Source: Oharaeibacter diazotrophicus (GTDB taxonomy: Bacteria > Pseudomonadota > Alphaproteobacteria > Rhizobiales > Pleomorphomonadaceae). From it: a DNA stretch of 64,000 nt. The stretch's first letter is position 1, and every line of letters starts with the position of its first letter. Below are positions 1 to 64,000 of this stretch, one piece after another. The stretch is from positions 250,501-314,500 of the forward strand of contig NZ_SNXY01000010.1 in assembly GCF_004362745.1 (NCBI RefSeq), written 5' to 3'. A model generated the notes under the pieces. That model searched no databases. It was not told the DNA's origin and saw only the letters and a program-made list of their open reading frames with translations. A program made the translations under genes and the position numbers.

Positions 1-172
1 AGTTTAGTGAACCACGGTTGCTCTCACTCAACAAGACGCAATCGTCGCTGCGGTGCGGCAGGAAAAATCGCCGTGGCATGTTTAGCGACGCGCGTCGGCC
101 CCGGCACCCACGGCGCCGGAGGTCCCCGCCGTGGCGCCGTCCGCGTGCGGGCGGCGCGAGGGGCGATCCGAT
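1..172. other. Non-coding left edge
   Basis: No open frame here has a plausible start, ribosome site or recognisable product. Bases 1-75 are less GC-rich than the rest and could hold the promoter of a minus-strand gene lying beyond the left edge, but no firm -35/-10 pair was found. Confidence 0.4.
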
Positions 173-203
173 CCCGCGAATCCCGAGGCCGGGACGTCGC
201 GGG
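173..203 (-). terminator. Nested hairpin downstream of the Gfo/Idh/MocA gene
   Basis: The outer arms CCCGCGA (173-179) and TCGCGGG (197-203) enclose a second perfect hairpin, TCCCG-AGGC-CGGGA (181-194). It begins 8 bp past the stop codon of the minus-strand oxidoreductase. There is no clear U tract, so it may act as an RNA 3' stabiliser instead of a classical intrinsic terminator. Confidence 0.4.
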
Positions 204-210
204 CCCGGTG

Positions 211-1389
211 TCAGCGCCCGACCTTGGTCCAGGCGCCGTCGGCGGCCGAGGAGCGCACGGCGGCGTCGATGAACTCCATGCCCTTCACGCCGTCCTCGAC
301 GGTCGGGTAGACCACCGCCGGGTCGACCGGGGCGCCGGTGCGGGCGGCGCGGATCGCCCGCGCCGCCTCGGCGTAGATGGTGGCGAAGCCCTCGAGATAG
401 CCCTCGGGATGGCCGAAGGGCACGCGGGTCACCCGGTTCGCCGCCGCGCCGGCGCCGTCGCCGCCGCGGGTGATCAGGCGCTTCGGCTCGCCGTGCGGGG
501 TGAACCAGAGGTAGTTCGGGTCCTCCTGCGCCCATTCGAGGCCGCCGCGGTCGCCGTAGACGCGCAGGCGCAGGCCGTTCTCGTTGCCCGGCGCCACCTG
601 GCTCGCCCACAGCATGCCCTTCGCCCCGCCGGCGAAGCGCATCAGGACGTGGACGTTGTCGTCGAGCCGGCGCCCGGGCACGAAGGCGGTGAGGTCGGCC
701 GCGACCTGATCGAGGTCGAGCCCGGTGACGAAGCTGGCGAGGTTGAAGGCGTGGGTGCCGATGTCGCCGATCGCGCCGCCCGCGCCCGACTTCGCCGGAT
801 CGGTGCGCCAGCCCGCCTGCTTGGAGCCGGTGTCCTCGACCTTGGTGGTCAGCCACGCCTGGGCGTATTCGGCCTGGACGACGCGGATGGTGCCGATCGC
901 GCCGGCCGCGATCATCTCGCGGGCCTGCCGGATCATCGGATAGCCGGTGTAGTTGTGCGTCAGCACGAACAGCCGGCCGGAGGATTTCGCCAGATCCGCC
1001 AGCGCGTAGGCGTCCTCCAGCGTCGAGGTCAGCGGCTTGTCGCAGATCACGTGGACGCCGCACTCCAGGAACGCCTTGGCGACGGGGAAGTGCACGTGGT
1101 TCGGCGTGACGATCGCCACGGCCTCGATGCCGTCGCGCCGGGTCGATTCGGCCCGCGCCATGCCCTCGTAGGAGGTGTAGGCGCGCTCGGGCGCGATGCC
1201 GAGTTCGAGCGCCGACAGCCGCGCCCGCTCCGGATCGGACGACAGCGCGCCGGCGACCAACTGGAACTCGCCGTCGAGGCGGGCGGCGATCCGGTGCACG
1301 GCGCCGATGAAGGCACCCTGGCCGCCGCCGACCATGCCGAGGCGGACGGGACCGGCGGAGGAGGCGGAGGGACTGGCTTCGATGGTCAT
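211..1389 (-). CDS. Gfo/Idh/MocA family NAD(P)-dependent oxidoreductase
   Basis: The 392-residue protein is probably a cytosolic sugar or inositol-type dehydrogenase. The N-terminal Rossmann fold carries G-G-G-Q-G-A at residues 21-26 and the family's K-P motif appears as CDKPLT at 116-121. The ATG at 1389 was chosen because a GAGGAC ribosome site precedes it and it leaves the usual short lead before the Rossmann strand; an upstream in-frame ATG adds 21 unlikely residues. It follows, on the same strand, a TIM-barrel sugar isomerase/epimerase, a pairing typical of carbohydrate catabolic loci. The substrate cannot be assigned from sequence. A MITE-like palindrome separates the two genes. Confidence 0.88.
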   Translation of the reverse strand: MTIEASPSASSAGPVRLGMVGGGQGAFIGAVHRIAARLDGEFQLVAGALSSDPERARLSALELGIAPERAYTSYEGMARAESTRRDGIEAVAIVTPNHVHFPVAKAFLECGVHVICDKPLTSTLEDAYALADLAKSSGRLFVLTHNYTGYPMIRQAREMIAAGAIGTIRVVQAEYAQAWLTTKVEDTGSKQAGWRTDPAKSGAGGAIGDIGTHAFNLASFVTGLDLDQVAADLTAFVPGRRLDDNVHVLMRFAGGAKGMLWASQVAPGNENGLRLRVYGDRGGLEWAQEDPNYLWFTPHGEPKRLITRGGDGAGAAANRVTRVPFGHPEGYLEGFATIYAEAARAIRAARTGAPVDPAVVYPTVEDGVKGMEFIDAAVRSSAADGAWTKVGR

Positions 1390-1454
1390 GACGTGGGTCC
1401 TCGGAAGAAACGCGGTTCGGAATTTGCCGTGGCGCCGATGCCATCGCTCCACTG

Positions 1455-1634
1455 ACCCTCCCCTCGTGGGAGGGTCGGCGCGTCAGCGCCGGGGAGGGTC
1501 GCCGGGCGTGGAACGCGACGCCGCACAACTTCGGCGCCGCCCCACCCCGTCGGCCTTCGGCCGCTGACTTACCTGCCTCGGAGTCGCCTGCCTCATCGGC
1601 GTTCGGCTGCGCCTCACCACCACGAGGGGAGGGT
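1455..1634. repeat. MITE-like palindromic element (type A)
   Basis: A 180-bp segment is bounded by perfect 15-bp inverted repeats: ACCCTCCCCTCGTGG at 1455-1469 and its exact complement at 1620-1634. The interior is non-coding and rich in short hairpins. It lies between two same-strand genes. Its length and C/T-rich ends resemble the other palindromic elements in this window. Confidence 0.7.
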
Positions 1635-1650
1635 AGGAGGCGGCGCCCTC

Positions 1651-2703
1651 TCAGATCCCCAGCATCCGGCGGTTCGCCGCCTCGTCGGTCCCCGCCCCGG
1701 CGAAGTCGTCGAAGGCCTTCTCCGTGACGCGGATGATGTGGTCCTTGATGAAGGCCGCGCCCTCGGCCGCGCCGTCCTCCGGATGCTTCAGCGCACATTC
1801 CCACTCGAGCACGGCCCAGCCGGAGAAGTCGTACTGGGTCAACTTGGAGAACACGGCGGCGAAGTCCACCTGCCCGTCGCCGAGCGAGCGGAACCGGCCG
1901 GCCCGGTTCACCCACGACTGGTAGCCGCCGTAGACGCCCTGGCGCCCGGTCGGGTTCAGTTCCGCGTCCTTGACGTGGAACATCTTGATGCGCTCGTGGT
2001 AGATGTCGATGTTGTCGAGATAGTCTAGCGCCTGCAGAACGTAGTGGCTGGGATCGTAGAGCATGTTGCAGCGCGCGTGGTTGCCGACGCGCTCCAGGAA
2101 CATCTCGAAGGTGACGCCGTCGTGGAGGTCCTCGCCCGGGTGGATCTCGTAGCAGAGGTCGACGCCGTTCTCCTCGTAGACGTCGAGGATCGGCCGCCAG
2201 CGCTTCGCCAACTCGTCGAAGGCGGTCTCGACCAGACCGGCCGGCCGCTGCGGCCACGGATAGACGAAGGGCCACGCCAGCGCGCCGGAGAAGCTGACCG
2301 AGGCGGAAAGGCCGAGGTTGCGCGAGGCTTGCGCCGCCCGTTTCACCTGATCGATCGCCCAGGCGGTGCGCGCCTTCGGATCGCCGCGCACGGCCGGTGC
2401 CGCGAAGCCGTCGAAGGCCTCGTCGTAGGCGGGATGGACGGCGACGAGCTGGCCCTGAAGATGGGTGGAGAGTTCGGTGATCGCGACGCCGTGACGGGTG
2501 GCGATGCCCTTGATCTCGTCGCAATAGTCCTTGGATTCGGAGGCGCGTACGAGGTCGAACAGCCGGCCGTCCCAGGTCGGGACCTGGACGCCGACGAAGC
2601 CGAGCGAGGCCGCCCAGGCGCAGATGGAATCGAGCGAATCGAACGGAGCCGTGTCGCCCGCGAACTGGGCGAGGAAGACGGCCGGTCCCTTGATGGTCCT
2701 CAT
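1651..2703 (-). CDS. Sugar phosphate isomerase/epimerase (xylose-isomerase-like TIM barrel)
   Basis: The 350-residue protein belongs to the AP-endonuclease-2/xylose-isomerase TIM-barrel superfamily, whose members isomerise or epimerise sugars with a divalent metal. Likely metal ligands are visible in order: the Glu of CYEIHPGED, the Asp of YDPSHY, the His of FHVKD and the Glu of LEWEC. The ATG at 2703 is preceded by GGAGGAGA at good spacing; an upstream in-frame ATG adds 32 low-complexity Arg-rich residues. It is the upstream partner of the Gfo/Idh/MocA dehydrogenase, suggesting one catabolic route for a sugar or cyclitol. A perfect dyad at 2786-2805 lies upstream and may bind its regulator, which is not in the window. 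Confidence 0.87.
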   Translation of the reverse strand: MRTIKGPAVFLAQFAGDTAPFDSLDSICAWAASLGFVGVQVPTWDGRLFDLVRASESKDYCDEIKGIATRHGVAITELSTHLQGQLVAVHPAYDEAFDGFAAPAVRGDPKARTAWAIDQVKRAAQASRNLGLSASVSFSGALAWPFVYPWPQRPAGLVETAFDELAKRWRPILDVYEENGVDLCYEIHPGEDLHDGVTFEMFLERVGNHARCNMLYDPSHYVLQALDYLDNIDIYHERIKMFHVKDAELNPTGRQGVYGGYQSWVNRAGRFRSLGDGQVDFAAVFSKLTQYDFSGWAVLEWECALKHPEDGAAEGAAFIKDHIIRVTEKAFDDFAGAGTDEAANRRMLGI

Positions 2704-2785
2704 CGGTCTGGATCTCCTCCCGAGACGCGGCCTCTTGCCGGGCCGCTCGTCGTTTCGACCGCCCACCGCGGGGCGGAGACGGCTG

Positions 2786-2805
2786 GATGATGCGATCACA
2801 TCATC
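2786..2805. promoter_or_regulatory. Candidate operator upstream of the sugar isomerase gene
   Basis: The perfect dyad GATGATG-N6-CATCATC lies 83-102 bp upstream of the isomerase start, in an AT-richer patch of the 348-bp divergent region shared with wrbA. The form fits a homodimeric regulator of the LacI or GntR sort, but the protein is unknown. Confidence 0.45.
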
Positions 2806-2930
2806 AATTCCGATCCTGTTGAGAGGAACGTCGCAGAATCCGGCGCCGGAGACAAGCGTCGCCGTGGCCGTCGGGCGCGGGAAACGTGTCGTGTGGCGGT
2901 GATCGGTGGCGCCGGACTGTCGCCGGATCG

Positions 2931-2947
2931 GTGAACGACCTGTTCAC
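2931..2947. promoter_or_regulatory. Candidate operator upstream of wrbA
   Basis: The perfect dyad GTGAAC-GACCT-GTTCAC lies 105-121 bp upstream of the wrbA start. It is the only strong symmetry near that promoter. The cognate regulator is not identifiable from the window. Confidence 0.4.
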
Positions 2948-3051
2948 GCCCCTGCGCGAGCGCGCGAAGGGGACTATGTGAGGGGCGACGGCGGCCGGCC
3001 GGCGCGACGCCGGGTCGACCGGCCGCCACCATTCTCGCGAGGAGATCTGCG

Positions 3052-3651
3052 ATGGCCAAGGTACTGGTGCTCTACTATTCGAGCTGGGGTCACGTCGAGA
3101 AGATGGCCGAGGCCGTCGCCGAGGGCGCCCGCGGCGCCGGCGCCGAGGTCACGGTGAAGCGCGTGCCGGAGCTGGTTCCGGACGAGGTCGCCAAGGCGGC
3201 GTGGTACAAGCTCGATCAGGCGGCGCCGGTCGCCAAGCCGGAAGAGCTCGCCGACTACGACGCCATCGTGATCGGCACGCCGACGCGCTACGGCAACATG
3301 GCCTCCCAGATGAAGAACTTCCTCGACCAGACCGGCGGCCTCTGGGCCAAGGGCGCCCTGGTCGGCAAGGTCGGCTCGGTGTTCACCTCCACCGCCACCC
3401 AGCACGGCGGCCAGGAGTCGACCATCCTCTCCACCCACACGGTGCTCCTGCACCACGGCATGGTGATCGTCGGCCTGCCCTACGCCTTCGCCGGCCAGAT
3501 GGGCGTCGGCGAGGTCAAGGGCGGCTCGCCCTACGGCGCCTCGACCATTTCGGACGGCGACGGTTCGCGCCAGCCGAGCGAGGTCGAGCTCGAGGGTGCC
3601 AAGTTCCAGGGCGCCCACGTCGCCGGCATCGCCGCCAAGCTGTTCGGCTGA
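3052..3651 (+). CDS. wrbA: NAD(P)H:quinone oxidoreductase, WrbA type
   Basis: The 199-residue flavodoxin-like enzyme matches the usual WrbA length. WrbA binds FMN and reduces quinones by two electrons, which limits semiquinone and oxidative stress. FMN-site signatures are clear: [11 protein letters not shown] near the N-terminus, GTPTRYGNM at 75-83 and the [10 protein letters not shown] loop at 113-122. A strong AGGAGA site precedes the ATG. The gene stands alone, divergent from the isomerase gene, and is followed by a strong intrinsic terminator. The dyad at 2931-2947 suggests transcriptional control. Confidence 0.96.
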
Positions 3652-3676
3652 TCGCGCTCAGCGGGACCACGCATCG

Positions 3677-3711
3677 AGCCCCCGTCCGGACCGCCGGGCG
3701 GGGGCTTCTTC
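3677..3711 (+). terminator. Rho-independent terminator of wrbA
   Basis: The perfect 8-bp stem AGCCCCCG (3677-3684) / CGGGGGCT (3699-3706) is followed by TTCTT, 25 bp after the wrbA stop. Confidence 0.8.
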
Positions 3712-3730
3712 GTTCCGGCCTCGCCTCGGA

Positions 3731-4672
3731 TCAGTATCCGAGGCCGGGATCGACGAGATTGGCGAGGCCCTCGCCGCGTTCGTAGGCCTCGATCTGCCCC
3801 ATCACGTAGGCCGACAGCGCCACCGGGTCGCTCTCGGCGGCGACGTGGGGGGTGATGGTGAGGTTGGGCGCGCCCCACAGCGGGCTCGCCTCCGGCAGCG
3901 GCTCGACGGCGAAGACGTCGAGGCTCGCGGCGGCGAGCCGGCCGTCGCGCAGCGCCGCGTCGATCGCCGCCTCGTCCTGCAGGCCGCCGCGGCCGGCGTT
4001 GACCAGCACCGGTCCGCCGAGCGGGCCGTCCTTGGCGAGGCCGTCGATCAGTGCGGCGTCGATCAGGCCGCGGGTGTCGGCGGTCAGCGGCAGCAGCACC
4101 ACCAGCAGGTCTGTACGGGCGAGGAAGGCCGGCAGGCCGTCCCGCCCGTGGAAGGTCTCGAGGCCCGGCACCGTCCTCGGCGTCCGGCTCCAGCCGGCGA
4201 CCGGGAAGCCGAGCCCGGCGAGTGCGCGCGCCGCGTCGAGCCCGAGCACGCCGAGCCCCATGATTCCGACCCGCAGGCCGCGCGCCGAGACCTGATCCTG
4301 CGGCGCCCAGCGCCGCTCGGCCTGGAGACGGTCGTAGAGGCGCTGCTTGCGGTGGTGCAGCAGCACCTGCAGGACCACCCACTCGGTCATCCGCATGGTG
4401 AGGTCGGGATCGACGATGCGGACGATCGGCAGCGCCGGCAGGGCCGGGTCGCTGGTGAGATGGTCGACGCCGGCGCCGAGCGAGAAGATCACCTCGAGGT
4501 TGGGATAGCCGGCGAGCCGGCCCGGTTCGGGCTTCCAGACCAGCGCGTAGCGCACCGCGGCGGGATCCGGCACGTCCGGCGCCACCACGACGTCGCGGCC
4601 GGGCGCGCGGGCGCGCAGCGCGTCGACCCAGTGCCCGGGATCCCAGCCCTTCACCGCCACCAGAACCGTCAT
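3731..4672 (-). CDS. ghrA: Glyoxylate/hydroxypyruvate reductase A (D-2-hydroxyacid dehydrogenase)
   Basis: The 313-residue D-isomer-specific 2-hydroxyacid dehydrogenase reduces glyoxylate to glycolate and hydroxypyruvate to glycerate with NADPH in the GhrA subfamily. The dinucleotide motif GLGVLG is at 139-144, and the catalytic Arg-Glu-His set is visible as R228 (NAGRGG), E257 (AVEPLP) and H276 (TPHVAA). The early VKGWDPGHW segment and the length fit GhrA better than longer PGDH-type enzymes. An AGAGG site precedes the ATG. It lies 58 bp downstream of rmuC on the same strand and may be cotranscribed with it, though no functional link is obvious. Confidence 0.88.
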   Translation of the reverse strand: MTVLVAVKGWDPGHWVDALRARAPGRDVVVAPDVPDPAAVRYALVWKPEPGRLAGYPNLEVIFSLGAGVDHLTSDPALPALPIVRIVDPDLTMRMTEWVVLQVLLHHRKQRLYDRLQAERRWAPQDQVSARGLRVGIMGLGVLGLDAARALAGLGFPVAGWSRTPRTVPGLETFHGRDGLPAFLARTDLLVVLLPLTADTRGLIDAALIDGLAKDGPLGGPVLVNAGRGGLQDEAAIDAALRDGRLAAASLDVFAVEPLPEASPLWGAPNLTITPHVAAESDPVALSAYVMGQIEAYERGEGLANLVDPGLGY

Positions 4673-4730
4673 CGTCGCATGCCTCTGCCGTCCGAGCCGG
4701 CCGGCACCATGCGACGGCGCCGCCGCCGGC

Positions 4731-5882
4731 TCAAGACCGGGCCGCGGCCCGGACCGTCGCCGGCGCGGCGCCGTCCTCGGCCGCGCCCGCGCCGGCCTCG
4801 TCGAAGGCGACGTCGTCGATCCGGCCGCCGCGGCGGACGATCTTGTCGGTGGAGACCAGGATCTGCTCGACGTCGCGGCTCGCCTGCCCGAAGTGCTTCT
4901 GGAGGTTGAGCGTGCGCTCGCGCAGCCGGTCGACGTCGTCGACGAGGTGGCGCACCTCGGCCTGGATCAGTGCCGCCTGCTCGCGCATCCGCGCGTCGCG
5001 CAGCACCGCGCGCGTCAGCTGCACCGACAGCATCAGCAGCGACGGCGACACGAACAGCACCCGCGCCCGGCCCGCCCGCTCGACCACGTCGCCGAAATGC
5101 TCGTGGATGTCGGCGAACAGGGACTCCGACGGCACGAAGATCAGGGCGGTGTCCTGGGTCTCGCCGGGCACGAAATAGCGCTGGCGGACGTCGACGACGT
5201 GGCGGAGGAGGTCGCGACGGGCGAGGCCGGCGGCCGCCTCGCGCGCCTCGGTGCCGTCGGCGGCGCGCAGCCGCTCGAAGCTCTCCAGCGGGAACTTGGC
5301 GTCGATGACGAGCAGCGGCGCCTCGCCGGGCATGTGGACGACGCAGTCCGGCCGGTTGCCGTTCGACAGCGTCGCCTGGAAGGTGAAGGCGCCGGCCGGC
5401 AGCCCGTCCTCGACGATCGCCTCCATCCGGCCCTGGCCGAAGGCGCCGCGGCGCTGCTTGTCGCCGAGGATGCGGCGCAGCGACACCACCTCGCCGGCGA
5501 GGTCGCCGAGCGACTTCTGGGCCCGGTCGATCACCGCCAGCCGCTCGGCGAGCCGTTCGAGCTGCTCGCCGGACGACTGCTGCGCCGCCGCAAGGTTGGC
5601 GCCGACGCGCTGGCCGAGGCCGTCGATGCGCTCGCCGAGGCTGCGGGCGAGCTCGGCCTGCCGGCCGCCGAGGATCTCCGCCATGGTCTGGAGGCGCGCG
5701 GTCGTCTCGGCGTTGAGGCGCAGCAGTTCGTCGACCCGGGCCGACACCGCGGCGCCGGCGGCGGGGCGACGGCGCGCCGCCCACCACGCCAGGGCGACCA
5801 GAAGCAGCGCGCCGGCGAGGAGGGCGAGCGGGTCGGCGGCCGCGACGAGGCGGCGGAGGTCTTCGAGCCAGCGGTCGATCAT
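4731..5882 (-). CDS. rmuC: DNA recombination protein RmuC
   Basis: The 383-residue RmuC-family protein acts in DNA metabolism; in Escherichia coli loss of rmuC raises inversion at short inverted repeats. One N-terminal membrane segment (about 18-36) is followed by a long coiled-coil region (about 45-130) and the conserved RmuC nuclease-like domain (about 145-330), which contains VIDAKFPLESF. The C-terminal tail after about residue 355 is low-complexity Ala-rich. The ribosome site is weak. A sequence one mismatch away from the alphaproteobacterial LexA box lies 33-47 bp upstream, which would make the gene damage-inducible. Confidence 0.93.
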   Translation of the reverse strand: MIDRWLEDLRRLVAAADPLALLAGALLLVALAWWAARRRPAAGAAVSARVDELLRLNAETTARLQTMAEILGGRQAELARSLGERIDGLGQRVGANLAAAQQSSGEQLERLAERLAVIDRAQKSLGDLAGEVVSLRRILGDKQRRGAFGQGRMEAIVEDGLPAGAFTFQATLSNGNRPDCVVHMPGEAPLLVIDAKFPLESFERLRAADGTEAREAAAGLARRDLLRHVVDVRQRYFVPGETQDTALIFVPSESLFADIHEHFGDVVERAGRARVLFVSPSLLMLSVQLTRAVLRDARMREQAALIQAEVRHLVDDVDRLRERTLNLQKHFGQASRDVEQILVSTDKIVRRGGRIDDVAFDEAGAGAAEDGAAPATVRAAARS

Positions 5883-5914
5883 GGCGGGAGACTAGCTGAT
5901 TCCCCTTGTCGAAA

Positions 5915-5929
5915 AAACAAAGAGCGAAC
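5915..5929. promoter_or_regulatory. Candidate LexA (SOS) box upstream of rmuC
   Basis: The sequence reads AAAC-N7-GAAC (5915-5918 and 5926-5929). On the rmuC strand this is GTTC-N7-GTTT, one base from the GTTC-N7-GTTC direct repeat bound by alphaproteobacterial LexA. It sits where an rmuC promoter is expected, in a short AT-rich patch. Confidence 0.4.
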
Positions 5930-6032
5930 ATATGCGAGGAAGCCCGGTTTTCCGCGCTGGCGAACGATATCGTGACAGCCGCGGCGAAGCGGGTTAGGAA
6001 CGGGAAAATCACCCTCGCCTCGACGGACCGCC

Positions 6033-6551
6033 ATGGCCATCCGACCGCTCGTCATCCTGCCCGACGCCCAGCTGCGCCTCGTCTCCGCCCCGCTCGTCAC
6101 GGTCGACGACGGCGTGCGCCGCCTCGCCGACGACATGCTGGCGACGATGTACGAGGCGCCGGGCATCGGCCTCGCGGCGATCCAGATCGGCGAGCCGGTC
6201 CGGCTGGTGACGATCGACCTCTCCCGCGAGGGCGAGGAGAAGCAGCCGCAGGTGTTCGTGAACCCGGAGGTGCTGTGGTCGTCCGAGGAGACCTCGACCT
6301 ACGAGGAGGGTTGCCTGTCGATCCCCGACTATTACGAGGAGGTCGAGCGGCCGGCCAAGGTCAAGGTGCGCTACACCACGCTCGCCGGCGAGGCCGCCGA
6401 GGTCGACGCCGACGGCCTGCTCGCCACCTGCCTCCAGCACGAGATCGACCACCTCGACGGCGTGCTCTTCATCGACCACATCTCCAAGCTCAAGCGCGAC
6501 CGCGTGGTGCGCAAGTTCACCAAGCTGGCGCGGGAGAAGACGCGGGCTTGA
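6033..6551 (+). CDS. def: Peptide deformylase
   Basis: The 172-residue metalloenzyme removes the N-formyl group from new proteins. All three signature motifs are intact: GIGLAAIQ (44-51), EGCLS (92-96, with the metal-binding Cys94) and HEIDH (136-140, giving His136, Glu137 and His140). Length is normal. In many alphaproteobacteria def is followed directly by fmt; here a two-gene toxin-antitoxin cassette separates them. It is divergent from rmuC across a 150-bp spacer. Confidence 0.97.
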
Positions 6552-6584
6552 GGGAGGGGTGGGTTGTCGATCGACTCCATCTGC

Positions 6585-6600
6585 GATATCGGTGATATCA
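6585..6600. promoter_or_regulatory. Candidate autoregulatory operator of the FitAB-type module
   Basis: Two copies of the self-complementary hexamer GATATC (6585-6590 and 6594-6599) are separated by GGT; the second is embedded in the palindrome TGATATCA. The site ends 15 bp before the antitoxin ATG. Ribbon-helix-helix antitoxins usually bind such closely spaced symmetric sites and repress their own operon. Confidence 0.5.
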
Positions 6601-6614
6601 TCAGGAGTTCGGGC

Positions 6615-6899
6615 ATGACCGACATTCTCATTCGCAACGTCGATCCGAACGTGCGGGCGCGCCTGAAGAGTCGTGCGGCCGAGCGCGGGACCAGCCTGTC
6701 CGCCGAGATCAACGCGATCCTGGCCGATGCCGTCCTGCCGGCGCAGCCGGTGTCCTCGACGGGCGTCGGGACATGGCTCGCCGGGCTGGCCGCCGCGGCG
6801 GACCTGACTGCCTTGGACTTCGCTGCGGTCGAGACGGCCTGGGCCACTGAGCGTGGTGCCGCCGACGACCGGCCGCCGCCATTCGGCGACGAGCGGTGA
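6615..6899 (+). CDS. FitA-like ribbon-helix-helix antitoxin
   Basis: The 94-residue protein has an N-terminal ribbon-helix-helix domain (about 1-42: TDILIRNVDP, then ARLKSRAAERG and SLSAEINAIL) and a C-terminal tail ending [10 protein letters not shown], expected to bind and block the toxin. The ATG at 6615 is preceded by CAGGAG at 6602-6607; an earlier in-frame ATG at 6564 adds 17 residues that would read through the GATATC operator. Its stop overlaps the toxin start by 4 bp (GTGA). The family is FitA/VapB-like. The pair interrupts def and fmt. Confidence 0.85.
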   Translation: MTDILIRNVDPNVRARLKSRAAERGTSLSAEINAILADAVLPAQPVSSTGVGTWLAGLAAAADLTALDFAAVETAWATERGAADDRPPPFGDER

Positions 6900-7312
6900 T
6901 CCTGCTCGACACCAACGTGCTGTCCGAGCCGATGCGGCCCGCTCCCGACCGGCGCGTGATCGCCTGGCTCGACGGGCTCGATCCCACCGGGCTCCACACC
7001 ACGGCGATCAGCCTCGCCGAACTTCGCCACGGCGCCCTGCGCCTCGACGCCGGGCGCCGGCGGAGCGCGCTGCTCGCGGCCGTCGATGCGGTGGAGACCG
7101 TGGTGTGCGCGGGGCGCATTCTCGCCTTCGAGGCCGCGGACGCGTCGGTCTACGGCGAGATCCGCGCGCTGCGCGAGCGGGCGGGGCAGCCGATCGGCGC
7201 GACGGACGCGATGATCGCCGCGATCGCCCTGCGCCGTCGTCTGCGGCTCGCGACGCGCAACACGCGCGATTTCGCGCTGCTCGGCATTGACCTCGTCGAT
7301 CCCTTCGGCTGA
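6896..7312 (+). CDS. FitB/VapC-like PIN-domain toxin
   Basis: The 138-residue PIN-domain protein is predicted to be a metal-dependent ribonuclease held inactive by the preceding antitoxin. The acidic active site is intact: D5 (LLDTNVLSE), E42 (LAELRHG), D104 (GATDAMIA) and the later D125 (NTRDF). Translation starts at GTG 6896 and overlaps the antitoxin stop, implying coupled synthesis. Some VapC toxins are known to cleave initiator tRNA-fMet, which makes the location between def and fmt striking, but the target of this toxin is unknown. The fmt start lies 42 bp downstream. Confidence 0.88.
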
Positions 7313-7354
7313 AACGGCGGCCACGCTCGATCCCACCCCCGTCGCGAGGCGCCG

Positions 7355-8299
7355 ATGTCGCTCAGGGTCGTCTTCATGGGCACGCCGGACTTCTCGGTGC
7401 CCGTCCTCTCCGAGATCGTCGGCCACGGCCACGAGGTCGCGGCGGTCTACGCCCAGCCGCCGCGGCCGGCGGGGCGCGGCATGGCGGAGCGGCGCTCGCC
7501 GGTGCACGAGGCCGCCGACCGCTTCGGCCTTTCCGTGCGCACCCCGAAGAGCCTGCGCGATCCCGCCGAGCAGGACGCCTTCGCGGCGCTGGACGCCGAC
7601 GTGGCGGTGGTCGTCGCCTACGGCCTCCTGCTGCCGAAGCCGATCCTCGACGCCCCCGCCGAGGGCTGCCTCAACCTCCACGCCTCGCTGCTGCCGCGCT
7701 GGCGCGGCGCCGCGCCGATCAACCGGGCGATCATGGCCGGCGACGCCGAGACCGGCGTCATGGTGATGCGCATGGACGAGGGGCTCGACACCGGCCCGGT
7801 CGCCATGGCCGAGCGCGTCGCCATCGGCCCGGACACCACCGCCGGCGAACTGCACGACCGCCTCGCCCCGCTCGGCGCCGACCTGATCATCCGCGCCCTC
7901 GGCGCGCTGGAGCGCGGCGGCCTGACCTTCCGGCCGCAGCCGGAGGAGGGTGCGCTCTACGCCCGCAAGCTGCGCAACGACGAGACGCGGGTCGACTGGT
8001 CGCTCCCGGCCGCGGCGGTGCACGACCACGTCCGCGGGCTCTCGCCGGCGCCGGGCGCGTGGTTCGAGGCCGACCTCGGCAAGGGACCCGAGCGCATCCG
8101 CCTCGTCCGCAGCGCCCGCGCCGACGGCGCCGACGCGGCCGGGGCGGCGCCGGGAACAGTGCTCGACGCGGCCGGCACGGTCGCCTGCGGCACCGGCGCG
8201 GTCCGGCTGGTCACGCTGCAGCGCGCCGGCGGCAAGCCGCTCGCCTTCGCCGACTTCGCCCGCGGCGCGCGGCTCGCCGCCGGCGCGCTGTTCGGCTGA
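7355..8299 (+). CDS. fmt: Methionyl-tRNA formyltransferase
   Basis: The 314-residue enzyme transfers a formyl group from 10-formyl-tetrahydrofolate to Met-tRNA-fMet. The formyltransferase domain (about 1-190) has [10 protein letters not shown] at the N-terminus and catalytic N107, H109 ([16 protein letters not shown]) and D145 (DEGLDTGP). The C-terminal tRNA-binding beta-barrel (about 205-310) is present. Length is standard. The start has a modest GAGG site. It is upstream of truA with only 5 bp between them, so the two are surely cotranscribed; transcription must come through the toxin-antitoxin pair or from an internal promoter. Confidence 0.97.
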
Positions 8300-8304
8300 G
8301 CGCC

Positions 8305-9051
8305 ATGCCCCGCTACAAGCTCCTGATCGAGTACGACGGCACCGGCCTCGTCGGCTGGCAGAGTCAAGCCGGCGGTGGTTCAGTGCAGGACCTGCTCGAG
8401 CATGCGCTGCAGGCCTTCGTCGGCGAGAAGGTCTCGATCCGCGGCGCCGGGCGCACCGACGCCGGCGTGCACGCGCTCGGTCAGGTCGCCCATTTCGACA
8501 CGACGCGCGAGATCCGGCCGGACACCATCCGCGACGCCGGCAACGTCCACCTGCGCCCGCACGCGGTGACGATCGTCGAGGCGTGGCGGGTCGGCGAGGA
8601 CTTCGACGCGCGCTTCTCGGCGATCCGCCGCGCCTACCGCTACCGCATCTTCACGCGGCGGGCGCCGCCGGCGATCGAGCGCACCCAGGTCTGGCACGTG
8701 CCGCGCCAACTCGATGTCGAGCGGATGCGGGAGGGCGCCGCCTTCCTCCTCGGCAAGCACGACTTCACCACCTTCCGCTCCACCGACTGCCAGTCCAAGA
8801 GCCCGTCGAAGACCCTGGACGGCTTCGCGATCGAGCGCGTCGGCGGCGAGATCTGGTGCGACGTCACCGCCCGCTCCTTCCTGCACAACCAGGTCCGCTC
8901 CATGGTCGGCAGCCTGAAGAAGGTCGGCGACGGCAGTTGGGAGCCGGAGGACATCCGCCGCGCCCTCGAGGCCCGCGACCGCGCCGCCTGCGGCCCCGTC
9001 GCCCCGCCGACCGGCCTCTGCCTGATGCGGGTGGACTACGCGGACGGGTGA
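8305..9051 (+). CDS. truA: tRNA pseudouridine(38-40) synthase
   Basis: The 248-residue enzyme makes pseudouridine at positions 38-40 of tRNA anticodon arms. The N-terminal [11 protein letters not shown] strand and the catalytic motif [11 protein letters not shown], with the nucleophile D52, are clear; the second lobe includes [16 protein letters not shown]. The ATG is 5 bp beyond the fmt stop. Linkage of truA to def/fmt is common in alphaproteobacteria. A palindromic element begins about 60 bp after the stop. Confidence 0.97.
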
Positions 9052-9112
9052 GGGCGTTCTCGGAGACTTGGCCCGCCGCGGGAAATGGCGCAGAGCAACC
9101 GCTCGATCCCGG

Positions 9113-9299
9113 CATTCATCCTTCTCCTCAGGGGAAGGTGGCCCGGAGGGCCGGAAGGGGTCGCCCTTTTTCGGTAGGCTGGCGCGTGTCCGGGTCGAGG
9201 GAGCTTCGTTCCCAGCCAAAACGGGTTCTTGGAACGGAAAAAGGGCGACCCCTCCCCCTCGCTTCGCTCGGACCCTCCCCTGGAGGGGAGGGATGAATG
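9113..9299. repeat. MITE-like palindromic element (type B)
   Basis: A 187-bp segment has long imperfect inverted arms, about 9113-9171 and 9238-9299. The tips are CATTCATCC and GGGATGAATG and the inner ends CGCCCTTTTT and AAAAAGGGCG are perfectly complementary. Between the arms lies a 66-bp non-coding core with its own small hairpins. No coding frame fits. It follows truA and precedes the promoter region of the secreted NTF2-like gene. Confidence 0.75.
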
Positions 9300-9473
9300 G
9301 CGGTTTCGCGCGATCGCCCCGTGGCATGGCGGGGTGCGCCCAAGCGCCGAGCCCCGACCCGCGTTCCTGACGAAAATTTAACGTTGCGATGCTCTTCGGC
9401 GGCTACGGGAGACTACTTACCTCCAGGTCTCGCCGGCGATGGAGGATCGCCGGTCGGACCAGCGGAGGAATCG

Positions 9474-9926
9474 ATGATCGCGAAGACGAAGACCGCCCTC
9501 GCCCTTGCGTCCCTGCTCGCCCTCGCCGCGACGCCGGCGCTCGCCGACACCGGCTGCGTCAAGCTCGACCAGGCCGCGGCCAAGGGCCTGTTCGACAAGT
9601 GGGCCGCGGCGCTGCCGGGCCACAACGCCGACCTCGTGCTCGCCTTCTACGCCGACGGCCACAGCTTCAAGCCGCACGACCGCGACGCGGCGCTGACCGA
9701 GCGCACCGCGATCCGCGACTACTGGACCGACTTCGTCGACGGCACCCCGCGCGTGACCCTCGGCGAGACCACCGTCACCGCCGACTGCGGCAAGGTCGTC
9801 AAGTCCGGCGTCAAGACCATCGCGGTCGGCGGCGAGGAGATCCGCGCCACCTTCGCCATGGAGTTCGCCGACAACGGCGGCACCTGGCTGATCACCCGCC
9901 ACGAGATCACGCCGATGGCGAACTGA
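9474..9926 (+). CDS. Secreted SnoaL/NTF2-like protein (SgcJ/EcaC type)
   Basis: The 150-residue protein has a clear signal peptide (charged MIAKTK, hydrophobic core, TPALA, likely cleavage after residue 24), so it is probably periplasmic. The mature part has the pattern of the DUF4440/SnoaL cone fold: a helix with KGLFDKWAAAL, then LVLAFYADGHSF, an IRDYW helix and strands ending TWLITRHEITPM. Families of this kind include enzymes and ligand-binding proteins, so function is not predictable. The ATG at 9474 is supported by GAGGAA and by the signal peptide; longer forms lack both. The gene is monocistronic, with the convergent glgB ending 28 bp away. Confidence 0.8.
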   Translation: MIAKTKTALALASLLALAATPALADTGCVKLDQAAAKGLFDKWAAALPGHNADLVLAFYADGHSFKPHDRDAALTERTAIRDYWTDFVDGTPRVTLGETTVTADCGKVVKSGVKTIAVGGEEIRATFAMEFADNGGTWLITRHEITPMAN

Positions 9927-9954
9927 CGGCGCCGGCCCGGCCGCTCCGCGGGCG

Positions 9955-12237
9955 TCACGCCTTCGGGGCGGCCTTCCGTTTCGGCTTCGCCGCCTTCGCA
10001 ACAGCCCCGATGGGCGCCTCGGCCGACGCCGCCGGCGGCGGGGCGGCGTGGCGGAACACCACGACGGCGAGCGGCGGCAGCGTCACCACGATCGACCCCG
10101 CCTCGCCGTGGCTCGGGACGTCCTCGGCCTCGATCCGGCCCTGGTTGCCGACGTTGCCGCCGCCGTAGAGGCCGGCGTCGCTGTTCAGCACCTCTTCCCA
10201 GACGCCGCCCGCCGGCACGCCGATCCGGTAGCCCGTACGCGGCACCGGCGTGAAGTTGCAGACGACGAGGCAGGTCGGGTCGGCGGCGTAGCCGATCCGG
10301 AGATAGGCGAACACCGCGTTGCGGCGGTCGTCGCCGACGATCCAGCGGAAGCCCTCGCCGTCGCAGTCGCGGGCGTGCAGCGCCGGTTCGGCGCGGTAGA
10401 GCGTGTTGAGGTCGCGCACGAGGCGCTGGACGCCGGCGTGGAGCGGGCGATCGGTCAGGTGGAAGTCGAGCGCGCCGTCGTGGTTCCACTCGCGCTCCTG
10501 GGCGATCTCGCCGCCCATGAACAGGAGCTTCTTGCCGGGGTGGGTCCACATGAAGGCGAAATAGGCGCGCAGGTTGGCGAAGCGCTGCCACTCGTCGCCC
10601 GGCATCCGCCCGATCAGCGAGCGCTTGCCGTGCACCACCTCGTCGTGGCTCAGCGGCAGCACGAATTTCTCGGAGAAGGCGTAGACGAGGCCGAAGGTCA
10701 TCTCGTCGTGATGGTGGGTGCGGTGGACCGGATCGCGTGAGACGTAGTCGAGCGTGTCGTGCATCCAGCCCATGTTCCACTTGAAATGGAAGCCGAGGCC
10801 GCCGTCCGGCAGCGCCGCGGTGACGCCGGGCCAGGCGGTGGATTCCTCGGCGATCATCAGCGCGCCCGGCGCCTCGTGGCGGACGATGCCGTTGAGGTGC
10901 TTCAGGAAGGCGACCGCTTCCAGATTCTCGCGGCCGCCGTAGCGGTTCGGGATCCACTCGCCGTCCTTGCGGCTGTAGTCGCGGTAGAGCATCGAGGCGA
11001 CGGCGTCGACCCGGAGGCCGTCGATGTGGAAGCGCCGGATCCACTCCAGCGCCGAGGCGACCAGGAAGCCGATCACCTCGTTGCGGCCGAAGTTGTAGAT
11101 CAGCGTGTTCCAGTCCTGGTGGAAGCCCTCGCGCGGGTCCTCGTGCTCGTAGAGCGCGGTGCCGTCGAAGCGGGCGAGGCCGTGGGCGTCGGTCGGGAAA
11201 TGCGCCGGCACCCAGTCGAGCAGCACACCGATTCCCGCGCGGTGGCAGCGGTCGACGAAGGCGGCGAAGTCGGCCGGCGTGCCGTAGCGCGCGGTCGGGG
11301 CGAACAGGCCGAGCGGCTGGTAGCCCCACGAGCCGCCGAACGGGTGCTCCATCACCGGCAGCAGCTCGACGTGGGTGAAGCCCATGTGCGTCAGATATGG
11401 CACCAGCTCGTCGGCGAGGAAGGCCCAGGAGACCTCGCCGCCGTCCGGCCGGCGCCAGGAGCCGGGGTGGAGCTCGTAGATCGTCAGGGGCGCGGTCGGG
11501 CTCTGGCGCGCCGCCCGGCTCGCCATCCAGTCGTCGTCGCTCCAGGCGAAGGGCACGGGATCGGCGACCAGCGCGGCGGTGCGCGGCGGCGCCTCGAAGG
11601 CGCGGCCGACCGGGTCGGCCTTCTGCGGCAGCAGCGCGCCGTTGGCGCCGATCAGCTCGAACTTGTAGGGCTCGCCGGGCCCGAGGCCGGGCACGAAGAT
11701 CTCCCAGAGGCCGGCTTCCTTGCGCAGGCGCATCGGATGGCGCCGGCCGTCCCAGCCGTTGAAGCCGCCGACCACCGAGACCCGCCGCGCGTTCGGCGCC
11801 CATACCGCGAAGCGCACGCCGGAAACGCCGCCGATCGTCGTCGCCTGCGCCCCGAGCGCGTCGGCGAGCTGGAGATGCCGGCCCTCGGCGATCAGGTGGA
11901 CGTCCACCTCGCCGAGCAGGGCCTGGAACTGGTAGGGGTCCTCGGCCTCGTGGACGCCGCCGGGCCATTCGACGCGCAGCCGATAGGGCCACGGCGCCGG
12001 GCCGGGCAGGGCGGCGGCGAACAGGCCGTCCTCGACGGGGACCATGGCGGCGAGCACCGCGCCGTCGGGTCCGACCACCGTCGCCGTCAGGGCGCCCGGC
12101 AGGAAGGCGCGGACCACGCTGGCCCCGCCCGGGCCCGGATGCGGCCCGAGCACGGCGAAGGGATCGCCGTGACGGCCGTCGGCGATGGCGCGGATCGCAC
12201 CGGAATCGAGACCGGCGCGCGCGTCGAACTTCGCCAT
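9955..12237 (-). CDS. glgB: 1,4-alpha-glucan branching enzyme
   Basis: The 760-residue GH13 enzyme introduces alpha-1,6 branches into glycogen. It has an N-terminal CBM48-like region, then the catalytic barrel with the nucleophile D411 ([10 protein letters not shown]), the acid/base E464 (MIAEESTAW) and the transition-state His-Asp pair in [12 protein letters not shown]. These sit about six residues beyond their E. coli positions. It is longer than the usual ~730 residues because of a C-terminal Ala/Pro/Lys-rich tail ending [10 protein letters not shown]. No other glycogen gene (glgA, glgC, glgP, glgX) is nearby, so it is an orphan here. A terminator separates it from patD upstream. Confidence 0.96.
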
Positions 12238-12331
12238 GGGGTTCCTCCCGGGACAGTTGGTTTTTTCCGGAGCCTACGCCATTCGCGAGACGGGGCAAGC
12301 ACTTCGCCGCGCGGCCGGCGCGCCGCCCCCG

Positions 12332-12407
12332 GAAAACGCGGCGGGGGCGCCGACCTCGCGGCCGACGCCCCCGCCCGGGATGGCAACACCGGCGCCGCGG
12401 CGCCGGT
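12332..12407 (-). terminator. Tandem hairpins ending the ydcSTUV-patD transcript
   Basis: Reading on the minus strand after the patD stop, a perfect 9-bp stem with a 2-nt loop (12388-12407, arms ACCGGCGCC/GGCGCCGGT) is followed by a second 9-bp stem (arms at 12341-12349 and 12366-12374) and then CGCGTTTTCC. The second hairpin with its T run is a good intrinsic terminator. Confidence 0.7.
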
Positions 12408-12413
12408 TCCGGA

Positions 12414-13853
12414 TCAGGCGAACTTCACCATGACGTGGCGCACCACGGTGTAGTCCTCGAGCGCGTACTGGCTCATGTCCTTGCCGTAGCCGGACGCCTT
12501 CAGGCCGCCGTGCGGCATCTCGCTGACCAGCATGAAGTGGGTGTTGATCCAGGTGCAGCCGTATTGCAGCCGCGAGGCGATGTTCATCGCCTTGCCGACG
12601 TCGCGCGTCCACACCGAGGAGGCGAGGCCGTAGTCGCTGTCGTTGGCCCAGCCGACCGCCTCGTCGACGTCGGAGAAGCGCGTCACCGACACCACCGGGC
12701 CGAACACCTCGCGGCGGACGATCTCGTCGCTCTGCAGCGCGCCGGCGACCACGGTCGGCTGGTAGAAGAAACCGCCGCCCTCGCCGGGCCGGCCGCCGGT
12801 GGTGATCTCGATGTGGTCCTGCTCGCCGGCGCGCTCGACGAAGCTGGCGACGCGGTCGCGCTGGCGCTTGGAGATCAGCGGCCCGATCTCGTTGTCGGCG
12901 TCGTCGGCGTTGCCGAAGGCGATCGTCGAGACCGCGGAGGTGAGGTCCGCGACCAGCCGGTCGTAGACCTTGTCGCCGGCGTAGACGCGGCAGGCGGCGG
13001 TGCAGTCCTGCCCGGCGTTATAGTAGCCGAAGGTCCTGACGCCCTCGACGACGGCGTCGATGTCGGCGTCGTCGAGCACGATCACCGGCGCCTTGCCGCC
13101 GAGTTCGAGATGGGTGCGCTTGACCGTGCCGGCGGCGGCGGCGAGCACCTTCTTGCCGGTGGCGACGTCGCCGGTGAGCGAGACCATCGCGACCTTGGGA
13201 TGGTTGATCAGCGCGTTGCCGACGCTGCCGCCGCGCCCGACCACCACGTTGAGCACGCCCTCGGGCAGGATGTCGGCTGCGACGCGGGCGAGCTTCAGCG
13301 TCGACAGCGGGGTCTGCTCGGACGGCTTCAGCACCACCGTGTTGCCGCCGGCGAGCGCCGGGCCGATCTTCCACGCCGCCATCATCAGCGGGTAGTTCCA
13401 CGGCGCGATCGAGGCGACGACGCCGATCGGGTCGCGCCGGATCATCGAGGTGTGGCCGGCGAGGTATTCGCCCGCGGCCGAGGCGTGCAGGGTGCGGCAG
13501 GCGCCGGCGAAGAAGCGCAGCACGTCGACGACGCCGGGGATCTCGTCGCGCAGCACGGCCGGATAGGGCTTGCCGCAGTTGAGGCTCTCGATCGCGGCGA
13601 AGCTCTCGGCGTCGTCCTCGATCGCCTGGGCGAGGCGCAGCAGGTAGCCGGAGCGCTCGCCCGGCGTCGTCCGCGACCACGTCGCGAAGGCCTTCTCGGC
13701 GGCGGCGACGGCGGCGTCGACGTGGGCGGTCGAGGCCTCGGGCAGGTCGAGGACGACGGCGCCGGTCTTCGGCGCCAGCACCGTCTCGGCGTCCTCGCTG
13801 CCGGCGACGAAGTCGCCACCGATCAGCATCTTCGTGTCGGCGATGGTGGTCAT
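12414..13853 (-). CDS. patD: 4-aminobutyraldehyde dehydrogenase-like aldehyde dehydrogenase
   Basis: The 479-residue NAD-dependent aldehyde dehydrogenase most resembles PatD (YdcW), which oxidises 4-aminobutanal from putrescine to GABA. The catalytic C284 (AGQDCTAA) and general base E250 (LELGGKAP) are present, as is the substrate-entry segment [15 protein letters not shown]. The ATG at 13853 gives the family's normal N-terminus. It ends an operon whose upstream genes are a YdcSTUV-like ABC importer, the same order as E. coli ydcSTUV-patD. That synteny supports uptake and oxidation of a polyamine-derived compound. Distinguishing it from a general betaine/amino-aldehyde dehydrogenase would need biochemistry. 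Confidence 0.88.
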
Positions 13854-13891
13854 GGGGGAACCTCCCGGGTCTTCTTCCAAGGGCTTCGGGG

Positions 13892-14695
13892 CTACTTGCC
13901 GGCGCCGGCGACGTCGGCGGTGTCGCGGGTGAGCCAGTAGGCGGCCAGGATCGGCAGGAAGGTGACCGCCATCACGAAGATGGCGACCACGTTGGTGACC
14001 GGCCGCTGCCGCGGCCGGATCAGTTCGGTCAGCATCCAGATCGGCAGCGTGGTCTGCTGGCCCGCGGTGAAGGTGGTGACGATCACCTCGTCGAAGGACA
14101 GCGCGAAGGCGAGCATGCCGCCGGCGAGCAGGGCGGTGGCGAGATTCGGCAGCACCACGTGGCGGAAGGTCTGGAAGGCGTCGGCGCCGAGGTCCATCGA
14201 GGCCTCGATCAGCGACGGCGAGGTGCGCCGGAGCCGCGCCACGGCGTTGTTGTGCACCACCACGATGCAGAAGGTGGCGTGGCCGAGCACGATGGTCCAG
14301 AAGCTGAACGGGATCTCGGCGACGCCGAAGGCGGCGCGCAGCGCGATGCCGGTGACGATGCCCGGCAGCGCGATCGGCAGCACGATCAGCAGCGACACCG
14401 CCTCGCGGCCGAAAAAGCGCGTGCGGGCGAGCGCGCCGGCGGCGAGCGTGCCGAGCACCAGCGCCAGCGCCGTCGCGATCAGCCCGACCCGGACCGACAG
14501 CGCGATGGCGTCCCAGATGTCCTGGCGCTGCCACACCACCTCGAACCAGCGCGTCGTGTAGGACGGTGGCGGGAACTGGTAGCTCTTCTCCTCCGAGGAG
14601 AAGGCGTAGAGCACGATGAAGGCGAGCGGCAGGTGCAGGAAGGCGAGCCCGGCGCCGGCGGCGAGCCGGAGGGCGAGCGGAGCGCGTTCGGTCAT
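13892..14695 (-). CDS. ydcV: ABC transporter permease, YdcV/PotC-like
   Basis: The 267-residue inner-membrane permease has six predicted membrane spans and the cytoplasmic EAA-loop ([22 protein letters not shown]) that contacts the ATPase. Length matches E. coli YdcV. The ATG at 14695 follows the preceding permease by 60 bp and gives [13 protein letters not shown] before the first span; a longer frame start is Pro/Arg-rich and unlikely. It forms a heterodimeric pore with the YdcU-like protein for import of putrescine, spermidine or a related amine. Confidence 0.9.
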
Positions 14696-14755
14696 GGCCG
14701 GCCTCCTCGGGCGCGGGGGAGGGGCGGGACGGCGCACGCGCCTCGCTCGGAGCGG

Positions 14756-15697
14756 TCACAGCGCATCGAAGGCCCCCATCCGCCGGGCGACCGTGAGGTA
14801 GACGCCCATGATGACGATCGGGACCACCGAGAAGGCGGCGGCGAGCGGGATGTTGCCGGCGGTGCCCTGCTGGACGTAGACGACCTGACCGAGGAAATAG
14901 GCGGACGGGCCGACGATCTGCGGCGCGATGTAGTCGCCGAGCGTCAGCGAGAAGGTGAAGATCGAGCCGGCGGCGACGCCGGGCAGGGCGAGCGGCAGGA
15001 TCACGTGCCGGAAGGTCTGGCCGGGCCGGGCGCCGAGGTCGCCGGACGCCTCGACGAAGGACTTCGGCACCCGCTCCAGCGACGCCTGCAGCGGCAGGAT
15101 CATGTAGGGCAGCCAGAGATAGACGAAGACCAGGAAGGTGCCGACGTAGCTGACCGACAGCGACGGGCCGCCGATGCCGGGGATCGCCAGGAGACCGTCG
15201 ATCAGGGCGGTGGTGCCGGTGCGCTCGGCGAACCAGGTGACGACGCCCTCCTTGGCGAGGATCAGCTTCCAGGCGTAGACGCGCACGAGATAGCTCGACC
15301 ACAGCGGCAGCATCACCAGCAGGTAGAACGCCGCCTTGGTGCGGCCGCGGGCGTGGCGGGCGGCGTAGTAGGCGATCGGGAAGGCGATCGCACCGCAGGC
15401 GAGCGTCACCGCCGCCGCCATCGCCACCGTGCGCAGGACGATGTCGCGGTTGGCCGGCTGCAGCAGTTCGGCGTAGGCCGCGAACGAGAAGTCCGGCACC
15501 ACGGCGCCGGTGAAGTCGTCGAGCGTCCAGAACGACTGCACCAGGAGCGCCACCAGCGAGCCGACGTAGACGAGGCCGAGCCAGATCAGCGGCGGGGCGA
15601 GCAGCAGGCCGGCGAGCAGGCGCGGCCGGCGGACGACGAGGTCCGACAGCCGGCCGCGCAGCGAAGTCGGCGCGGCGGGGGCGGGGAGGGCGGACAT
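14756..15697 (-). CDS. ydcU: ABC transporter permease, YdcU/PotB-like
   Basis: The 313-residue permease is the same length as E. coli YdcU, with about six spans. The EAA-loop reads [20 protein letters not shown] and the segment [17 protein letters not shown] is typical of PotB-type subunits. The ATG at 15697 lies 5 bp past the ATPase stop; a TTG at 15706 overlapping that stop is possible but less likely. It pairs with the YdcV-like permease. Confidence 0.9.
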
Positions 15698-15702
15698 CGG
15701 CC

Positions 15703-16704
15703 TCAACCCTCCAGCGGCGTCGCGGCGCCGGCCGGCACGACGACGCGGACGGCGTCGCCGGGCGCGAAGGCGGTTTCGGCCGCCGGGACGGACACGACCA
15801 GCCGGCCGCCGCCGGCGACCATGACGTCGTAGCGCCGCGCCGCGCCGTGGTACTCGGCGTCGAGCACGGTGGCGGCGACGCCGTCCCGCGCGCCGATCGC
15901 GTGGGCCGCGAGGCGGATCTTCTCGCCGCGCAGCGCGTGCGGCGCCGCCGGCAGGCCGAGCGCCGCCGCGAACGGCGCCTCCAGCACGTTCGCGCCGCCG
16001 ACGAAGTCGGCGACGAAGCGCGTGCGCGGCCGCTCGTAGATCTCCTCGGGTGGGCCGACCTGGACGATCCGGCCGTCGGCGAACACCGCGACCCGGTCGG
16101 CCATGGCGAGCGCCTCGGTCTGGTCGTGGGTGACGAAGACGAAGGTGATGCCGAGCCGGTGCTGCAGCGCCTTGAGTTCGCCCTGCATCTCGCCGCGCAG
16201 CTTGAGGTCGAGCGCGCCGAGCGGCTCGTCGAGCAGCAGCACCTTCGGCTCGTTGACGAGCGCGCGGGCGAGCGCGACGCGTTGGCGCTGGCCGCCCGAG
16301 AGCTGCGCCGGCTTACGCTCGCCGAAGCCCGCGAGCTTGACCAGCGCAAGCATCTCCTCGGCCCGCGCCCGCCGCGTCCGGCGGTCGACGCCGCGGATCA
16401 TCGGGCCGTAGGCGACGTTGTCGACCACCGACATGTGCGGGAACAGCGCGTAGTCCTGGAACACCGTGTTGACCGCGCGTCGATAGGGCGGCACGCCCTC
16501 GACGTGCTCGCCGAAGATCTCGATCGCCCCCGACGTCGGCTGCTCGAAGCCGGCGATCAGGCGCAGGCAGGTGGTCTTGCCGGACCCGGACGGGCCGAGC
16601 ATGGCGAAGAACTCCCCGGGCGCGATCTCGAGATCGACGGCGTCGACGGCGCGCACGGCGCCGAAATGCCTGGAGACGCTGCGGAATCGGACGGCGGAGG
16701 TCAT
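15703..16704 (-). CDS. ydcT: ABC transporter ATP-binding protein, YdcT/PotA-like
   Basis: The 333-residue importer ATPase has Walker [10 protein letters not shown] (37-45), Q-loop Gln in FQDYALFPH, signature LSGGQ (135-139), Walker B LLLDEP (Asp159 region) and switch His in VTHDQTEA. The C-terminal TOBE domain (about 250-333) is typical of polyamine and iron importers. It drives uptake through the two permeases downstream. It is separated from the binding-protein gene by 519 bp packed with palindromic repeats, although the cluster is clearly one functional unit. Confidence 0.93.
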
Positions 16705-16734
16705 GTGGGGGTCCGTGGGGGGAGGGGGGAGGGA

Positions 16735-16755
16735 GGCAGTAGGCAGTGGGCAGTA
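16735..16755. repeat. Tandem GGCAGT-type heptamers (3 copies)
   Basis: Three adjacent 7-mers GGCAGTA, GGCAGTG and GGCAGTA lie just upstream, in plus orientation, of the palindromic element. A similar heptamer run precedes the related element at 42.7 kb. Confidence 0.7.
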
Positions 16756-16799
16756 GGGCGTCGGCTGTCGGGCTTCGATGGTGAGCGTCGCGGCGGCGG

Positions 16800-16981
16800 C
16801 CCCCTCTCCCTGTCCCTCCCCCTCAAGGGGGGAGGGGACGCGGTGGAGCAGTACGGCAGGTCCGGATCCGGCGGTGGCGCCGGGACGCTCTATCGCGCTG
16901 ACCTGCGACCGTCGAAGTTTCGCGAGACGTCGACATCATCGTCCCCTCCCCCCCTGGAGGGGGAGGGACAGGGAGAGGGGG
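16800..16981. repeat. MITE-like palindromic element (type C, copy 1)
   Basis: A 182-bp segment is bounded by perfect 25-bp inverted ends. The left arm begins CCCCCTCTCCCTGTCC at 16800; the right arm ends at 16981 as its exact complement. The interior has no coding frame. It sits in the gap between ydcS and ydcT. Confidence 0.8.
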
Positions 16982-17036
16982 CGCGCGGCATCCACCGCAT
17001 CACGACCGGATCACCCGGCCTCACCCTCCCCACCTG

Positions 17037-17172
17037 CGTCCCCTCGCCCTTGTGGGGGAGGGACGGGCAGAGGGGTGGCGACCTTTCCGCCGCGCCGCCG
17101 CCGAACGATCCAGGCTCCCCCGATCCACCTGCGTCCCCTCCCCCCTGGAGGAGGAGGGACAGGGAGAGGGGG
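17037..17172. repeat. Two solo ends of the type C palindromic element
   Basis: Two further copies of the right-arm sequence (GCGTCCCCT...GGGAGAGGGG type) occur at about 17037-17076 and 17131-17172 without matching left arms. Each can fold into its own hairpin. They look like truncated or tandemly inserted element ends. Confidence 0.65.
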
Positions 17173-17223
17173 GAGCCCCGCGCTCCGCCGCCGGACGGCC
17201 TCGCGCCGACGCCCGATCCGGCC

Positions 17224-18396
17224 TCAGCGGCCGCCGATCACCGCGATGTAGTCGCTGACCCACTTGGAGTAGGGCACGCAGCCCGACGGCTGGCTCTTGC
17301 AGGCCTTCACCGGCGTCTTCCAGAACGCGATCTTCTCGAAGTTCTCGAAGCCGTTGATCTTGCAGCCCTCGTCGCCCAGGAGCGCGTTGCCCTTGCACGC
17401 TTCCGGCACCGCCGGCACCGAGCCGAACCACGCGGAGACGTCGCCCTGGACCTTGGCCGACAGCGAGTGCTCCATCCACTTGTAGGCGCAGTTCGGATGC
17501 GGCGCGGAGACGTGCATCATGGTGGTGTCGGCCCAGCCGGTCGCGCCCTCCTCGGGCACCACCGAGGCGATCGGCTTCGACGACGCCTTCAGGCTGTTGA
17601 CCTGGAACGGCCAGGACGAGGAGGCGACCACGCCCTCGTTGGTGAAGTCGTCGATCTGGACGTAGGCGTCGTGCCAGTAGCGGTGGATGATCTTGTTCTG
17701 CGACCGCAGCAGATCGAGCACGGCGGCGTACTGGTCGGCGTTGAGCTCGTAGGGGTCCTGGATGCCGAGTTCGGGCTTGTGGGTCTTGAGGTAGAGCGCG
17801 GCGTCGGCCACGTAGATCGGGCCGTCGTAGGCCTGGACGCGGCCCTTGTTGGACTTGCCGTCCGGCAGCGTCTGCTCCTCGAACACCACGCTCCAGCTCT
17901 TCGGCGCCTCCTTGAAGACGTCGGTGTTGTACATCAGCACGTTCGGACCCCACTGGTAGGGCGTGCCGTAGTGGACGCCGTCCACCGTGTGCCAGGGCGC
18001 GTCCTTCAGGCGGTCGTCGACCTTCGACCACGACGGGATCAGGTCGACGTTGACCGGCTGCACCGTCTTGCCGGCGATCAGGCGCAGCGAGGCGTCGCCG
18101 GAGGCGGTGACGAGGTCGAAGCCGCCCTGGTTCATCAGCGACACCATCTCGTCGGAGGTGCCGGCGGTCTTCACGGTGACCTTGCAGCCGGTCTCCTTCT
18201 CGAAGTCGGTGACCCAGTCGTAGGCCTTGTCGCTCTCACCGCGCTCGATGTAGCCGGCCCACGTGACGATGGCGACCTCGCCCTCGCCGGGGCCGACCGC
18301 GGTCGGCAGCTCGGTCGCCTGCGCCAGCGTGGCGGCCTGGCCGATCACGAGCGACAGGGTGGCGGTTCCGGCGGCAAGACGCTTGAAGCTCCGCAT
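17224..18396 (-). CDS. ydcS: Periplasmic polyamine-type substrate-binding protein, YdcS-like
   Basis: The 390-residue extracellular solute-binding protein has an N-terminal signal peptide (RSFKRLAAG, hydrophobic core, AQATELP; cleavage near residue 28). The mature protein begins EGEVAIVTWAGYIERGESD, typical of spermidine/putrescine-type binding proteins, and carries GFDLVTASGD and GTPYQWGPNVLMYN ligand-site segments. The start is supported by AAGGGAGA. Six Cys in the C-terminal 100 residues (NCAYKW, EACKGN, GCKING, KACKSQ, SGCVPY) could form disulfides. It heads the ydcSTUV-patD order and lies 147 bp downstream of a same-strand LysR gene. Confidence 0.92.
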   Translation of the reverse strand: MRSFKRLAAGTATLSLVIGQAATLAQATELPTAVGPGEGEVAIVTWAGYIERGESDKAYDWVTDFEKETGCKVTVKTAGTSDEMVSLMNQGGFDLVTASGDASLRLIAGKTVQPVNVDLIPSWSKVDDRLKDAPWHTVDGVHYGTPYQWGPNVLMYNTDVFKEAPKSWSVVFEEQTLPDGKSNKGRVQAYDGPIYVADAALYLKTHKPELGIQDPYELNADQYAAVLDLLRSQNKIIHRYWHDAYVQIDDFTNEGVVASSSWPFQVNSLKASSKPIASVVPEEGATGWADTTMMHVSAPHPNCAYKWMEHSLSAKVQGDVSAWFGSVPAVPEACKGNALLGDEGCKINGFENFEKIAFWKTPVKACKSQPSGCVPYSKWVSDYIAVIGGR

Positions 18397-18514
18397 CGAT
18401 GTCTCCCTTGGCAAGTCGCCGCGCCGACGGCACGGCGGAGGGCGCGCGCGGCGGCCGATCCCCTCGGATCTTCGTTCTGGCGACGGCCGCGCTGCCGGTG
18501 AGGCGAGGATTCCA

Positions 18515-18529
18515 AACGCGTGGAGCGTT
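18515..18529. promoter_or_regulatory. Candidate regulator-binding dyad upstream of ydcS
   Basis: AACGC-N5-GCGTT (18515-18519 and 18525-18529) is a 15-bp interrupted dyad in the 147-bp gap between the LysR-type gene and ydcS. LysR-type regulators bind 15-bp interrupted dyads, usually of T-N11-A form, which this is not, so the assignment is tentative. Confidence 0.3.
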
Positions 18530-18543
18530 CGCCATAACATAAA

Positions 18544-19488
18544 TCAGAATGAACCTTTCGGTTTTCCCGATAGGTCGGGCCGGATCCGCTCCAGGCGGCG
18601 CGAGCGGCCGATGTCGACGAAATCCTGGGCGATCCGCGCCAGCCGCGCCCCCTTGCGCCAGGCGATCCCGACCTTGACCGTCGGCAGCGGCTCGGAGGCG
18701 GGCCGCGCCTCGATGCGGTCGCCTTCCAGCGACCACGGCCGGTAGACCAGCGCCGGCAGGATGGTGATGCCGGCCCCGGTGGCGACGAGGCTGCGCACCG
18801 CCTCGACCGAGCGGGTGCGGAAGGCGGTGCGCGGGCGGAAGCCGTGCTCGGTCCAGAAGGCGCGGGTGGTCTCCTCGATCTCGTCGACGGTCAGCACGAT
18901 GTGCGCCTCGCGCGCCGCCTCGGCCAGCGTCACCTCGGCCTGTCGGGCGAGCGGATGGCCGAGCGGCAGCCAGACCTGGTAAGGCTCCTCGCCGAGCAGC
19001 TCGATCTGCAGCGCGGCGTCGGCGGCGCGGTCGGGCACCACCATCACGGCGACGTCGAGTTCACCGTTGATGAGCAGGTGCTGGAGATAGTCGCGGTTGT
19101 CCTCTACCGCCGAGACGGTGACGCCCGGGTTGGCGCGACGGTAGCGGGCGAGGAGGTCGGAGAAGACGTAGCCGGCCACCAGCGAGGTCACGCCTACGTG
19201 GAGCTCGCCGGCGGCGGACGGCCCGCCGTCCTCGGCCAGCGAGCGGCGGGCGTCGGCCACCGTCTCCAGGATACGGTGGGCGTGGCGCAGGAACATCTGG
19301 CCCTTGTGGGTCAGGCTGACGCCGCGGCCGTGACGCTCGACCAGCTCGAAGCCGAGGTCGGCCTCGAGCTCCTTGACCGATTCGGTCACGGTCGACTGCG
19401 AGATCGACAGCAGCTGCGCCGCCCCGGAGATCGAGCCGGTGTCGGCGACGGCGATGAAATACTGCAACTGGCGGAGCTTGAAGGCCAT
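18544..19488 (-). CDS. LysR-family transcriptional regulator
   Basis: The 314-residue protein has the LysR winged helix at about residues 1-60 (LRQLQYFIAVADTGSISGAA, then SQSTVTESVKELE) and a periplasmic-binding-like effector domain (about 90-300). The ATG at 19488 begins MAFKLRQ, the standard family start. It lies just upstream of ydcS on the same strand and is the likely regulator of the importer/dehydrogenase cluster. E. coli uses a MocR-type regulator (YdcR) at the same position, so the control has been swapped. Its effector is unknown. Confidence 0.88.
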   Translation of the reverse strand: MAFKLRQLQYFIAVADTGSISGAAQLLSISQSTVTESVKELEADLGFELVERHGRGVSLTHKGQMFLRHAHRILETVADARRSLAEDGGPSAAGELHVGVTSLVAGYVFSDLLARYRRANPGVTVSAVEDNRDYLQHLLINGELDVAVMVVPDRAADAALQIELLGEEPYQVWLPLGHPLARQAEVTLAEAAREAHIVLTVDEIEETTRAFWTEHGFRPRTAFRTRSVEAVRSLVATGAGITILPALVYRPWSLEGDRIEARPASEPLPTVKVGIAWRKGARLARIAQDFVDIGRSRRLERIRPDLSGKPKGSF

Positions 19489-19546
19489 GGCGGCAGTCGA
19501 GCCGAATTTCCCGGTATCGGCAACGGGGGAGGCGGCCGCCCGCGGA

Positions 19547-20458
19547 TCAGACCCGTTCGGCGACGACGATCCGCCCCTCGACCGGGACGCCGCGGTCGAG
19601 CCGGAGGGGACCGTCCTCGGCGGCTGCGACGCGGAACCCCGCGGCGGCGAGACCGGCCGCGACGGCGCGGCCGCCGTGGGCGTAGCGCAGCGAATCGCGC
19701 AGCAGGAAGGCGGTGTCCGGGTCCTCCGCCGCCTCGACCGAGAAGGCGAACAGGGCACCGGGCAGGGTGCGCGCGGCCACCGCCGCGAATACCGGATCGA
19801 GCGCGCCGAGGTAGACGAAGACGTCCGCGGCGACGACGAGGTCGAAGCTCCGCTCCGCGGCGGCGAGATGGTCGACGACGTCGCCGACCGCGAGGGCGTC
19901 GTAGTCGCCCTTGTCGCGCGCCTTGGCGACCATGGCCGGCGAGAGGTCGACGCCCTCGAGCCGGTCGGCGGCCGGCCGCAGCACGGCGCCCGTCAGGCCG
20001 GTGCCGCAGCCGAGGTCGAGCACGCGCGCGAACCGCGCGTCCGGCCGGACGGCGGCGAGGAGGGCGCCGAGCCGCCATGGCGTGCGGTAGCCGAGGTCCT
20101 CGACGAGGGCGCGGTCGAAGCGGTCGGCGTAGCCGTCGAACAGGCCGCGGACGTAGGCCGCGGGCGGGGCGGCGGGCGCGGCGGCGGCGCCGAGGGCGGC
20201 GAGCTTCAGGCCGGCGCCGTGGACGTCGGCGGGGTCGAGCGCGAGCGCGCGCCGAAACGCCGCCGCGGCGGCATCCGCCTCGCCGGCGGCGGCGCGGGCC
20301 TCGCCGAGGCCGACCAGGGCGGGCAGCCAGTCCGGGGCCGCCTCGAGCGCCTGGGCGTAGAGGTCGGCGGCGGCGGCGTGGTCGCCCGCGGCGGCGTAGC
20401 CGCGCGCCCATTCGTAGCGGCGGTCGGCGACGAGGTCGCCGGACGAGCGCGCGGTCAC
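19547..20458 (-). CDS. TPR-containing class I methyltransferase
   Basis: The 303-residue protein has about two tetratricopeptide repeats (about 14-80: YEWARGYAAAGDHAAAADLY and the next ~34 residues) followed by a SAM-dependent methyltransferase fold with motif I VLDLGCGTG (146-154) and a later VVAADVFVYLG segment. Such TPR-methyltransferases are widespread in Rhizobiales; their substrates are not established. Translation starts at GTG 20458 and overlaps the stop of the TerB-like gene (GTGA), so the two are translationally coupled. Confidence 0.82.
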   Translation of the reverse strand: MTARSSGDLVADRRYEWARGYAAAGDHAAAADLYAQALEAAPDWLPALVGLGEARAAAGEADAAAAAFRRALALDPADVHGAGLKLAALGAAAAPAAPPAAYVRGLFDGYADRFDRALVEDLGYRTPWRLGALLAAVRPDARFARVLDLGCGTGLTGAVLRPAADRLEGVDLSPAMVAKARDKGDYDALAVGDVVDHLAAAERSFDLVVAADVFVYLGALDPVFAAVAARTLPGALFAFSVEAAEDPDTAFLLRDSLRYAHGGRAVAAGLAAAGFRVAAAEDGPLRLDRGVPVEGRIVVAERV

Positions 20459-20868
20459 GACGCGCGGCGGTAGCGCACGCGGGCGGAGAACTCGATGGCG
20501 CCGACGGTGAGCTTCTGAAGGTCGAAGCGGTCGGCGATCATCTCGAGGAAGGCGAGTTCGTTCTGCCGCGCCATGCCGTCGATCGCCGCGACCTCGACGG
20601 CGAGGGCGTAGGCGGTCTCGCGCAGCGCCGGCGTCAGCGCCGCGGCGACGCGGTCGAGGATGGCGTCGAGCCCGTCGGTGTCGGCGAGGTGGGCGACGCA
20701 GGCGTCGGCGATCGGACCGACCGGACCGGAAAAGCCCTCGAAGGCCGGCAGGCCGGCGACGATGCCGCCGATCAGGTCGAGTTCGCGCGCCGACATGGCG
20801 TGGTCGGAGGCCGAGGTGGTGACCATCACCCAGATCAGGGCTTCGTGGACGGAAAGACTGTCGGCCAT
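20455..20868 (-). CDS. TerB-like small helical protein
   Basis: The 137-residue, mostly helical protein follows the TerB (tellurite resistance B) pattern: an N-terminal helix with HEALIWVMVTTSASD, acidic loops like those that bind divalent metal in TerB folds, and AVEVAAIDGMARQNELAFLEMIADRF near the C-terminus. Its role is unknown. No tellurite gene cluster is nearby, so a resistance role should not be assumed. It is coupled to the following methyltransferase by a 4-bp overlap. Confidence 0.75.
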   Translation of the reverse strand: MADSLSVHEALIWVMVTTSASDHAMSARELDLIGGIVAGLPAFEGFSGPVGPIADACVAHLADTDGLDAILDRVAAALTPALRETAYALAVEVAAIDGMARQNELAFLEMIADRFDLQKLTVGAIEFSARVRYRRAS

Positions 20869-20942
20869 GGCGTGGAATTCCCCCGGGGAGCGTCGCGCCC
20901 GATGTAGGGGGCGCCGCGCGGAAGGGCAAGCGGGAGGCGGCT

Positions 20943-21674
20943 TCAGCCCGCGATCACCCCGACCGGCGCGGAGCCGTAGCGGCCCTTGCCGGCCGCGCGG
21001 GCGCGCTCGGCGGCGGGGCCGAGCACCGGATCGGCGGGATCGGACGGATCGGCCCAGCCCTGCTCGACCAGCCAGCCGGCGATATCCCGGGTGCCGACCC
21101 GGCAGGTCGCGATCACCCGGTCCGGCTCGAGTTCGACGACGTCGACGCAGGCGACCGAGCGGCCGCCGATCAGCCGCGCCAGTTCGGCGCGGGCCTTGGC
21201 GCCGCATTTCCACAGCTGGCCGTCGGTGCCGGTGCAGGTCTGCGTGAACGGCACCGGCGCGACGCCGGCGACGCGCACGACCAGGGGCTTCTTGTCGCGG
21301 ACGGCGCGGAAGCTGCCGCCGTCGACGACGATGACGCGGGCGAACACCGTCTCGGGCTTTTCCGGCCGGACGCCCTCGTCGGCGCTCGGCCGCAGCGGGC
21401 CGTCCATCCCGGAGGGTTCGGCGGCCGGTCGCTCGCCCGGCGGCGGCACGTTGCCGAGGTCGACGACGCGGCCGGGGGCGCCGGGCGCGGCGGCCGGGGC
21501 CGTCGCGGCGCCCTTCGGCAGCCGCAGTGCGGCGTCGGCGGCCCAGTTGCCCGACCCCGGTGGCGGCGCGGCGGCGTACATCCACGCCATCGCCCCGCCG
21601 ACGATCGCGGGACCGACCAGCAGCGGCATCGCCCAACGCGCCGCGAAGGACAGCTTGCGCCGGCCCCGCCTCAT
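20943..21674 (-). CDS. Membrane-anchored thermonuclease-fold protein, probably not a nuclease
   Basis: The 243-residue protein has one N-terminal membrane segment (about 15-35), a Pro/Ala-rich linker and a C-terminal staphylococcal-nuclease-like barrel (about 105-215: FARVIVVDGGSFRA, VVRVAGVAPVPF, WLVEQGWADP). Canonical catalytic positions look lost: the usual GDT reads GGS and the usual D-A-P-E reads APVP, with no acidic residue. Cys pairs (TCTGTDGQLWKC) suggest an extracytoplasmic disulfide. The start overlaps the S24-type regulator gene by 4 bp (ATGA). I infer a binding or structural role. Confidence 0.75.
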   Translation of the reverse strand: MRRGRRKLSFAARWAMPLLVGPAIVGGAMAWMYAAAPPPGSGNWAADAALRLPKGAATAPAAAPGAPGRVVDLGNVPPPGERPAAEPSGMDGPLRPSADEGVRPEKPETVFARVIVVDGGSFRAVRDKKPLVVRVAGVAPVPFTQTCTGTDGQLWKCGAKARAELARLIGGRSVACVDVVELEPDRVIATCRVGTRDIAGWLVEQGWADPSDPADPVLGPAAERARAAGKGRYGSAPVGVIAG

Positions 21675-22258
21675 TGACTGACCCAGAGGATGCGCGCGGC
21701 GAACACGACCGCCGACCGCGGCAGCCGGCGCGTCGCCCCGTCGGGGCCGCGCAGCGCCACGGTGTCGCCCCAGGCCTCGACCTCGGCGACGGCGGTGGCG
21801 CCGGTCTCGTCGGTGTAGAGCACGCGGTTGCCGCGCCCGATCGGCGCCGAGGCCGACACCACCAGCCGGTCGCCCGGCCGGTAGAGCGGGGCGAGCGGCG
21901 GCCCGGCGACGGTGACCACGTGGGCGTCGGCGACGTCGGCGAGCGGCGGCTGCACGCCGTCCTCCGCGAAGCCGGCCGGGGCGAATCCGGCGGGGGCGGC
22001 GCCCTTGACCTCGAGCGCGCCGAGCGGCTCGTCGGCGACGAGGCGGGCGAGGTCGGCGACGCTGGTGCCGGTCGCCTCCATCACCTTGGCGAGCGATTCG
22101 GTCGAGGGCCAGCGCGGCCGGCCGTCGCCGCCGATGCGCTTCGAGGGGTTGAAGGCGGTGGCGTCGAGCCCGGCCCGCCGCGCCAGTCCCGAGGCGGTCA
22201 GGCCGTGGCGCTCGGCCAGGCGGTCGATCACGTCCCAGATCCCGCTGTGCGACAGCAT
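21671..22258 (-). CDS. XRE-S24 (LexA/CI-like) regulator lacking autocleavage residues
   Basis: The 195-residue protein has an N-terminal helix-turn-helix (about 1-60: VIDRLAERHGLTASGLARRAGLD) and a C-terminal S24-like domain (about 105-195: PLAPLYRPGDRLVV, RVLYTDETG). Where S24 peptidases have G-D-S-M-x-P this reads G-P-P-L-A-P, and no Lys occupies the second catalytic strand (ATAVAEVEAW). It is therefore probably a sensor or repressor that is not self-cleaving. No phage genes are nearby; S24-like regulators of this kind are resident in many Rhizobiales chromosomes. It is coupled to the nuclease-fold gene downstream. Confidence 0.78.
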   Translation of the reverse strand: MLSHSGIWDVIDRLAERHGLTASGLARRAGLDATAFNPSKRIGGDGRPRWPSTESLAKVMEATGTSVADLARLVADEPLGALEVKGAAPAGFAPAGFAEDGVQPPLADVADAHVVTVAGPPLAPLYRPGDRLVVSASAPIGRGNRVLYTDETGATAVAEVEAWGDTVALRGPDGATRRLPRSAVVFAARILWVSQ

Positions 22259-22387
22259 CGTCCCCGCGTCCCGTCGATCGTCGTCCGCCCCGTGCGGACG
22301 TTGGAACTTGTCTCCGGTGGAGACGGCGATTACTCGTTTTCCCGAGGGCCCGGCCGTCCGGCCGACCGAACGGGAAGCAACGGCTCC

Positions 22388-22744
22388 ATGCAGGACCGCG
22401 TCGTCTACAAGATCGCCCCCCGCGCCCTGTGGGCGGAGGCCGAGCACACCGGGATCTTCCGCGGATCGCCCGTCGACCACGCCGACGGCTTCATCCACTT
22501 CTCTTCTACTACCCAAGTCGTCGAGACCGCAAACCGACACTACGCCGGGCTCGACGACCTGCTGCTGGTCGCGGTCGACACCGCCCGGCTCGGCGACGGC
22601 CTGCGCTGGGAGCCCTCGCGCGGCGGCGCGCTGTTCCCCCATCTCTACGGCGACCTGCCGCTCGACGCCGTGCTCTCGGTGCGCCCGCTGCCGCTCGGCG
22701 CCGACGGCCGCCACGCCTTCCCGCCGCTGGAGGATCCGGCGTGA
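22388..22744 (+). CDS. DUF952 family protein
   Basis: The 118-residue protein matches DUF952: YKIAPRALW near the N-terminus, then the conserved DGFIHFSS motif (about 33-40) and WEPSRGGALFPHLYGDLP (about 73-90). The fold resembles ADP-ribosyltransferase-like proteins, but no activity is established. Its stop overlaps the pyrD start by 4 bp (GTGA), a linkage common in Rhizobiales. The gene is divergent from the S24-type regulator across 129 bp. Confidence 0.87.
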   Translation: MQDRVVYKIAPRALWAEAEHTGIFRGSPVDHADGFIHFSSTTQVVETANRHYAGLDDLLLVAVDTARLGDGLRWEPSRGGALFPHLYGDLPLDAVLSVRPLPLGADGRHAFPPLEDPA

Positions 22745-23829
22745 GCCTCGACGCCATCGGCGCCGCGCTCCTGCGCCGGCTCGACCCGGAGACCGCCCAC
22801 GGCCTCGCCATCCGCGGCCTCTCCGCCGGCCTCGTCCGCGCCCGCCGCCTGCCGCCGGACCCGCGGCTCGCCGCCCGCCTCGGCGACCTCGTGCTGCCGA
22901 ACCCGCTCGGCATGGCCGCCGGCTTCGACAAGAACGCGGTGGCGCCCGACGGGTTGCTCGCCCTCGGCTTCGGCTTCGTCGAGGTCGGCACGCTGACGCC
23001 GCGCCCGCAGCCGGGCAACCCGCGCCCGCGCATCTTCCGGCTGCCGGAGGCCGGCGCCGTGATCAACCGGCTCGGCTTCAACAACGACGGCCACGCCGCC
23101 GCGCTCGCCCGCCTCGAGGCCCGTCGCGGCCGCGGCGGCGTCGTCGGCGTCAACGTCGGCGCCAACAAGGACAGCACGGACCGCCCGGCCGACTACGTCG
23201 CCGGCATCCGCGCCTTCGCCGCGGTGGCCTCCTATTTCACCGTCAACGTGTCGTCGCCGAACACGCCGGGTCTGCGCGACCTGCAGGCCCGCGACGCCCT
23301 CGACGAACTGCTCGCCCGCGCGCTCGCCGCCCGCGACGACATGGTCGCGGCGGTGGGACGCCGGGTGCCGGTGCTGCTCAAGATCGCTCCCGACCTGACC
23401 GAGGCCGGCCTCGACGACGTCGCCGACGTGTCGCTCGCGCGCGGCGTCGACGGGCTGATCGTCTCCAACACCACGCTGTCGCGGGTCGGGGTTTCCGGCC
23501 CGGTCGCGGGCGAGGCCGGCGGCCTCTCGGGCCGGCCGCTGTTCGAGCGCTCGACCGTGGTGCTCGCCAAGATGCGCCGGCGCGTCGGCCGGGCGCTGCC
23601 GATCGTCGGCGTCGGCGGGATCGCCGACGGCGCGGACGCGGTGGCGAAGATCCGTGCCGGCGCCGACCTCGTCCAGGGCTACACCGGCTTCATCTATGCC
23701 GGGCCGGCCTACGCGGCCGACGTGCTCGCCGGCCTCTCCGCCGCGCTCGACCGCGACGGCCTGCCGTCGCCGGCGGCGCTGCGCGACCTCGACCTCGACC
23801 GCTGGGCCGACCGTCCGATTCCGGCGTGA
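22741..23829 (+). CDS. pyrD: Dihydroorotate dehydrogenase (quinone), class 2
   Basis: The 362-residue membrane-associated flavoenzyme oxidises dihydroorotate to orotate with quinone in pyrimidine synthesis. An N-terminal amphipathic helical extension (about 1-45) marks class 2. FMN-binding and catalytic segments include GMAAGFDKNA (57-66), LGFNNDGH (111-118), the serine-base motif NVSSPNTPGLRDLQ (169-182) and a GVGGI phosphate site. The start is GTG 22741, coupled to DUF952. A perfect 36-bp hairpin follows the stop. Confidence 0.95.
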   Translation: MSLDAIGAALLRRLDPETAHGLAIRGLSAGLVRARRLPPDPRLAARLGDLVLPNPLGMAAGFDKNAVAPDGLLALGFGFVEVGTLTPRPQPGNPRPRIFRLPEAGAVINRLGFNNDGHAAALARLEARRGRGGVVGVNVGANKDSTDRPADYVAGIRAFAAVASYFTVNVSSPNTPGLRDLQARDALDELLARALAARDDMVAAVGRRVPVLLKIAPDLTEAGLDDVADVSLARGVDGLIVSNTTLSRVGVSGPVAGEAGGLSGRPLFERSTVVLAKMRRRVGRALPIVGVGGIADGADAVAKIRAGADLVQGYTGFIYAGPAYAADVLAGLSAALDRDGLPSPAALRDLDLDRWADRPIPA

Positions 23830-23848
23830 CCGCCGATCCCCGAAACGG

Positions 23849-23884
23849 CGAGGGCGCCGCATCCGGCCGGATGCGGCGCCCTCG
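23849..23884. terminator. Perfect 36-bp palindrome between convergent pyrD and cycM
   Basis: Two 18-base arms (23849-23866 and 23867-23884) are perfectly complementary with no spacer. It lies 19 bp after pyrD and 48 bp before the end of the opposing cycM, and has no T run. Likely a bidirectional terminator or transcript-end structure. Confidence 0.7.
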
Positions 23885-23932
23885 CGAGCGGGTTCGTGCG
23901 CGGAGACGGCCGGGGCCTGCCCCGGCCGGTCG

Positions 23933-24484
23933 TCACGGCGCCGGCAGCGCGGCCGGCGAATCGGACAGCGAGCGCAGGTAGGCGATCACCGCGGCGCGGT
24001 CGTCCGGCTTCTTGATGCCGGCGAAGCCCATCTTCGTACCCGCCACCAGCGCCTTCGGCTGCGCCAGGAAGTGGTCGAGGTGGTCGTAGTCCCAGACGTT
24101 GGCCTTGCCGAACTCGACCATGGCCGGCGAGTACTGGAAGCCTTCGTGGCTGCCCGGCACGCGGTTGACCACGTTCCACAGGCCCGGGCCGACCTTGTTG
24201 GCGCCCGAGTTGTCGAAGGAATGGCAGCCGGCGCAGGCCTTGGCGACGGTCTCGCCCTTGGCCGGGTCGGCCTTGGCGAGGCGGACCGCGATCGACTCGA
24301 CCGCTTCGGCCGGCGCGGCGGCACCGGCGCCCTCGGCCGCGCCGCCCTCGGCGACCGCGACCTCGAAGCCCGGCTTCTCCGGCGATTCCTGCTCGAAGAT
24401 CAGTTCGGAGATGAACCCGACGCCGAAGGCGAAGGTCAGCGTTCCCAGAAGGGCGCCCGCGATCTTGTTCAGTTCAAGGGACAT
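23933..24484 (-). CDS. cycM: Membrane-anchored c-type cytochrome (CycM-like)
   Basis: The 183-residue class I cytochrome c is tethered by an uncleaved N-terminal helix (about 8-27) and an Ala/Glu-rich linker. Haem attachment is at CAGCH (84-88) and the distal ligand is M152 in GTKMGF. The architecture equals rhizobial CycM, which carries electrons from the bc1 complex to cytochrome oxidase at the periplasmic face. The gene is divergent from kdsB, the arrangement usual in Rhizobiales. Confidence 0.9.
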   Translation of the reverse strand: MSLELNKIAGALLGTLTFAFGVGFISELIFEQESPEKPGFEVAVAEGGAAEGAGAAAPAEAVESIAVRLAKADPAKGETVAKACAGCHSFDNSGANKVGPGLWNVVNRVPGSHEGFQYSPAMVEFGKANVWDYDHLDHFLAQPKALVAGTKMGFAGIKKPDDRAAVIAYLRSLSDSPAALPAP

Positions 24485-24795
24485 TCACGGCTCCAGACGA
24501 CACCGGCGCGGGAGGCGGGCACCGGACGAGGTGGCGGCTCCGACGGAAAGGCCGGACGCGCCCGAGCGGGCGTGCACGACCCCGAAAATTCCGCCGGACC
24601 CTACAAACTTTCCGCCCGACGTGTCCATACGTATGATGCGGTTGCGAACGGTCTCGGGTAAGGCCGTTTCGCGCCGCGCCGGAGCCGCCCCGCGGGGGGT
24701 GCCTCCGGCGTCGTCGCCATGGACGTGGCCGGTGCGTCGCACCGGTTTCTGCATCACGCCGGCAGCGCCGGCAACCGGGCCGTTGGAACGAGACG
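24485..24795. promoter_or_regulatory. Divergent cycM/kdsB promoter region
   Basis: This 311-bp non-coding spacer has an AT-richer centre. It contains the perfect 10-bp palindrome CATACGTATG (24626-24635), which could be a regulator site or include a -10 element. No reading frame within it is convincing. Confidence 0.4.
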
Positions 24796-25545
24796 ATGAA
24801 CGAAGGAAAGGGCGCCGCCCTCGTGGTGATTCCGGCCCGGATGGGCTCGACCCGGCTGCCGGACAAGCCGCTGGCCGACATCGCCGGCGAGCCGATGATC
24901 GTCCACGTCTGGCGCCGCGCCGTCGAGGCCGCGATCGGCGACGTCGTGGTCGCCTGCGACGTGCCCGCGATCGCCGACGCCGTCCACGCCGCCGGCGGCC
25001 GCGCCGTGCTGACCCGGCCCGACCACCCGAGCGGGTCCGACCGCGTCATGGAGGCGGTCCGCGCCGTCGACCCAGACGGCCGCCACGGCGTGATCGTCAA
25101 CGTCCAGGGCGACCTGCCGACGATCGCGCCGGCGGCGATCCGCGCCTGCTTCGCCCCGCTCGCCGACCCGGCGGTCGACGTCGCGACGCTGGCGGTGGAG
25201 ATCGCGGTCGAGGCCGAGAAGACCGATCCCAACGTGGTCAAGGTGGTCGGCTCGCCCACAGCGGACGGGCGCCTGCGCGCGCTCTACTTCACGCGCGCCA
25301 CCGCCCCGCACGGCCCCGGGCCGCTCTTCCACCACATCGGCCTCTACGCCTACCGCCGGCCGGTGCTGGAGCGCTTCGTGACGCTGCCGCCCTCGACCCT
25401 CGAGCTGCGCGAGAAGCTCGAGCAACTGCGCCTGCTCGAGGCCGGCCTCAGGATCGACGTCGCGCTGGTCGACGACGTGCCGCTCGGCGTCGACACCGCC
25501 CACGACCTCGAACGCGCCCGCGAGATTCTCGGCGCGCGCAAGTGA
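24796..25545 (+). CDS. kdsB: 3-deoxy-manno-octulosonate cytidylyltransferase
   Basis: The 249-residue enzyme activates Kdo with CTP to CMP-Kdo for lipopolysaccharide inner-core synthesis, implying an outer membrane with Kdo-bearing LPS. The nucleotide-binding N-terminus [19 protein letters not shown], the motif [11 protein letters not shown] and VNVQGDLP are diagnostic. Length is standard. It is 67 bp upstream of pheA; the kdsB-pheA pair beside a divergent cycM is typical of Rhizobiales. Confidence 0.96.
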
Positions 25546-25612
25546 CGGCGGCGGCGGCGCCTGCTAGAGAGGCGCCGTCTCTTCCCCAGCAGCGGCGTCG
25601 CGCGGATCGGTC

Positions 25613-26491
25613 ATGAAGAAGAAGGTCGTGTTCCAGGGCGAGCCGGGAGCCAACTCCCATCTCGCCGCCCTCGAGGTCTACCCCGACTGCGAGCCGGTGC
25701 CCTGCCCGACCTTCGAGGACTGCTTCGCGGCGCTGGCCGCCGGCACCGCCGACCTCGGCATGATCCCGATCGAGAATTCGGTCGCCGGCCGCGTCGCCGA
25801 CATCCACACGCTGCTGCCCGGCGCCGACCTCCACATCGTCGGCGAGCACTTTCTGCCGATCCACCACCAACTGATGGGCCTGAAGGGCGCCGCGCTGTCG
25901 GACCTCCGCGTCGTGCAGAGCCACGTCCAGGCGCTCGGCCAGTGTCGGAAGACGCTGCGCGGCCTCGGCCTCACCGCCGTGATCGGCGCCGACACAGCCG
26001 GTTCGGCCCGCGAGATCGCCGAGCGCGGCGACCGCGCCCGCGGCGCGCTCGCCTCCCGCCTCGCCGCCGAGATCTACGGCCTCGACATCCTGAAGAACGA
26101 CGTCGAGGACGAGGCGCACAACACCACGCGCTTCATCATCCTGTCGCCCGAGCCGGCGCCGGCGCCGGCGCTCGGCACGCCGACCATCACCACCTTCCTG
26201 TTCCGCGTCCGCAACATGCCGGCCGCGCTCTACAAGGCGCTCGGCGGCTTCGCCACCAACGGAGTCAACATGACCAAGCTGGAGAGCTACCAGCTCGCCG
26301 GCCAGTTCTTCGCCTCGCAGTTCTACGCCGACGTCGAGGGCCACCCCGACGAGACCGCCCTGCGCTTCGCCCTCGAGGAACTCGCCTTCTTCAGCCACGA
26401 GGTCCGCATCCTCGGCGCCTACCCCGCGAGCCCGTTCCGCGAGACCATCCGCGAGCCCGAGGCCGAGAGGGGGCTGCGCCCGGGGGAGTGA
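25613..26491 (+). CDS. pheA: Prephenate dehydratase
   Basis: The 292-residue monofunctional enzyme converts prephenate to phenylpyruvate. The PDT domain (about 4-180) contains GEPGANSH, IPIENSVAGRV and the catalytic TRF triad at 172-174. A C-terminal ACT regulatory domain (about 192-275) has GVNMTKLESY, the variant of the phenylalanine-binding ESRP motif usual in alphaproteobacteria. No chorismate mutase domain is fused. Feedback inhibition by phenylalanine is expected from the ACT domain. Confidence 0.95.
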   Translation: MKKKVVFQGEPGANSHLAALEVYPDCEPVPCPTFEDCFAALAAGTADLGMIPIENSVAGRVADIHTLLPGADLHIVGEHFLPIHHQLMGLKGAALSDLRVVQSHVQALGQCRKTLRGLGLTAVIGADTAGSAREIAERGDRARGALASRLAAEIYGLDILKNDVEDEAHNTTRFIILSPEPAPAPALGTPTITTFLFRVRNMPAALYKALGGFATNGVNMTKLESYQLAGQFFASQFYADVEGHPDETALRFALEELAFFSHEVRILGAYPASPFRETIREPEAERGLRPGE

Positions 26492-26546
26492 CGGGGGAAC
26501 CCGCGGCACGACCGTAACGGACGGGCACCAAGGGGAGGGCAGGGCC

Positions 26547-27983
26547 GTGGCCGGCGACGCGACCGATCTCGGACTGGTGGCGCTGGCCACCGCCTTCGAC
26601 GCGGGGCAGCTGAGCTGCCGCGAGGCGATGGAAGCGGTGCTCGACCGGATCGAGCGCGTCGACGGCCACGTCAATGCCATCGTCGGCCGCGCCGATCCGG
26701 ACCTCTGCCGCGCCGCCGCCGACCGCGCCGACGCCGAGCGACGGGCCGGCCGTGCCCGCGGCGCGCTTCACGGCGTGCCGATCGCGATCAAGGACCTCTC
26801 CGCCGCGGCCGGCCTGCCTTTCACCTGCGGCTCGCCCCTCCACGCCGGCGACGTCGCGGCCGTGGACGATCCCGAGGTGGCGCGGATCCGCGCCGCCGGC
26901 GCGATCGTGATCGGCAAGACCAACACGCCGGAATTCGGCCTCGGCTCGCACACGTTCAATCCCGTATACGGCGTCACGCGCAACCCGCACGATCTCTCGC
27001 GCAGCGCCGGCGGGTCGAGCGGCGGCGCGGCGGCCGCGCTCGCCGCCCGGCTGCTGCCGGTCGCCGACGGCAGCGACATGATGGGCTCGCTGCGCAACCC
27101 CGGCGCCTTCTGCAACGTCGTCGGCTTCCGCCCGAGCTTCGGCTTGGTCCCGTCCGGCGGCACCGCCGGCGACGTCTTCCTCGACACGCTGGCGACCGTC
27201 GGGCCGATGGGCCGCTCGGTCGCCGACGTCGCAGCGCTGCTCCGCGTCCAGGCCGGCCGCGATCGGCTGGCGCCGTTCTCCTACGAGGCGTCCGACCTCG
27301 ACGCCGCGCCGCCGGCCGATCTCGCCGGCGTCCGGGTCGGCTGGCTCGCCGACGTCGCCGCCGACCTGCCCTTCGAGGACGGGATCCTCGCGCTTTGCCG
27401 CGACGCCCTCGACGTGTTCACCCGCGCCGGCGCCGTCGTCCGGGACGTCCGGTCGAACTTCCCGCGCGAGCGCCTGTGGGACTGCTGGACGACGCTGCGC
27501 AGCGCCGCCGTCGCCGGCGGACATGCCGCCACGGCCGCCGATCCGGCCCGCCGGGCGCTGATGAAGCCGGAACTGCTGTGGGAGGTCGAGCGCGGGGCGC
27601 GCTTCTCGGCCCTCGACGTCCACGCCGCCTCGGTGGCGCGCAGCGACTGGTACCGGGCGCTGCTCGCCCTCTACGACGACGTCGACGTGCTCGTGCTGCC
27701 GTCGGCGCAGGTGTTTCCCTTCGACGCCGACCTCCACTTTCCCGCGGCGATCGACGGCGTCGCCATGGACACTTACCACCGCTGGATGGAGGTGGTGATC
27801 GGCCCGAGCCTCGCCGGCCTGCCGGTCGCCGCCATGCCGGCCGGCTTCGGCCGCGCCGGTCTGCCGGCCGGGATCCAGATCGTCGGCCGGCCCCGCGCCG
27901 ACGGGACGGTGCTGCGGATCGCCGCCGCCTACGAGGCGCGCACGCCCTGGCTCGCGGTCCGCCCGGCAGGTATTCCGGACTGA
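26547..27983 (+). CDS. Amidase-signature family hydrolase
   Basis: The 478-residue cytosolic amidase has the Ser-cisSer-Lys triad visible as K82 (IAIKDLS), cis-S157 (AGGSSGG) and nucleophile S181 (GSDMMGSLRNPG). The usual GTDTGGSIR motif is changed to GSDMMGSLR, retaining the Ser. The start is GTG 26547 with a purine-rich AGGGGAGGGC site. It is not GatA: no gatB or gatC is near and the C-terminal part differs. Its natural amide substrate is unknown. The convergent nudC ends 7 bp away. Confidence 0.88.
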   Translation: MAGDATDLGLVALATAFDAGQLSCREAMEAVLDRIERVDGHVNAIVGRADPDLCRAAADRADAERRAGRARGALHGVPIAIKDLSAAAGLPFTCGSPLHAGDVAAVDDPEVARIRAAGAIVIGKTNTPEFGLGSHTFNPVYGVTRNPHDLSRSAGGSSGGAAAALAARLLPVADGSDMMGSLRNPGAFCNVVGFRPSFGLVPSGGTAGDVFLDTLATVGPMGRSVADVAALLRVQAGRDRLAPFSYEASDLDAAPPADLAGVRVGWLADVAADLPFEDGILALCRDALDVFTRAGAVVRDVRSNFPRERLWDCWTTLRSAAVAGGHAATAADPARRALMKPELLWEVERGARFSALDVHAASVARSDWYRALLALYDDVDVLVLPSAQVFPFDADLHFPAAIDGVAMDTYHRWMEVVIGPSLAGLPVAAMPAGFGRAGLPAGIQIVGRPRADGTVLRIAAAYEARTPWLAVRPAGIPD

Positions 27984-27990
27984 GAGGGAC

Positions 27991-28920
27991 TCAACCCGCC
28001 ACCACCCACGCCTCGACCAGCATCCTGGCGATCGCGAGCTTCGGCGGGCAGTAGAGGCCGTCCGGATGCGTGCCGGCGAGCATGGCGCGGACTTCGGCGC
28101 GCGGGAACCAGCGGCAGTCCTCGAGTTCGGCGTGGTCGATGGTGATCTCGGTGCTCACCGCCTCGCCGAGGCAGCCGAGCATCAGGGACGAGGGGAACGG
28201 CCAGGGCTGGCTGGAGTGGTAGCGGACGCGGCCGACGCGGATGCCGGCCTCCTCGAAGGTCTCGCGGCGCACGGCGTCCTCGACGGTCTCGCCCGGTTCG
28301 ACGAAGCCGGCGAGGCAGGAATAGCTGCCGGTTTTGAAGCGCGGCTGGCGGCCGAGCAGGGCGCGGTCGCCGTCCGAGATCAGCATGATCGAGACCGGGT
28401 CGACCCTGGGGAAATGCTGCGCCTCGCAGGCCGGGCAGTCGCGGCGGTAGCCGCCGATCGCCGGCACCGTGCGACTGCCGCAGTTGGCGCAAAAGCCGTG
28501 GCGGGCGTGCCAGGCGAGCATCGAGCGGCCCTGGGCGACCTGGCCGAAGCCGTCGTCCTCGATGCGACCCTCGAGCGCGAGCGAGCGCAGGTCGGTGGCG
28601 ACGAGGCCCTCCTCGGCGGCCGGTGCGGCGGGCAGGCCGGCCGCGAAGCGCGGGGCGCCGTCGGGCAGCCAGCCGAGCAGGATCGCCTCGGCGAGGTCGG
28701 CGCCGAGGCGGCGGGCGCGGGCAAGGTCGAACAGCGCGAGGCCCGCGGTGGTCGGGTCGAGCACGATCTGGTCGCCGACGAACAAGAAGGCGGCCGCGCG
28801 GGCGTCGGCGAGCGCGCCGGCGAGCACCGCGGGGTCGCCGCGCTTCTCCGAGCGGCGGTCGAGCGGATTGACCGAGAAGCCGTTGAAGCGGGAACGGTCG
28901 AGCGGCGCGTCGGCGGACAT
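27991..28920 (-). CDS. nudC: NAD(+) diphosphatase / RNA-decapping Nudix hydrolase
   Basis: The 309-residue Nudix enzyme hydrolyses NAD(H) to NMN(H) and AMP and removes NAD caps from RNA. An N-terminal region precedes a zinc ribbon (C144, C147, C162, C165), then the Nudix box starting at G205 (GFVEPGETVED, then RRETFEEAG) and the subgroup-specific SQPWPFPSS at 237-245. The start at 28920 is the first ATG giving the family N-terminus. It lies 23 bp downstream of a HIT-family gene on the same strand. Confidence 0.95.
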   Translation of the reverse strand: MSADAPLDRSRFNGFSVNPLDRRSEKRGDPAVLAGALADARAAAFLFVGDQIVLDPTTAGLALFDLARARRLGADLAEAILLGWLPDGAPRFAAGLPAAPAAEEGLVATDLRSLALEGRIEDDGFGQVAQGRSMLAWHARHGFCANCGSRTVPAIGGYRRDCPACEAQHFPRVDPVSIMLISDGDRALLGRQPRFKTGSYSCLAGFVEPGETVEDAVRRETFEEAGIRVGRVRYHSSQPWPFPSSLMLGCLGEAVSTEITIDHAELEDCRWFPRAEVRAMLAGTHPDGLYCPPKLAIARMLVEAWVVAG

Positions 28921-28943
28921 GGGGTCGTCTCCGGAGGGAGGGG

Positions 28944-29369
28944 TTACATTGGCCGGAGCGCGTCGCCGAGCACGGCGGCGAGCCGCTCGGCCATGTCGCG
29001 GGCACCGGCCTCGGAATAGGGCACCGCCGCGGTCTTGCCCCACACCGGGCCGGCCCAGGCCGGATCGGTCGTGAAGCGGGCGATGACGTGGACGTGGAGC
29101 TGGCGCACCATGTTGCCGAGCGCGCCGACGTTGATCTTGTCGGGACGGGCGAGGTCGCGGAGCGCGGTCGAGACGAGGGCGATCTCGTCCATCAGCCGGT
29201 GGCGCTCGGCGGCGGGAAGGTCGATCAGCTCGGCGAGGCCGGCCCGGCGCGGCACCAGGATCAGCCAGGGATAGGTGCGGTCGTTCATCAGGAGCAGCCG
29301 GGAGAGGCCGAGCTCTCCCAGCGGCAGGGTGTCGGCGGCGAGCCGGGGGTCGAGCTCGAAGGCGGTCAT
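28944..29369 (-). CDS. HIT-superfamily nucleotide-binding protein
   Basis: The 141-residue HIT-fold protein carries the active-site segment QLHVHVIARF at about 91-100. The motif is of the Q-x-H-x-H-x-x type seen in one bacterial HIT branch, with Gln replacing the first His of the classic triad, followed by PAWAGPVWG. These proteins hydrolyse or bind nucleotidyl compounds; the substrate is not known. Its ATG overlaps the MATE stop (ATGA) and nudC follows closely, suggesting a MATE-HIT-nudC operon. Confidence 0.87.
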   Translation of the reverse strand: MTAFELDPRLAADTLPLGELGLSRLLLMNDRTYPWLILVPRRAGLAELIDLPAAERHRLMDEIALVSTALRDLARPDKINVGALGNMVRQLHVHVIARFTTDPAWAGPVWGKTAAVPYSEAGARDMAERLAAVLGDALRPM

Positions 29370-30709
29370 CGCGTCTCCTCCGCGAAGGTCCGGGTCGCGA
29401 GCGCGGGCACGCGCGCGGCGAGGGTGAGGCCGCGCGCGCCGAGGAAGACCAGCAGCGCCAGCCAGAGGCCGTGGTTGCCGAGGACGGGCGTCGCCGCCCA
29501 CAGCACGGCGAGGAAGATCGCGAGCGACACCAGCATCATGTTGCGCATCTCGCGCGACCACGTCGCCCCGATGTAGACCCCGTCCATCTCGAAGGCGAGC
29601 ACGCCGGCGAGCGGCGTCAGCGCCGCCCACGGCAGGAAGGCGGCCGCGGCGGCGCGCACCTCCGGCGACGTCGTCATCACGTCGATCACCGGTCCGCCGG
29701 CGACGAACAGCACCACCGCCACCACGGCGGAGAAGGCGAAACCCCAGGCGACGGTGAGGCGCACCGCGGCGTCGAAGGCAGCGCGGGTGCGGGCGCCGAC
29801 GGCGCGGCCGGCGAGCTGCTCGGCGGCGTTCGCGAGGCCGTCAAGGAAGTAGCCGCCGATCATGAAGAAGTTCATCAGCACCGCGTTGGCCGCCAGCACC
29901 GTGTCGCCGAAGCGGGCGCCGGCGCGGGTGAAGGCGGCGAAGGCGAACAGCAGCGCGAAGGAGCGGATCATGATGTCGCGGTTGACCGCGAGCATGCGCA
30001 GGAAGGCGGCGCGCTCGAACACCGCGCCGCGGATCCGGTGGAAGCCGTGCCGGCCGATGCCGACGCAGACGACGAGGCCGACCACGGCCGTCACCACCTC
30101 GCCGATCACCGTGCCCCAGGCGACGCCGGCGATGCCCCAGCCGGCGCCGAGGCCGAGGCCGATCGAGCCGGCGATGTTGACGCCGTTGAGGAGGGTCTGC
30201 AGCGCGAGGCCGAGCCCGGACCGTCCGAGCCCGAGCACCCAGCCGAGCACCGCGTAGTTGGCGAGGGCGAAGGGGGCGGAGAGGATGCGGATGCCGAAAT
30301 AGGTCGCCGTCGCCGCCGCCACCGCGTCCGACGGGTCGACGAAGGCGAGCGAGGCCGCGAGGATCGGCCCGGCGAGGGCGATCATGGCGAGGCCCGACAC
30401 GGCCGCCACCACCAGTGCCCGGGCGAGCGAGGCGGCCATCTCGCGCTCGTCGCCGGCGCCGAGCGCCTGGGCGGTCAGGCCGGTGGTGCCGGACCGCAGG
30501 AAGTTGAAGGTGGAGAACAGGAAGTCGAACACCAGCGCGCCGACGGCGATGCCGCCGACCAGCGCGGCGTCGCCGAGCTGGCCGACCACGCCGGTGTCGA
30601 CGGCGCCGAGCAGCGGCGTCGACAGGAAGGCGAGCGTCATCGGGACGGCGATGCGGAAGACGGTGGCGCTGTCGACGCGGAAGTCGCCGGGGCGGGCATG
30701 GCTGGTCAT
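29366..30709 (-). CDS. MATE-family multidrug/metabolite exporter (DinF-like)
   Basis: The 447-residue membrane protein has about twelve predicted spans in two homologous halves, typical of MATE antiporters that expel cationic compounds using Na+ or H+. The first helix pair contains PMTLAFLSTPLLGAVDTGVVGQLG and LRSGTTGLTAQALG, closest to the DinF subgroup. It heads the presumed MATE-HIT-nudC transcript. It is divergent from the PQQ-type dehydrogenase gene. Confidence 0.92.
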   Translation of the reverse strand: MTSHARPGDFRVDSATVFRIAVPMTLAFLSTPLLGAVDTGVVGQLGDAALVGGIAVGALVFDFLFSTFNFLRSGTTGLTAQALGAGDEREMAASLARALVVAAVSGLAMIALAGPILAASLAFVDPSDAVAAATATYFGIRILSAPFALANYAVLGWVLGLGRSGLGLALQTLLNGVNIAGSIGLGLGAGWGIAGVAWGTVIGEVVTAVVGLVVCVGIGRHGFHRIRGAVFERAAFLRMLAVNRDIMIRSFALLFAFAAFTRAGARFGDTVLAANAVLMNFFMIGGYFLDGLANAAEQLAGRAVGARTRAAFDAAVRLTVAWGFAFSAVVAVVLFVAGGPVIDVMTTSPEVRAAAAAFLPWAALTPLAGVLAFEMDGVYIGATWSREMRNMMLVSLAIFLAVLWAATPVLGNHGLWLALLVFLGARGLTLAARVPALATRTFAEETR

Positions 30710-30849
30710 CGGCGAGTGGTAGACGGGCCGGCGCGCCGCTTCAAGGCCGTCCGGTCGCCGTCGCGGAGCGCGCCCGTGCGGCGGTGCGAAAAGGCTGTTC
30801 CGACCCCGCGCGAAGTCGGGTAGCGTGCCCGCCGGACGGAGGTATGGTC

Positions 30850-32148
30850 ATGGCGTTCATCGACATTTTCGCACGTTTCGTGGCGCTGGTGGGTGGGACG
30901 GCGGCGGCGGTCCGCCACCGCGGTCGGATCGAGAAGCCGGCGATCGGCGGCGCGCCGATCATCCCGGAACCGCGCGCCCAGGGCGCGATGCCGACGCTGA
31001 AGATGCCGATCGCCGCCGGCTGGAAGGACGGCCGCACGCCGCGCGCGGCGCCGGGGCTTAAGGTGCAGGCCTTCGCCATGGACCTCGCCCATCCGCGCTG
31101 GCTCCAGGTGATGCCGGACGGCGAGGTGCTGGTCGCCGAGGCGCTGATGGAGCCGATCGCGATCGAATCGCTGTTCGACTACGCCATGGCGAGCACGCTG
31201 CGCCGCGTCCGCGCGCTCGGCCCGAGCCCGAACCGGATCACCCGCCTCGTCGACCGCGACGGCGACGGCAAGGCGGAGGTCCGCGACGTCTTCCTCGACA
31301 AGCTGCGCCAGCCCTTCGGCATGGCCCTCGTCGGCGACGTCTTCTACGTCGGCAACACCGACGCCCTCGTCGCCTTCCCCTATTCGCGCGCCGACAAGCG
31401 CGTCACCGGCCCCGGCCGGACGATGGCGACCTTCAAGCCGGGCGGCCACTGGACCCGCAGCGTGATCGCCAGCCCGGACGGGACGAAGCTCTACGTCGGC
31501 GTCGGCTCGCTCTCCAACATCGCCGAGCGCGGCATGGCCGTCGAGGAGGGCCGCGCCGCGGTCTACGAGGTCGACCTCGCCACCGGCGGCAACCGCATCT
31601 TCGCCGGCGGCCTGCGCAACCCGGTCGGCCTCGCCTTCGAGCCGACCACCGGCGCGCTGTGGACCGTGGTCAACGAGCGCGACGGCATCGGCGACGAGAC
31701 GCCGCCGGACTACCTGACCTCGGTGGTCGACGGCGGCTTCTACGGCTGGCCCTACTGCTACTGGGGCCGCACCGTCGACGAGCGCGTGCCGCAGGACCCG
31801 GCGCTGGTCGCCCGCGCGATCCGGCCGGACTACGCCCTCGGCGGCCACACTGCCTCGCTCGGCCTCTGCTGGCACCCGGCCGGCACGCTGCCGGGCCTGC
31901 CCGACGGCATGATCGTCGGCCAGCACGGCTCGTGGAACCGCAGCAAGCTGTCGGGCTACCGCGTCATCTTCGTGCCGTTCGAGAACGGCAAGCCGTCCGG
32001 CGACATCCGCGTTCTGCTCGACGGCTTCCTGTCGGCCGACGAGCGCGAGGCCTACGGCCGGCCGGTCGGCGTGGCGCTCACCGCCGACGGGGCGCTGCTG
32101 GTCGCCGACGACGTCGGCGACGCGGTGTGGCGGGTCTCGGCGGCCTGA
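30850..32148 (+). CDS. PQQ-dependent sugar dehydrogenase (sorbosone dehydrogenase-like beta-propeller)
   Basis: The 432-residue protein is of the GSDH/sorbosone dehydrogenase family, a six-bladed propeller using PQQ and calcium to oxidise aldoses. Recognisable blades include HPRWLQVMPDGEVLVAEA, GGHWTRSVIASPDGTKLYVG, GLRNPVGLAFEP and GQHGSWNRSKLSGY. The ATG at 30850 is preceded by GGAGGT at 6-nt spacing; an ATG 6 bp earlier is too close to that site. The N-terminus (FIDIFARFVALVGG) is hydrophobic and may be a membrane anchor or atypical signal. No PQQ biosynthesis gene is nearby, and a redox role is not proven. Confidence 0.85.
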   Translation: MAFIDIFARFVALVGGTAAAVRHRGRIEKPAIGGAPIIPEPRAQGAMPTLKMPIAAGWKDGRTPRAAPGLKVQAFAMDLAHPRWLQVMPDGEVLVAEALMEPIAIESLFDYAMASTLRRVRALGPSPNRITRLVDRDGDGKAEVRDVFLDKLRQPFGMALVGDVFYVGNTDALVAFPYSRADKRVTGPGRTMATFKPGGHWTRSVIASPDGTKLYVGVGSLSNIAERGMAVEEGRAAVYEVDLATGGNRIFAGGLRNPVGLAFEPTTGALWTVVNERDGIGDETPPDYLTSVVDGGFYGWPYCYWGRTVDERVPQDPALVARAIRPDYALGGHTASLGLCWHPAGTLPGLPDGMIVGQHGSWNRSKLSGYRVIFVPFENGKPSGDIRVLLDGFLSADEREAYGRPVGVALTADGALLVADDVGDAVWRVSAA

Positions 32149-32254
32149 CGCCGCCGACGCGGGCACCGATCCGGGCCGGGCGCGCCGGCCGATCCGGACC
32201 GGGCGGGGACGCGTAGGAAAGGCCGCCATGCCGCGGAGCGGCGAGGAACCGGTC

Positions 32255-33154
32255 ATGCCGCCGATCGTGCACCACCCCGCCTATCACGCCGAGATTCCGG
32301 AGGGGCACCGCTTCCCGATGGGCAAGTTCCGCCGCCTCGCCGAGGTGCTGGCGGAGGAGGGGCTGGTGGCGCCGGGCGGCTTCATCGTGCCGGCGCTCGC
32401 CCCCGACGGCTGGCTGCGGCTCGCCCACGACGGCGCCTACGTCGACCAGGTGCTGACGGCGACGGTGCCAGACCGGATCGCCCGCGAGATCGGCTTCCCG
32501 ATGACCGAGGCCGTGACCACCCGCGCCCGCGCCGCCACCGGCGGCACGGTGCTGGCGGCCCGGCTCGCGCTCGAGCACGGCCTCGCGCTCAACACCGCCG
32601 GCGGCAGCCACCACGCCCGCCGCGCCCACGGCGCCGGCTTCTGCGTGCTCAACGACGTCGCGGTGGCGGCGGCGGTGCTGCTCGCCGACCACGACGTCCG
32701 GCGCGTGGCGGTGATCGACCTCGACGTCCACCAGGGCGACGGCACCGCCGACGTCTTCGCCGGCGACGAGCGCGTCTTCACCGTCTCGGTCCACGCCGAA
32801 CGCAACTACCCGGTCCGCAAGGTGCCCTCGAGCGTCGACGTCGGCCTGCCCGACGCCGTCGGCGACGCCGACTATCTGGCGATGCTGGCGGAGCTGGTGC
32901 CGGCTGTGCTCGACCGGGCGCGCGCCGACGTCGTGTTCTACAACGCCGGCGTCGATCCCCACGCCGACGACCGGCTCGGCCGCCTCGCGCTCTCCGACAC
33001 CGGCCTCGCCGAGCGTGACCGCCGGGTGATCGGCGCGGTGCGCGAGCGCGGCCTGCCGCTGGTCGGCGTCATCGGCGGCGGCTACGAGGCCGACGTCGAC
33101 CGCCTCGCCCGCCGCCACGCCATCCTGCACCGCACCGCGGCGGAGTTCGACTGA
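32255..33154 (+). CDS. Histone-deacetylase-family hydrolase (class IV-like)
   Basis: The 299-residue zinc-dependent deacetylase resembles class IV (HDAC11-like) bacterial enzymes. Catalytic His pair H119-H120 (GGSHHARR) and zinc ligands D157 and H159 (IDLDVHQGDGT) and D234 (NAGVDPHADD) are intact. The ATG at 32255 has GAGGAA at good spacing and begins PPIVHHPAY, the usual N-terminus; an ATG at 32228 adding nine residues is possible. Bacterial members deacetylate small acetylated amines or proteins; the substrate is unknown. It is probably cotranscribed with the dehydrogenase 106 bp upstream. Confidence 0.9.
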   Translation: MPPIVHHPAYHAEIPEGHRFPMGKFRRLAEVLAEEGLVAPGGFIVPALAPDGWLRLAHDGAYVDQVLTATVPDRIAREIGFPMTEAVTTRARAATGGTVLAARLALEHGLALNTAGGSHHARRAHGAGFCVLNDVAVAAAVLLADHDVRRVAVIDLDVHQGDGTADVFAGDERVFTVSVHAERNYPVRKVPSSVDVGLPDAVGDADYLAMLAELVPAVLDRARADVVFYNAGVDPHADDRLGRLALSDTGLAERDRRVIGAVRERGLPLVGVIGGGYEADVDRLARRHAILHRTAAEFD

Positions 33155-33212
33155 ACCTCTCTCGTGAAGTCCCGACTCGTCGGCACTTTACGAGGTCTCG
33201 GCCATTCGGCGG

Positions 33213-33261
33213 GCGCCCGGTCGGGCGCTCCTCGTCCGCAACGCTCCGACCAGAGGTCGGA
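33213..33261. terminator. Hairpins between convergent deacetylase and DUF6460-like genes
   Basis: Two structures lie in the 134-bp convergent gap: arms GCGCCCG (33213-33219) / CGGGCGC (33222-33228), and TCCGACC-AGA-GGTCGGA (33245-33261). Either strand could use them as transcript ends. Confidence 0.5.
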
Positions 33262-33288
33262 ACCTTGCGAACTCGGACCGAAGCCGCT

Positions 33289-33567
33289 TCAGGTGCGGCC
33301 GCCGCCGACCTTCATGAGGCGGATCAGCACGTAGAGCGGCACCACCACCACGGCGCCGAGCAGGAAGTAGCGCCAGGCGCGGTCGATCGCGCCGAAGCCG
33401 AGGTTCCAGATCCCCTCGACGAAGCGGCGCACGCTGGCGACGATGTCGTAGGGCTCGATGCCGAGCGCCGCCATGATCACGCCGACCACGAAGGACATCA
33501 GGACGAGCCGCACCAGGACGCGGCCGGGGGTGTCGCCGAGGATGCGGGTGACGGTGCTGCCGGACAT
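33289..33567 (-). CDS. Small integral membrane protein (DUF6460-like)
   Basis: The 92-residue protein has two predicted membrane segments (about 18-36 and 66-85) separated by EPYDIVASVRRFVEGIW. The N-terminus STVTRILGDTPGRVLVRLV resembles a small family common in Rhizobiales that I recall as DUF6460; no function is known. It stands alone on the minus strand, 93 bp upstream of nothing else on that strand until the TIGR02186 gene's end. Confidence 0.75.
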   Translation of the reverse strand: MSGSTVTRILGDTPGRVLVRLVLMSFVVGVIMAALGIEPYDIVASVRRFVEGIWNLGFGAIDRAWRYFLLGAVVVVPLYVLIRLMKVGGGRT

Positions 33568-33660
33568 GGCCGATCCTTCTTTCGTGGCGGGCGGGATCCC
33601 GACCGCGGTTCTAGGGGGCGCCCCGGCGCCTGTCCAGGTGCCGGCTCGGCGCCCGCGCCC

Positions 33661-34431
33661 TCAATCCCGGCGGAAGATCACCCCGGCGAGCCAGCCGGTG
33701 AGGCAGGCGATCACCACCGTGACGAGGCCGTAGACGAGGCCGTGGCGGTGGGCGAAGTCGGTCATGACCTGCTCGAAGCCGACCTTGCCGATCAGCAGCT
33801 CCTCAGAAGTGGTGGCGAGCAGGGCGCCGTCGCGGAACAGGTAGACGCTGGCGAGGTAGCGCCCGACCGGCACGTTGGCCGGCAGCGCCACCGGGGCGCG
33901 GAACAGCGCGGCGCTGAGGAACTCGACGCCGTTCTCCTGCTGCTGGTAGAGCCGGCCCGACTGCATCAGCCGCAGGAAGGCCTCGTCGAAGTCGGTGCGG
34001 CGCGGCGGCTCGGCCGAGGTCTGCGCGTTGATCGGCAGCATGTCGATGCCGAGGCCGAGCTTGGCACGGGTGGCGTCCGGCGCGATCTCCGCCAGCGGCG
34101 CCGACGACAGCACGGCGTGGAACGAGGGCACGCCGCGCATCCGCTCGCTGTCGCGGTTGATCCAGACGCCGGCGGTGCGTTCCTTGCGGCGGGTGACGAC
34201 GCTGGTCGGCGGGCCGGACAGCGCCACCACCACCTCGTAGCGCGCCGAGCGCGACACTGTCTGGGCGTCGCGCTCGATGGTGCCGAACACCACCACCTTG
34301 CTGCCGGTGAAGTTCGAGGTGATCGCCACCGTCTCGTTGGTGAGCGCGGTGACGAGCTGCTCGGCCGCCGCCGGCGCGGCGAGGGCGAGCGGAGCGGCGA
34401 GGGCGAGGAAGACGGCGAGGAGGCGCGTCAC
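33661..34431 (-). CDS. TIGR02186-family membrane-anchored protein
   Basis: The 256-residue protein has a cleavable-looking signal peptide (about 1-23, ending AAPAAAEQ), a periplasmic beta-rich domain and one C-terminal membrane span (about 232-250) ending GVIFRRD. It fits the TIGR02186 family, whose genes are nearly always adjacent to TauE/SafE exporters in alphaproteobacteria. Its ATG overlaps the exporter stop by 4 bp. The role is unknown, but conserved linkage suggests an accessory part of the exporter. Confidence 0.85.
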   Translation of the reverse strand: MTRLLAVFLALAAPLALAAPAAAEQLVTALTNETVAITSNFTGSKVVVFGTIERDAQTVSRSARYEVVVALSGPPTSVVTRRKERTAGVWINRDSERMRGVPSFHAVLSSAPLAEIAPDATRAKLGLGIDMLPINAQTSAEPPRRTDFDEAFLRLMQSGRLYQQQENGVEFLSAALFRAPVALPANVPVGRYLASVYLFRDGALLATTSEELLIGKVGFEQVMTDFAHRHGLVYGLVTVVIACLTGWLAGVIFRRD

Positions 34432-35357
34432 CGGGCGCCTCCGACGATTGGGTTGACCGAATAGAGCTCCGACGGCGTCGCCACGAGGTCGACGGCGAAG
34501 CGCAGGCCGACCGAGAGCACCAGGAGGCCGAGCAGGGCGCGCAGCGTCTCGCCGCGCAGGCGCTGGCCGACCTGGGCGCCGAACTGCGCCCCGACCACGC
34601 CGCCGACCATCAGGCAGAGCCCGAGCACGACGTCGACGGTCTGGTTGGTCGAGGCCTGCATCACCGTCGCGAAGGACATCGAGCCGAGCGTCTGCATCAA
34701 GGTGGTGCCGATCACGATCGTGGTCGGCACGCGCAGCAGGTAGATCAGCGCCGGCACCATGATGAAGCCGCCGCCGATGCCGAGCAGCGCGCCGAGGAAG
34801 CCGATCGCCACCCCGAGCGCCAGCACCGGGAACACCGAGATGTAGAGCCGTGACCGGTGGAAGCGCACCTTGAGCGGCAGGTTGGCGACGAAACCGCGGG
34901 TGGCGGGCCGCCGGGTCGGCACCGTCCGGCCGCCGCGCTGGGCCGCCATCGAACGCAGCGCCTCGGTCAGCATCAGCACGCCGATGGTGCCGAGGAACCC
35001 AACGTAGCAGAGCGAGATGACGAGATCGAGCTGCCCCTGCCGGCGGAGCGCGGTGTAGACCATGACGCCGAGCGCCGAGCCGGTGACGCCGGACACCATC
35101 AGATAGGCGCCGAGCTTGACGTCCACGGCCTTCTTGCGGACGTAGGCGAGCGTGCCCGACGCCGACGAGGCGACGATCTGGCTCGACACCGTGGCGACGG
35201 CGACCGCCGGCGAGATGCCGGAGAAGATCAGCAGCGGCGTCAGCAGGAAGCCGCCGCCGACCCCGAACATGCCGGACAGGAAGCCGACCGCGGCGCCCAT
35301 CCCGAGCAGGACGAAGACGTTGATCGGCAGTTCCGCGATCGGGAGATAGAGGTCCAA
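34428..35357 (-). CDS. TauE/SafE (TSUP) family anion exporter
   Basis: The 309-residue membrane protein has about eight spans and two TSUP repeats, each with a Gly-rich signature: GFLSGMFGVGGGFLLTPLL (about 25-43) and GFLGALLGIGGGFIMVPAL (about 186-204). Family members export sulfite, sulfoacetate or related organic anions. The substrate is not predictable. It is coupled to the TIGR02186 gene and lies 181 bp downstream of the PodJ-like gene on the same strand. Confidence 0.92.
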   Translation of the reverse strand: MDLYLPIAELPINVFVLLGMGAAVGFLSGMFGVGGGFLLTPLLIFSGISPAVAVATVSSQIVASSASGTLAYVRKKAVDVKLGAYLMVSGVTGSALGVMVYTALRRQGQLDLVISLCYVGFLGTIGVLMLTEALRSMAAQRGGRTVPTRRPATRGFVANLPLKVRFHRSRLYISVFPVLALGVAIGFLGALLGIGGGFIMVPALIYLLRVPTTIVIGTTLMQTLGSMSFATVMQASTNQTVDVVLGLCLMVGGVVGAQFGAQVGQRLRGETLRALLGLLVLSVGLRFAVDLVATPSELYSVNPIVGGAR

Positions 35358-35538
35358 GGCGGCGGGTCCGGCGTTCGGGGCGTCGGGGGCGGGCGTTCGG
35401 CGGGACGACCGCGACCGCCGCGCTCGGGCGAGCGGGCGGCCGCGACGGAACCCAGTCTGGACCCGGACCGTAGCGATTCCGTGTCCGTCGGCGCCATCCC
35501 CTCCCGACCGGCGGTCGGACCCGAGGCCGCGCCCGCCG

Positions 35539-38500
35539 TCAGATCGCCTGTTCCGCGAGCGCCCGGATCAGGGCGTCGTCGACGGCGCCGGTCGCCGGCA
35601 GGCCCTTGGCCTTGCGGAAGGCGGCGATGGCGTCGCGGGTCTTGCGGCCCATCTTGCCGTCGGCCGGACCGACGTCGTAGCCCTGGCGGGCGAGCAGCGT
35701 CTGGGCCTGGACGACGAGGTCGCCGCCGCCGACGGTCGCCGCCGCGCTCTCCGGCGTCGCCGACCACGCGGGATCGTCGGTGGCGACGTCGTTGGCGGCC
35801 GGGTCCGGCTGCCGAGGCTTCCAGCTCTCGACCGCGAGCCGGGCCCGGGCGAGCGCGTCCTTGTCGAGCACCTGGGCGACGTCGTCGCGCTTCTTGGCGC
35901 TGTCGCCGTCGCCGGCGGCCGCCGCGATCGCGAACCACTTGTAGGACGCCGTCAGGTCGCGCGGGACGCCGAGCCCGCGGGCGTAGAGGATGCCGAGATT
36001 GTACTGGCTGTCGCGCACGCCGAGGTCGGCGGCCTTCTGGAACCAGCCGGCGGCGGTGTCGTAGTCGGGCTGGCCGAGGCCGCCCTCGGCGTAGAGCACC
36101 GCGAGGTTGTGCATGGCCTTGGCGTTGCCGACGTCCGCCGCCTTGGCGTACCAGCTGCCGGCGGTCTTGGTGTCGCGCGGCACGCCCTGGCCCTTCTCGT
36201 AGAGGCTGCCGAGCCGGTACTGCGCCGGGGCGAGGCCGGCCTCGGCGGCGTAGCCGTACCAGCGCACCGCCTCGGGAAGGTTCTGCGCGACGCCGCGGCC
36301 CTCGGTCAGCCGCGCCGCGACCTCGAACTGCGCCACCGGATTGCCGGCCTGCGCCGCCTGACGCAGTGCCAGCGGACCGACCGTCTCGGGCGGCGCCGGC
36401 AGGGCGCCGGCGGGCGGGACGAGCTTGCCGGCCGCCGGCGCGCCGGCGACGGTGCCGTCCGGGGCGGGCGCGAAGCTGGTCGACGGACCGGGCGGCAGCT
36501 GCGCCAGCGCGCCGGGATCCGAGCCGTCGGCCGGGGCGGCGGGCGCCGGCGCGGCGGTGTCGGGGGCGGGCGCGGCGTCGGCGACGGCCGGGCCGTCGGC
36601 GGGCGGCGTCGCGGCCGCGGCGGGCGCCTCTTCCGTTGGGGGCGTCGCGGCGGGTGGGGCGGCCGGCGTCTCCGCCCGGGCGGTCTCCGCGGCCGGGGCC
36701 GGCACGGCCGGCGGCGTCGCGTCGACGGTCACCGTCGGCGCCGAGCCGCGGAAGAAGGTCGTCGTGGCGACGCGGGCGCCGATGCCGGCGACGGCCAGCA
36801 CCAGCACCACGACCATGATCTTGCGCCGGTGCAGGCGCAGGCCCTCGGGCAGGCGGAGCGCGAAGCGGCCGCGGCGCGGAGCGGGCGCGGCCTCCTCGGC
36901 CGGGGCCTCGGCGGCGGGCGCCTGGACCGGCGGCGCCGACTGGCCGCGGCGGCCGTTGCCCGGCAGGTCGGCACCGGCGGCCTGGGCGGCACGGCGGGCG
37001 GCGGCGATGAAGTCGGCCTTGGAGAGTTCGGCGCGCGGGCGCTCCTCGCCCTTGCGGCCGGCCGGGGCGGCGTTCGTCGCGGCGGCGTCGGTGCGCGCCG
37101 AACGGGCCGGCTTGCCGGATCCGGGTTCGAGCGGCCGGTTGACGTCGACTTCGACGGCGGGCGCGGCGTCGAGGTCCACCGGCGCCTCGTCGCGGCGGCC
37201 GAAGATGCGCGGCAGCTCCTCGTCGGTCTCCTCGTCGGCGTCGAGATCGACGGCGGGAGCCGTCGGCGCGGCCGTGGCGGCCGGCACGTCGCCACCGCGC
37301 AGGCGGGCGCCGAGACCCTCCGACAACGTGCGCTCGATCTCGCGCCATGCGGCGGAATCGTCCTCGTCCATCCGGCGGGCGGCCGGACGCGGCGGCTCGG
37401 GCGCACGGGCGGACGCCGCCGGAGCCGGAGCCGTGTGCGCAGCCTGGGACGGCGCCGGACGGGCCTGCTCGCGCCGCGGTTCGGCGGCGGGCGGCGGCGC
37501 GGACATGGCCGCGGCGGCCGTCGGGCGCGACGCCTCGAGATCGCGCGTGGCGAGGCGCTCGACGGCCTCGCCGATCGCGGTCAGCAGCTCACGGTCGCGG
37601 CGGGCGCCGGCGCGCAGGTCGTCCTGCAGGGCGGCGAGGTCGCGCTGGATGATCGCGATGCCGGCGTCGAGCGCGCGGTCGTCGTCGCGCGGGGCGGCGG
37701 CGACGCGGACCGGGTCGAGCGCCTCGCCGAGCACCTGCTCGAAACGGGCGAGGGCGTCGGCGATCTCGGCCGCCTCGGTCGGGCGGGCGTCGAGCCGGCC
37801 GGCGATGTCGGCGAGCCGGTCCTCGATGCGGGCGAGAGCGTTCGGGTCCGCCTGCGGCGCCGCGACGAGGAGATCGAGGCGGTCGGCGAGCTGGCGCAGC
37901 TCGCGGTCGAGGCCGGCCGGTGCCAGTGCGAGGCGGCCGACGTCGTCGCGCAGGTCGACCAGCGTGCTCTCGATCCGGCCGAGATCTGGTCCGCCGCGGC
38001 CGCCGACGCCGTCGAGCGAGCGGGCGAGGTCGAGGATGCGGCCTTCGAGCGAGACCAGCAGCGTCTCCGAACGGTCGGCGTCGAGATGGTGCTCGATCCG
38101 CTCCAACGCCTCGATCAGGCCGTCGGGCACGCCGGAGACCATCGGCGCGGGCGCGGCGGCCGACAGCTTTTCCTCGATGATGCGGGCGAGGCGGTCGAAG
38201 CGCGGTTCCAGCGCGTCGAGGCCGGCCGGGTCGGCGGAGACTTCGATGCGCTCCAGCCGCTGCACGATCTCGGCGAGGCGGCTCTCGAAGCCGGGGTCGG
38301 CCAGCACCTCGCGGGCCGAGCCCATGCGGTCGACGCGGGCGGCGAGGTCGTCGATGCGCTCGAGCAGCGCGGCGGTGCCGGCGGCGGGATCGCTGCGTTC
38401 GACGGCGCGGCGCAGGCCGTCGAGGTCGGCGGCCATGCGCGGCACCGCGCCGACGCTGCGGGCGACCTCGTCGAGCGAGCGGCCGTGGCGCTCGACCAGG

Positions 38501-40008
38501 GCGGCGACGTCGGGAATCGCACCGGCGCGGGCGTCGACGCCGGCGAGGCGGTCGGAGATCTCGGCGAGGCGGCGGGCGAGGTCGGCATCGGGCTCCGGCG
38601 GCACGGCGAGCGCGGAGACCCGGCCGGCGAGGCCGTCGATCCGGCTGCCGAGCTGCTCGAGGCCGCGGGCGGTGGCGCCCGGGTCGAGCGAGCGGCGCAG
38701 CGCCTCGACGTCGGACGCGATTCGCGGGATCGCCTCGGTGGTACGGGCGATGCCCTCCACGGAGGCGGTCTGGCGCTCCATCTCGTGGGCGACGCGCGGC
38801 AGCTGCTCGGCGCGCTGGGCGAGCTGGGAGAGCAGCGCGTTCTGGCGCTCGACGTTCTCCTGCCAGCGCTCGACGTTGTCGAGCCGGCCGAGGCGGCGTT
38901 CCACCGCCAGCATCTGCTCGACTACGTCGGCGAGGCCGATCTCGACGGCCCGGACGGCGTCGCGGTGGTCGAGACCCTTCACCGCGGCGGCGAGCGTGCC
39001 GACCTGCGCATGGAGGGCGGTGACGGCGTCGCGGTCGACGCCGCGGTCGAGCCGGTCCGACAGGCCGTCGAGGCGGTCGAGGATCGTGGCGGCCTGCTGG
39101 TCGCTGGCGAGGCCGCCGAGGTTGCGGCGGACCTCGCCGAGGCGCTGGACGAGCTCGGCGAGCGCGCGCGGGTTGTCGATCGCCCCGCGCATCTCCTCGA
39201 GCCGGCCGACGATCTCGTCATAGGCACCGGCGAGGGCGCGGGCCGGATTGGTCGCCGCCGCCTCCAGGACGACGTCGCGCAGGCGTGCGACGTCGTCGCG
39301 CAGACCCGCGACGCTGCGCTGGTCGGCGGCGGTGCGACCGACGTCGTCGATGCGGCCGCCGAGGTCGCGCAGCGCCTCGGCGTGGCCGGCGACGTCGAGA
39401 CGCTCGACGGTGCGGCGGAGGTCGCGGAGGTCGCCGCGCAGGTCGTCGACGAAGGCGGCCTCGCGGCGGTCGCGCGGCATGGCGGCGCGCGGCTCGGATT
39501 CGGGGAAGCGGGTCTCGCGGGCGGCGGTCTCCGGTGCGCGGGCCTGAGCCGAACGGAGATCGGAGGCACGGAGATCGGAGGCCCGGAGATCGGCGCTGCG
39601 CGGCTCGGCGGGTCGGCGCGGCGGCGTCGGTTCCTCGGCCGCGCGGGACGGCTGGACGCGCTCGTCGGGGCGGCGCTCCAGGGCGTCGCGCTTGCGGGCG
39701 ATCTCGTCGATGGCACGCTGCAGGTCGACGCCGCGCGGGGTCGCGGCCCGGCGCGGCGCCGGATCGGCCGGCGGCGGCGGGGCGGCGCGACGGGTCGGGG
39801 CCGGCGGCGCGGCGGCCTCGTCGCGGGCGTTCGACAGCGCCCGGATCCGCTCGCCGAGGCGGTCGAGCGAGGTCAGGATGCGGTCGACCGGCTGCTCGGC
39901 ACGCGCGGGGCCGGCGTCGGGCTCCCGCCCGATCCGGTCGTCGCCGAGGTCGTCGCGCAGGCCTTCGCCGGCGAATCGCGCCTGGCGGCTGGACGAACGA
40001 GACGTCAT
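35539..40008 (-). CDS. PodJ-like polar organising protein with Sel1 repeats and peptidoglycan-binding domain
   Basis: This is a 1,489-residue bitopic membrane protein. Residues ~1-870 are a long cytoplasmic region of Arg/Glu/Asp-rich heptads with many LxxRLDxL-type segments, predicted coiled coil. Residues ~870-1060 are Pro/Ala-rich and disordered. One membrane span follows RRK at about 1064-1083, then a Pro/Ala periplasmic linker, about four Sel1 repeats (~1210-1380, e.g. AQYRLGSLYEKGQGVPRD) and a C-terminal peptidoglycan-binding fold (~1428-1489: LLARQGYDVGPADGKMGRKT). This order matches Caulobacter PodJ, which marks a cell pole. The ATG at 40008 has GGGAGA upstream. A CtrA-like box lies ~105 bp upstream. 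Confidence 0.88.
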   Translation of the reverse strand: MTSRSSSRQARFAGEGLRDDLGDDRIGREPDAGPARAEQPVDRILTSLDRLGERIRALSNARDEAAAPPAPTRRAAPPPPADPAPRRAATPRGVDLQRAIDEIARKRDALERRPDERVQPSRAAEEPTPPRRPAEPRSADLRASDLRASDLRSAQARAPETAARETRFPESEPRAAMPRDRREAAFVDDLRGDLRDLRRTVERLDVAGHAEALRDLGGRIDDVGRTAADQRSVAGLRDDVARLRDVVLEAAATNPARALAGAYDEIVGRLEEMRGAIDNPRALAELVQRLGEVRRNLGGLASDQQAATILDRLDGLSDRLDRGVDRDAVTALHAQVGTLAAAVKGLDHRDAVRAVEIGLADVVEQMLAVERRLGRLDNVERWQENVERQNALLSQLAQRAEQLPRVAHEMERQTASVEGIARTTEAIPRIASDVEALRRSLDPGATARGLEQLGSRIDGLAGRVSALAVPPEPDADLARRLAEISDRLAGVDARAGAIPDVAALVERHGRSLDEVARSVGAVPRMAADLDGLRRAVERSDPAAGTAALLERIDDLAARVDRMGSAREVLADPGFESRLAEIVQRLERIEVSADPAGLDALEPRFDRLARIIEEKLSAAAPAPMVSGVPDGLIEALERIEHHLDADRSETLLVSLEGRILDLARSLDGVGGRGGPDLGRIESTLVDLRDDVGRLALAPAGLDRELRQLADRLDLLVAAPQADPNALARIEDRLADIAGRLDARPTEAAEIADALARFEQVLGEALDPVRVAAAPRDDDRALDAGIAIIQRDLAALQDDLRAGARRDRELLTAIGEAVERLATRDLEASRPTAAAAMSAPPPAAEPRREQARPAPSQAAHTAPAPAASARAPEPPRPAARRMDEDDSAAWREIERTLSEGLGARLRGGDVPAATAAPTAPAVDLDADEETDEELPRIFGRRDEAPVDLDAAPAVEVDVNRPLEPGSGKPARSARTDAAATNAAPAGRKGEERPRAELSKADFIAAARRAAQAAGADLPGNGRRGQSAPPVQAPAAEAPAEEAAPAPRRGRFALRLPEGLRLHRRKIMVVVLVLAVAGIGARVATTTFFRGSAPTVTVDATPPAVPAPAAETARAETPAAPPAATPPTEEAPAAAATPPADGPAVADAAPAPDTAAPAPAAPADGSDPGALAQLPPGPSTSFAPAPDGTVAGAPAAGKLVPPAGALPAPPETVGPLALRQAAQAGNPVAQFEVAARLTEGRGVAQNLPEAVRWYGYAAEAGLAPAQYRLGSLYEKGQGVPRDTKTAGSWYAKAADVGNAKAMHNLAVLYAEGGLGQPDYDTAAGWFQKAADLGVRDSQYNLGILYARGLGVPRDLTASYKWFAIAAAAGDGDSAKKRDDVAQVLDKDALARARLAVESWKPRQPDPAANDVATDDPAWSATPESAAATVGGGDLVVQAQTLLARQGYDVGPADGKMGRKTRDAIAAFRKAKGLPATGAVDDALIRALAEQAI

Positions 40009-40111
40009 GCTCCATCTCCCGCACGAATTCCTGCGGCCGCCGCGGGCGACCGCGTGGACCGGCGCAGCGCGCCCCACCCATGTCCACGGCTGCAACTTTC
40101 CTTAATCAGGG

Positions 40112-40127
40112 TAAACGACGGGTTAAC
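40112..40127. promoter_or_regulatory. Candidate CtrA box upstream of the PodJ-like gene
   Basis: TAAA-N7-TTAAC (40112-40115, 40123-40127) differs by one base from the CtrA consensus TTAA-N7-TTAAC. Three more TTAA tetramers occur within 75 bp (40102, 40153, 40173), unusual for such GC-rich DNA. The site is 104-119 bp from the podJ-like start. Confidence 0.45.
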
Positions 40128-40229
40128 GCCGCAACCCGATCGCCGGACTTGCTTAAGGTCCGTGAAGGGCCGTTAAGGCGGAACGGTTGCCGTGACGTCA
40201 GCGTCATGGCATGGTCGGGCCTGACGCAC

Positions 40230-40250
40230 ACGGAAGGTGACGATTTCCGT
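40230..40250 (+). promoter_or_regulatory. Candidate autoregulatory site of the MerR gene
   Basis: ACGGAAGGTGACG (40230-40242) recurs exactly at 40802-40814 before the beta-oxidation operon. Here it is also part of the dyad ACGGAA-N9-TTCCGT (40230-40250), ending 30 bp before the MerR start. Confidence 0.5.
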
Positions 40251-40280
40251 CCCATCCCGCCCCCGAACGACGGCAGAGCG

Positions 40281-40757
40281 ATGATCCAGTCCGACACCGA
40301 AGCCCACGACTTCTCCCGCAGCGCCATGGTCGACGACTTCGACGGCGACGACGGCGACATCGCCAAGGGCACGATGTTCACCATCGGCGACCTCGCGCGC
40401 GAGTTCGACGTGACGCTGCGCACCCTGCGCTTCTACGAGGACAAGGGCCTGATCAACCCGAAGCGCGACGGCATGAACCGGCTCTATTCCCGGCGCGACC
40501 GCGCCCGGCTGAAGCTGGTGCTGATGGGCAAGCGGGTCGGCTTCTCGCTGACCGAGATCAAGGACATGCTCGACCTCTACGACCTGCGCGACGGGCAGGT
40601 CACCCAGCTCAAGGTCGCGCTCGGGCGCTTCAACGAGCAGATCGCCGTGCTCGAGCAGCAGAAGAAGGACATCGAACAGGCCCTCGGCGAGCTGCGCCGC
40701 ACCACCTCGGTGGTTGCCGGTCTCCTGAAGGAGAAGGAGGCGGCCGGGCAGAAGTGA
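40281..40757 (+). CDS. MerR-family regulator of the adjacent fatty-acid oxidation operon
   Basis: The 158-residue regulator has a MerR winged helix at about residues 32-100 (MFTIGDLAREFDVTLRTLRFYEDKGL, then NRLYSRRDRARLKLVLMGKRVGFSL) and a C-terminal coiled coil (about 112-150). No metal-binding Cys is present. It resembles the MerR proteins that control leucine/fatty-acid catabolism in proteobacteria. The ATG at 40281 was chosen for GGCAGAG upstream; ATGs at 40326 and 40374 are possible, and the first 30 residues are Asp-rich and poorly conserved in character. A shared 13-bp motif precedes both this gene and the operon downstream. Confidence 0.86.
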   Translation: MIQSDTEAHDFSRSAMVDDFDGDDGDIAKGTMFTIGDLAREFDVTLRTLRFYEDKGLINPKRDGMNRLYSRRDRARLKLVLMGKRVGFSLTEIKDMLDLYDLRDGQVTQLKVALGRFNEQIAVLEQQKKDIEQALGELRRTTSVVAGLLKEKEAAGQK

Positions 40758-40775
40758 CGGCGCCCCTCGCGCCTG

Positions 40776-40804
40776 TTGCGCTCGGCCCCGACCTCGCGTA
40801 TACG
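40776..40804 (+). promoter_or_regulatory. Sigma-70-type promoter of the beta-oxidation operon
   Basis: TTGCGC (40776-40781) and TATACG (40799-40804) are separated by 17 bp, a near-consensus pair. The operator begins about ten bases after the -10, so a bound regulator would cover the transcription start. Confidence 0.55.
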
Positions 40805-40833
40805 GAAGGTGACGTTTACGCAAACGGAAGGTG
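40802..40833 (+). promoter_or_regulatory. Candidate MerR operator of the beta-oxidation operon
   Basis: The core is the near-perfect palindrome GTTTACGCAAAC (40814-40825). It is flanked by direct repeats: ACGGAAGGTGACG (40802-40814) and ACGGAAGGTG (40824-40833). The core resembles the palindromes reported for LiuR-type MerR regulators. Confidence 0.55.
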
Positions 40834-40887
40834 GTTGCCGGGAGGGCGACCACCGGGCGGTTCGCCCGCCCCTGCCGGAGGAAGTCG

Positions 40888-42681
40888 ATGCCGATCTACC
40901 GCGCCCCCGTCGAGGACACCCTGTTCCTCCTGAACGACGTGCTCGGCCTCGAGCGCCACACCAACCTGCCCGGCTTCGCCGACGCGACGCCGGACATGGT
41001 CGAAGCGATCCTCGGCGAGGCCGCCCGCTTCGCCGAGGAGGTGCTGCAGCCGCTGAACCGGGTCGGCGACAAGGTCGGCTGCGTGCGCGGCGCCGACGGG
41101 ACGGTGACGACGCCGCCCGGTTTCCGCGACGCCTACGAGACCTATGCCGCCGCCGGCTGGGTCGGGCTCTCCGCCGATCCCGCCTTCGGCGGCCAGGGCC
41201 TGCCCTACACCCTCGCCGCCGCGGTCAGCGAGTTCGTCTCCTCGGCCAACATGGCCTGGGGCATGTACCCGGGCCTGACGCAGGGCGCGATCGCCGCGCT
41301 CGCCGCCCACGGATCCGACGACCTCAAGGCGCTCTACCTGCCGAAGATGGTCGCCGGCACCTGGACCGGCACCATGAACCTGACCGAGCCGCACTGCGGC
41401 ACCGACCTCGGCCTGTTGCGCACCAAGGCCGTGCCGGCCGAGGACGGGTCCTTCCGGATCACCGGCACCAAGATCTTCATCTCCGCCGGCGAGCACGACA
41501 TGGCGGAGAACATCGTCCACCTCGTCCTCGCCCGCATCGAGGGCGCGCCCGAGGGCGTCAAGGGCATCTCGCTGTTCGTGGTGCCGAAGTTCCTGCCCGA
41601 CGCGGCCGGCGCCCCCGGCGCGCGCAACGCCGTCTCCTGCGGTGCCCTCGAGGAGAAGATGGGCATCCACGGCAACGCCACCTGCGTGATGAACTACGAC
41701 GGCGCCACCGGCTGGCTGATCGGCGAGGCGCACAAGGGCCTGAGGGCCATGTTCACGATGATGAACGAGGCCCGCCTCGGCGTCGGCGTCCAGGGCCTCG
41801 CCCAGGGCGAGGTCGCCTACCAGAACGCCGCCGCCTACGCCAAGGACCGCGTCCAGGGCCGCGCGCTCACCGGCCCGAAGGCGCCCGACAAGGCCGCCGA
41901 CCCGATCATCGTCCACCCCGACGTCCGCCGCACGCTGCTCGCGATCCGCGCGATCAACGAGGCCGGCCGCGCGCTGATCCTGCACACCGCCCTGATGTCC
42001 GACGTCGCCCACCGCGCCGGCGACGACAAGGACCGGCAGGCCGCCGACGACTTCCTCGGCCTGATGACCCCGGTCATCAAGGGCTTCCTCACGGACAAGG
42101 GCTTCCAGGGCGCCGTCGAGGCCCAGCAGATGTTCGGCGGCCACGGCTACGTCGCCGAATGGGGCATGGAGCAGTTCGTCCGCGACGCCCGCATCGCCAT
42201 GATCTACGAGGGCGCCAACGGCATCCAGGGGCTCGACCTCGTCGGCCGCAAGCTGCCCGCCAACAACGGCCGCGCGATCCAGGCCTTCTTCCGCGAGATG
42301 GCCGGCTTCGTCGCCGAACGCAAGGCCGACCCGGTGCTCGGCCCCCTGGTCGCGTCGCTCGAGAAGGGCGTCGGCGACCTGCAGAAGGCGACCATGTGGT
42401 TCATGGCCAACGCCCTGAAGAACCCCGACAACGCCGGCGCCGGCTCGACCGACTACCTCGCCCTCGTCGGCCACGTCGTGCTCGGCTGGATGTGGGTCCG
42501 CATGGCCGAGACCGCCGAGCGCCTCGTCGCCGCCGGCGATCCGCGCCGGGACATGCTCGAGCGCAAGAAGATCACCGCCCGCTTCTTCATGGAGCGCCTG
42601 ATGCCGGAGACCGGCGCCTGCCTCGCCAGGATCTCCGCGGGGTCCGAGGCGATCATGGCGCTGCCGGCGGAGGCGTTCTGA
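40888..42681 (+). CDS. Acyl-CoA dehydrogenase, long (~600-residue) type
   Basis: The 597-residue flavoenzyme catalyses the first oxidation of beta-oxidation. It has the short N-terminal MPIYRAPVEDTLFLLNDV lead, the FAD-binding TMNLTEPHCGTDLG (about 160-175), the GIHGNATCVMNYDGA segment, QMFGGHGYVAEWGMEQ and the likely catalytic Glu of IYEGANGIQG. A C-terminal acyl-CoA dehydrogenase extension (about 480-597) marks the long subgroup. The ATG at 40888 follows GGAGGAAG. It is first in the MerR-controlled operon. Chain-length preference is not predictable. Confidence 0.93.
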   Translation: MPIYRAPVEDTLFLLNDVLGLERHTNLPGFADATPDMVEAILGEAARFAEEVLQPLNRVGDKVGCVRGADGTVTTPPGFRDAYETYAAAGWVGLSADPAFGGQGLPYTLAAAVSEFVSSANMAWGMYPGLTQGAIAALAAHGSDDLKALYLPKMVAGTWTGTMNLTEPHCGTDLGLLRTKAVPAEDGSFRITGTKIFISAGEHDMAENIVHLVLARIEGAPEGVKGISLFVVPKFLPDAAGAPGARNAVSCGALEEKMGIHGNATCVMNYDGATGWLIGEAHKGLRAMFTMMNEARLGVGVQGLAQGEVAYQNAAAYAKDRVQGRALTGPKAPDKAADPIIVHPDVRRTLLAIRAINEAGRALILHTALMSDVAHRAGDDKDRQAADDFLGLMTPVIKGFLTDKGFQGAVEAQQMFGGHGYVAEWGMEQFVRDARIAMIYEGANGIQGLDLVGRKLPANNGRAIQAFFREMAGFVAERKADPVLGPLVASLEKGVGDLQKATMWFMANALKNPDNAGAGSTDYLALVGHVVLGWMWVRMAETAERLVAAGDPRRDMLERKKITARFFMERLMPETGACLARISAGSEAIMALPAEAF

Positions 42682-42690
42682 GCGGGGTTG

Positions 42691-42727
42691 GTAGGCAGTA
42701 GGGCTTCGGCAGTCGGCAGTCGGCAGT
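42691..42727. repeat. GGCAGT-type heptamer run
   Basis: After GTAGGCAGTAGGGCTT come three perfect tandem CGGCAGT heptamers (42707-42727). It is equivalent to the heptamers at 16735-16755 and likewise precedes type C palindromic elements. Confidence 0.7.
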
Positions 42728-42795
42728 CGGGCTTCGCCGGTTCGCGATGCGGCGGTTCGGGATCAGGCGCACGGCCGATCCCACCCTCGACGAAC

Positions 42796-42834
42796 TCCCT
42801 CCCCCCTGGAGGGGGAGGGTTGGGGAGAGGGGGC
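42796..42834. repeat. Solo end of a type C palindromic element
   Basis: A right-arm-like sequence (CTCCCTCCCCCC then GGGGGAGGG and GGAGAGGGGG) forms its own hairpin and is followed by GACGGGCCGAGGTTT, similar to the sequence after the element end at 43075. Confidence 0.6.
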
Positions 42835-42905
42835 CGACGGGCCGAGGTTTCAAGTTGCGGCCGTCCCGCGTGGGTCGGCCGAGCAGGTCCGAGGGCGCGG
42901 CGTCG

Positions 42906-43075
42906 GCCCCCTCTCCCTGTCCCTCCCCCTCCAAGGGGGAGGGGACGCGGTGGGGATGGTCCGCCCGATGGACCGGGGTGATGACTCGCAGGCGGCGGTT
43001 CGGTGGTGGGTGCCCGGCTCCCACATCTTCCACGAGCCCCCTCCCCCTTGGAGGGGAGGGTCGGGGAGAGGGGGC
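42906..43075. repeat. MITE-like palindromic element (type C, copy 2)
   Basis: A 170-bp element: the left arm beginning GCCCCCTCTCCCTGTCCC at 42906 is nearly identical to the element at 16800, and the right arm ends GGGGAGAGGGGGC at 43075 with a few mismatches. It lies between the acyl-CoA dehydrogenase and thiolase genes of one operon. Confidence 0.75.
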
Positions 43076-43188
43076 AGACGGACGGAGGTTTGAGGTCGGG
43101 GCGACCCCGGCACGCCTCGGCCGGCGACCGGCCCCCGGCGCCGGCGCGGATACGAGAGAACGGTCCCGGAGGGGACGACGGAGGAGAG

Positions 43189-44397
43189 ATGACCGAGGCC
43201 TTCATCTACGATCACGTCCGCACGCCGCGCGGACGCGGCAAGTCGGACGGCGCGCTGCACGAGGTGCCGACCGTCGAACTGGCGGCGACGGCCCTGCGTG
43301 CCCTGCGCGACCGCAACGGGCTCGACACCCACCTCGTCGACGACGTCGTGCTCGGCTGCGTCGACCCGGTCGGCGAGGCCGGCGGCGACGTCGCCCGCTC
43401 GGCGGTGTTCGCGGCCGGCTACGGCGACCACGTGCCGGGCATCCAGATCAACCGCTTCTGCGCCTCCGGCCTCGACGCGGTCAACTTCGGCTCGGCCCAG
43501 ATCCTCGCCGGCCAGCACGACATGATCGTCGCCGGCGGCGTCGAATCGATGTCGCGCGTCGGCATCGGCGCCTCCGGCGGCGCCTGGCCGATGGATCCGG
43601 ACGTGGCGATCCCCGCCTGGTTCATGCCCCAGGGCGTCTCGGCCGACCTGATCGCCACCAAATACGGCTTCTCTCGCGACGACGTCGACGCCTACGCCGT
43701 CGAGAGCCAGCGCCGCGCCGCCGCCAGCTGGGCCGCCGGCGCCTTCGACCGCTCGGTCGTGCCGGTCCGCGACGTCAACGGCATCACCATCCTCGGCCGC
43801 GACGAGCACATGCGGCCGGGCACCGACATGCAGTCGCTCGGCGCGCTCAAGCCGTCCTTCGTGATGATGGGCGAGATGGGCGGCTTCGACGCCGTCGCCG
43901 TCCAGGCCCACCCGGATGTCGAGCGCGTCGAGCACGTCCACCACGCCGGCAACTCCTCCGGCATCGTCGACGGCGCGGGCGCTGTCCTGATCGGCAACGC
44001 AGAGGCCGGCGCGGCCGCCGGCCTGAAGCCGCGCGCCCGCATCCGTGCCTTCGCCAACATCGGCTCCGACCCCGCGCTGATGCTGACCGGCCCGGTCGAC
44101 GTCACCGAGAAGGTGCTGAAGCGCTCGGGCATGACGATCGCCGACATCGACCTCTTCGAGGTCAACGAGGCTTTCGCCGCCGTGGTGCTGCGCTTCCAGC
44201 AGGCCTTCGGCCTCGACGGCGACAAGGTCAACGTCGCCGGCGGCGCCATCGCCCTCGGTCACCCGCTCGGCGCCACCGGCGCCATGATCCTCGGCACCGT
44301 GCTCGACGAACTCGAGCGGCGGGACCTCAACACGGCCCTCGTCACGCTCTGCATCGGCGCGGGCATGGGCACGGCGACGATCATCGAACGGGTGTGA
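43189..44397 (+). CDS. Acetyl-CoA C-acyltransferase (thiolase)
   Basis: The 402-residue thiolase cleaves 3-ketoacyl-CoA in beta-oxidation (FadA-like). The acyl-accepting C91 (NRFCASGLDAV), the His of ALGHPLGATGA and the second Cys of LCIGAGMG are intact. The ATG at 43189 follows GGAGGAGAG closely. It is separated from the dehydrogenase gene by 507 bp of palindromic repeats but belongs to the same pathway and direction. Confidence 0.94.
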   Translation: MTEAFIYDHVRTPRGRGKSDGALHEVPTVELAATALRALRDRNGLDTHLVDDVVLGCVDPVGEAGGDVARSAVFAAGYGDHVPGIQINRFCASGLDAVNFGSAQILAGQHDMIVAGGVESMSRVGIGASGGAWPMDPDVAIPAWFMPQGVSADLIATKYGFSRDDVDAYAVESQRRAAASWAAGAFDRSVVPVRDVNGITILGRDEHMRPGTDMQSLGALKPSFVMMGEMGGFDAVAVQAHPDVERVEHVHHAGNSSGIVDGAGAVLIGNAEAGAAAGLKPRARIRAFANIGSDPALMLTGPVDVTEKVLKRSGMTIADIDLFEVNEAFAAVVLRFQQAFGLDGDKVNVAGGAIALGHPLGATGAMILGTVLDELERRDLNTALVTLCIGAGMGTATIIERV

Positions 44398-44452
44398 GGG
44401 ACGAGCGGACGGCGGGCCGAAGCGCCTGCCGCCGCGCTTTCCACGAAGGGCC

Positions 44453-44529
44453 TGGTCCGCGGAGGCGGACCATCCACGAAAGACCGCCCGCCCCGTGACC
44501 CCTCGTGGATGGTCCGCCGCCGCGGACCA
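44453..44529. repeat. 77-bp near-perfect palindrome between thiolase and FadJ-like genes
   Basis: Two 27-base arms (44453-44479 and 44503-44529) are complementary except at one position and flank a 23-base loop. The tips are TGGTCCGCGG and CCGCGGACCA. It is not related in sequence to the type C elements. Confidence 0.75.
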
Positions 44530-44617
44530 AACCGACGAAGGAAGGGGGCGTGCCGCGACGACACATCCGCGGTCGAGCCCCCCGGGCTCCCGCCCATCCC
44601 ATTCGGAGGCAAGCCTC

Positions 44618-46840
44618 GTGACCTACACCCACTTCACCGTCGAGACCGACGCCGACGGCGTCGCCCTCGTGACCTGGAACTCGCCCGACCGCTCGATGAA
44701 CGTCTTCACCGAGGCGGTGCTGCGCGAACTCGCCGCCATCGTCGAGGCCGTCACCGCCGACGCGGCGGTCGAGGGCGTGGTGGTCACGTCCGGCAAGCCG
44801 GGCTCCTTCTCCGGCGGCGCCGACCTCAAGATGCTCGAGGGCCTGCTGAAGGCCTTCCACGCCCGCAAGGGCGCCGATCCCGAGGGCGCCGCCAAGGCGC
44901 TGCTCGCCGACGTCTCGGCCATGGGCGCGCTGTTCCGCCGGATCGAGACCTCCGGCAAGCCCTGGGTCGCGGCGATCAACGGCACCTGCATGGGCGGCGC
45001 CTTCGAGCTGGCGCTCGCCTGCCACGCCCGCGTCGCGGTCGACGACGAAGGGGTCAAGATGGGCCTGCCCGAGGTCAAGGTCGGCATCTTCCCCGGCGCC
45101 GGCGGCACCCAGCGGGTGATGCGGATGACCGACGCGCAAGGCGGCCTGACCTTCCTCCTCCAGGGCCAGACGCCCGGCCCGAAGAAGGCGCTCGCCCAGA
45201 AGCTGATCGACAAGGTGGTGCCCGCCGCCGAACTGGTCGAGACGGCCAAGGCCATGATCCGCGCCGGCCTCGACCCGAAGAAGCCGTGGGACAAGGACGG
45301 CTTCAAGGCGCCGGCCGGCAAGGTCCAGTCGCCCCAGGGCTTCCAGTTCTGGCCGGCCGCCAACGCGATCTATCGCCGCGAGACCTTCGACAACTACCCG
45401 GCCGCCCGCGCCATCCTGAAGGTCTGCCACGACGGCCTGCAGCTGCCGATGGATCTCGCCCTGCGCGTCGAAGCCCGCCACTTCGCCCACGTGCTGACGA
45501 CGAAGGAAGCGGCGGCGATGATCCGCTCGCTGTTCGTCTCGATGCAGGAGCTGAACAAGGGCGCCCGCCGCCCGGCCGGCGCGCCGGCGACGAAGCTGCG
45601 CAAGGTCGGCGTCATCGGCGCCGGCTTCATGGGCGCCGGCATCGCCTACGTCTCGGCCGCCGCCGGGCTCGACGTCGTGCTGATCGACCAGAGCCTCGAG
45701 GCCGCCGAGAAGGGCCGCGCCCATTCCGACAAGCTGATCTCCGACCGCGTCGCGAAGGGCCGCGCCAAGCCGGCCGACCGCGAGGCGCTGCTCGCCCGCA
45801 TCACCGCCACCGACGACTACGCGGCCCTCGCCGGTTGCGACCTCGTCGTCGAGGCGGTGTTCGAGGACCGCGCGGTCAAGGAGGCGGCGATGGCAAAGGC
45901 GCGTGCCGTGCTGCCGGCCGGTGCGGTGTTCGCCTCCAACACCTCGACGCTGCCGATCTCCTCGCTGGCGCCGAACTGGCACGCCGAGGCCGACTTCGTC
46001 GGCATCCATTTCTTCTCGCCGGTCGACAAGATGATGCTGGTCGAGGTGATCCGCGGCCGCAACACCGGCGACGCCGCGGTCGCCCTCGCGCTCGACTTCG
46101 TCAAGGCGATCCGGAAGACCCCGATCGTGGTGAACGACAGCCGCGGCTTCTACGCCAACCGCTGCGTCACCAACTACATGCTGGAAGCGCACCTGCTCTT
46201 GACCGAGGGCGTGCCGCCGGCGATGGTCGAGACCGTCGCGCGGATGGCCGGCATGCCGGTCGGGCCGCTGTCGCTCAACGACGAGGTCGCCGTCGACCTC
46301 GCCTGGAAGATCCTCCAGGCGGCCAAGAAGGACCTCGGCGACGCCGCCGTCGACCCGCGCCAGGAGAAGCTGCTCCACGGCATGGTGGTCGAGCGCGGCC
46401 GGCTCGGCCGCAAGAACGGCAAGGGCTTCTACGACTATCCCGCCGAGAAGGGCGCCAAGAAGACGCTCTGGAAGGGCATCGCCGAGATCGTCGGCGCGCC
46501 GAAGCCGGCCGAGGCCTTCGACGTCGCCGAACTGAAGCACCGCCTGCTCGCGGTGCAGGCGCTCGAGGCGGCGCGCTGCGTCGAGGAGGGCGTGGTGACG
46601 GACGTCCGCGAGGCCGACGTCGGCTCGATCCTCGGCTTCGGCTTCGCGCCCTTCACCGGCGGCACGCTGTCCTGGATCGACGGCATGGGCGCGGCGGCCT
46701 TCGTCGCGCTCTGCGACGACCTCGCCGCCCGCCACGGCGCCCGCTTCGCCCCCCCGGCGCTGCTGCGCGAGATGGCCGAGAAGGGCGAGACCTTCTACGG
46801 CCGCTTCGCCCCGCCCGCCGCGGACAAGGCCGCCGCCTGA
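44618..46840 (+). CDS. Bifunctional enoyl-CoA hydratase / 3-hydroxyacyl-CoA dehydrogenase (FadJ-like)
   Basis: The 740-residue protein performs the two middle steps of beta-oxidation. The N-terminal crotonase domain (about 1-190) has the oxyanion-hole and Glu region GGAFELALACHARVAVDD and LPEVKVGIFPGAGGTQRV. The NAD-binding domain begins near residue 328 with GAGFMG at 334-339, and the C-terminal HADH domain includes NDSRGFYANRCVTNYMLEA. The start is GTG 44618 with GGAGG upstream; a longer frame start is Arg/Pro-rich and crosses the palindrome. It ends the operon at a strong terminator. Confidence 0.94.
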   Translation: MTYTHFTVETDADGVALVTWNSPDRSMNVFTEAVLRELAAIVEAVTADAAVEGVVVTSGKPGSFSGGADLKMLEGLLKAFHARKGADPEGAAKALLADVSAMGALFRRIETSGKPWVAAINGTCMGGAFELALACHARVAVDDEGVKMGLPEVKVGIFPGAGGTQRVMRMTDAQGGLTFLLQGQTPGPKKALAQKLIDKVVPAAELVETAKAMIRAGLDPKKPWDKDGFKAPAGKVQSPQGFQFWPAANAIYRRETFDNYPAARAILKVCHDGLQLPMDLALRVEARHFAHVLTTKEAAAMIRSLFVSMQELNKGARRPAGAPATKLRKVGVIGAGFMGAGIAYVSAAAGLDVVLIDQSLEAAEKGRAHSDKLISDRVAKGRAKPADREALLARITATDDYAALAGCDLVVEAVFEDRAVKEAAMAKARAVLPAGAVFASNTSTLPISSLAPNWHAEADFVGIHFFSPVDKMMLVEVIRGRNTGDAAVALALDFVKAIRKTPIVVNDSRGFYANRCVTNYMLEAHLLLTEGVPPAMVETVARMAGMPVGPLSLNDEVAVDLAWKILQAAKKDLGDAAVDPRQEKLLHGMVVERGRLGRKNGKGFYDYPAEKGAKKTLWKGIAEIVGAPKPAEAFDVAELKHRLLAVQALEAARCVEEGVVTDVREADVGSILGFGFAPFTGGTLSWIDGMGAAAFVALCDDLAARHGARFAPPALLREMAEKGETFYGRFAPPAADKAAA

Positions 46841-46867
46841 CCGGACCTCCTCCGGCCCGGACGCGAT

Positions 46868-46912
46868 CGAGGACCCGGGGCGCCGTGCGGCGCCCCGGGT
46901 CCTCGCGTTTTC
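46868..46912 (+). terminator. Rho-independent terminator of the beta-oxidation operon
   Basis: A perfect 18-bp stem (46868-46885 / 46888-46905) with a 2-base loop is followed by CGTTTT, 27 bp after the FadJ-like stop. Confidence 0.88.
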
Positions 46913-46929
46913 GGGGCCCGGTCACGGCC

Positions 46930-47363
46930 CGACCGTGGCGACCGCGTGGCGGGACCGTGGACCCGCGACGACGGCGGTCGGCGTTACACCGCCTGCAGAT
47001 TTGATCGGCGGTGGAGCGGTATCCTCGATCATACTGGAAATACACGTGGCGGATCATTGAACGACGATGTCGAATCCGCACGGTATCGTTCAGGGTACCG
47101 AAGAAGAAAATTGACCTCTCCAAGGGCCCTCGACGCGGAGGGCGGATCAAATATTGGCGGACACCGCCCGTACAAGGGCGCGCACGAACTCGTGATCCTG
47201 CGATCGCGCGATGGTGTCGGGGATGTGACGTGCGTTCCTGCCGGCACGGGTGCAGGTTGAGGCCATCGGGAACGACGCGATGCCGAGGCTGGTCCGGGCG
47301 GCGCGTCGACGGAGCCGGGACGGTGGCGCGACCCCCGCCACTTCGAAGACCAGGGAGACCATC
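46930..47363. other. Unassigned AT-richer intergenic segment, possible structured leader or small RNA
   Basis: About 430 bp without a credible gene. Roughly 46990-47130 has clearly more A+T than its surroundings. It contains the inverted repeats TGAACGA (47058-47064) / TCGTTCA (47086-47092) and CGGTA (47081-47085) / TACCG (47096-47100). One short plus-strand frame exists but its product looks random. The promoter of the small secreted gene must lie here. Confidence 0.45.
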
Positions 47364-47657
47364 ATGAAGTATCTCGCCGCCGCTTCCTTCGCGATCCTCG
47401 CGCTGTCCGTGGGCGCCGCCTCGGCCGCCTCGGTCACCTACTACGACCCGGCGGAAGCCGAGTTCCGCACCGACCAAGTCAACCCGAACCCGGCGCCGGT
47501 CACCGTCGCCGCCCCGGCCGCGCAGACGGTCGACGTCTACGACCCGGCCGAGGCCGAGTTCACCAAGGTGCCGATGCCGCAGGCCGGCTCGGTGATCACG
47601 ACCCACGCGCCGGCCGCGCCCGCCCGCAACGGCGGCTGGGACCCGGCCGACAATTGA
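47364..47657 (+). CDS. Small secreted protein with DPAEAEF repeats, unknown function
   Basis: The 97-residue product has a clear signal peptide ([20 protein letters not shown], cleavage near residue 21) and a ~76-residue mature part. It contains two copies of a Tyr-Asp-Pro-Ala-Glu-Ala-Glu-Phe motif (26-34 and 58-66) and a third degenerate copy GWDPADN at the C-terminus, joined by Pro/Ala/Val-rich linkers. No Cys is present. I do not recognise the family. The ATG has AGGGAG upstream. Two hairpins follow, the second a good terminator, so it is monocistronic. Confidence 0.8.
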
Positions 47658-47669
47658 TCGGCTCCAGCC

Positions 47670-47692
47670 GGGGACCCGCGACGCGGGTCCCC
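47670..47692 (+). terminator. Hairpin after the small secreted gene
   Basis: The 11-base arms GGGGACCCGCG (47670-47680) and CGCGGGTCCCC (47682-47692) are complementary. There is no T run. It may protect the mRNA 3' end ahead of the true terminator downstream. Confidence 0.5.
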
Positions 47693-47779
47693 GCAGCGAA
47701 CGCCCGCCGTGCCCGACCGCACGGACGGCGACCCGGCCGGGGCCACGGTGCCCCCCATTCCCACACCCCGCGCCGGAAG

Positions 47780-47811
47780 AAGGGCGTCGGTCCCCGGACC
47801 GGCGCCCTTTT
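47780..47811 (+). terminator. Rho-independent terminator before dapE
   Basis: A 14-bp stem (47780-47793 / 47796-47809, one G-T pair) with a 2-base loop runs into TTTT. It isolates the small secreted gene from dapE. Confidence 0.82.
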
Positions 47812-47907
47812 CGCGTCGTGGACGCGGCGGCACACGGTCCCTCCGGGGCACGCCACCCGTGTCCGCCCGCGATTGACCGCCGGCGATTCGGCCCGTTACA
47901 TCCGGCC

Positions 47908-49098
47908 ATGAGCACCGCCGATCCCGTCGCCATCGCCCGCGCCCTCCTGACCTGCCCGTCCGTGACGCCCGCCGAGGGCGGGGCGCTGACGACGCTGGAG
48001 GCGCTGCTGAAGCCCGCCGGATTCACGGTCGACCGGCCGGTGTTCTCGGCACCGGACACGCCCGACGTCGAGAACCTGTTCGCGGCGATCGGCGGCGGCG
48101 AGCGCCACCTCTGCTTCGCCGGCCACACCGACGTGGTGCCGCCCGGCGACGTCGCCGCCTGGAGCCACGGCCCCTTCGAGGGCGCGATCGTCGACGGCCT
48201 GCTCTACGGCCGCGGCGCGGTCGACATGAAGGGCGGCGTCGCCGCCTTCGCCGCCGCCGCGCTCGACTTCGTTGCCGAGCGCGGGCCGGACTTCGGCGGC
48301 CGGCTGTCCTTCCTGATCACCGGCGACGAGGAGGGGCCGGGCGTCAACGGCACGGTCAAGCTGCTCGAATGGGCGGCGGCGCGCGGCGAGAAGCTCACCG
48401 CCTGCGTCGTCGGCGAGCCGACCAACCCGTCGGTGCTCGGCGAGGCGATCAAGATCGGCCGCCGCGGTTCGCTGTCGGGCACCATCGTGATCCGCGGCGT
48501 CCAGGGCCACGTCGCCTATCCGCACCTCGCCGACAACCCGATCCGGGCGCTGCCGGCCTTCGTGACCGCGCTCTGCGTGCCGCCGCTCGACCGCGGCTCG
48601 CCCGACTTCCAGCCGTCGAACCTCGAGGTCACCACGGTCGACACCGGCAACCCCGCGACCAACGTCATCCCGGCGGCGGTGCGGCTCGCCTTCAACGTCC
48701 GCTTCAACGACCACTGGACGATCGAGAGCCTGAAGGCCGAGCTGCGCGACCGTACCGCCCGCGCCGCCCAGGACGAGGCGCTGCGCGGCAGCGGCGCCCC
48801 GCTGGTCGACTACGAACTCGCCTTCGAGACCACCGCCTCGGACTGCTTCCTGACCACCGCGCCGGACCTGGTCGAGGGCGTCGCCGACGCCGTCGAGGCC
48901 GTGGTCGGCCGCCGCCCGGAGCTCTCGACCGGCGGCGGCACCTCGGACGCGCGCTTCGTCAAGAACTACTGCCCGGTCGTGGAGTTCGGTCTCGTCGGCG
49001 ACACCATGCACAAGGTCGACGAGCGGGTCCCGGTGGCCGACCTCCTGACGCTGAAGCGGATCTACCGGACCTTCCTCGACCGCTACTTCCCGGTCTGA
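47908..49098 (+). CDS. dapE: Succinyl-diaminopimelate desuccinylase
   Basis: The 396-residue M20-family dinuclear zinc enzyme makes LL-diaminopimelate for lysine and peptidoglycan. Metal and catalytic residues are visible: H73 and D75 ([12 protein letters not shown]), D106 ([10 protein letters not shown]), and the Glu pair E141-E142 (TGDEEGP). The dimerisation domain contains [23 protein letters not shown] and the C-terminal metal His is in [12 protein letters not shown]. Length is typical. A membrane-protein gene follows after 5 bp. Confidence 0.96.
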
Positions 49099-49103
49099 GC
49101 GCG

Positions 49104-49697
49104 ATGCCGAGCCCCGACGAGATCGCTCGCGCCGCGGGGGCGGCGTGGGCGCTGTTCCGCGGCGATCCCGCCGGGCTGCGCCGGCTCGACCTCTCGGTGG
49201 ACGGCTTCTGGCGGTCGTTCTCGGTCTTCGTGCTGACCCTGCCGGCGCTCGGCGTCGTGATCGCGGCCGAGCGGCTGGCGATCCTCGAACACAGCGCCTA
49301 CACCGCCGAGACCTTCCCGGCCGGCGCCTTCCTGGTGTCGCGCTTCCTCGGGCAGATCCTCGCCTGGGCCGCCTATCCGGCGGTGCTGGCGCTGCTCGCC
49401 CGCCCGCTCGGCTTCGCGCGGGTCTACGTGCCGCTGGTGGTGGCGCTGAACTGGTCCACCCTGATCGCCATGGTGCCGGCAACGCTGCCGAGCCTCTTGT
49501 ACGTCCTCGGCCTGATCTCGGGCGACGCCGCCTTTCTCTGCGGCCTGTTCGCGCTCGGCGTGGTGCTGCGCTACGAGTTCGTGGTGATCCGCCTCGCCAC
49601 CGGCGCGCCGGTCGCCTTCGCGGCCGGCCTCGTCGCGCTCGACTATCTGGTCTCGGACGCAATCTTCGAGATCGCCGAGCGCATCGCCGGGATCTGA
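49104..49697 (+). CDS. Conserved multi-pass membrane protein of unknown function
   Basis: The 197-residue protein has an N-terminal soluble segment (LRRLDLSVDGFWRSF, about 25-40) followed by about five predicted membrane spans; the pattern is broadly Yip1-like, though I cannot assign a family with confidence. It starts 5 bp after dapE, so it is cotranscribed. Its stop TGA directly abuts the opposing betA stop, with the two sharing the sequence TGATCA. Confidence 0.8.
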   Translation: MPSPDEIARAAGAAWALFRGDPAGLRRLDLSVDGFWRSFSVFVLTLPALGVVIAAERLAILEHSAYTAETFPAGAFLVSRFLGQILAWAAYPAVLALLARPLGFARVYVPLVVALNWSTLIAMVPATLPSLLYVLGLISGDAAFLCGLFALGVVLRYEFVVIRLATGAPVAFAAGLVALDYLVSDAIFEIAERIAGI

Positions 49698-51353
49698 TCA
49701 GCGCTGCGCCGTCGCCCAGTGCGGGTGGATCCACGGCTCGGCGTTGGAGCGCGGCAGCGGCGGACGGCCGAGCACGTGGTCGGCGACCTTCTCGCCGGTC
49801 ATGATCGAGGGCGCGTTGAGGTTGCCGTTGGTGACCTGCGGGAAGATCGAGCTGTCGGCGACCCTGAGCCCCTCGACGCCGATCACCTTGGCGGTCGGGT
49901 CGACCACCGCGCCGCGGTCGTCGGCCGCGCCCATCCGGCAGGTGCCGCACGGATGGTAGGCGCTCTCGACGTGGTCGCGCACGAAGGCGTCGATCTCGGC
50001 GTCGCTCCGCACGTTGTCGCCCGGCGCGATCTCGCGGCCGCGGTAGGGGTCGAACGGCTTCTGCGCGAAAACCTCGCGGGCGAGGCGCACGGCGGTGCGG
50101 AAGTCGGCCCAGTCCTCCGGCGTCGACATGTAGTTGAAGCGGATCCGCGGCGGCAGGCGCGGGTCGTGACCGGTCAGCGTCACCGCCCCGCGCGACTTCG
50201 AGCGCATCGGCCCGACGTGGACCTGGAAGCCGTGGCCGTCGGCGGGGGCCTTGCCGTCGTAGCGGATCGCCGCCGGCAGGAAGTGGAACTGGATGTCGGG
50301 ATAGTCGACGCCGGCGGCCGAGCGCACGAAGGCGCAGGCCTCGAAGTGGTTGGTGGCGCCGAGGCCGCGGCCGGTCAGCAGCCACTCGAGGCCGATCATG
50401 CCCTTGGAGAAGAGGCCGAGCTTGCCGTTGAGCGTCACCGGCAGCTTCGAGGCCTGCTGGACGTAGACCTCGAGATGGTCCTGCAGATTCTTGCCGACGC
50501 CCGGACGGTCGGCGACGACGGGGATGCCCATCGCCTGCAGTTCGGCGGCCGGGCCGATGCCGGACAGCAGGAGCAGCTTCGGCGAGTTGATCGAGGAGGC
50601 CGCCAGGATCACCTCGGCGCGGGCGCGCACGACCTCGATCCGGCCGCCGCGCTCGATCTCGACGCCGACGGCGCGCCGGCCCTCGAACAGCACGCGGCGG
50701 GCGAGGGTGCGGGTCATCAGCGTCACGTTCGGCCGCTTCAGCGCCGGCTTCAGGTAGGCGTTGGCGGTCGACCAGCGCTTCCCCTTCCAGACGGTCATCT
50801 CCATCGGGCCGAAGCCCTCCTGGCGATGGCCGTTGTAGTCGTCGGTGCGGCCGAAGCCGGCGGCGACGCCGGCCTCGACGAAGGCCTCGTAAAGCGGGTT
50901 GGCGCGGGTGCCGCGGGTGACGTGGAGCGGGCCGGCGGTGCCGCGCCAGCCGGGCTCGCCGCCGTGGGCGTTCTCGAGGCGCTGGAAATAGGGCAGCACG
51001 TCGGCGAAGGCCCAGCCGCGGGCGCCCATCTCCTCCCAGGTGTCGAAGTCGCGGGCGTGGCCGCGGACGTAGACCATGCCGTTGATCGAGGAGGAACCGC
51101 CGATCACCTTGCCGCGCGGCGTCGCCAGCGCGCGGCCGCCGAGCGCGGGCTCGGCCTCGGCGCGGAAGCCCCAGTCGTAGAGGCTCATGTTCATCGGGTA
51201 GGACAGCGCCGACGGCATCTGGATCAGCGGCCCGGCGTCGGTGCCGCCGAACTCGATCACCAGCACGGAATGACGGCCGTCCTCCGACAGGCGGTAGGCG
51301 AGGGCGCTGCCGGCGGAGCCGGATCCGACGACGACGTAGTCAGCCTCGAGCAT
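49698..51353 (-). CDS. betA: Choline dehydrogenase
   Basis: The 551-residue GMC-family flavoprotein oxidises choline to betaine aldehyde at the inner membrane. The FAD dinucleotide motif [10 protein letters not shown] is at the N-terminus, GMC signature segments include [15 protein letters not shown] (about 84-98), and the active-site His lies in [13 protein letters not shown]. The context is decisive: betI overlaps its start by 14 bp and choline uptake genes are divergent. Its 3' end touches the stop of the membrane protein gene with no spacer. Confidence 0.95.
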
Positions 51354-51930
51354 GGCGGTCCACCAGGTTCCGGACGTAGGCGCGGACGAGGTCGACGGCC
51401 TCGTCGGCGGAGAGTTCGACCGCCGGCAGCGCGGCGCGCAGCCAGAGGCCGTCGATCATGGCGGCGACGCCGCGGGCGGCCGAGCGGGCGGCGGGCGCCG
51501 GCATCAGGTCGGAAAGGGCGTGCACCAGATTGGATTCGAGGCGGCGCAGGTAGACCTTGAGCAGCCGCGCCGCCTCGGCGTCGTGCTGGGCCTGCATGTA
51601 GAAGGCGAGCCAGGCCGAGATCACCTGCGGGCGGAACTGCTCGGAGGCGAAGTTGCCCTCGACGATCGCCATCACCCGCCCGAACGGCCCGTCGGCGTCG
51701 GCGAGGCGGCGGCGGAACTCGGCGCCGAGCTCCTCGAGCAGGTGGCGCATGGTGGCGATCAGGAGGTGGTCCTTGGAGCCGAAGTAGTGGTGCGCCAGCG
51801 CCGACGACACCCCGGCGCGGCGGGCGATGTCGTTCATGGTGACGTCGCCCATGCCACGGTCGTGGATCGCCTCGATGGCGGCCGAGATCAGCGCCCTGCG
51901 GCGCACCGGTTCCATTCCGACCTTGGGCAT
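51340..51930 (-). CDS. betI: TetR-family repressor of choline/betaine genes
   Basis: The 196-residue TetR-type regulator has a helix-turn-helix at about 25-60 ([25 protein letters not shown]), the SSALAHHYF recognition helix being typical of BetI. BetI represses bet genes until choline binds. Its gene overlaps betA by 14 bp. A perfect 20-bp dyad about 100 bp upstream (52032-52051) overlaps a -35-like TTGATT, consistent with autorepression and shared control of the divergent choXWV-betB genes. Confidence 0.93.
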
Positions 51931-52031
51931 TCGTCCGATCTTTCCCGCTGGCGCGGTTGCGGCAGAAGCTTGCCGCCACTCTCATTGGACGGACGCGACA
52001 TGCCGCGTCCCGACCTGCCGAAACGGTATTT

Positions 52032-52051
52032 TTGATTGATCCGTCAATCAA
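52032..52051. promoter_or_regulatory. BetI-type operator between betI and choX
   Basis: The perfect dyad TTGATTGA-TCCG-TCAATCAA is embedded in a T/A-rich patch. On the minus strand TTGATT-N17-TACCG(T) forms a plausible betI promoter overlapping the dyad; the plus strand also begins with TTGATT. It resembles the BetI boxes of other proteobacteria. Confidence 0.75.
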
Positions 52052-52394
52052 GAAAAACTTGCGCGGCGTGAAATCGGATGCTTGGATGCCGCTACGAAGA
52101 AACCCGCAGGCGAGCGCCGGCGGTCGATCCGGTAGAACCCGGTCGGCCGCGACGGTGTCGCCGAAGCGGGCAGGGCGGGGCGGCGCGGTGCGTCCGCTCC
52201 GAACGGCCGGCACGGCCGGCAGGTTGCAAATGGGGAACGGGCCGCGACGGCCCGTCGACCGGGGGCCGGGTGCGCACGAACGGGAGCGGTGCTCGGGCAC
52301 CGCGGTCTCCCGCCGTCGGGCGCGTCGGCCAATGGGTTGCGCGGCGTGCCGGGTCCATCGGCGCGTCCGGTCGATCAGAAGGGAGCTTTGTCAC
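52052..52394 (+). other. Long untranslated leader or spacer before choX
   Basis: If transcription of choX starts at the BetI operator, the mRNA has a ~330-base leader. It holds the hairpin ACGGGCCG-CGA-CGGCCCGT (52237-52255) and no convincing gene. A second promoter closer to choX was not found by eye. Confidence 0.4.
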
Positions 52395-53336
52395 ATGAAG
52401 ACCATCTCGGGCGCGCTCGCCGCCCTCGGCATCCTGGCCTTCGGCTCCGCGGCCTTCGCCGCCGAGGACGAGGCCTGCAGGACGGTCCGCTTCTCGGACG
52501 TCGGCTGGACCGACATCACCGCCACCACCGCCACCGCCTCGGTGATCCTCGAGGGCCTCGGCTACACGCCGGACGTCAAGGTGCTGTCGGTGCCGGTGAC
52601 CTACGCCTCGATGGAGAACAAGGACATCGACGTCTTCCTCGGCAACTGGATGCCGACGATGGAAGGCGACCTCGGTCCCTATCGCGACAAGGGCACGGTC
52701 GAGGTGGTCGGCGTCAACCTCGAGGGCGCCAAGTACACCCTGGCGGTGCCGAAGTACACCTTCGACGCCGGCCTGAAGTCCTTCGCCGACATCGCCAAGT
52801 TCAAGGCGGAACTCGACGGCAAGATCTACGGCATCGAGCCGGGCAACGACGGCAACCGCCTGATCCTCGACATGATCTCGGCCGACAAGTTCGGCCTCGG
52901 TTCCTTCGAGGTGGTCGAGAGCTCCGAGCAGGGCATGCTCGCCGAGGTCGCCCGCGCCACCCGCGACCAGAAGCCGATCGTCTTCCTCGGCTGGGCGCCG
53001 CACCCGATGAACGCCAAGTTCCCGATGGAGTACCTCTCCGGCGGCGACGACGTGTTCGGCCCGAACTTCGGCGGCGCCACCATCTACACCAACGTCCGCA
53101 AGGGCTACGCCGCCGACTGCCCGAACGCCGGCAAGTTCATCGCCAACCTCAAGTTCTCCCTCGAGATGGAGAACGTGGTCATGGGCGCGATCCTCGACGA
53201 CGGCGAGGATCCGAAGGCCGCCGCCGCGACCTGGCTGAAGGCCAACCCGGCGGTGCTCGACGGCTGGCTCGCCGGCGTCACCACCTTCGACGGCGGCGAC
53301 GCCAAGGCCGCCGTCTCGGCCAAGCTCGGCCTCTGA
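52395..53336 (+). CDS. choX: Periplasmic choline-binding protein
   Basis: The 313-residue binding protein has a signal peptide (about 1-22, ending AFAAED). The residues forming the choline cage of Sinorhizobium ChoX (W43, D45, W90, Y119, N156, W205) are all found here at a constant offset of five: W38, D40, W85, Y114, N151 and W200. This strongly supports choline as ligand. The ATG at 52395 follows GGGAGC. A hairpin just after the stop separates it from choW, which often allows higher expression of the binding protein. Confidence 0.95.
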   Translation: MKTISGALAALGILAFGSAAFAAEDEACRTVRFSDVGWTDITATTATASVILEGLGYTPDVKVLSVPVTYASMENKDIDVFLGNWMPTMEGDLGPYRDKGTVEVVGVNLEGAKYTLAVPKYTFDAGLKSFADIAKFKAELDGKIYGIEPGNDGNRLILDMISADKFGLGSFEVVESSEQGMLAEVARATRDQKPIVFLGWAPHPMNAKFPMEYLSGGDDVFGPNFGGATIYTNVRKGYAADCPNAGKFIANLKFSLEMENVVMGAILDDGEDPKAAAATWLKANPAVLDGWLAGVTTFDGGDAKAAVSAKLGL

Positions 53337-53344
53337 GGTCCGGC

Positions 53345-53378
53345 TCGCGAGGGACCGGCCGCCGGCCGGCCCTCGCGA
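53345..53378 (+). terminator. Hairpin between choX and choW
   Basis: TCGCGAGGG (53345-53353) pairs with CCCTCGCGA (53370-53378) around a loop that is itself CCGG-rich. No T run is present. It probably stabilises choX mRNA or causes partial termination. Confidence 0.5.
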
Positions 53379-53492
53379 TCCCGGCATGACGCGATCCGGT
53401 CCGCGCCGCGCGCGGGCCGTCCACCTCCGCGCGCCGCGCCGGCCCCCTCCCGTCGCCCCGGGCCCCTCGATCCATCCGCCGAAGGCAGGGCC

Positions 53493-54335
53493 ATGGATTT
53501 CCTGACCGAGTACAAGATCCCCGTCGGACGCTGGATGAAGGCGTTCGTCGACTGGCTGATCGCCGACGCCGGCTGGCTGTTCGACGGCATCCGCGTCGTG
53601 CTCGACGCCGTGATCGCCGCGATCCTGGTCGTGCTGCAGGCCCCGCATCCGCTGCTCGCCGTGGCGATCGTCGGCGGCTTCACGTGGTGGCTGCGCCGCT
53701 CGGTCGGTCTCACCGTCTTCGTGGTGCTGTCGCTGCTCTTCATCATCAACCAGGGCTACTGGAAGGAGACCACCGAGACGCTCGCGCTCGTCGTCGCCTC
53801 CACCGCGGTCTGCATGGCGATCGGCGTGCCGCTCGGCGTCGCCGCGGCGCGCCGGCCCTGGCTGATGACCGCGATGCGGCCGGTGCTCGACCTGATGCAG
53901 ACGATCCCGACCTTCGTCTACCTGATCCCGGCGCTGATCCTGTTCGGCCTCGGCATGGTGCCGGGCCTGATCGCCACCGTGATCTTCGCGCTGCCGGCCT
54001 CGATCCGCCTCACCCACCTCGGCATCGCCTCGACGCCGACGGCGCTGGTCGAGGCGGCCGAGAGCTTCGGTGCGACGCCCTGGCAGCGGCTCTCCAAGGT
54101 CGAGATTCCCTGGGCGATGCCCCAGATCCTCGCCGGCTTGACCCAGACCATCATGCTGTCGCTGTCGATGGTGGTGATCGCCGCCCTGGTCGGCGCCAAC
54201 GGCCTCGGCGTGCCGGTGGTGCGCGCCCTCAACACCGTCAACGTGGCGATGGGCTTCACCGCCGGCCTCGCCATCGTGCTGATCGCCATCGTGCTCGACC
54301 GGCTCTGCCGCAGCGACGAAAGGAAGGCCCGATGA
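53493..54335 (+). CDS. choW: Choline ABC transporter permease
   Basis: The 280-residue inner-membrane permease is of the ProW/OpuAB type. About six spans are predicted, and the EAA-type loop reads [26 protein letters not shown]. The segment [26 protein letters not shown] is characteristic of quaternary-amine importers. Its stop overlaps the choV start by 4 bp (ATGA). It acts with ChoX and ChoV in choline import. Confidence 0.94.
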
Positions 54336-55420
54336 CCGCCGCCCGTCCCGCCGTCCGCTTCGACAAGGTCGACATCGTCTTCGGCGAGAAGCCGCAGAAG
54401 GCCTTCCCGCTGATCGACGCCGGCCGCTCCGTCGCCGAGATCAACGCCGAGACCGGCCAGATCGTCGGTGTCATGGACGCCTCCTTCGAGGTCGCCGAGG
54501 GCGAGATCGTCGTGCTGATGGGCCTGTCCGGCTCCGGCAAGTCGACGCTGATCCGCGCCGTCAACGGCCTCAACAAGGTCAGCCGCGGCGGCGTCCACGT
54601 CGCCGACGGCGACGGCTCGGTCGACGTCTCCAAATGCGACGCCGGCACGCTGCGCCGGATCCGCCGCTCGCGGGTCGCCATGGTGTTCCAGCAGTTCGGC
54701 CTGCTGCCCTGGCGCACGGTGGCCGAGAACGTCGCCTTCGGCCTCGAGCTCTCCGGGGTCGACAAGGCCGAGAGCGACCGCCGCGTCCGGCACAATCTCG
54801 AGCTTGTGCACCTCGAGAAGTGGGCGGCCAAGAAGGTCCACGAACTCTCCGGCGGCATGCAGCAGCGCGTCGGCCTCGCCCGCGCCTTCGCGACCCAGGC
54901 GCCGATCCTCCTGATGGACGAGCCCTTCTCCGCGCTCGACCCGCTGATCCGCGACAAGCTCCAGGACGAGTTGCTCGAGTTCCAGCGCTCCTTGAAGAAG
55001 ACCATCCTCTTCGTCAGCCACGACCTCGACGAGGCGATGAAGATCGGCAACCGCATCGTCATCATGGCCGGCGGCCGGGTGATCCAGGTCGGCACCGCCC
55101 AGGACATCATGCTGAACCCGGCGACGCCCTATGTCGCCGAGTTCGTCGCCCACATGAACCCGTTGTCGGTGCTGCGCGCCTGCGACCTGATGCGTCCGCT
55201 CGCCGGCGCCGACGGCCTCGCCGCCCACGCCGGCGCGATCCGTCTCGGCGAGGCCGCGGCCGAGCCCGGCCGGCCCTGCCTCGCCCCGGCGAGCCTGCCG
55301 GTCAAGGCGGTGATGGCGGCGCGCCTGACCTCGGGCCAGCCGATCTTCGTCGAGGACGCCGGCGCCGTCGTCGGCATCATCGACCAGGAGGAGATCCTGA
55401 AGGGGATCCTGCGCAAGTAG
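54332..55420 (+). CDS. choV: Choline ABC transporter ATP-binding protein
   Basis: The 362-residue ProV-type ATPase has Walker [10 protein letters not shown] (64-72), [12 protein letters not shown], signature [15 protein letters not shown], Walker [13 protein letters not shown] and switch [10 protein letters not shown]-terminal CBS-like region (about 280-362: [11 protein letters not shown] and [18 protein letters not shown]) resembles the regulatory tail that senses ionic strength in ProV/OpuA transporters, though only part of a CBS pair seems present. It is coupled to choW. Confidence 0.94.
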
Positions 55421-55463
55421 CGGCGGCGCGGCCGGCCGGCCGCTCGACCATCGTCCTCTCCGA

Positions 55464-55487
55464 CCCGCGGCCCCGTCCGGCCGCGGG
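55464..55487 (+). terminator. Hairpin between choV and betB
   Basis: The perfect 9-base arms CCCGCGGCC (55464-55472) and GGCCGCGGG (55479-55487) enclose a 6-base loop. A separate 16-bp GC palindrome lies at 55428-55443. No T run. Readthrough into betB is likely. Confidence 0.45.
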
Positions 55488-55524
55488 CCGCATCGACCAC
55501 ATCCACGACGCCGCGAGTTCCGTC

Positions 55525-56988
55525 ATGCGCGCCCAGCCCACCGCCTCCCACTTCGTCGCCGGCGCCTATCGCGACGACCCCGCCGGCCGCCGCTTCGAGA
55601 GCCGCTACCCCGCCACCGGCGAGGTGATCGCCGAGCTGAACGCAGCGACCGAGGCGACCGTCGAGGCCGCGGTCGCGGCGGCGCGCGAGGCGCAGAAGGC
55701 CTGGGGCGCGCTGCCGGGCCGCGAGCGCGGACGGGTGCTGCGCCGCGCCGCCGACATCCTGAGGGCGAAGAACCGCGAGATCTCGGTGCTCGAGACCCTC
55801 GACACCGGCAAGGCGCTGCAGGAGACGCTGGTCGCCGACGCCGCCTCGGGCGCCGACTGCCTCGAGTATTTCGGCGGCCTCGCCGCCTCGGTCGAGGGCA
55901 TCACCGCCGACGTCGGCGGCTCCTTCGTCTACACCCGGCGCGAGCCGCTCGGCGTCGTCGCCGCCATCGGCGCGTGGAACTATCCGATCCAGATCGCCTG
56001 CTGGAAGGCGGCGCCGGCGCTCGCGGCCGGCAACGCCGTGATCTTCAAGCCGGCCGAGACGACGCCGCTCAGCGCCCTCAAGCTCGCCGAGGCGCTGAAG
56101 GAGGCCGGCCTGCCCGACGGCGTCTACAACGTCGTCCAGGGCTTCGCCGAGACCGGCCGCATGCTGGTGCGCCATCCCGGCATCGCCAAGGTGTCGCTGA
56201 CCGGCGAGACCGGCACCGGCCGCCGGGTGATGGCCGACGCCGCGGAGACGCTGAAGCAGGTGACGCTGGAACTCGGCGGCAAGTCGCCGCTGATCGTGTT
56301 CGAGGACGCCGACCTCGACAACGCCGTCGGCGCGGCGATGCTCGCCAACTTCTACTCCACCGGCCAGATCTGTTCCAACGGCACCCGCGTGTTCGTGCAG
56401 CGCTCGGTCAAGGACGCGTTCCTCGACAAGCTGGTCGCCCGCACCGAGCGGATCGTGCTCGGCGACCCGCTCGACGAGGCCACCCACCTCGGCCCGCTGG
56501 TCAGCCACGAGCACCGCGAGAAGGTGCTGTCCTATCTGGCGATCGGCCGCGAGGAGGGCGCGCGGCTGTTGATCGGCGGCGGCGTGCCGCGGGTGCAGGG
56601 CTTCGAGGGCGGCGCCTGGGTCGAGCCGACGGTGTTCGCCGACGTCACCGACGGCATGCGGATCGCGCGCGAGGAGATCTTCGGGCCGGTGATGGCCGTA
56701 CTCGACTTCGCGGACGAGGCCGAGGTTGTAACGCGCGCCAACGACACGCCCTACGGCCTCGCCGCCGGCGTCTTCACCCGCGACATCGCCCGTGCCCACC
56801 GCGTCATCGCCGCCCTCGACGCGGGCACCACCTGGATCAACACCTACAACCTGACCCCGGTCGAGATGCCCTTCGGCGGCGTCAAGCAGTCCGGCCTCGG
56901 CCGCGAGAACGGCCGCGCGGCGCTCGATTCCTACACGCGCGTCAAGAGCGTCTACGTGGAAACGGGCGACGTCGCCGCGCCCTACTGA
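55525..56988 (+). CDS. betB: Betaine-aldehyde dehydrogenase
   Basis: The 487-residue NAD(P)-dependent enzyme oxidises betaine aldehyde to glycine betaine. The catalytic C283 ([10 protein letters not shown]), base E249 (LELGGKSP) and cofactor segment [13 protein letters not shown] are present; the C-terminal [16 protein letters not shown] is typical of BetB. Located 104 bp after choV, it completes choline import and oxidation together with betA on the opposite strand. Choline sulfatase (betC) is absent from the window. Confidence 0.95.
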
Positions 56989-57093
56989 TTTTTCGCCGAC
57001 CCCCGCGAATGTGGCTAGTTCCAGAGCAAAAATTTGGTAATTGTATGCAATCGCGTCGGGATGGCGGCGCGCTTGTCGAAAAAGGGGGTTTTC

Positions 57094-57939
57094 ATGGCGT
57101 TTCTGAGGAGGATGGCTGCCGGTGCGCTGGCGCTGGCCGGTCTGGCGCTCGGCGTGGTGACGGCGTCGGCCGGGGCCAAGGATCCGCAGGAGATCATCAA
57201 CGGCAGCCTCGCCCCGAAGGGCGCCTGGCCGTTCGTGGTCGCGATCGAGTTCGACGACGGCTCGGGCGAGTTCTCGCAGGCCTGCGGCGGCTCGCTGATC
57301 AACCGCTACTGGGTGCTGACTGCGGCCCACTGCGTCATCGACGACAACGGCGATTATTCGCAGACGCCGGACTCGACGCTCGTTCTGGTCGGCACGCAGA
57401 CGCTGTCGTCGGGTGGCCGCGAGGTCGCCGTCCGCAAGATCATCGCGCATCCGCTGTACGATCCCGAGACCAGCGACTACGACATCGCCCTGATCAAGCT
57501 GGCGAGCCCGGTCGACAACATCAAGCCGGTCGCCTACATCCAGTCCACCACCGCCGAGGCGACCTACGCCAAGGTCGGCACCAAGGCCTACGTCATGGGC
57601 TGGGGCGATACCGACCCGTCCGACCAGGACGCCTATCCGGACAAGATGCGCCAGCTGATCGTGCCGGTTCTGTCGCGGGCACTCTGCAACGGCGCCAACT
57701 CGTACAATGGCGACCTCACGGTCCGCATGATGTGCGCCGGCTACATGGGCGGCGGCAAGGACAGCTGCCAGGGCGACAGCGGCGGCCCGCTGATCGTCAA
57801 GAACGCCCAGGGCAAGTACGCGCTGCAGGTCGGCGTCGTCTCCTTCGGCATCGGCTGCGCCACCAAGAACTACCCGGGCATCTACTCGCGCCTCGCGCTG
57901 CTCGGCGCCTGGGTCACCAACACCCGCGCCCGTAACTGA
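57094..57939 (+). CDS. Secreted trypsin-like serine protease (S1A)
   Basis: The 281-residue protein has a signal peptide (about 1-28) and a chymotrypsin-fold domain starting at IINGSLAPKGAWPFVVAI (from about residue 34). The triad is H79 (LTAAHC), D130 (SDYDIALIKL) and S229 (CQGDSGGPL); D223 at the base of the S1 pocket predicts cleavage after Lys/Arg. Cys64-Cys80 matches the conserved disulfide by the His loop. The ATG at 57094 has AGGGGG upstream; two earlier ATGs add residues that disrupt the signal peptide. Full animal-like trypsins are uncommon in this bacterial group. The target is unknown. Confidence 0.9.
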   Translation: MAFLRRMAAGALALAGLALGVVTASAGAKDPQEIINGSLAPKGAWPFVVAIEFDDGSGEFSQACGGSLINRYWVLTAAHCVIDDNGDYSQTPDSTLVLVGTQTLSSGGREVAVRKIIAHPLYDPETSDYDIALIKLASPVDNIKPVAYIQSTTAEATYAKVGTKAYVMGWGDTDPSDQDAYPDKMRQLIVPVLSRALCNGANSYNGDLTVRMMCAGYMGGGKDSCQGDSGGPLIVKNAQGKYALQVGVVSFGIGCATKNYPGIYSRLALLGAWVTNTRARN

Positions 57940-58037
57940 TCCCCTTCCCGCGGCGCCCGATCCGTCGGCGCGCCGCGGGACCGGTCCGTGCCGCGGTCCG
58001 GCGGGGGCCCGCACCCCCGAGGGAGCGAGGCCGGTCG

Positions 58038-58062
58038 TCCCGGCGCCCCAGCGGCGCCGGGA
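58038..58062 (+). terminator. Hairpin after the trypsin-like gene
   Basis: The perfect 10-base arms TCCCGGCGCC (58038-58047) and GGCGCCGGGA (58053-58062) have a 5-base loop, about 100 bp after the protease stop and 40 bp before the MarR start. No T run. Confidence 0.5.
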
Positions 58063-58102
58063 TGATAACGCGTCCGAAACGACTTTCGGCTATGCATCTC
58101 CC

Positions 58103-58453
58103 ATGCCCGTGGAGATGCGCCCCTCCCAAGCCCTGAAACTCTGGCACGACGTCTCGCTGGCGATCGTCCGGGACGGCGGCGCCGACCTTTCGCCGCGCCA
58201 GATCACGATCCTGCTCACGGTCTATCTCGAGGCGCCGCCGCACACCGTCCGCGGCCTCGCCGAGAAGCTGGCGGTGACCAAGCCGGCGATCACCCGGGCC
58301 CTGGACACCATGGGCGAACTCGGGCTCCTGTCGCGTCGACGCGACGAGAAGGACCGCCGCAACGTCATCGTGCAGCGCACGGTCGACGGCGCGCTCTATC
58401 TCGACAAGCTCGCCGACCTGATCGTCTCCAAGGCCGTGGACCTGCCGCGATGA
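58103..58453 (+). CDS. MarR-family transcriptional regulator
   Basis: The 116-residue protein is a compact MarR-type winged helix: SPRQITILLTVYLEAPPHTV (about 32-51), recognition region LAEKLAVTKPAITRALDTM and wing LLSRRRDEKDRRNVIV. The dimerisation helices are shorter than in typical 140-150-residue MarR proteins. Its stop overlaps the NlpC/P60 start by 4 bp, a linkage conserved in Rhizobiales, so it may regulate cell-wall functions. The effector is unknown. Confidence 0.88.
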   Translation: MPVEMRPSQALKLWHDVSLAIVRDGGADLSPRQITILLTVYLEAPPHTVRGLAEKLAVTKPAITRALDTMGELGLLSRRRDEKDRRNVIVQRTVDGALYLDKLADLIVSKAVDLPR

Positions 58454-59319
58454 CCCGTTTCGACCGTCGAACCACCCCGGCCCGGCCGGATCTCGCCGCC
58501 GCGCGCCTCCGGGGCGTCGTCGAAGCCGAGCGCTACGTCCACCCGGTGCGCCGCCGGCTCGCCGTCCCGCTCGCCGACCTCCGGCCCGAACCGCGGCCGG
58601 ACCGCTCGATCGACACCCAGGTGCTCTACGGCGAGGCCGTCGACGTCTACGAGGTAACGGACGAGGGCTGGGCCTGGGTCGAACTCCCGCGCGACGGCTA
58701 CGTCGGCTGGCTCTCCGCCGAGGCGCTCGGGCCGGAAGGCCCGGCGCCGACGCACCGGGTCGCGGTGCCGCGCACGCTGGTCTATCCCGGCCCGGACCTG
58801 CGCTTTCCCGTCGCCGCCACGGTGACCATGGGCGCCGCGGTCGCCGTGGTCGACGTGGTCGAGACCCGTGGCCTCGCCTATGCGGTGCTGTCCGACCGCC
58901 GCGCGATCGTCGCCGGCCACCTCGTCGCGGTGGACGCGCCGTTCGAGACCGACTTCGTCGCCGTGGCGGCCGCCCATCTCGGCACGCCCTATCTCTGGGG
59001 CGGGCGCACCGCGCTCGGGATCGACTGCTCCGGCCTCGTCCAGACCGCGCTCGCCGCCTGCGGCGTTCCCGCCCCGCGCGACAGCGACATGCAGGAGGCC
59101 GGCCTCGGCGTCGCCGTCCCGCTCGACGGCGACCTCGCCGCGCTCCGACGCGGCGATCTGGTGTTCTGGAAGGGCCACGTCGGCATCGTCGCCGGGCCTG
59201 ACCGCCTGCTGCACGCCTCCGGCCACCACATGCTGGTGGTCGACGAGCCGCTCGGCGCGGCCCTCGCGCGCATCGCCGCCAAGGACAGCCCGGTCACGTC
59301 GGTGCGCCGGCTCGGCTGA
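58450..59319 (+). CDS. NlpC/P60-family cell-wall peptidase with SH3-like domains
   Basis: The 289-residue protein has one clear SH3-like domain (about 52-95: DTQVLYGEAVDVYE, GWAWVELPRDGYVGWL), a probable second (about 105-160) and a C-terminal NlpC/P60 domain with catalytic C193 (GIDCSGLVQ), H243 (KGHVGIV) and H255 (LLHASGHH). It should cleave gamma-D-glutamyl-diaminopimelate-type bonds in peptidoglycan peptides. No signal peptide is visible, so it may act on cytoplasmic recycled muropeptides. It is coupled to the MarR gene. Confidence 0.92.
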   Translation: MTRFDRRTTPARPDLAAARLRGVVEAERYVHPVRRRLAVPLADLRPEPRPDRSIDTQVLYGEAVDVYEVTDEGWAWVELPRDGYVGWLSAEALGPEGPAPTHRVAVPRTLVYPGPDLRFPVAATVTMGAAVAVVDVVETRGLAYAVLSDRRAIVAGHLVAVDAPFETDFVAVAAAHLGTPYLWGGRTALGIDCSGLVQTALAACGVPAPRDSDMQEAGLGVAVPLDGDLAALRRGDLVFWKGHVGIVAGPDRLLHASGHHMLVVDEPLGAALARIAAKDSPVTSVRRLG

Positions 59320-59343
59320 CGTCCGGCACGTTCCGTAGTCCAG

Positions 59344-59366
59344 AGCCCCGACCGGTGGCCGGGGCC
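59344..59366. terminator. Hairpin between convergent NlpC/P60 and opgG genes
   Basis: GCCCCG (59345-59350) pairs with CGGGGC (59360-59365) around ACCGGTGGC in the 63-bp convergent gap. It can serve both strands. Confidence 0.5.
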
Positions 59367-59382
59367 CTCGGCGAGCTCGGTG

Positions 59383-60981
59383 TCAGCCGTGGTCGCCCAT
59401 GGCGGCGCCGTCGAACTTCAGCTGCTCGGGATGGGCCTGGTAGAGCCACGTCTCCGTGAGCGCCTCGCCCTCGCGCTTCATGTAGAGGCGGATGTCGATC
59501 GGCTCGACGCCGGTCGGCTCGATGTCGAACACGGCGCGCCAGCGCTTCGTACCGACCACCGGCAGCACGTAGACGCCCGAGATCTTGCCGGAGGAGGCCG
59601 AGACGTCGGCCTCGACGCCCTGGTTCTGGCCGTAGTCGGCGAGCTTGCCGCCCTCGAAGTCGACCACGAACTTGGCGACGCCCTTCGGCCGGAACTGGCC
59701 GGGCACGCCGCCAATGCCGACGCGGGTCGAGACCACGCGGCCGGCGGCGGCCGGGTAGGGCTCGTCCTTCAGCCAGTGCAGGCGGTAGTCGACCGCGATG
59801 GCGTCGCCGGCCTTCACCGGCTTGGCGGGCACCCAGTAGGCGACGATGTTGTCGTGGATCTCGTCGTTGGTCGGGATCTCGACGAGCTGCACCGCGCCGT
59901 CGCCCCAGCCGGCCTTCGGCTCGATCCAGACGCTCGGGCGCTTGTCGTAGAAGACGCCGTCGTCCTGGTAGTTCTCGAAATCGCGGTCGCGCTGGAGCAG
60001 GCCGAAGCCCTTGACGTCGTGGTCGACGAAGGTGGAGGTCATCACCCGCGGCGGGTTGTTGAGCGGCCGCCACAGCCGTTCGCCGGCGCCGGTCCAGACC
60101 GCGAGGCCGTCGGTGTCGTGGATCTCCGGGCGCCAGTCCGGCGCGGAGCGGGCGTTGAGCTCGTCGTACCAGAACATCGAGGTCAGCGCGGCGAGGCCGA
60201 GGCGGGCGATGTCGGCGCGGGCGAAGAAGCGCACCGCCATGTCCATCACGACGCCCTTACTGCCCTCGGCGGTGCCGTGGGCGACGTCCCAGCGCACAGC
60301 GCCGGAGATCCGCGGGCCCTCGAGGGCGGCATAGATCACCACGGTGCCGTTGTCGGACGGGGCGAACCAGAAGTCGGTGAAGCGCGGGAACTCCTCCGGC
60401 GTCGGCATCGCGACGTCGATCGCCACCGCGCGGGCCGACTGGCCGTACTGGTCGAGTTCGCCCGAGGAGCGGAAATAGGCGGCGCCGAGGAAGGCGAGCC
60501 AGTCGCGCTCGACGCCCGGCATCATCACCCGGAAGCCGGCGAAGCCAATGTCGTCGGGCAGGGCGCGGGCCGGATTGTCCTTCGGAATCTCGAAATAGTC
60601 GGCCGAGTAGGTCACCGGGCGGGCGTTCTCGCCGTCGACCAGGTAGATGCCGACGGGCTGCTTGAAGAACTTGCCGAGGTGGAAGAAGCGGATCGGCGCC
60701 TTGCCGCCGCCGACCTGCAGCGTGTGGTCCGGCTTGAAGCGGATCTTCCAGTGCTGGTCGTAGTCGATCTTCTCGAGGACGTCGCCGGCGCGCACCACGC
60801 CGGGATCGTAGGGCTTTGCCGCCCGCGCCTTGGCCTCGGCGATCAGCCGGTCGAAGGAGAACGGCTTCGGCGCGCCGAGCGTGGCACCGCCCGCCGCCTC
60901 GGCGGATCCGCCGAGCACCGGGGCGAGGCCGAGGGCGGAGAGCGCGGCGAGGAGGTCGCGGCGGGACAGGGACGAGGTCAT
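59383..60981 (-). CDS. opgG: Periplasmic glucan biosynthesis protein OpgG/OpgD (MdoG family)
   Basis: The 532-residue MdoG-family protein acts on osmoregulated periplasmic glucans. A twin-arginine signal is visible (SLSRRDLLAALSALG, Arg7-Arg8), the form seen in OpgD; OpgG usually has a Sec signal. The mature protein has FDRLIAEAKARAAKPY at the start, GVERDWLAFLGAAYFRSSGELDQYG and WYDELNARSAPDWRPEIHDTDGL, all family hallmarks. The ATG at 60981 gives the intact Tat signal; a longer frame adds 26 residues. No opgH glucosyltransferase gene is adjacent. Confidence 0.92.
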   Translation of the reverse strand: MTSSLSRRDLLAALSALGLAPVLGGSAEAAGGATLGAPKPFSFDRLIAEAKARAAKPYDPGVVRAGDVLEKIDYDQHWKIRFKPDHTLQVGGGKAPIRFFHLGKFFKQPVGIYLVDGENARPVTYSADYFEIPKDNPARALPDDIGFAGFRVMMPGVERDWLAFLGAAYFRSSGELDQYGQSARAVAIDVAMPTPEEFPRFTDFWFAPSDNGTVVIYAALEGPRISGAVRWDVAHGTAEGSKGVVMDMAVRFFARADIARLGLAALTSMFWYDELNARSAPDWRPEIHDTDGLAVWTGAGERLWRPLNNPPRVMTSTFVDHDVKGFGLLQRDRDFENYQDDGVFYDKRPSVWIEPKAGWGDGAVQLVEIPTNDEIHDNIVAYWVPAKPVKAGDAIAVDYRLHWLKDEPYPAAAGRVVSTRVGIGGVPGQFRPKGVAKFVVDFEGGKLADYGQNQGVEADVSASSGKISGVYVLPVVGTKRWRAVFDIEPTGVEPIDIRLYMKREGEALTETWLYQAHPEQLKFDGAAMGDHG

Positions 60982-61161
60982 CGATGGCGGATCCAGCTTG
61001 GAAGAGGGCGGGTCTACCCGCCGTGGAGAGGGTGTAGGAATTCCGCGAATGCGCGTCAATTCCCGCCGGAACGAGCAACCCGGACCGTGGTCCGGACGTT
61101 TTCCGTCGCCGGGTCCGGTCGGCCCGCGCCATCCGCCGCCACGGCCGCGAGGGGGACGCGA

Positions 61162-62442
61162 TTGCCACGCTGGCTCTGGACATTGACGCAGGTCGCCAAC
61201 CAGCTATGGGTGCGGGCGTCGCTGATCGGCGCGCTCGGCGTCGCCGCGGCGCTCCTGGCGACGGTGGCCGATCGCTTCGTTCCCTTCGACGTACCGGGCA
61301 GGATCGGGTCGGACGCGGTGGACGACCTCCTGGCGATCCTCGCCTCCAGCATGCTGTCGGTCACGACCTTCTCGCTCAGCGTCACGACCGCCGCCTTCGG
61401 GGCGGCCACCAGCAACGTCACGCCACGGGCGACCCGCCTGCTGATGGAGGACCGGGTCACCCAGAACGTCCTGTCGACCTTCGTCGGTTCGTTCCTCTTC
61501 AGCATCGTCGGGCTCGTGGTGCTCAAGACCGGAGCCTACGGCCCCCACGGCCGGATGCTGCTGTTCGTGGTCACCATCGCTGTGATCGCCCTGATCGTGA
61601 TCACGTTGCTGCGTTGGATCGATCATCTCACCCGGCTCGGCCGGGTCGGCGAGACGACGCGGCAGGTCGAAGCGGCCACCCGCCACGCCCTGCTGTCGCG
61701 CCGCCGCTCGCCCCATCTCGGCGGACGCCCGCCCGACGATCCGGACCACCCTTCGTCGCCGTCGGGCGACGCCGTGACGGCGCACGAGATCGGCTACGTC
61801 CAGCACGTCGACGTCGGCGCGCTCCAGGCGCTGGCGGAGGAGGCGGACGGCGCGGTCCAGGTCGCGGTCCTGCCGGGGACCTTCGTCTATCCCGACACGG
61901 TGCTCGCCCTGGACCTGCCCGGCGGTGGCGGTGATCCGGACCGGCGCGCCGCACGCGCGGCGGCGATCCGCGGCGCCTTCGTGATCGCCGAGGAGCGCAG
62001 CTTCGACCAGGACCCGCGCTTCGGGCTCTCCGTCCTCAGCGAGATCGCCTCGCGGGCCCTGTCGCCCGCCGTCAACGATCCGGGAACGGCGATCGACGTC
62101 GTCGGGCGGGGCGTGCGCCTGCTCGCGCTCTGGGCGGAGCCGCCGGATCCCGCCGTACGGGCCGACCCGCCCTATCCGCGCGTCCGCGTTCCGGCGCTCG
62201 CGGTCGAGGACCTCTTCGGGGACGTGTTTGCGCCGCTGGCGCGCGACGGGGCGGGGATCGTGGAGGTGCAGATGCGGTTGCAGAAAGGGCTGCTCGCGCT
62301 CGCCCGCATCGGCTCGCCCGCGTTTCGGGCCGCGGCGGCGGGTCTGTCCGAACACGCGCTCGCCCAGGCCGAGGCCGCCCTGCCGACCGCCTTCGACCGG
62401 GCCCGTCTGCGCGAGGCGGTTGCCGCGGCACGCCGGGTCTGA
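61162..62442 (+). CDS. DUF2254 integral membrane protein
   Basis: The 426-residue protein fits DUF2254: an N-terminal WTLTQVANQLWVRASLIG helix, SSMLSVTTFSLSVTTAAFGAATSNVTPR (about 60-95) and further spans by about residue 160, then a soluble C-terminal half with DPRFGLSVLSEIASRALSPAVNDPGTA. Function is unknown. The start appears to be TTG 61162 with GAGGGG upstream; no in-frame ATG precedes the first helix. It is divergent from opgG and 39 bp upstream of recD2. Confidence 0.85.
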   Translation: MPRWLWTLTQVANQLWVRASLIGALGVAAALLATVADRFVPFDVPGRIGSDAVDDLLAILASSMLSVTTFSLSVTTAAFGAATSNVTPRATRLLMEDRVTQNVLSTFVGSFLFSIVGLVVLKTGAYGPHGRMLLFVVTIAVIALIVITLLRWIDHLTRLGRVGETTRQVEAATRHALLSRRRSPHLGGRPPDDPDHPSSPSGDAVTAHEIGYVQHVDVGALQALAEEADGAVQVAVLPGTFVYPDTVLALDLPGGGGDPDRRAARAAAIRGAFVIAEERSFDQDPRFGLSVLSEIASRALSPAVNDPGTAIDVVGRGVRLLALWAEPPDPAVRADPPYPRVRVPALAVEDLFGDVFAPLARDGAGIVEVQMRLQKGLLALARIGSPAFRAAAAGLSEHALAQAEAALPTAFDRARLREAVAAARRV

Positions 62443-62481
62443 CGGCTCGACGACTCGCTCGGTTTCGGCCCATATACGGCG

Positions 62482-64000
<1,519 letters not shown>

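Follow-up and report, generated by a model that had tools for sequence, protein, structure and literature searches.

Heptamers and triplex-motif palindromes sharing a beta-oxidation operon gap in Oharaeibacter diazotrophicus

The gap and its repeats

Do two kinds of short repeat that share one operon gap in Oharaeibacter diazotrophicus travel as a single element, or did they come together by separate routes? The question is raised by a gap of 507 bp between an acyl-CoA dehydrogenase gene and a thiolase gene, which holds, in order, six heptamer units, a palindromic pair and a third arm. An earlier note on this DNA had read the block at 42.7 kb, together with a similar one at 16.7 kb, as heptamers and palindrome that move or amplify as a unit. 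Throughout, the window is the whole 64-kb stretch of DNA analysed, and its relevant features are as follows.

40888..42681, + strand: acyl-CoA dehydrogenase gene, upstream neighbour (gene call; Pfam Acyl-CoA_dh_N/M/1 and Acyl-CoA_dh_C)
42694..42735, + strand: heptamer array of 6 units (unit reading; TRF period 7/14)
42781..42955, + strand: recurring convergent heterodimer, about 175 bp (10-locus alignment; inverted arms 91% complementary)
42797..42831, + strand: triplex-motif unit 1, second loop TTG, facing the heptamers (exact TM_ECO)
42909..42943, - strand: triplex-motif unit 2, second loop ACA (exact TM_ECO)
43039..43072, + strand: solo, degenerate triplex-motif unit with 1 error and second loop TCG (beyond the conserved dimer)
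43189..44397, + strand: acetyl-CoA C-acetyltransferase (thiolase) gene, downstream neighbour (NCBIfam NF006090; Pfam Thiolase_N/C)
16735..16776, + strand: comparison heptamer array at 16.7 kb, 6 units, 3 exact (pattern search)
16802..16979, no strand assigned: comparison divergent homotypic triplex-motif pair, ACA/ACA (TM_ECO pattern; loop typing)

Gene calls come from a codon-usage caller trained on the 64-kb window and applied unchanged to other genomes; it places the acyl-CoA dehydrogenase start at 40888, and the region scanned against Pfam began at 40891. The thiolase scores 707.6 bits against NCBIfam NF006090 (cut-off 514), and in a contig scan the nearest among the best 80 of 591 matches, from which the O. 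diazotrophicus genome is possibly absent, were Methylobacterium and other Hyphomicrobiales. The heptamer array begins 12 bp past the stop codon of the acyl-CoA dehydrogenase gene, is directed away from that gene and comprises four exact GGCAGTN and two GGGCTTC units. The GGCAGT-type heptamers described in the earlier note are real, since (GGCAGTN)3 with up to two mismatches matched three times in the window and at most 0 times in any of 100 shuffles. The same holds for the placement of the 42.7-kb and 16.7-kb composites, each of which is flanked by neighbour genes on the same strand. A search of 42600-43300 against Rfam returned 17 matches at E ≤5, all far under the gathering scores.

A thiolase of at least 80% identity is present in five relatives, with an acyl-CoA dehydrogenase gene directly upstream in each; thiolase matches of any kind occur in 10 of 20 family genomes, O. 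diazotrophicus included. In four of these five relatives the orthologous gap measures 31-47 bp (G005 47, G004 33, G002 46 and G001 31 bp) and holds neither repeat, so that the content of the 507-bp gap is most simply explained as a derived insertion. The orthologous gap of the fifth, G007, is 270 bp long and holds triplex-like palindromes of its own and no heptamers. One gap thereby seems to have been hit twice by different repeats, in O. diazotrophicus and in G007, and the longer gap of the latter complicates the history of the site.

Identity and placement of the two repeat families

We found a named counterpart for the palindrome, which the earlier note could match to no named element. Both arms of the 42.7-kb pair follow the TM_ECO/PIT consensus exactly, CCCTCNCCC-N3-6-GGGNGAGGG-N3-GGGNGAGGG, an intrastrand triplex motif whose pattern is taken from Holder et al. 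2015 (PMC4666352), which cites Hoyne et al. 2000. The window contains four exact matches (two at 42.7 kb and two at 16.8-17.0 kb), all of them intergenic by the gene calls, and 100 shuffles contain none, which confirms the palindrome arms as genuine. By sequence consensus the 42.7-kb arms are the triplex motif, with triplex formation as a prediction.

The arms at 42797-42839 and 42901-42943 are 91% complementary across a spacer of 61 nt. Ten convergent-pair copies align with conservation from about 42781 to about 42955 (ends placed by eye on the consensus), scant similarity outside and a variable sequence at the dimer centre, between the two units. What recurs is thus the first arm with the second, rather than a solo right end followed by a complete element of about 170 bp as had been proposed, and the third arm (43037-43080) is a separate, degenerate unit. 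The block at 16.7 kb begins with a divergent ACA/ACA pair and continues with two more arms, so the composites at 16.7 and 42.7 kb do not represent copies of a single element. Their left arms, said to be almost identical, are indeed similar, yet this likeness is that of members of one motif family.

The dimer at 42.7 kb is heterotypic (TTG/ACA). With up to three errors allowed, the O. diazotrophicus genome (G000) contains 14 divergent and 16 convergent pairs; 15 of the 16 convergent pairs are heterotypic, and seven of the 14 divergent pairs are homotypic ACA/ACA. A second type of convergent dimer, TTG/TTA, was seen at C10:231862-232192 (locus L214, C10:231000-233600), in two tandem copies 217 bp apart that adjoin a heptamer array.

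The motif is patchily distributed in the family. Exact TM_ECO sites were found in seven of 20 family genomes (G000 52, G001 37, G007 33, G002 31, G006 30, G013 6 and G008 4), and the reversed pattern, as a control, had 0 matches in O. diazotrophicus and in any of the 20. Individual placement of 49 of the 52 O. diazotrophicus sites put all of them within the 34 triplex loci analysed. Close pairs of exact sites in relatives, counted in G007, G001 and G002 with G006, G008 and G013 left out, were divergent in 30 cases and convergent in one (divergent/convergent: G007 9/1, G001 9/0, G002 12/0). G002 also has 132 hits to one 22-base palindrome half (at most one mismatch), and many of these lie in divergent pairs, about 160 bp long, whose inverted ends are extended (TGCCGTG...CACGGCA; L219-L224). 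Flanks were compared by eye for a few of 18 divergent G001/G002 pairs, and no target duplication of the kind expected of a MITE stood out.

Holder et al. report 3610 copies of the TM_ECO pattern across 262 genomes of proteobacteria, and the five inverted pairs that they describe from E. coli K-12 each combine two loop types; the available part of that paper describes no functional class among neighbouring genes and no sign of a general regulatory role (PMC4666352). To judge from the same text, the repeats described here share with TM_ECO/PIT the exact consensus, the intergenic location, the patchy occurrence among relatives and the inverted two-loop pairs, and four of the five E. coli pairs are convergent by our reading of its Table 1. 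They differ in loop types, being mostly TTG/TCG and ACA here and TTA and CCG in the published motif, as well as in the homotypic make-up of half the divergent pairs and in the association of the convergent dimers with heptamers.

The heptamers follow the edges of genes. Among 36 arrays at 22 heptamer-holding loci of O. diazotrophicus (C10:555k left out), 27 start no more than 50 bp from the gene behind, or slightly overlap it (21 at a 3' end, six at a 5' end), and no array ends that close to the gene ahead. The pattern recurs among 35 arrays at 25 loci of six relatives, where 24 lie near the gene behind versus two near the gene ahead, and one is inside a called gene; this sample takes in all loci listed for G005 (1), G007 (4) and G121 (7), part of those in G086 (5 of 8), G087 (6 of 8) and G136 (2 of 8), and none from G080 or G122. 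Arrays in O. diazotrophicus are 3-32 units long, and some form convergent inverted pairs (C6:553826/553891, C7:34710/34789, 379006/379094, 507669/507779); the 42.7-kb block has one array and no inverted partner for it. The heptamer locus counts for this genome are to be read as at least the numbers given, with exact triplets complete to C10:232302 and two-unit matches to C9:451032. Exact heptamer triplets occur in seven genomes, O. diazotrophicus included, out of 120 taken as a sample of the order.

Rehm et al. 2015 (PMC4692102) describe GGGNATC heptamers in Xanthomonas and Nostoc that obey a gene-edge strand rule. According to the available text of that paper, the two groups have in common a 7-nt unit, a mainly intergenic location and convergent inverted pairs, as well as their placement, at most 50 bp past a stop codon in sense or upstream of an ORF in antisense. 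The published class is also credited with a preference for four units. The unit here is GGCAGTN/GGGCTTC rather than GGGNATC, and partnership with a triplex motif is a feature of the heptamers here and not, in that text, of the published repeats. Moreover, GGCAGTN carries GG only and lacks the GGG tract that could form a G-quadruplex, and we regard quadruplex formation by this unit as doubtful on its sequence. The heptamers are therefore described as placed like the gene-edge class, yet are not filed as members of the G4 repeat. A literature search by the heptamer letters brought up no bacterial repeat paper among 15 of its 166 matches.

The heptamers might have been a transposon's terminal inverted repeats, a reading rejected because the edge rule and the inverted pairs are both published for heptamers unlinked to mobile elements. 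Since the heptamers are anchored at gene edges and point into the gap, the order of heptamers before palindrome needs no joint mobility.

Other heptamer loci have settings of their own. In O. diazotrophicus (C6:1272000-1278000, L263), arrays flank a small gene with the Pfam domain 23S_rRNA_IVP (PF05635; 2906-3372 of that region) on each side and point toward it, the gene itself lying between nuoC and nuoD; a similar small gene, judged from its translation, sits between heptamers in G007 (C6:330500-335500, L262, 2024-2472). Elsewhere in G007 (C13:72500-76000, L258, about 1440-1790), a tandem duplication seems to have taken in a gene's 3' end together with its heptamers, and an inverted array lies past the duplication. 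Heptamers stand beside other repeat families at three of five G005/G007 loci (L259, L260 and L261), where the neighbours are GGTCCGC...GCGGACC palindromes or 121-nt direct repeats, not triplex motifs.

Pairing and polarity

The independence of the two repeats could be assessed in about 4.04 Mb of the O. diazotrophicus genome (C6-C9 and the first 232 kb of C10, counted by hand). Of at least 20 heptamer loci in this sample, 13 lie no more than about 400 bp from a triplex motif and seven do not, one of the seven having a degenerate unit, and 15 of the 28 triplex loci are without heptamers. Heptamers and palindromes do occur apart, which is what the earlier note had named as evidence against mobility as one unit. 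Relatives bear this out, as no exact heptamer triplet was found in G001, G002 or G006 (37, 31 and 30 exact TM_ECO sites), and the four heptamer loci of G007 have none of its 33 exact sites in the 3.5-5 kb that surround them. A preliminary impression that G007 has heptamers and hardly any palindromes was an artefact of a single 22-mer.

The two repeats nevertheless meet far more often than chance would allow, and this part of the one-unit idea stands. For sets of 20 and 28 loci, an overlap of 13 has a hypergeometric probability of 1e-24 if 3600 gaps are assumed, or of 1e-13 for about 505 gaps of at least 300 bp, a figure extrapolated from eight window gaps. A triplex motif lies within 400 bp of 23 of the 36 O. 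diazotrophicus arrays and of 0 of the 35 in relatives, the latter count being informative for G007 alone, as the genome-wide motif search covered G007 and G005 of these six relatives and G005 has 0 exact sites. The association is specific to convergent pairs: heptamers are present at 12 of 14 convergent-dimer loci versus five of 20 other triplex loci (Fisher p 0.0013), and three of these five (C6:176k, C6:1755k and C9:478k), scored as non-convergent, look convergent with a degenerate partner. Our searches of the open-licence literature brought up no report of a pairing between heptamers and triplex motifs.

The pairing is also polar. At all seven one-sided loci of the TTG-or-TCG/ACA class (the 42.7-kb locus, C6:715k, 1552k, 1732k, 1763k, 1769k and C10:555k), it is the TTG/TCG end that is turned toward the heptamers, a result of a post hoc test with a two-sided p of 0.016; this polarity is kept at 1732k and 1769k, where heptamers and dimer follow each other in the opposite order with respect to transcription. 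Both one-sided loci of the TTA/TTG class (C6:1365k and C10:232k) turn their TTA end toward the heptamers. The other convergent heptamer loci have arrays on both sides (C6:539k and C7:701k) or a homotypic dimer (C10:541k). Polarity is thus constant within a dimer class and not between classes.

Three composites (C6:539.7k, 540.9k and C10:232k) look alike by eye from the heptamers to the palindrome, with alignment scores of z 3.5, 2.0 and 1.4, none above the best shuffle. In a comparison of 18 of 22 spacers (at least 30 nt; 60 mononucleotide shuffles per pair), the top pairs reached z 6.9 (1365k-232k) and z 6.3 (1552k-232k), and the best value for the 42.7-kb spacer was z 4.0, with a score equal to that of the best shuffle. 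The distance from heptamers to dimer ranges over 57-112 nt (C10:293k, C6:715k, 1552k, 1732k, 1763k, 1769k and C7:701k).

Origin of the composite block

We consider it probable that the block is a mosaic of known or near-known spacer repeats that accumulated in a short operon gap and are coupled by an unexplained, lineage-specific process. The heptamers are a GGCAGTN version of the gene-edge class, anchored at the gene and reading away from it, as their placement indicates, with arrays that may grow by replication slippage. The palindromes are TM_ECO/PIT units joined in a convergent heterodimer that may spread among gaps as a non-autonomous palindrome, a proposal based on its multiple copies in gaps. 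Anchoring of the heptamers by itself accounts for the order of heptamers and then palindrome. Independent insertion alone leaves the pairing and the polarity unexplained, and given the excess pairing and the polarity we therefore hypothesize a preference of the convergent dimer, in this lineage, for gaps that bear heptamers, either by entering them or by being copied together with them. A stronger form of this coupling, in which heptamers and convergent heterodimer form a polar composite unit or the heptamers act as a landing pad that sets the site and orientation of the dimer, is put forward tentatively. Nothing here proves the 42.7-kb block to be a new mobile element. The spread of triplex-motif palindromes and the role of gene-edge heptamers are questions left by the literature, as far as the available text goes (PMC4666352, PMC4692102), and a genome with polar pairing that is constant within a class, set against relatives without it, offers a natural comparison for whether one repeat guides another.

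The main competitor is a single composite, non-autonomous element, copied whole and with the heptamer array as one of its ends. Heptamers at nearly all convergent-dimer loci would follow directly from it, as would the polarity in both dimer classes, including the two order-reversed loci; the rarity of convergent pairs in relatives (one of 31 close exact pairs) and the visual likeness of three composites across the heptamer-dimer junction also speak for it. The variable heptamer-dimer distance, however, does not suit an element copied whole, nor do the two convergent-dimer loci without heptamers, the heptamer loci without palindromes and the edge rule that heptamers obey even away from triplex motifs. 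The polarity test is post hoc, as stated above, and the 42.7-kb spacer is without a clear relative, a weak point in itself since the dimer centre is also unconserved. Taken together, we judge a composite element rather unlikely.

That the repeats are instead selected regulatory parts, with a hairpin tuning mRNA stability between two beta-oxidation genes, appears very improbable. The predicted RNA fold of the dimer is very stable (-132 kcal/mol, z -7.8) and lies between two same-strand genes, and mRNA stabilisation is a hypothesised role of REPs in the available text of Di Nocera et al. 2013 (PMC3733652). Against this, the repeats are absent from the orthologous site in four of five relatives, the same triplex-motif units occupy many other gaps, and the neighbour-gene survey of Holder et al., cited above, points away from a regulatory role. 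Under the mosaic reading, transcription of the dimer would still produce a very stable intercistronic hairpin, which on the modelled fold probably affects mRNA decay or processing between the genes rather than classical termination. Neither a U-tract terminator nor a promoter pattern was found.

Equally remote is an origin of the palindromes as REP/REPIN sequences moved by a since-lost RAYT (Y1) transposase. They resemble REPINs in being short imperfect palindromes in inverted pairs, located in gaps and patchily distributed, and Y1_Tnp matches occur in eight of 40 genomes searched, O. diazotrophicus being among the 40. The O. diazotrophicus genome itself has 0 matches to PF01797 (Y1_Tnp), however, against matches in five of 14 control genomes, and the five genomes richest in TM_ECO (G000, G001, G002, G006 and G007) are all without one, whereas G014, G015 and G018 have Y1_Tnp and 0 exact TM_ECO sites. 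RAYT is accordingly disfavoured as the palindrome source. REPINs, as described in the available text of Bertels and Rainey 2011 (PMC3116915), share with the repeats here the arrangement of short palindromes as inverted pairs in gaps, and the missing RAYT match sets the two apart.

CGTC-tagged REPs were also considered. As presented in the available text of Di Nocera et al. (PMC3733652), these are palindromes found mostly in alpha-Proteobacteria, without a dedicated transposase and predominantly as head-to-head dimers, all of which recalls the dimer here, as does the GACG that follows the first unit in 10 of 10 aligned dimer copies. Their published form has a stem of 8-9 bp with AT in the first two positions and a CCA tail (PMC3733652). 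The assignment was rejected on the 10-copy alignment, in which the stem is G/C-rich, without AT pairs at its base, and there is no CCA tail.

A transposase gene of another kind was seen next to a triplex-motif unit elsewhere in O. diazotrophicus. At C6:1762154-1765178 (L059), an IS110-family transposase gene (PF01548 and PF02371; 175-1312 of that region) stops 13 bp from a unit with one error, as if the palindrome had been targeted.
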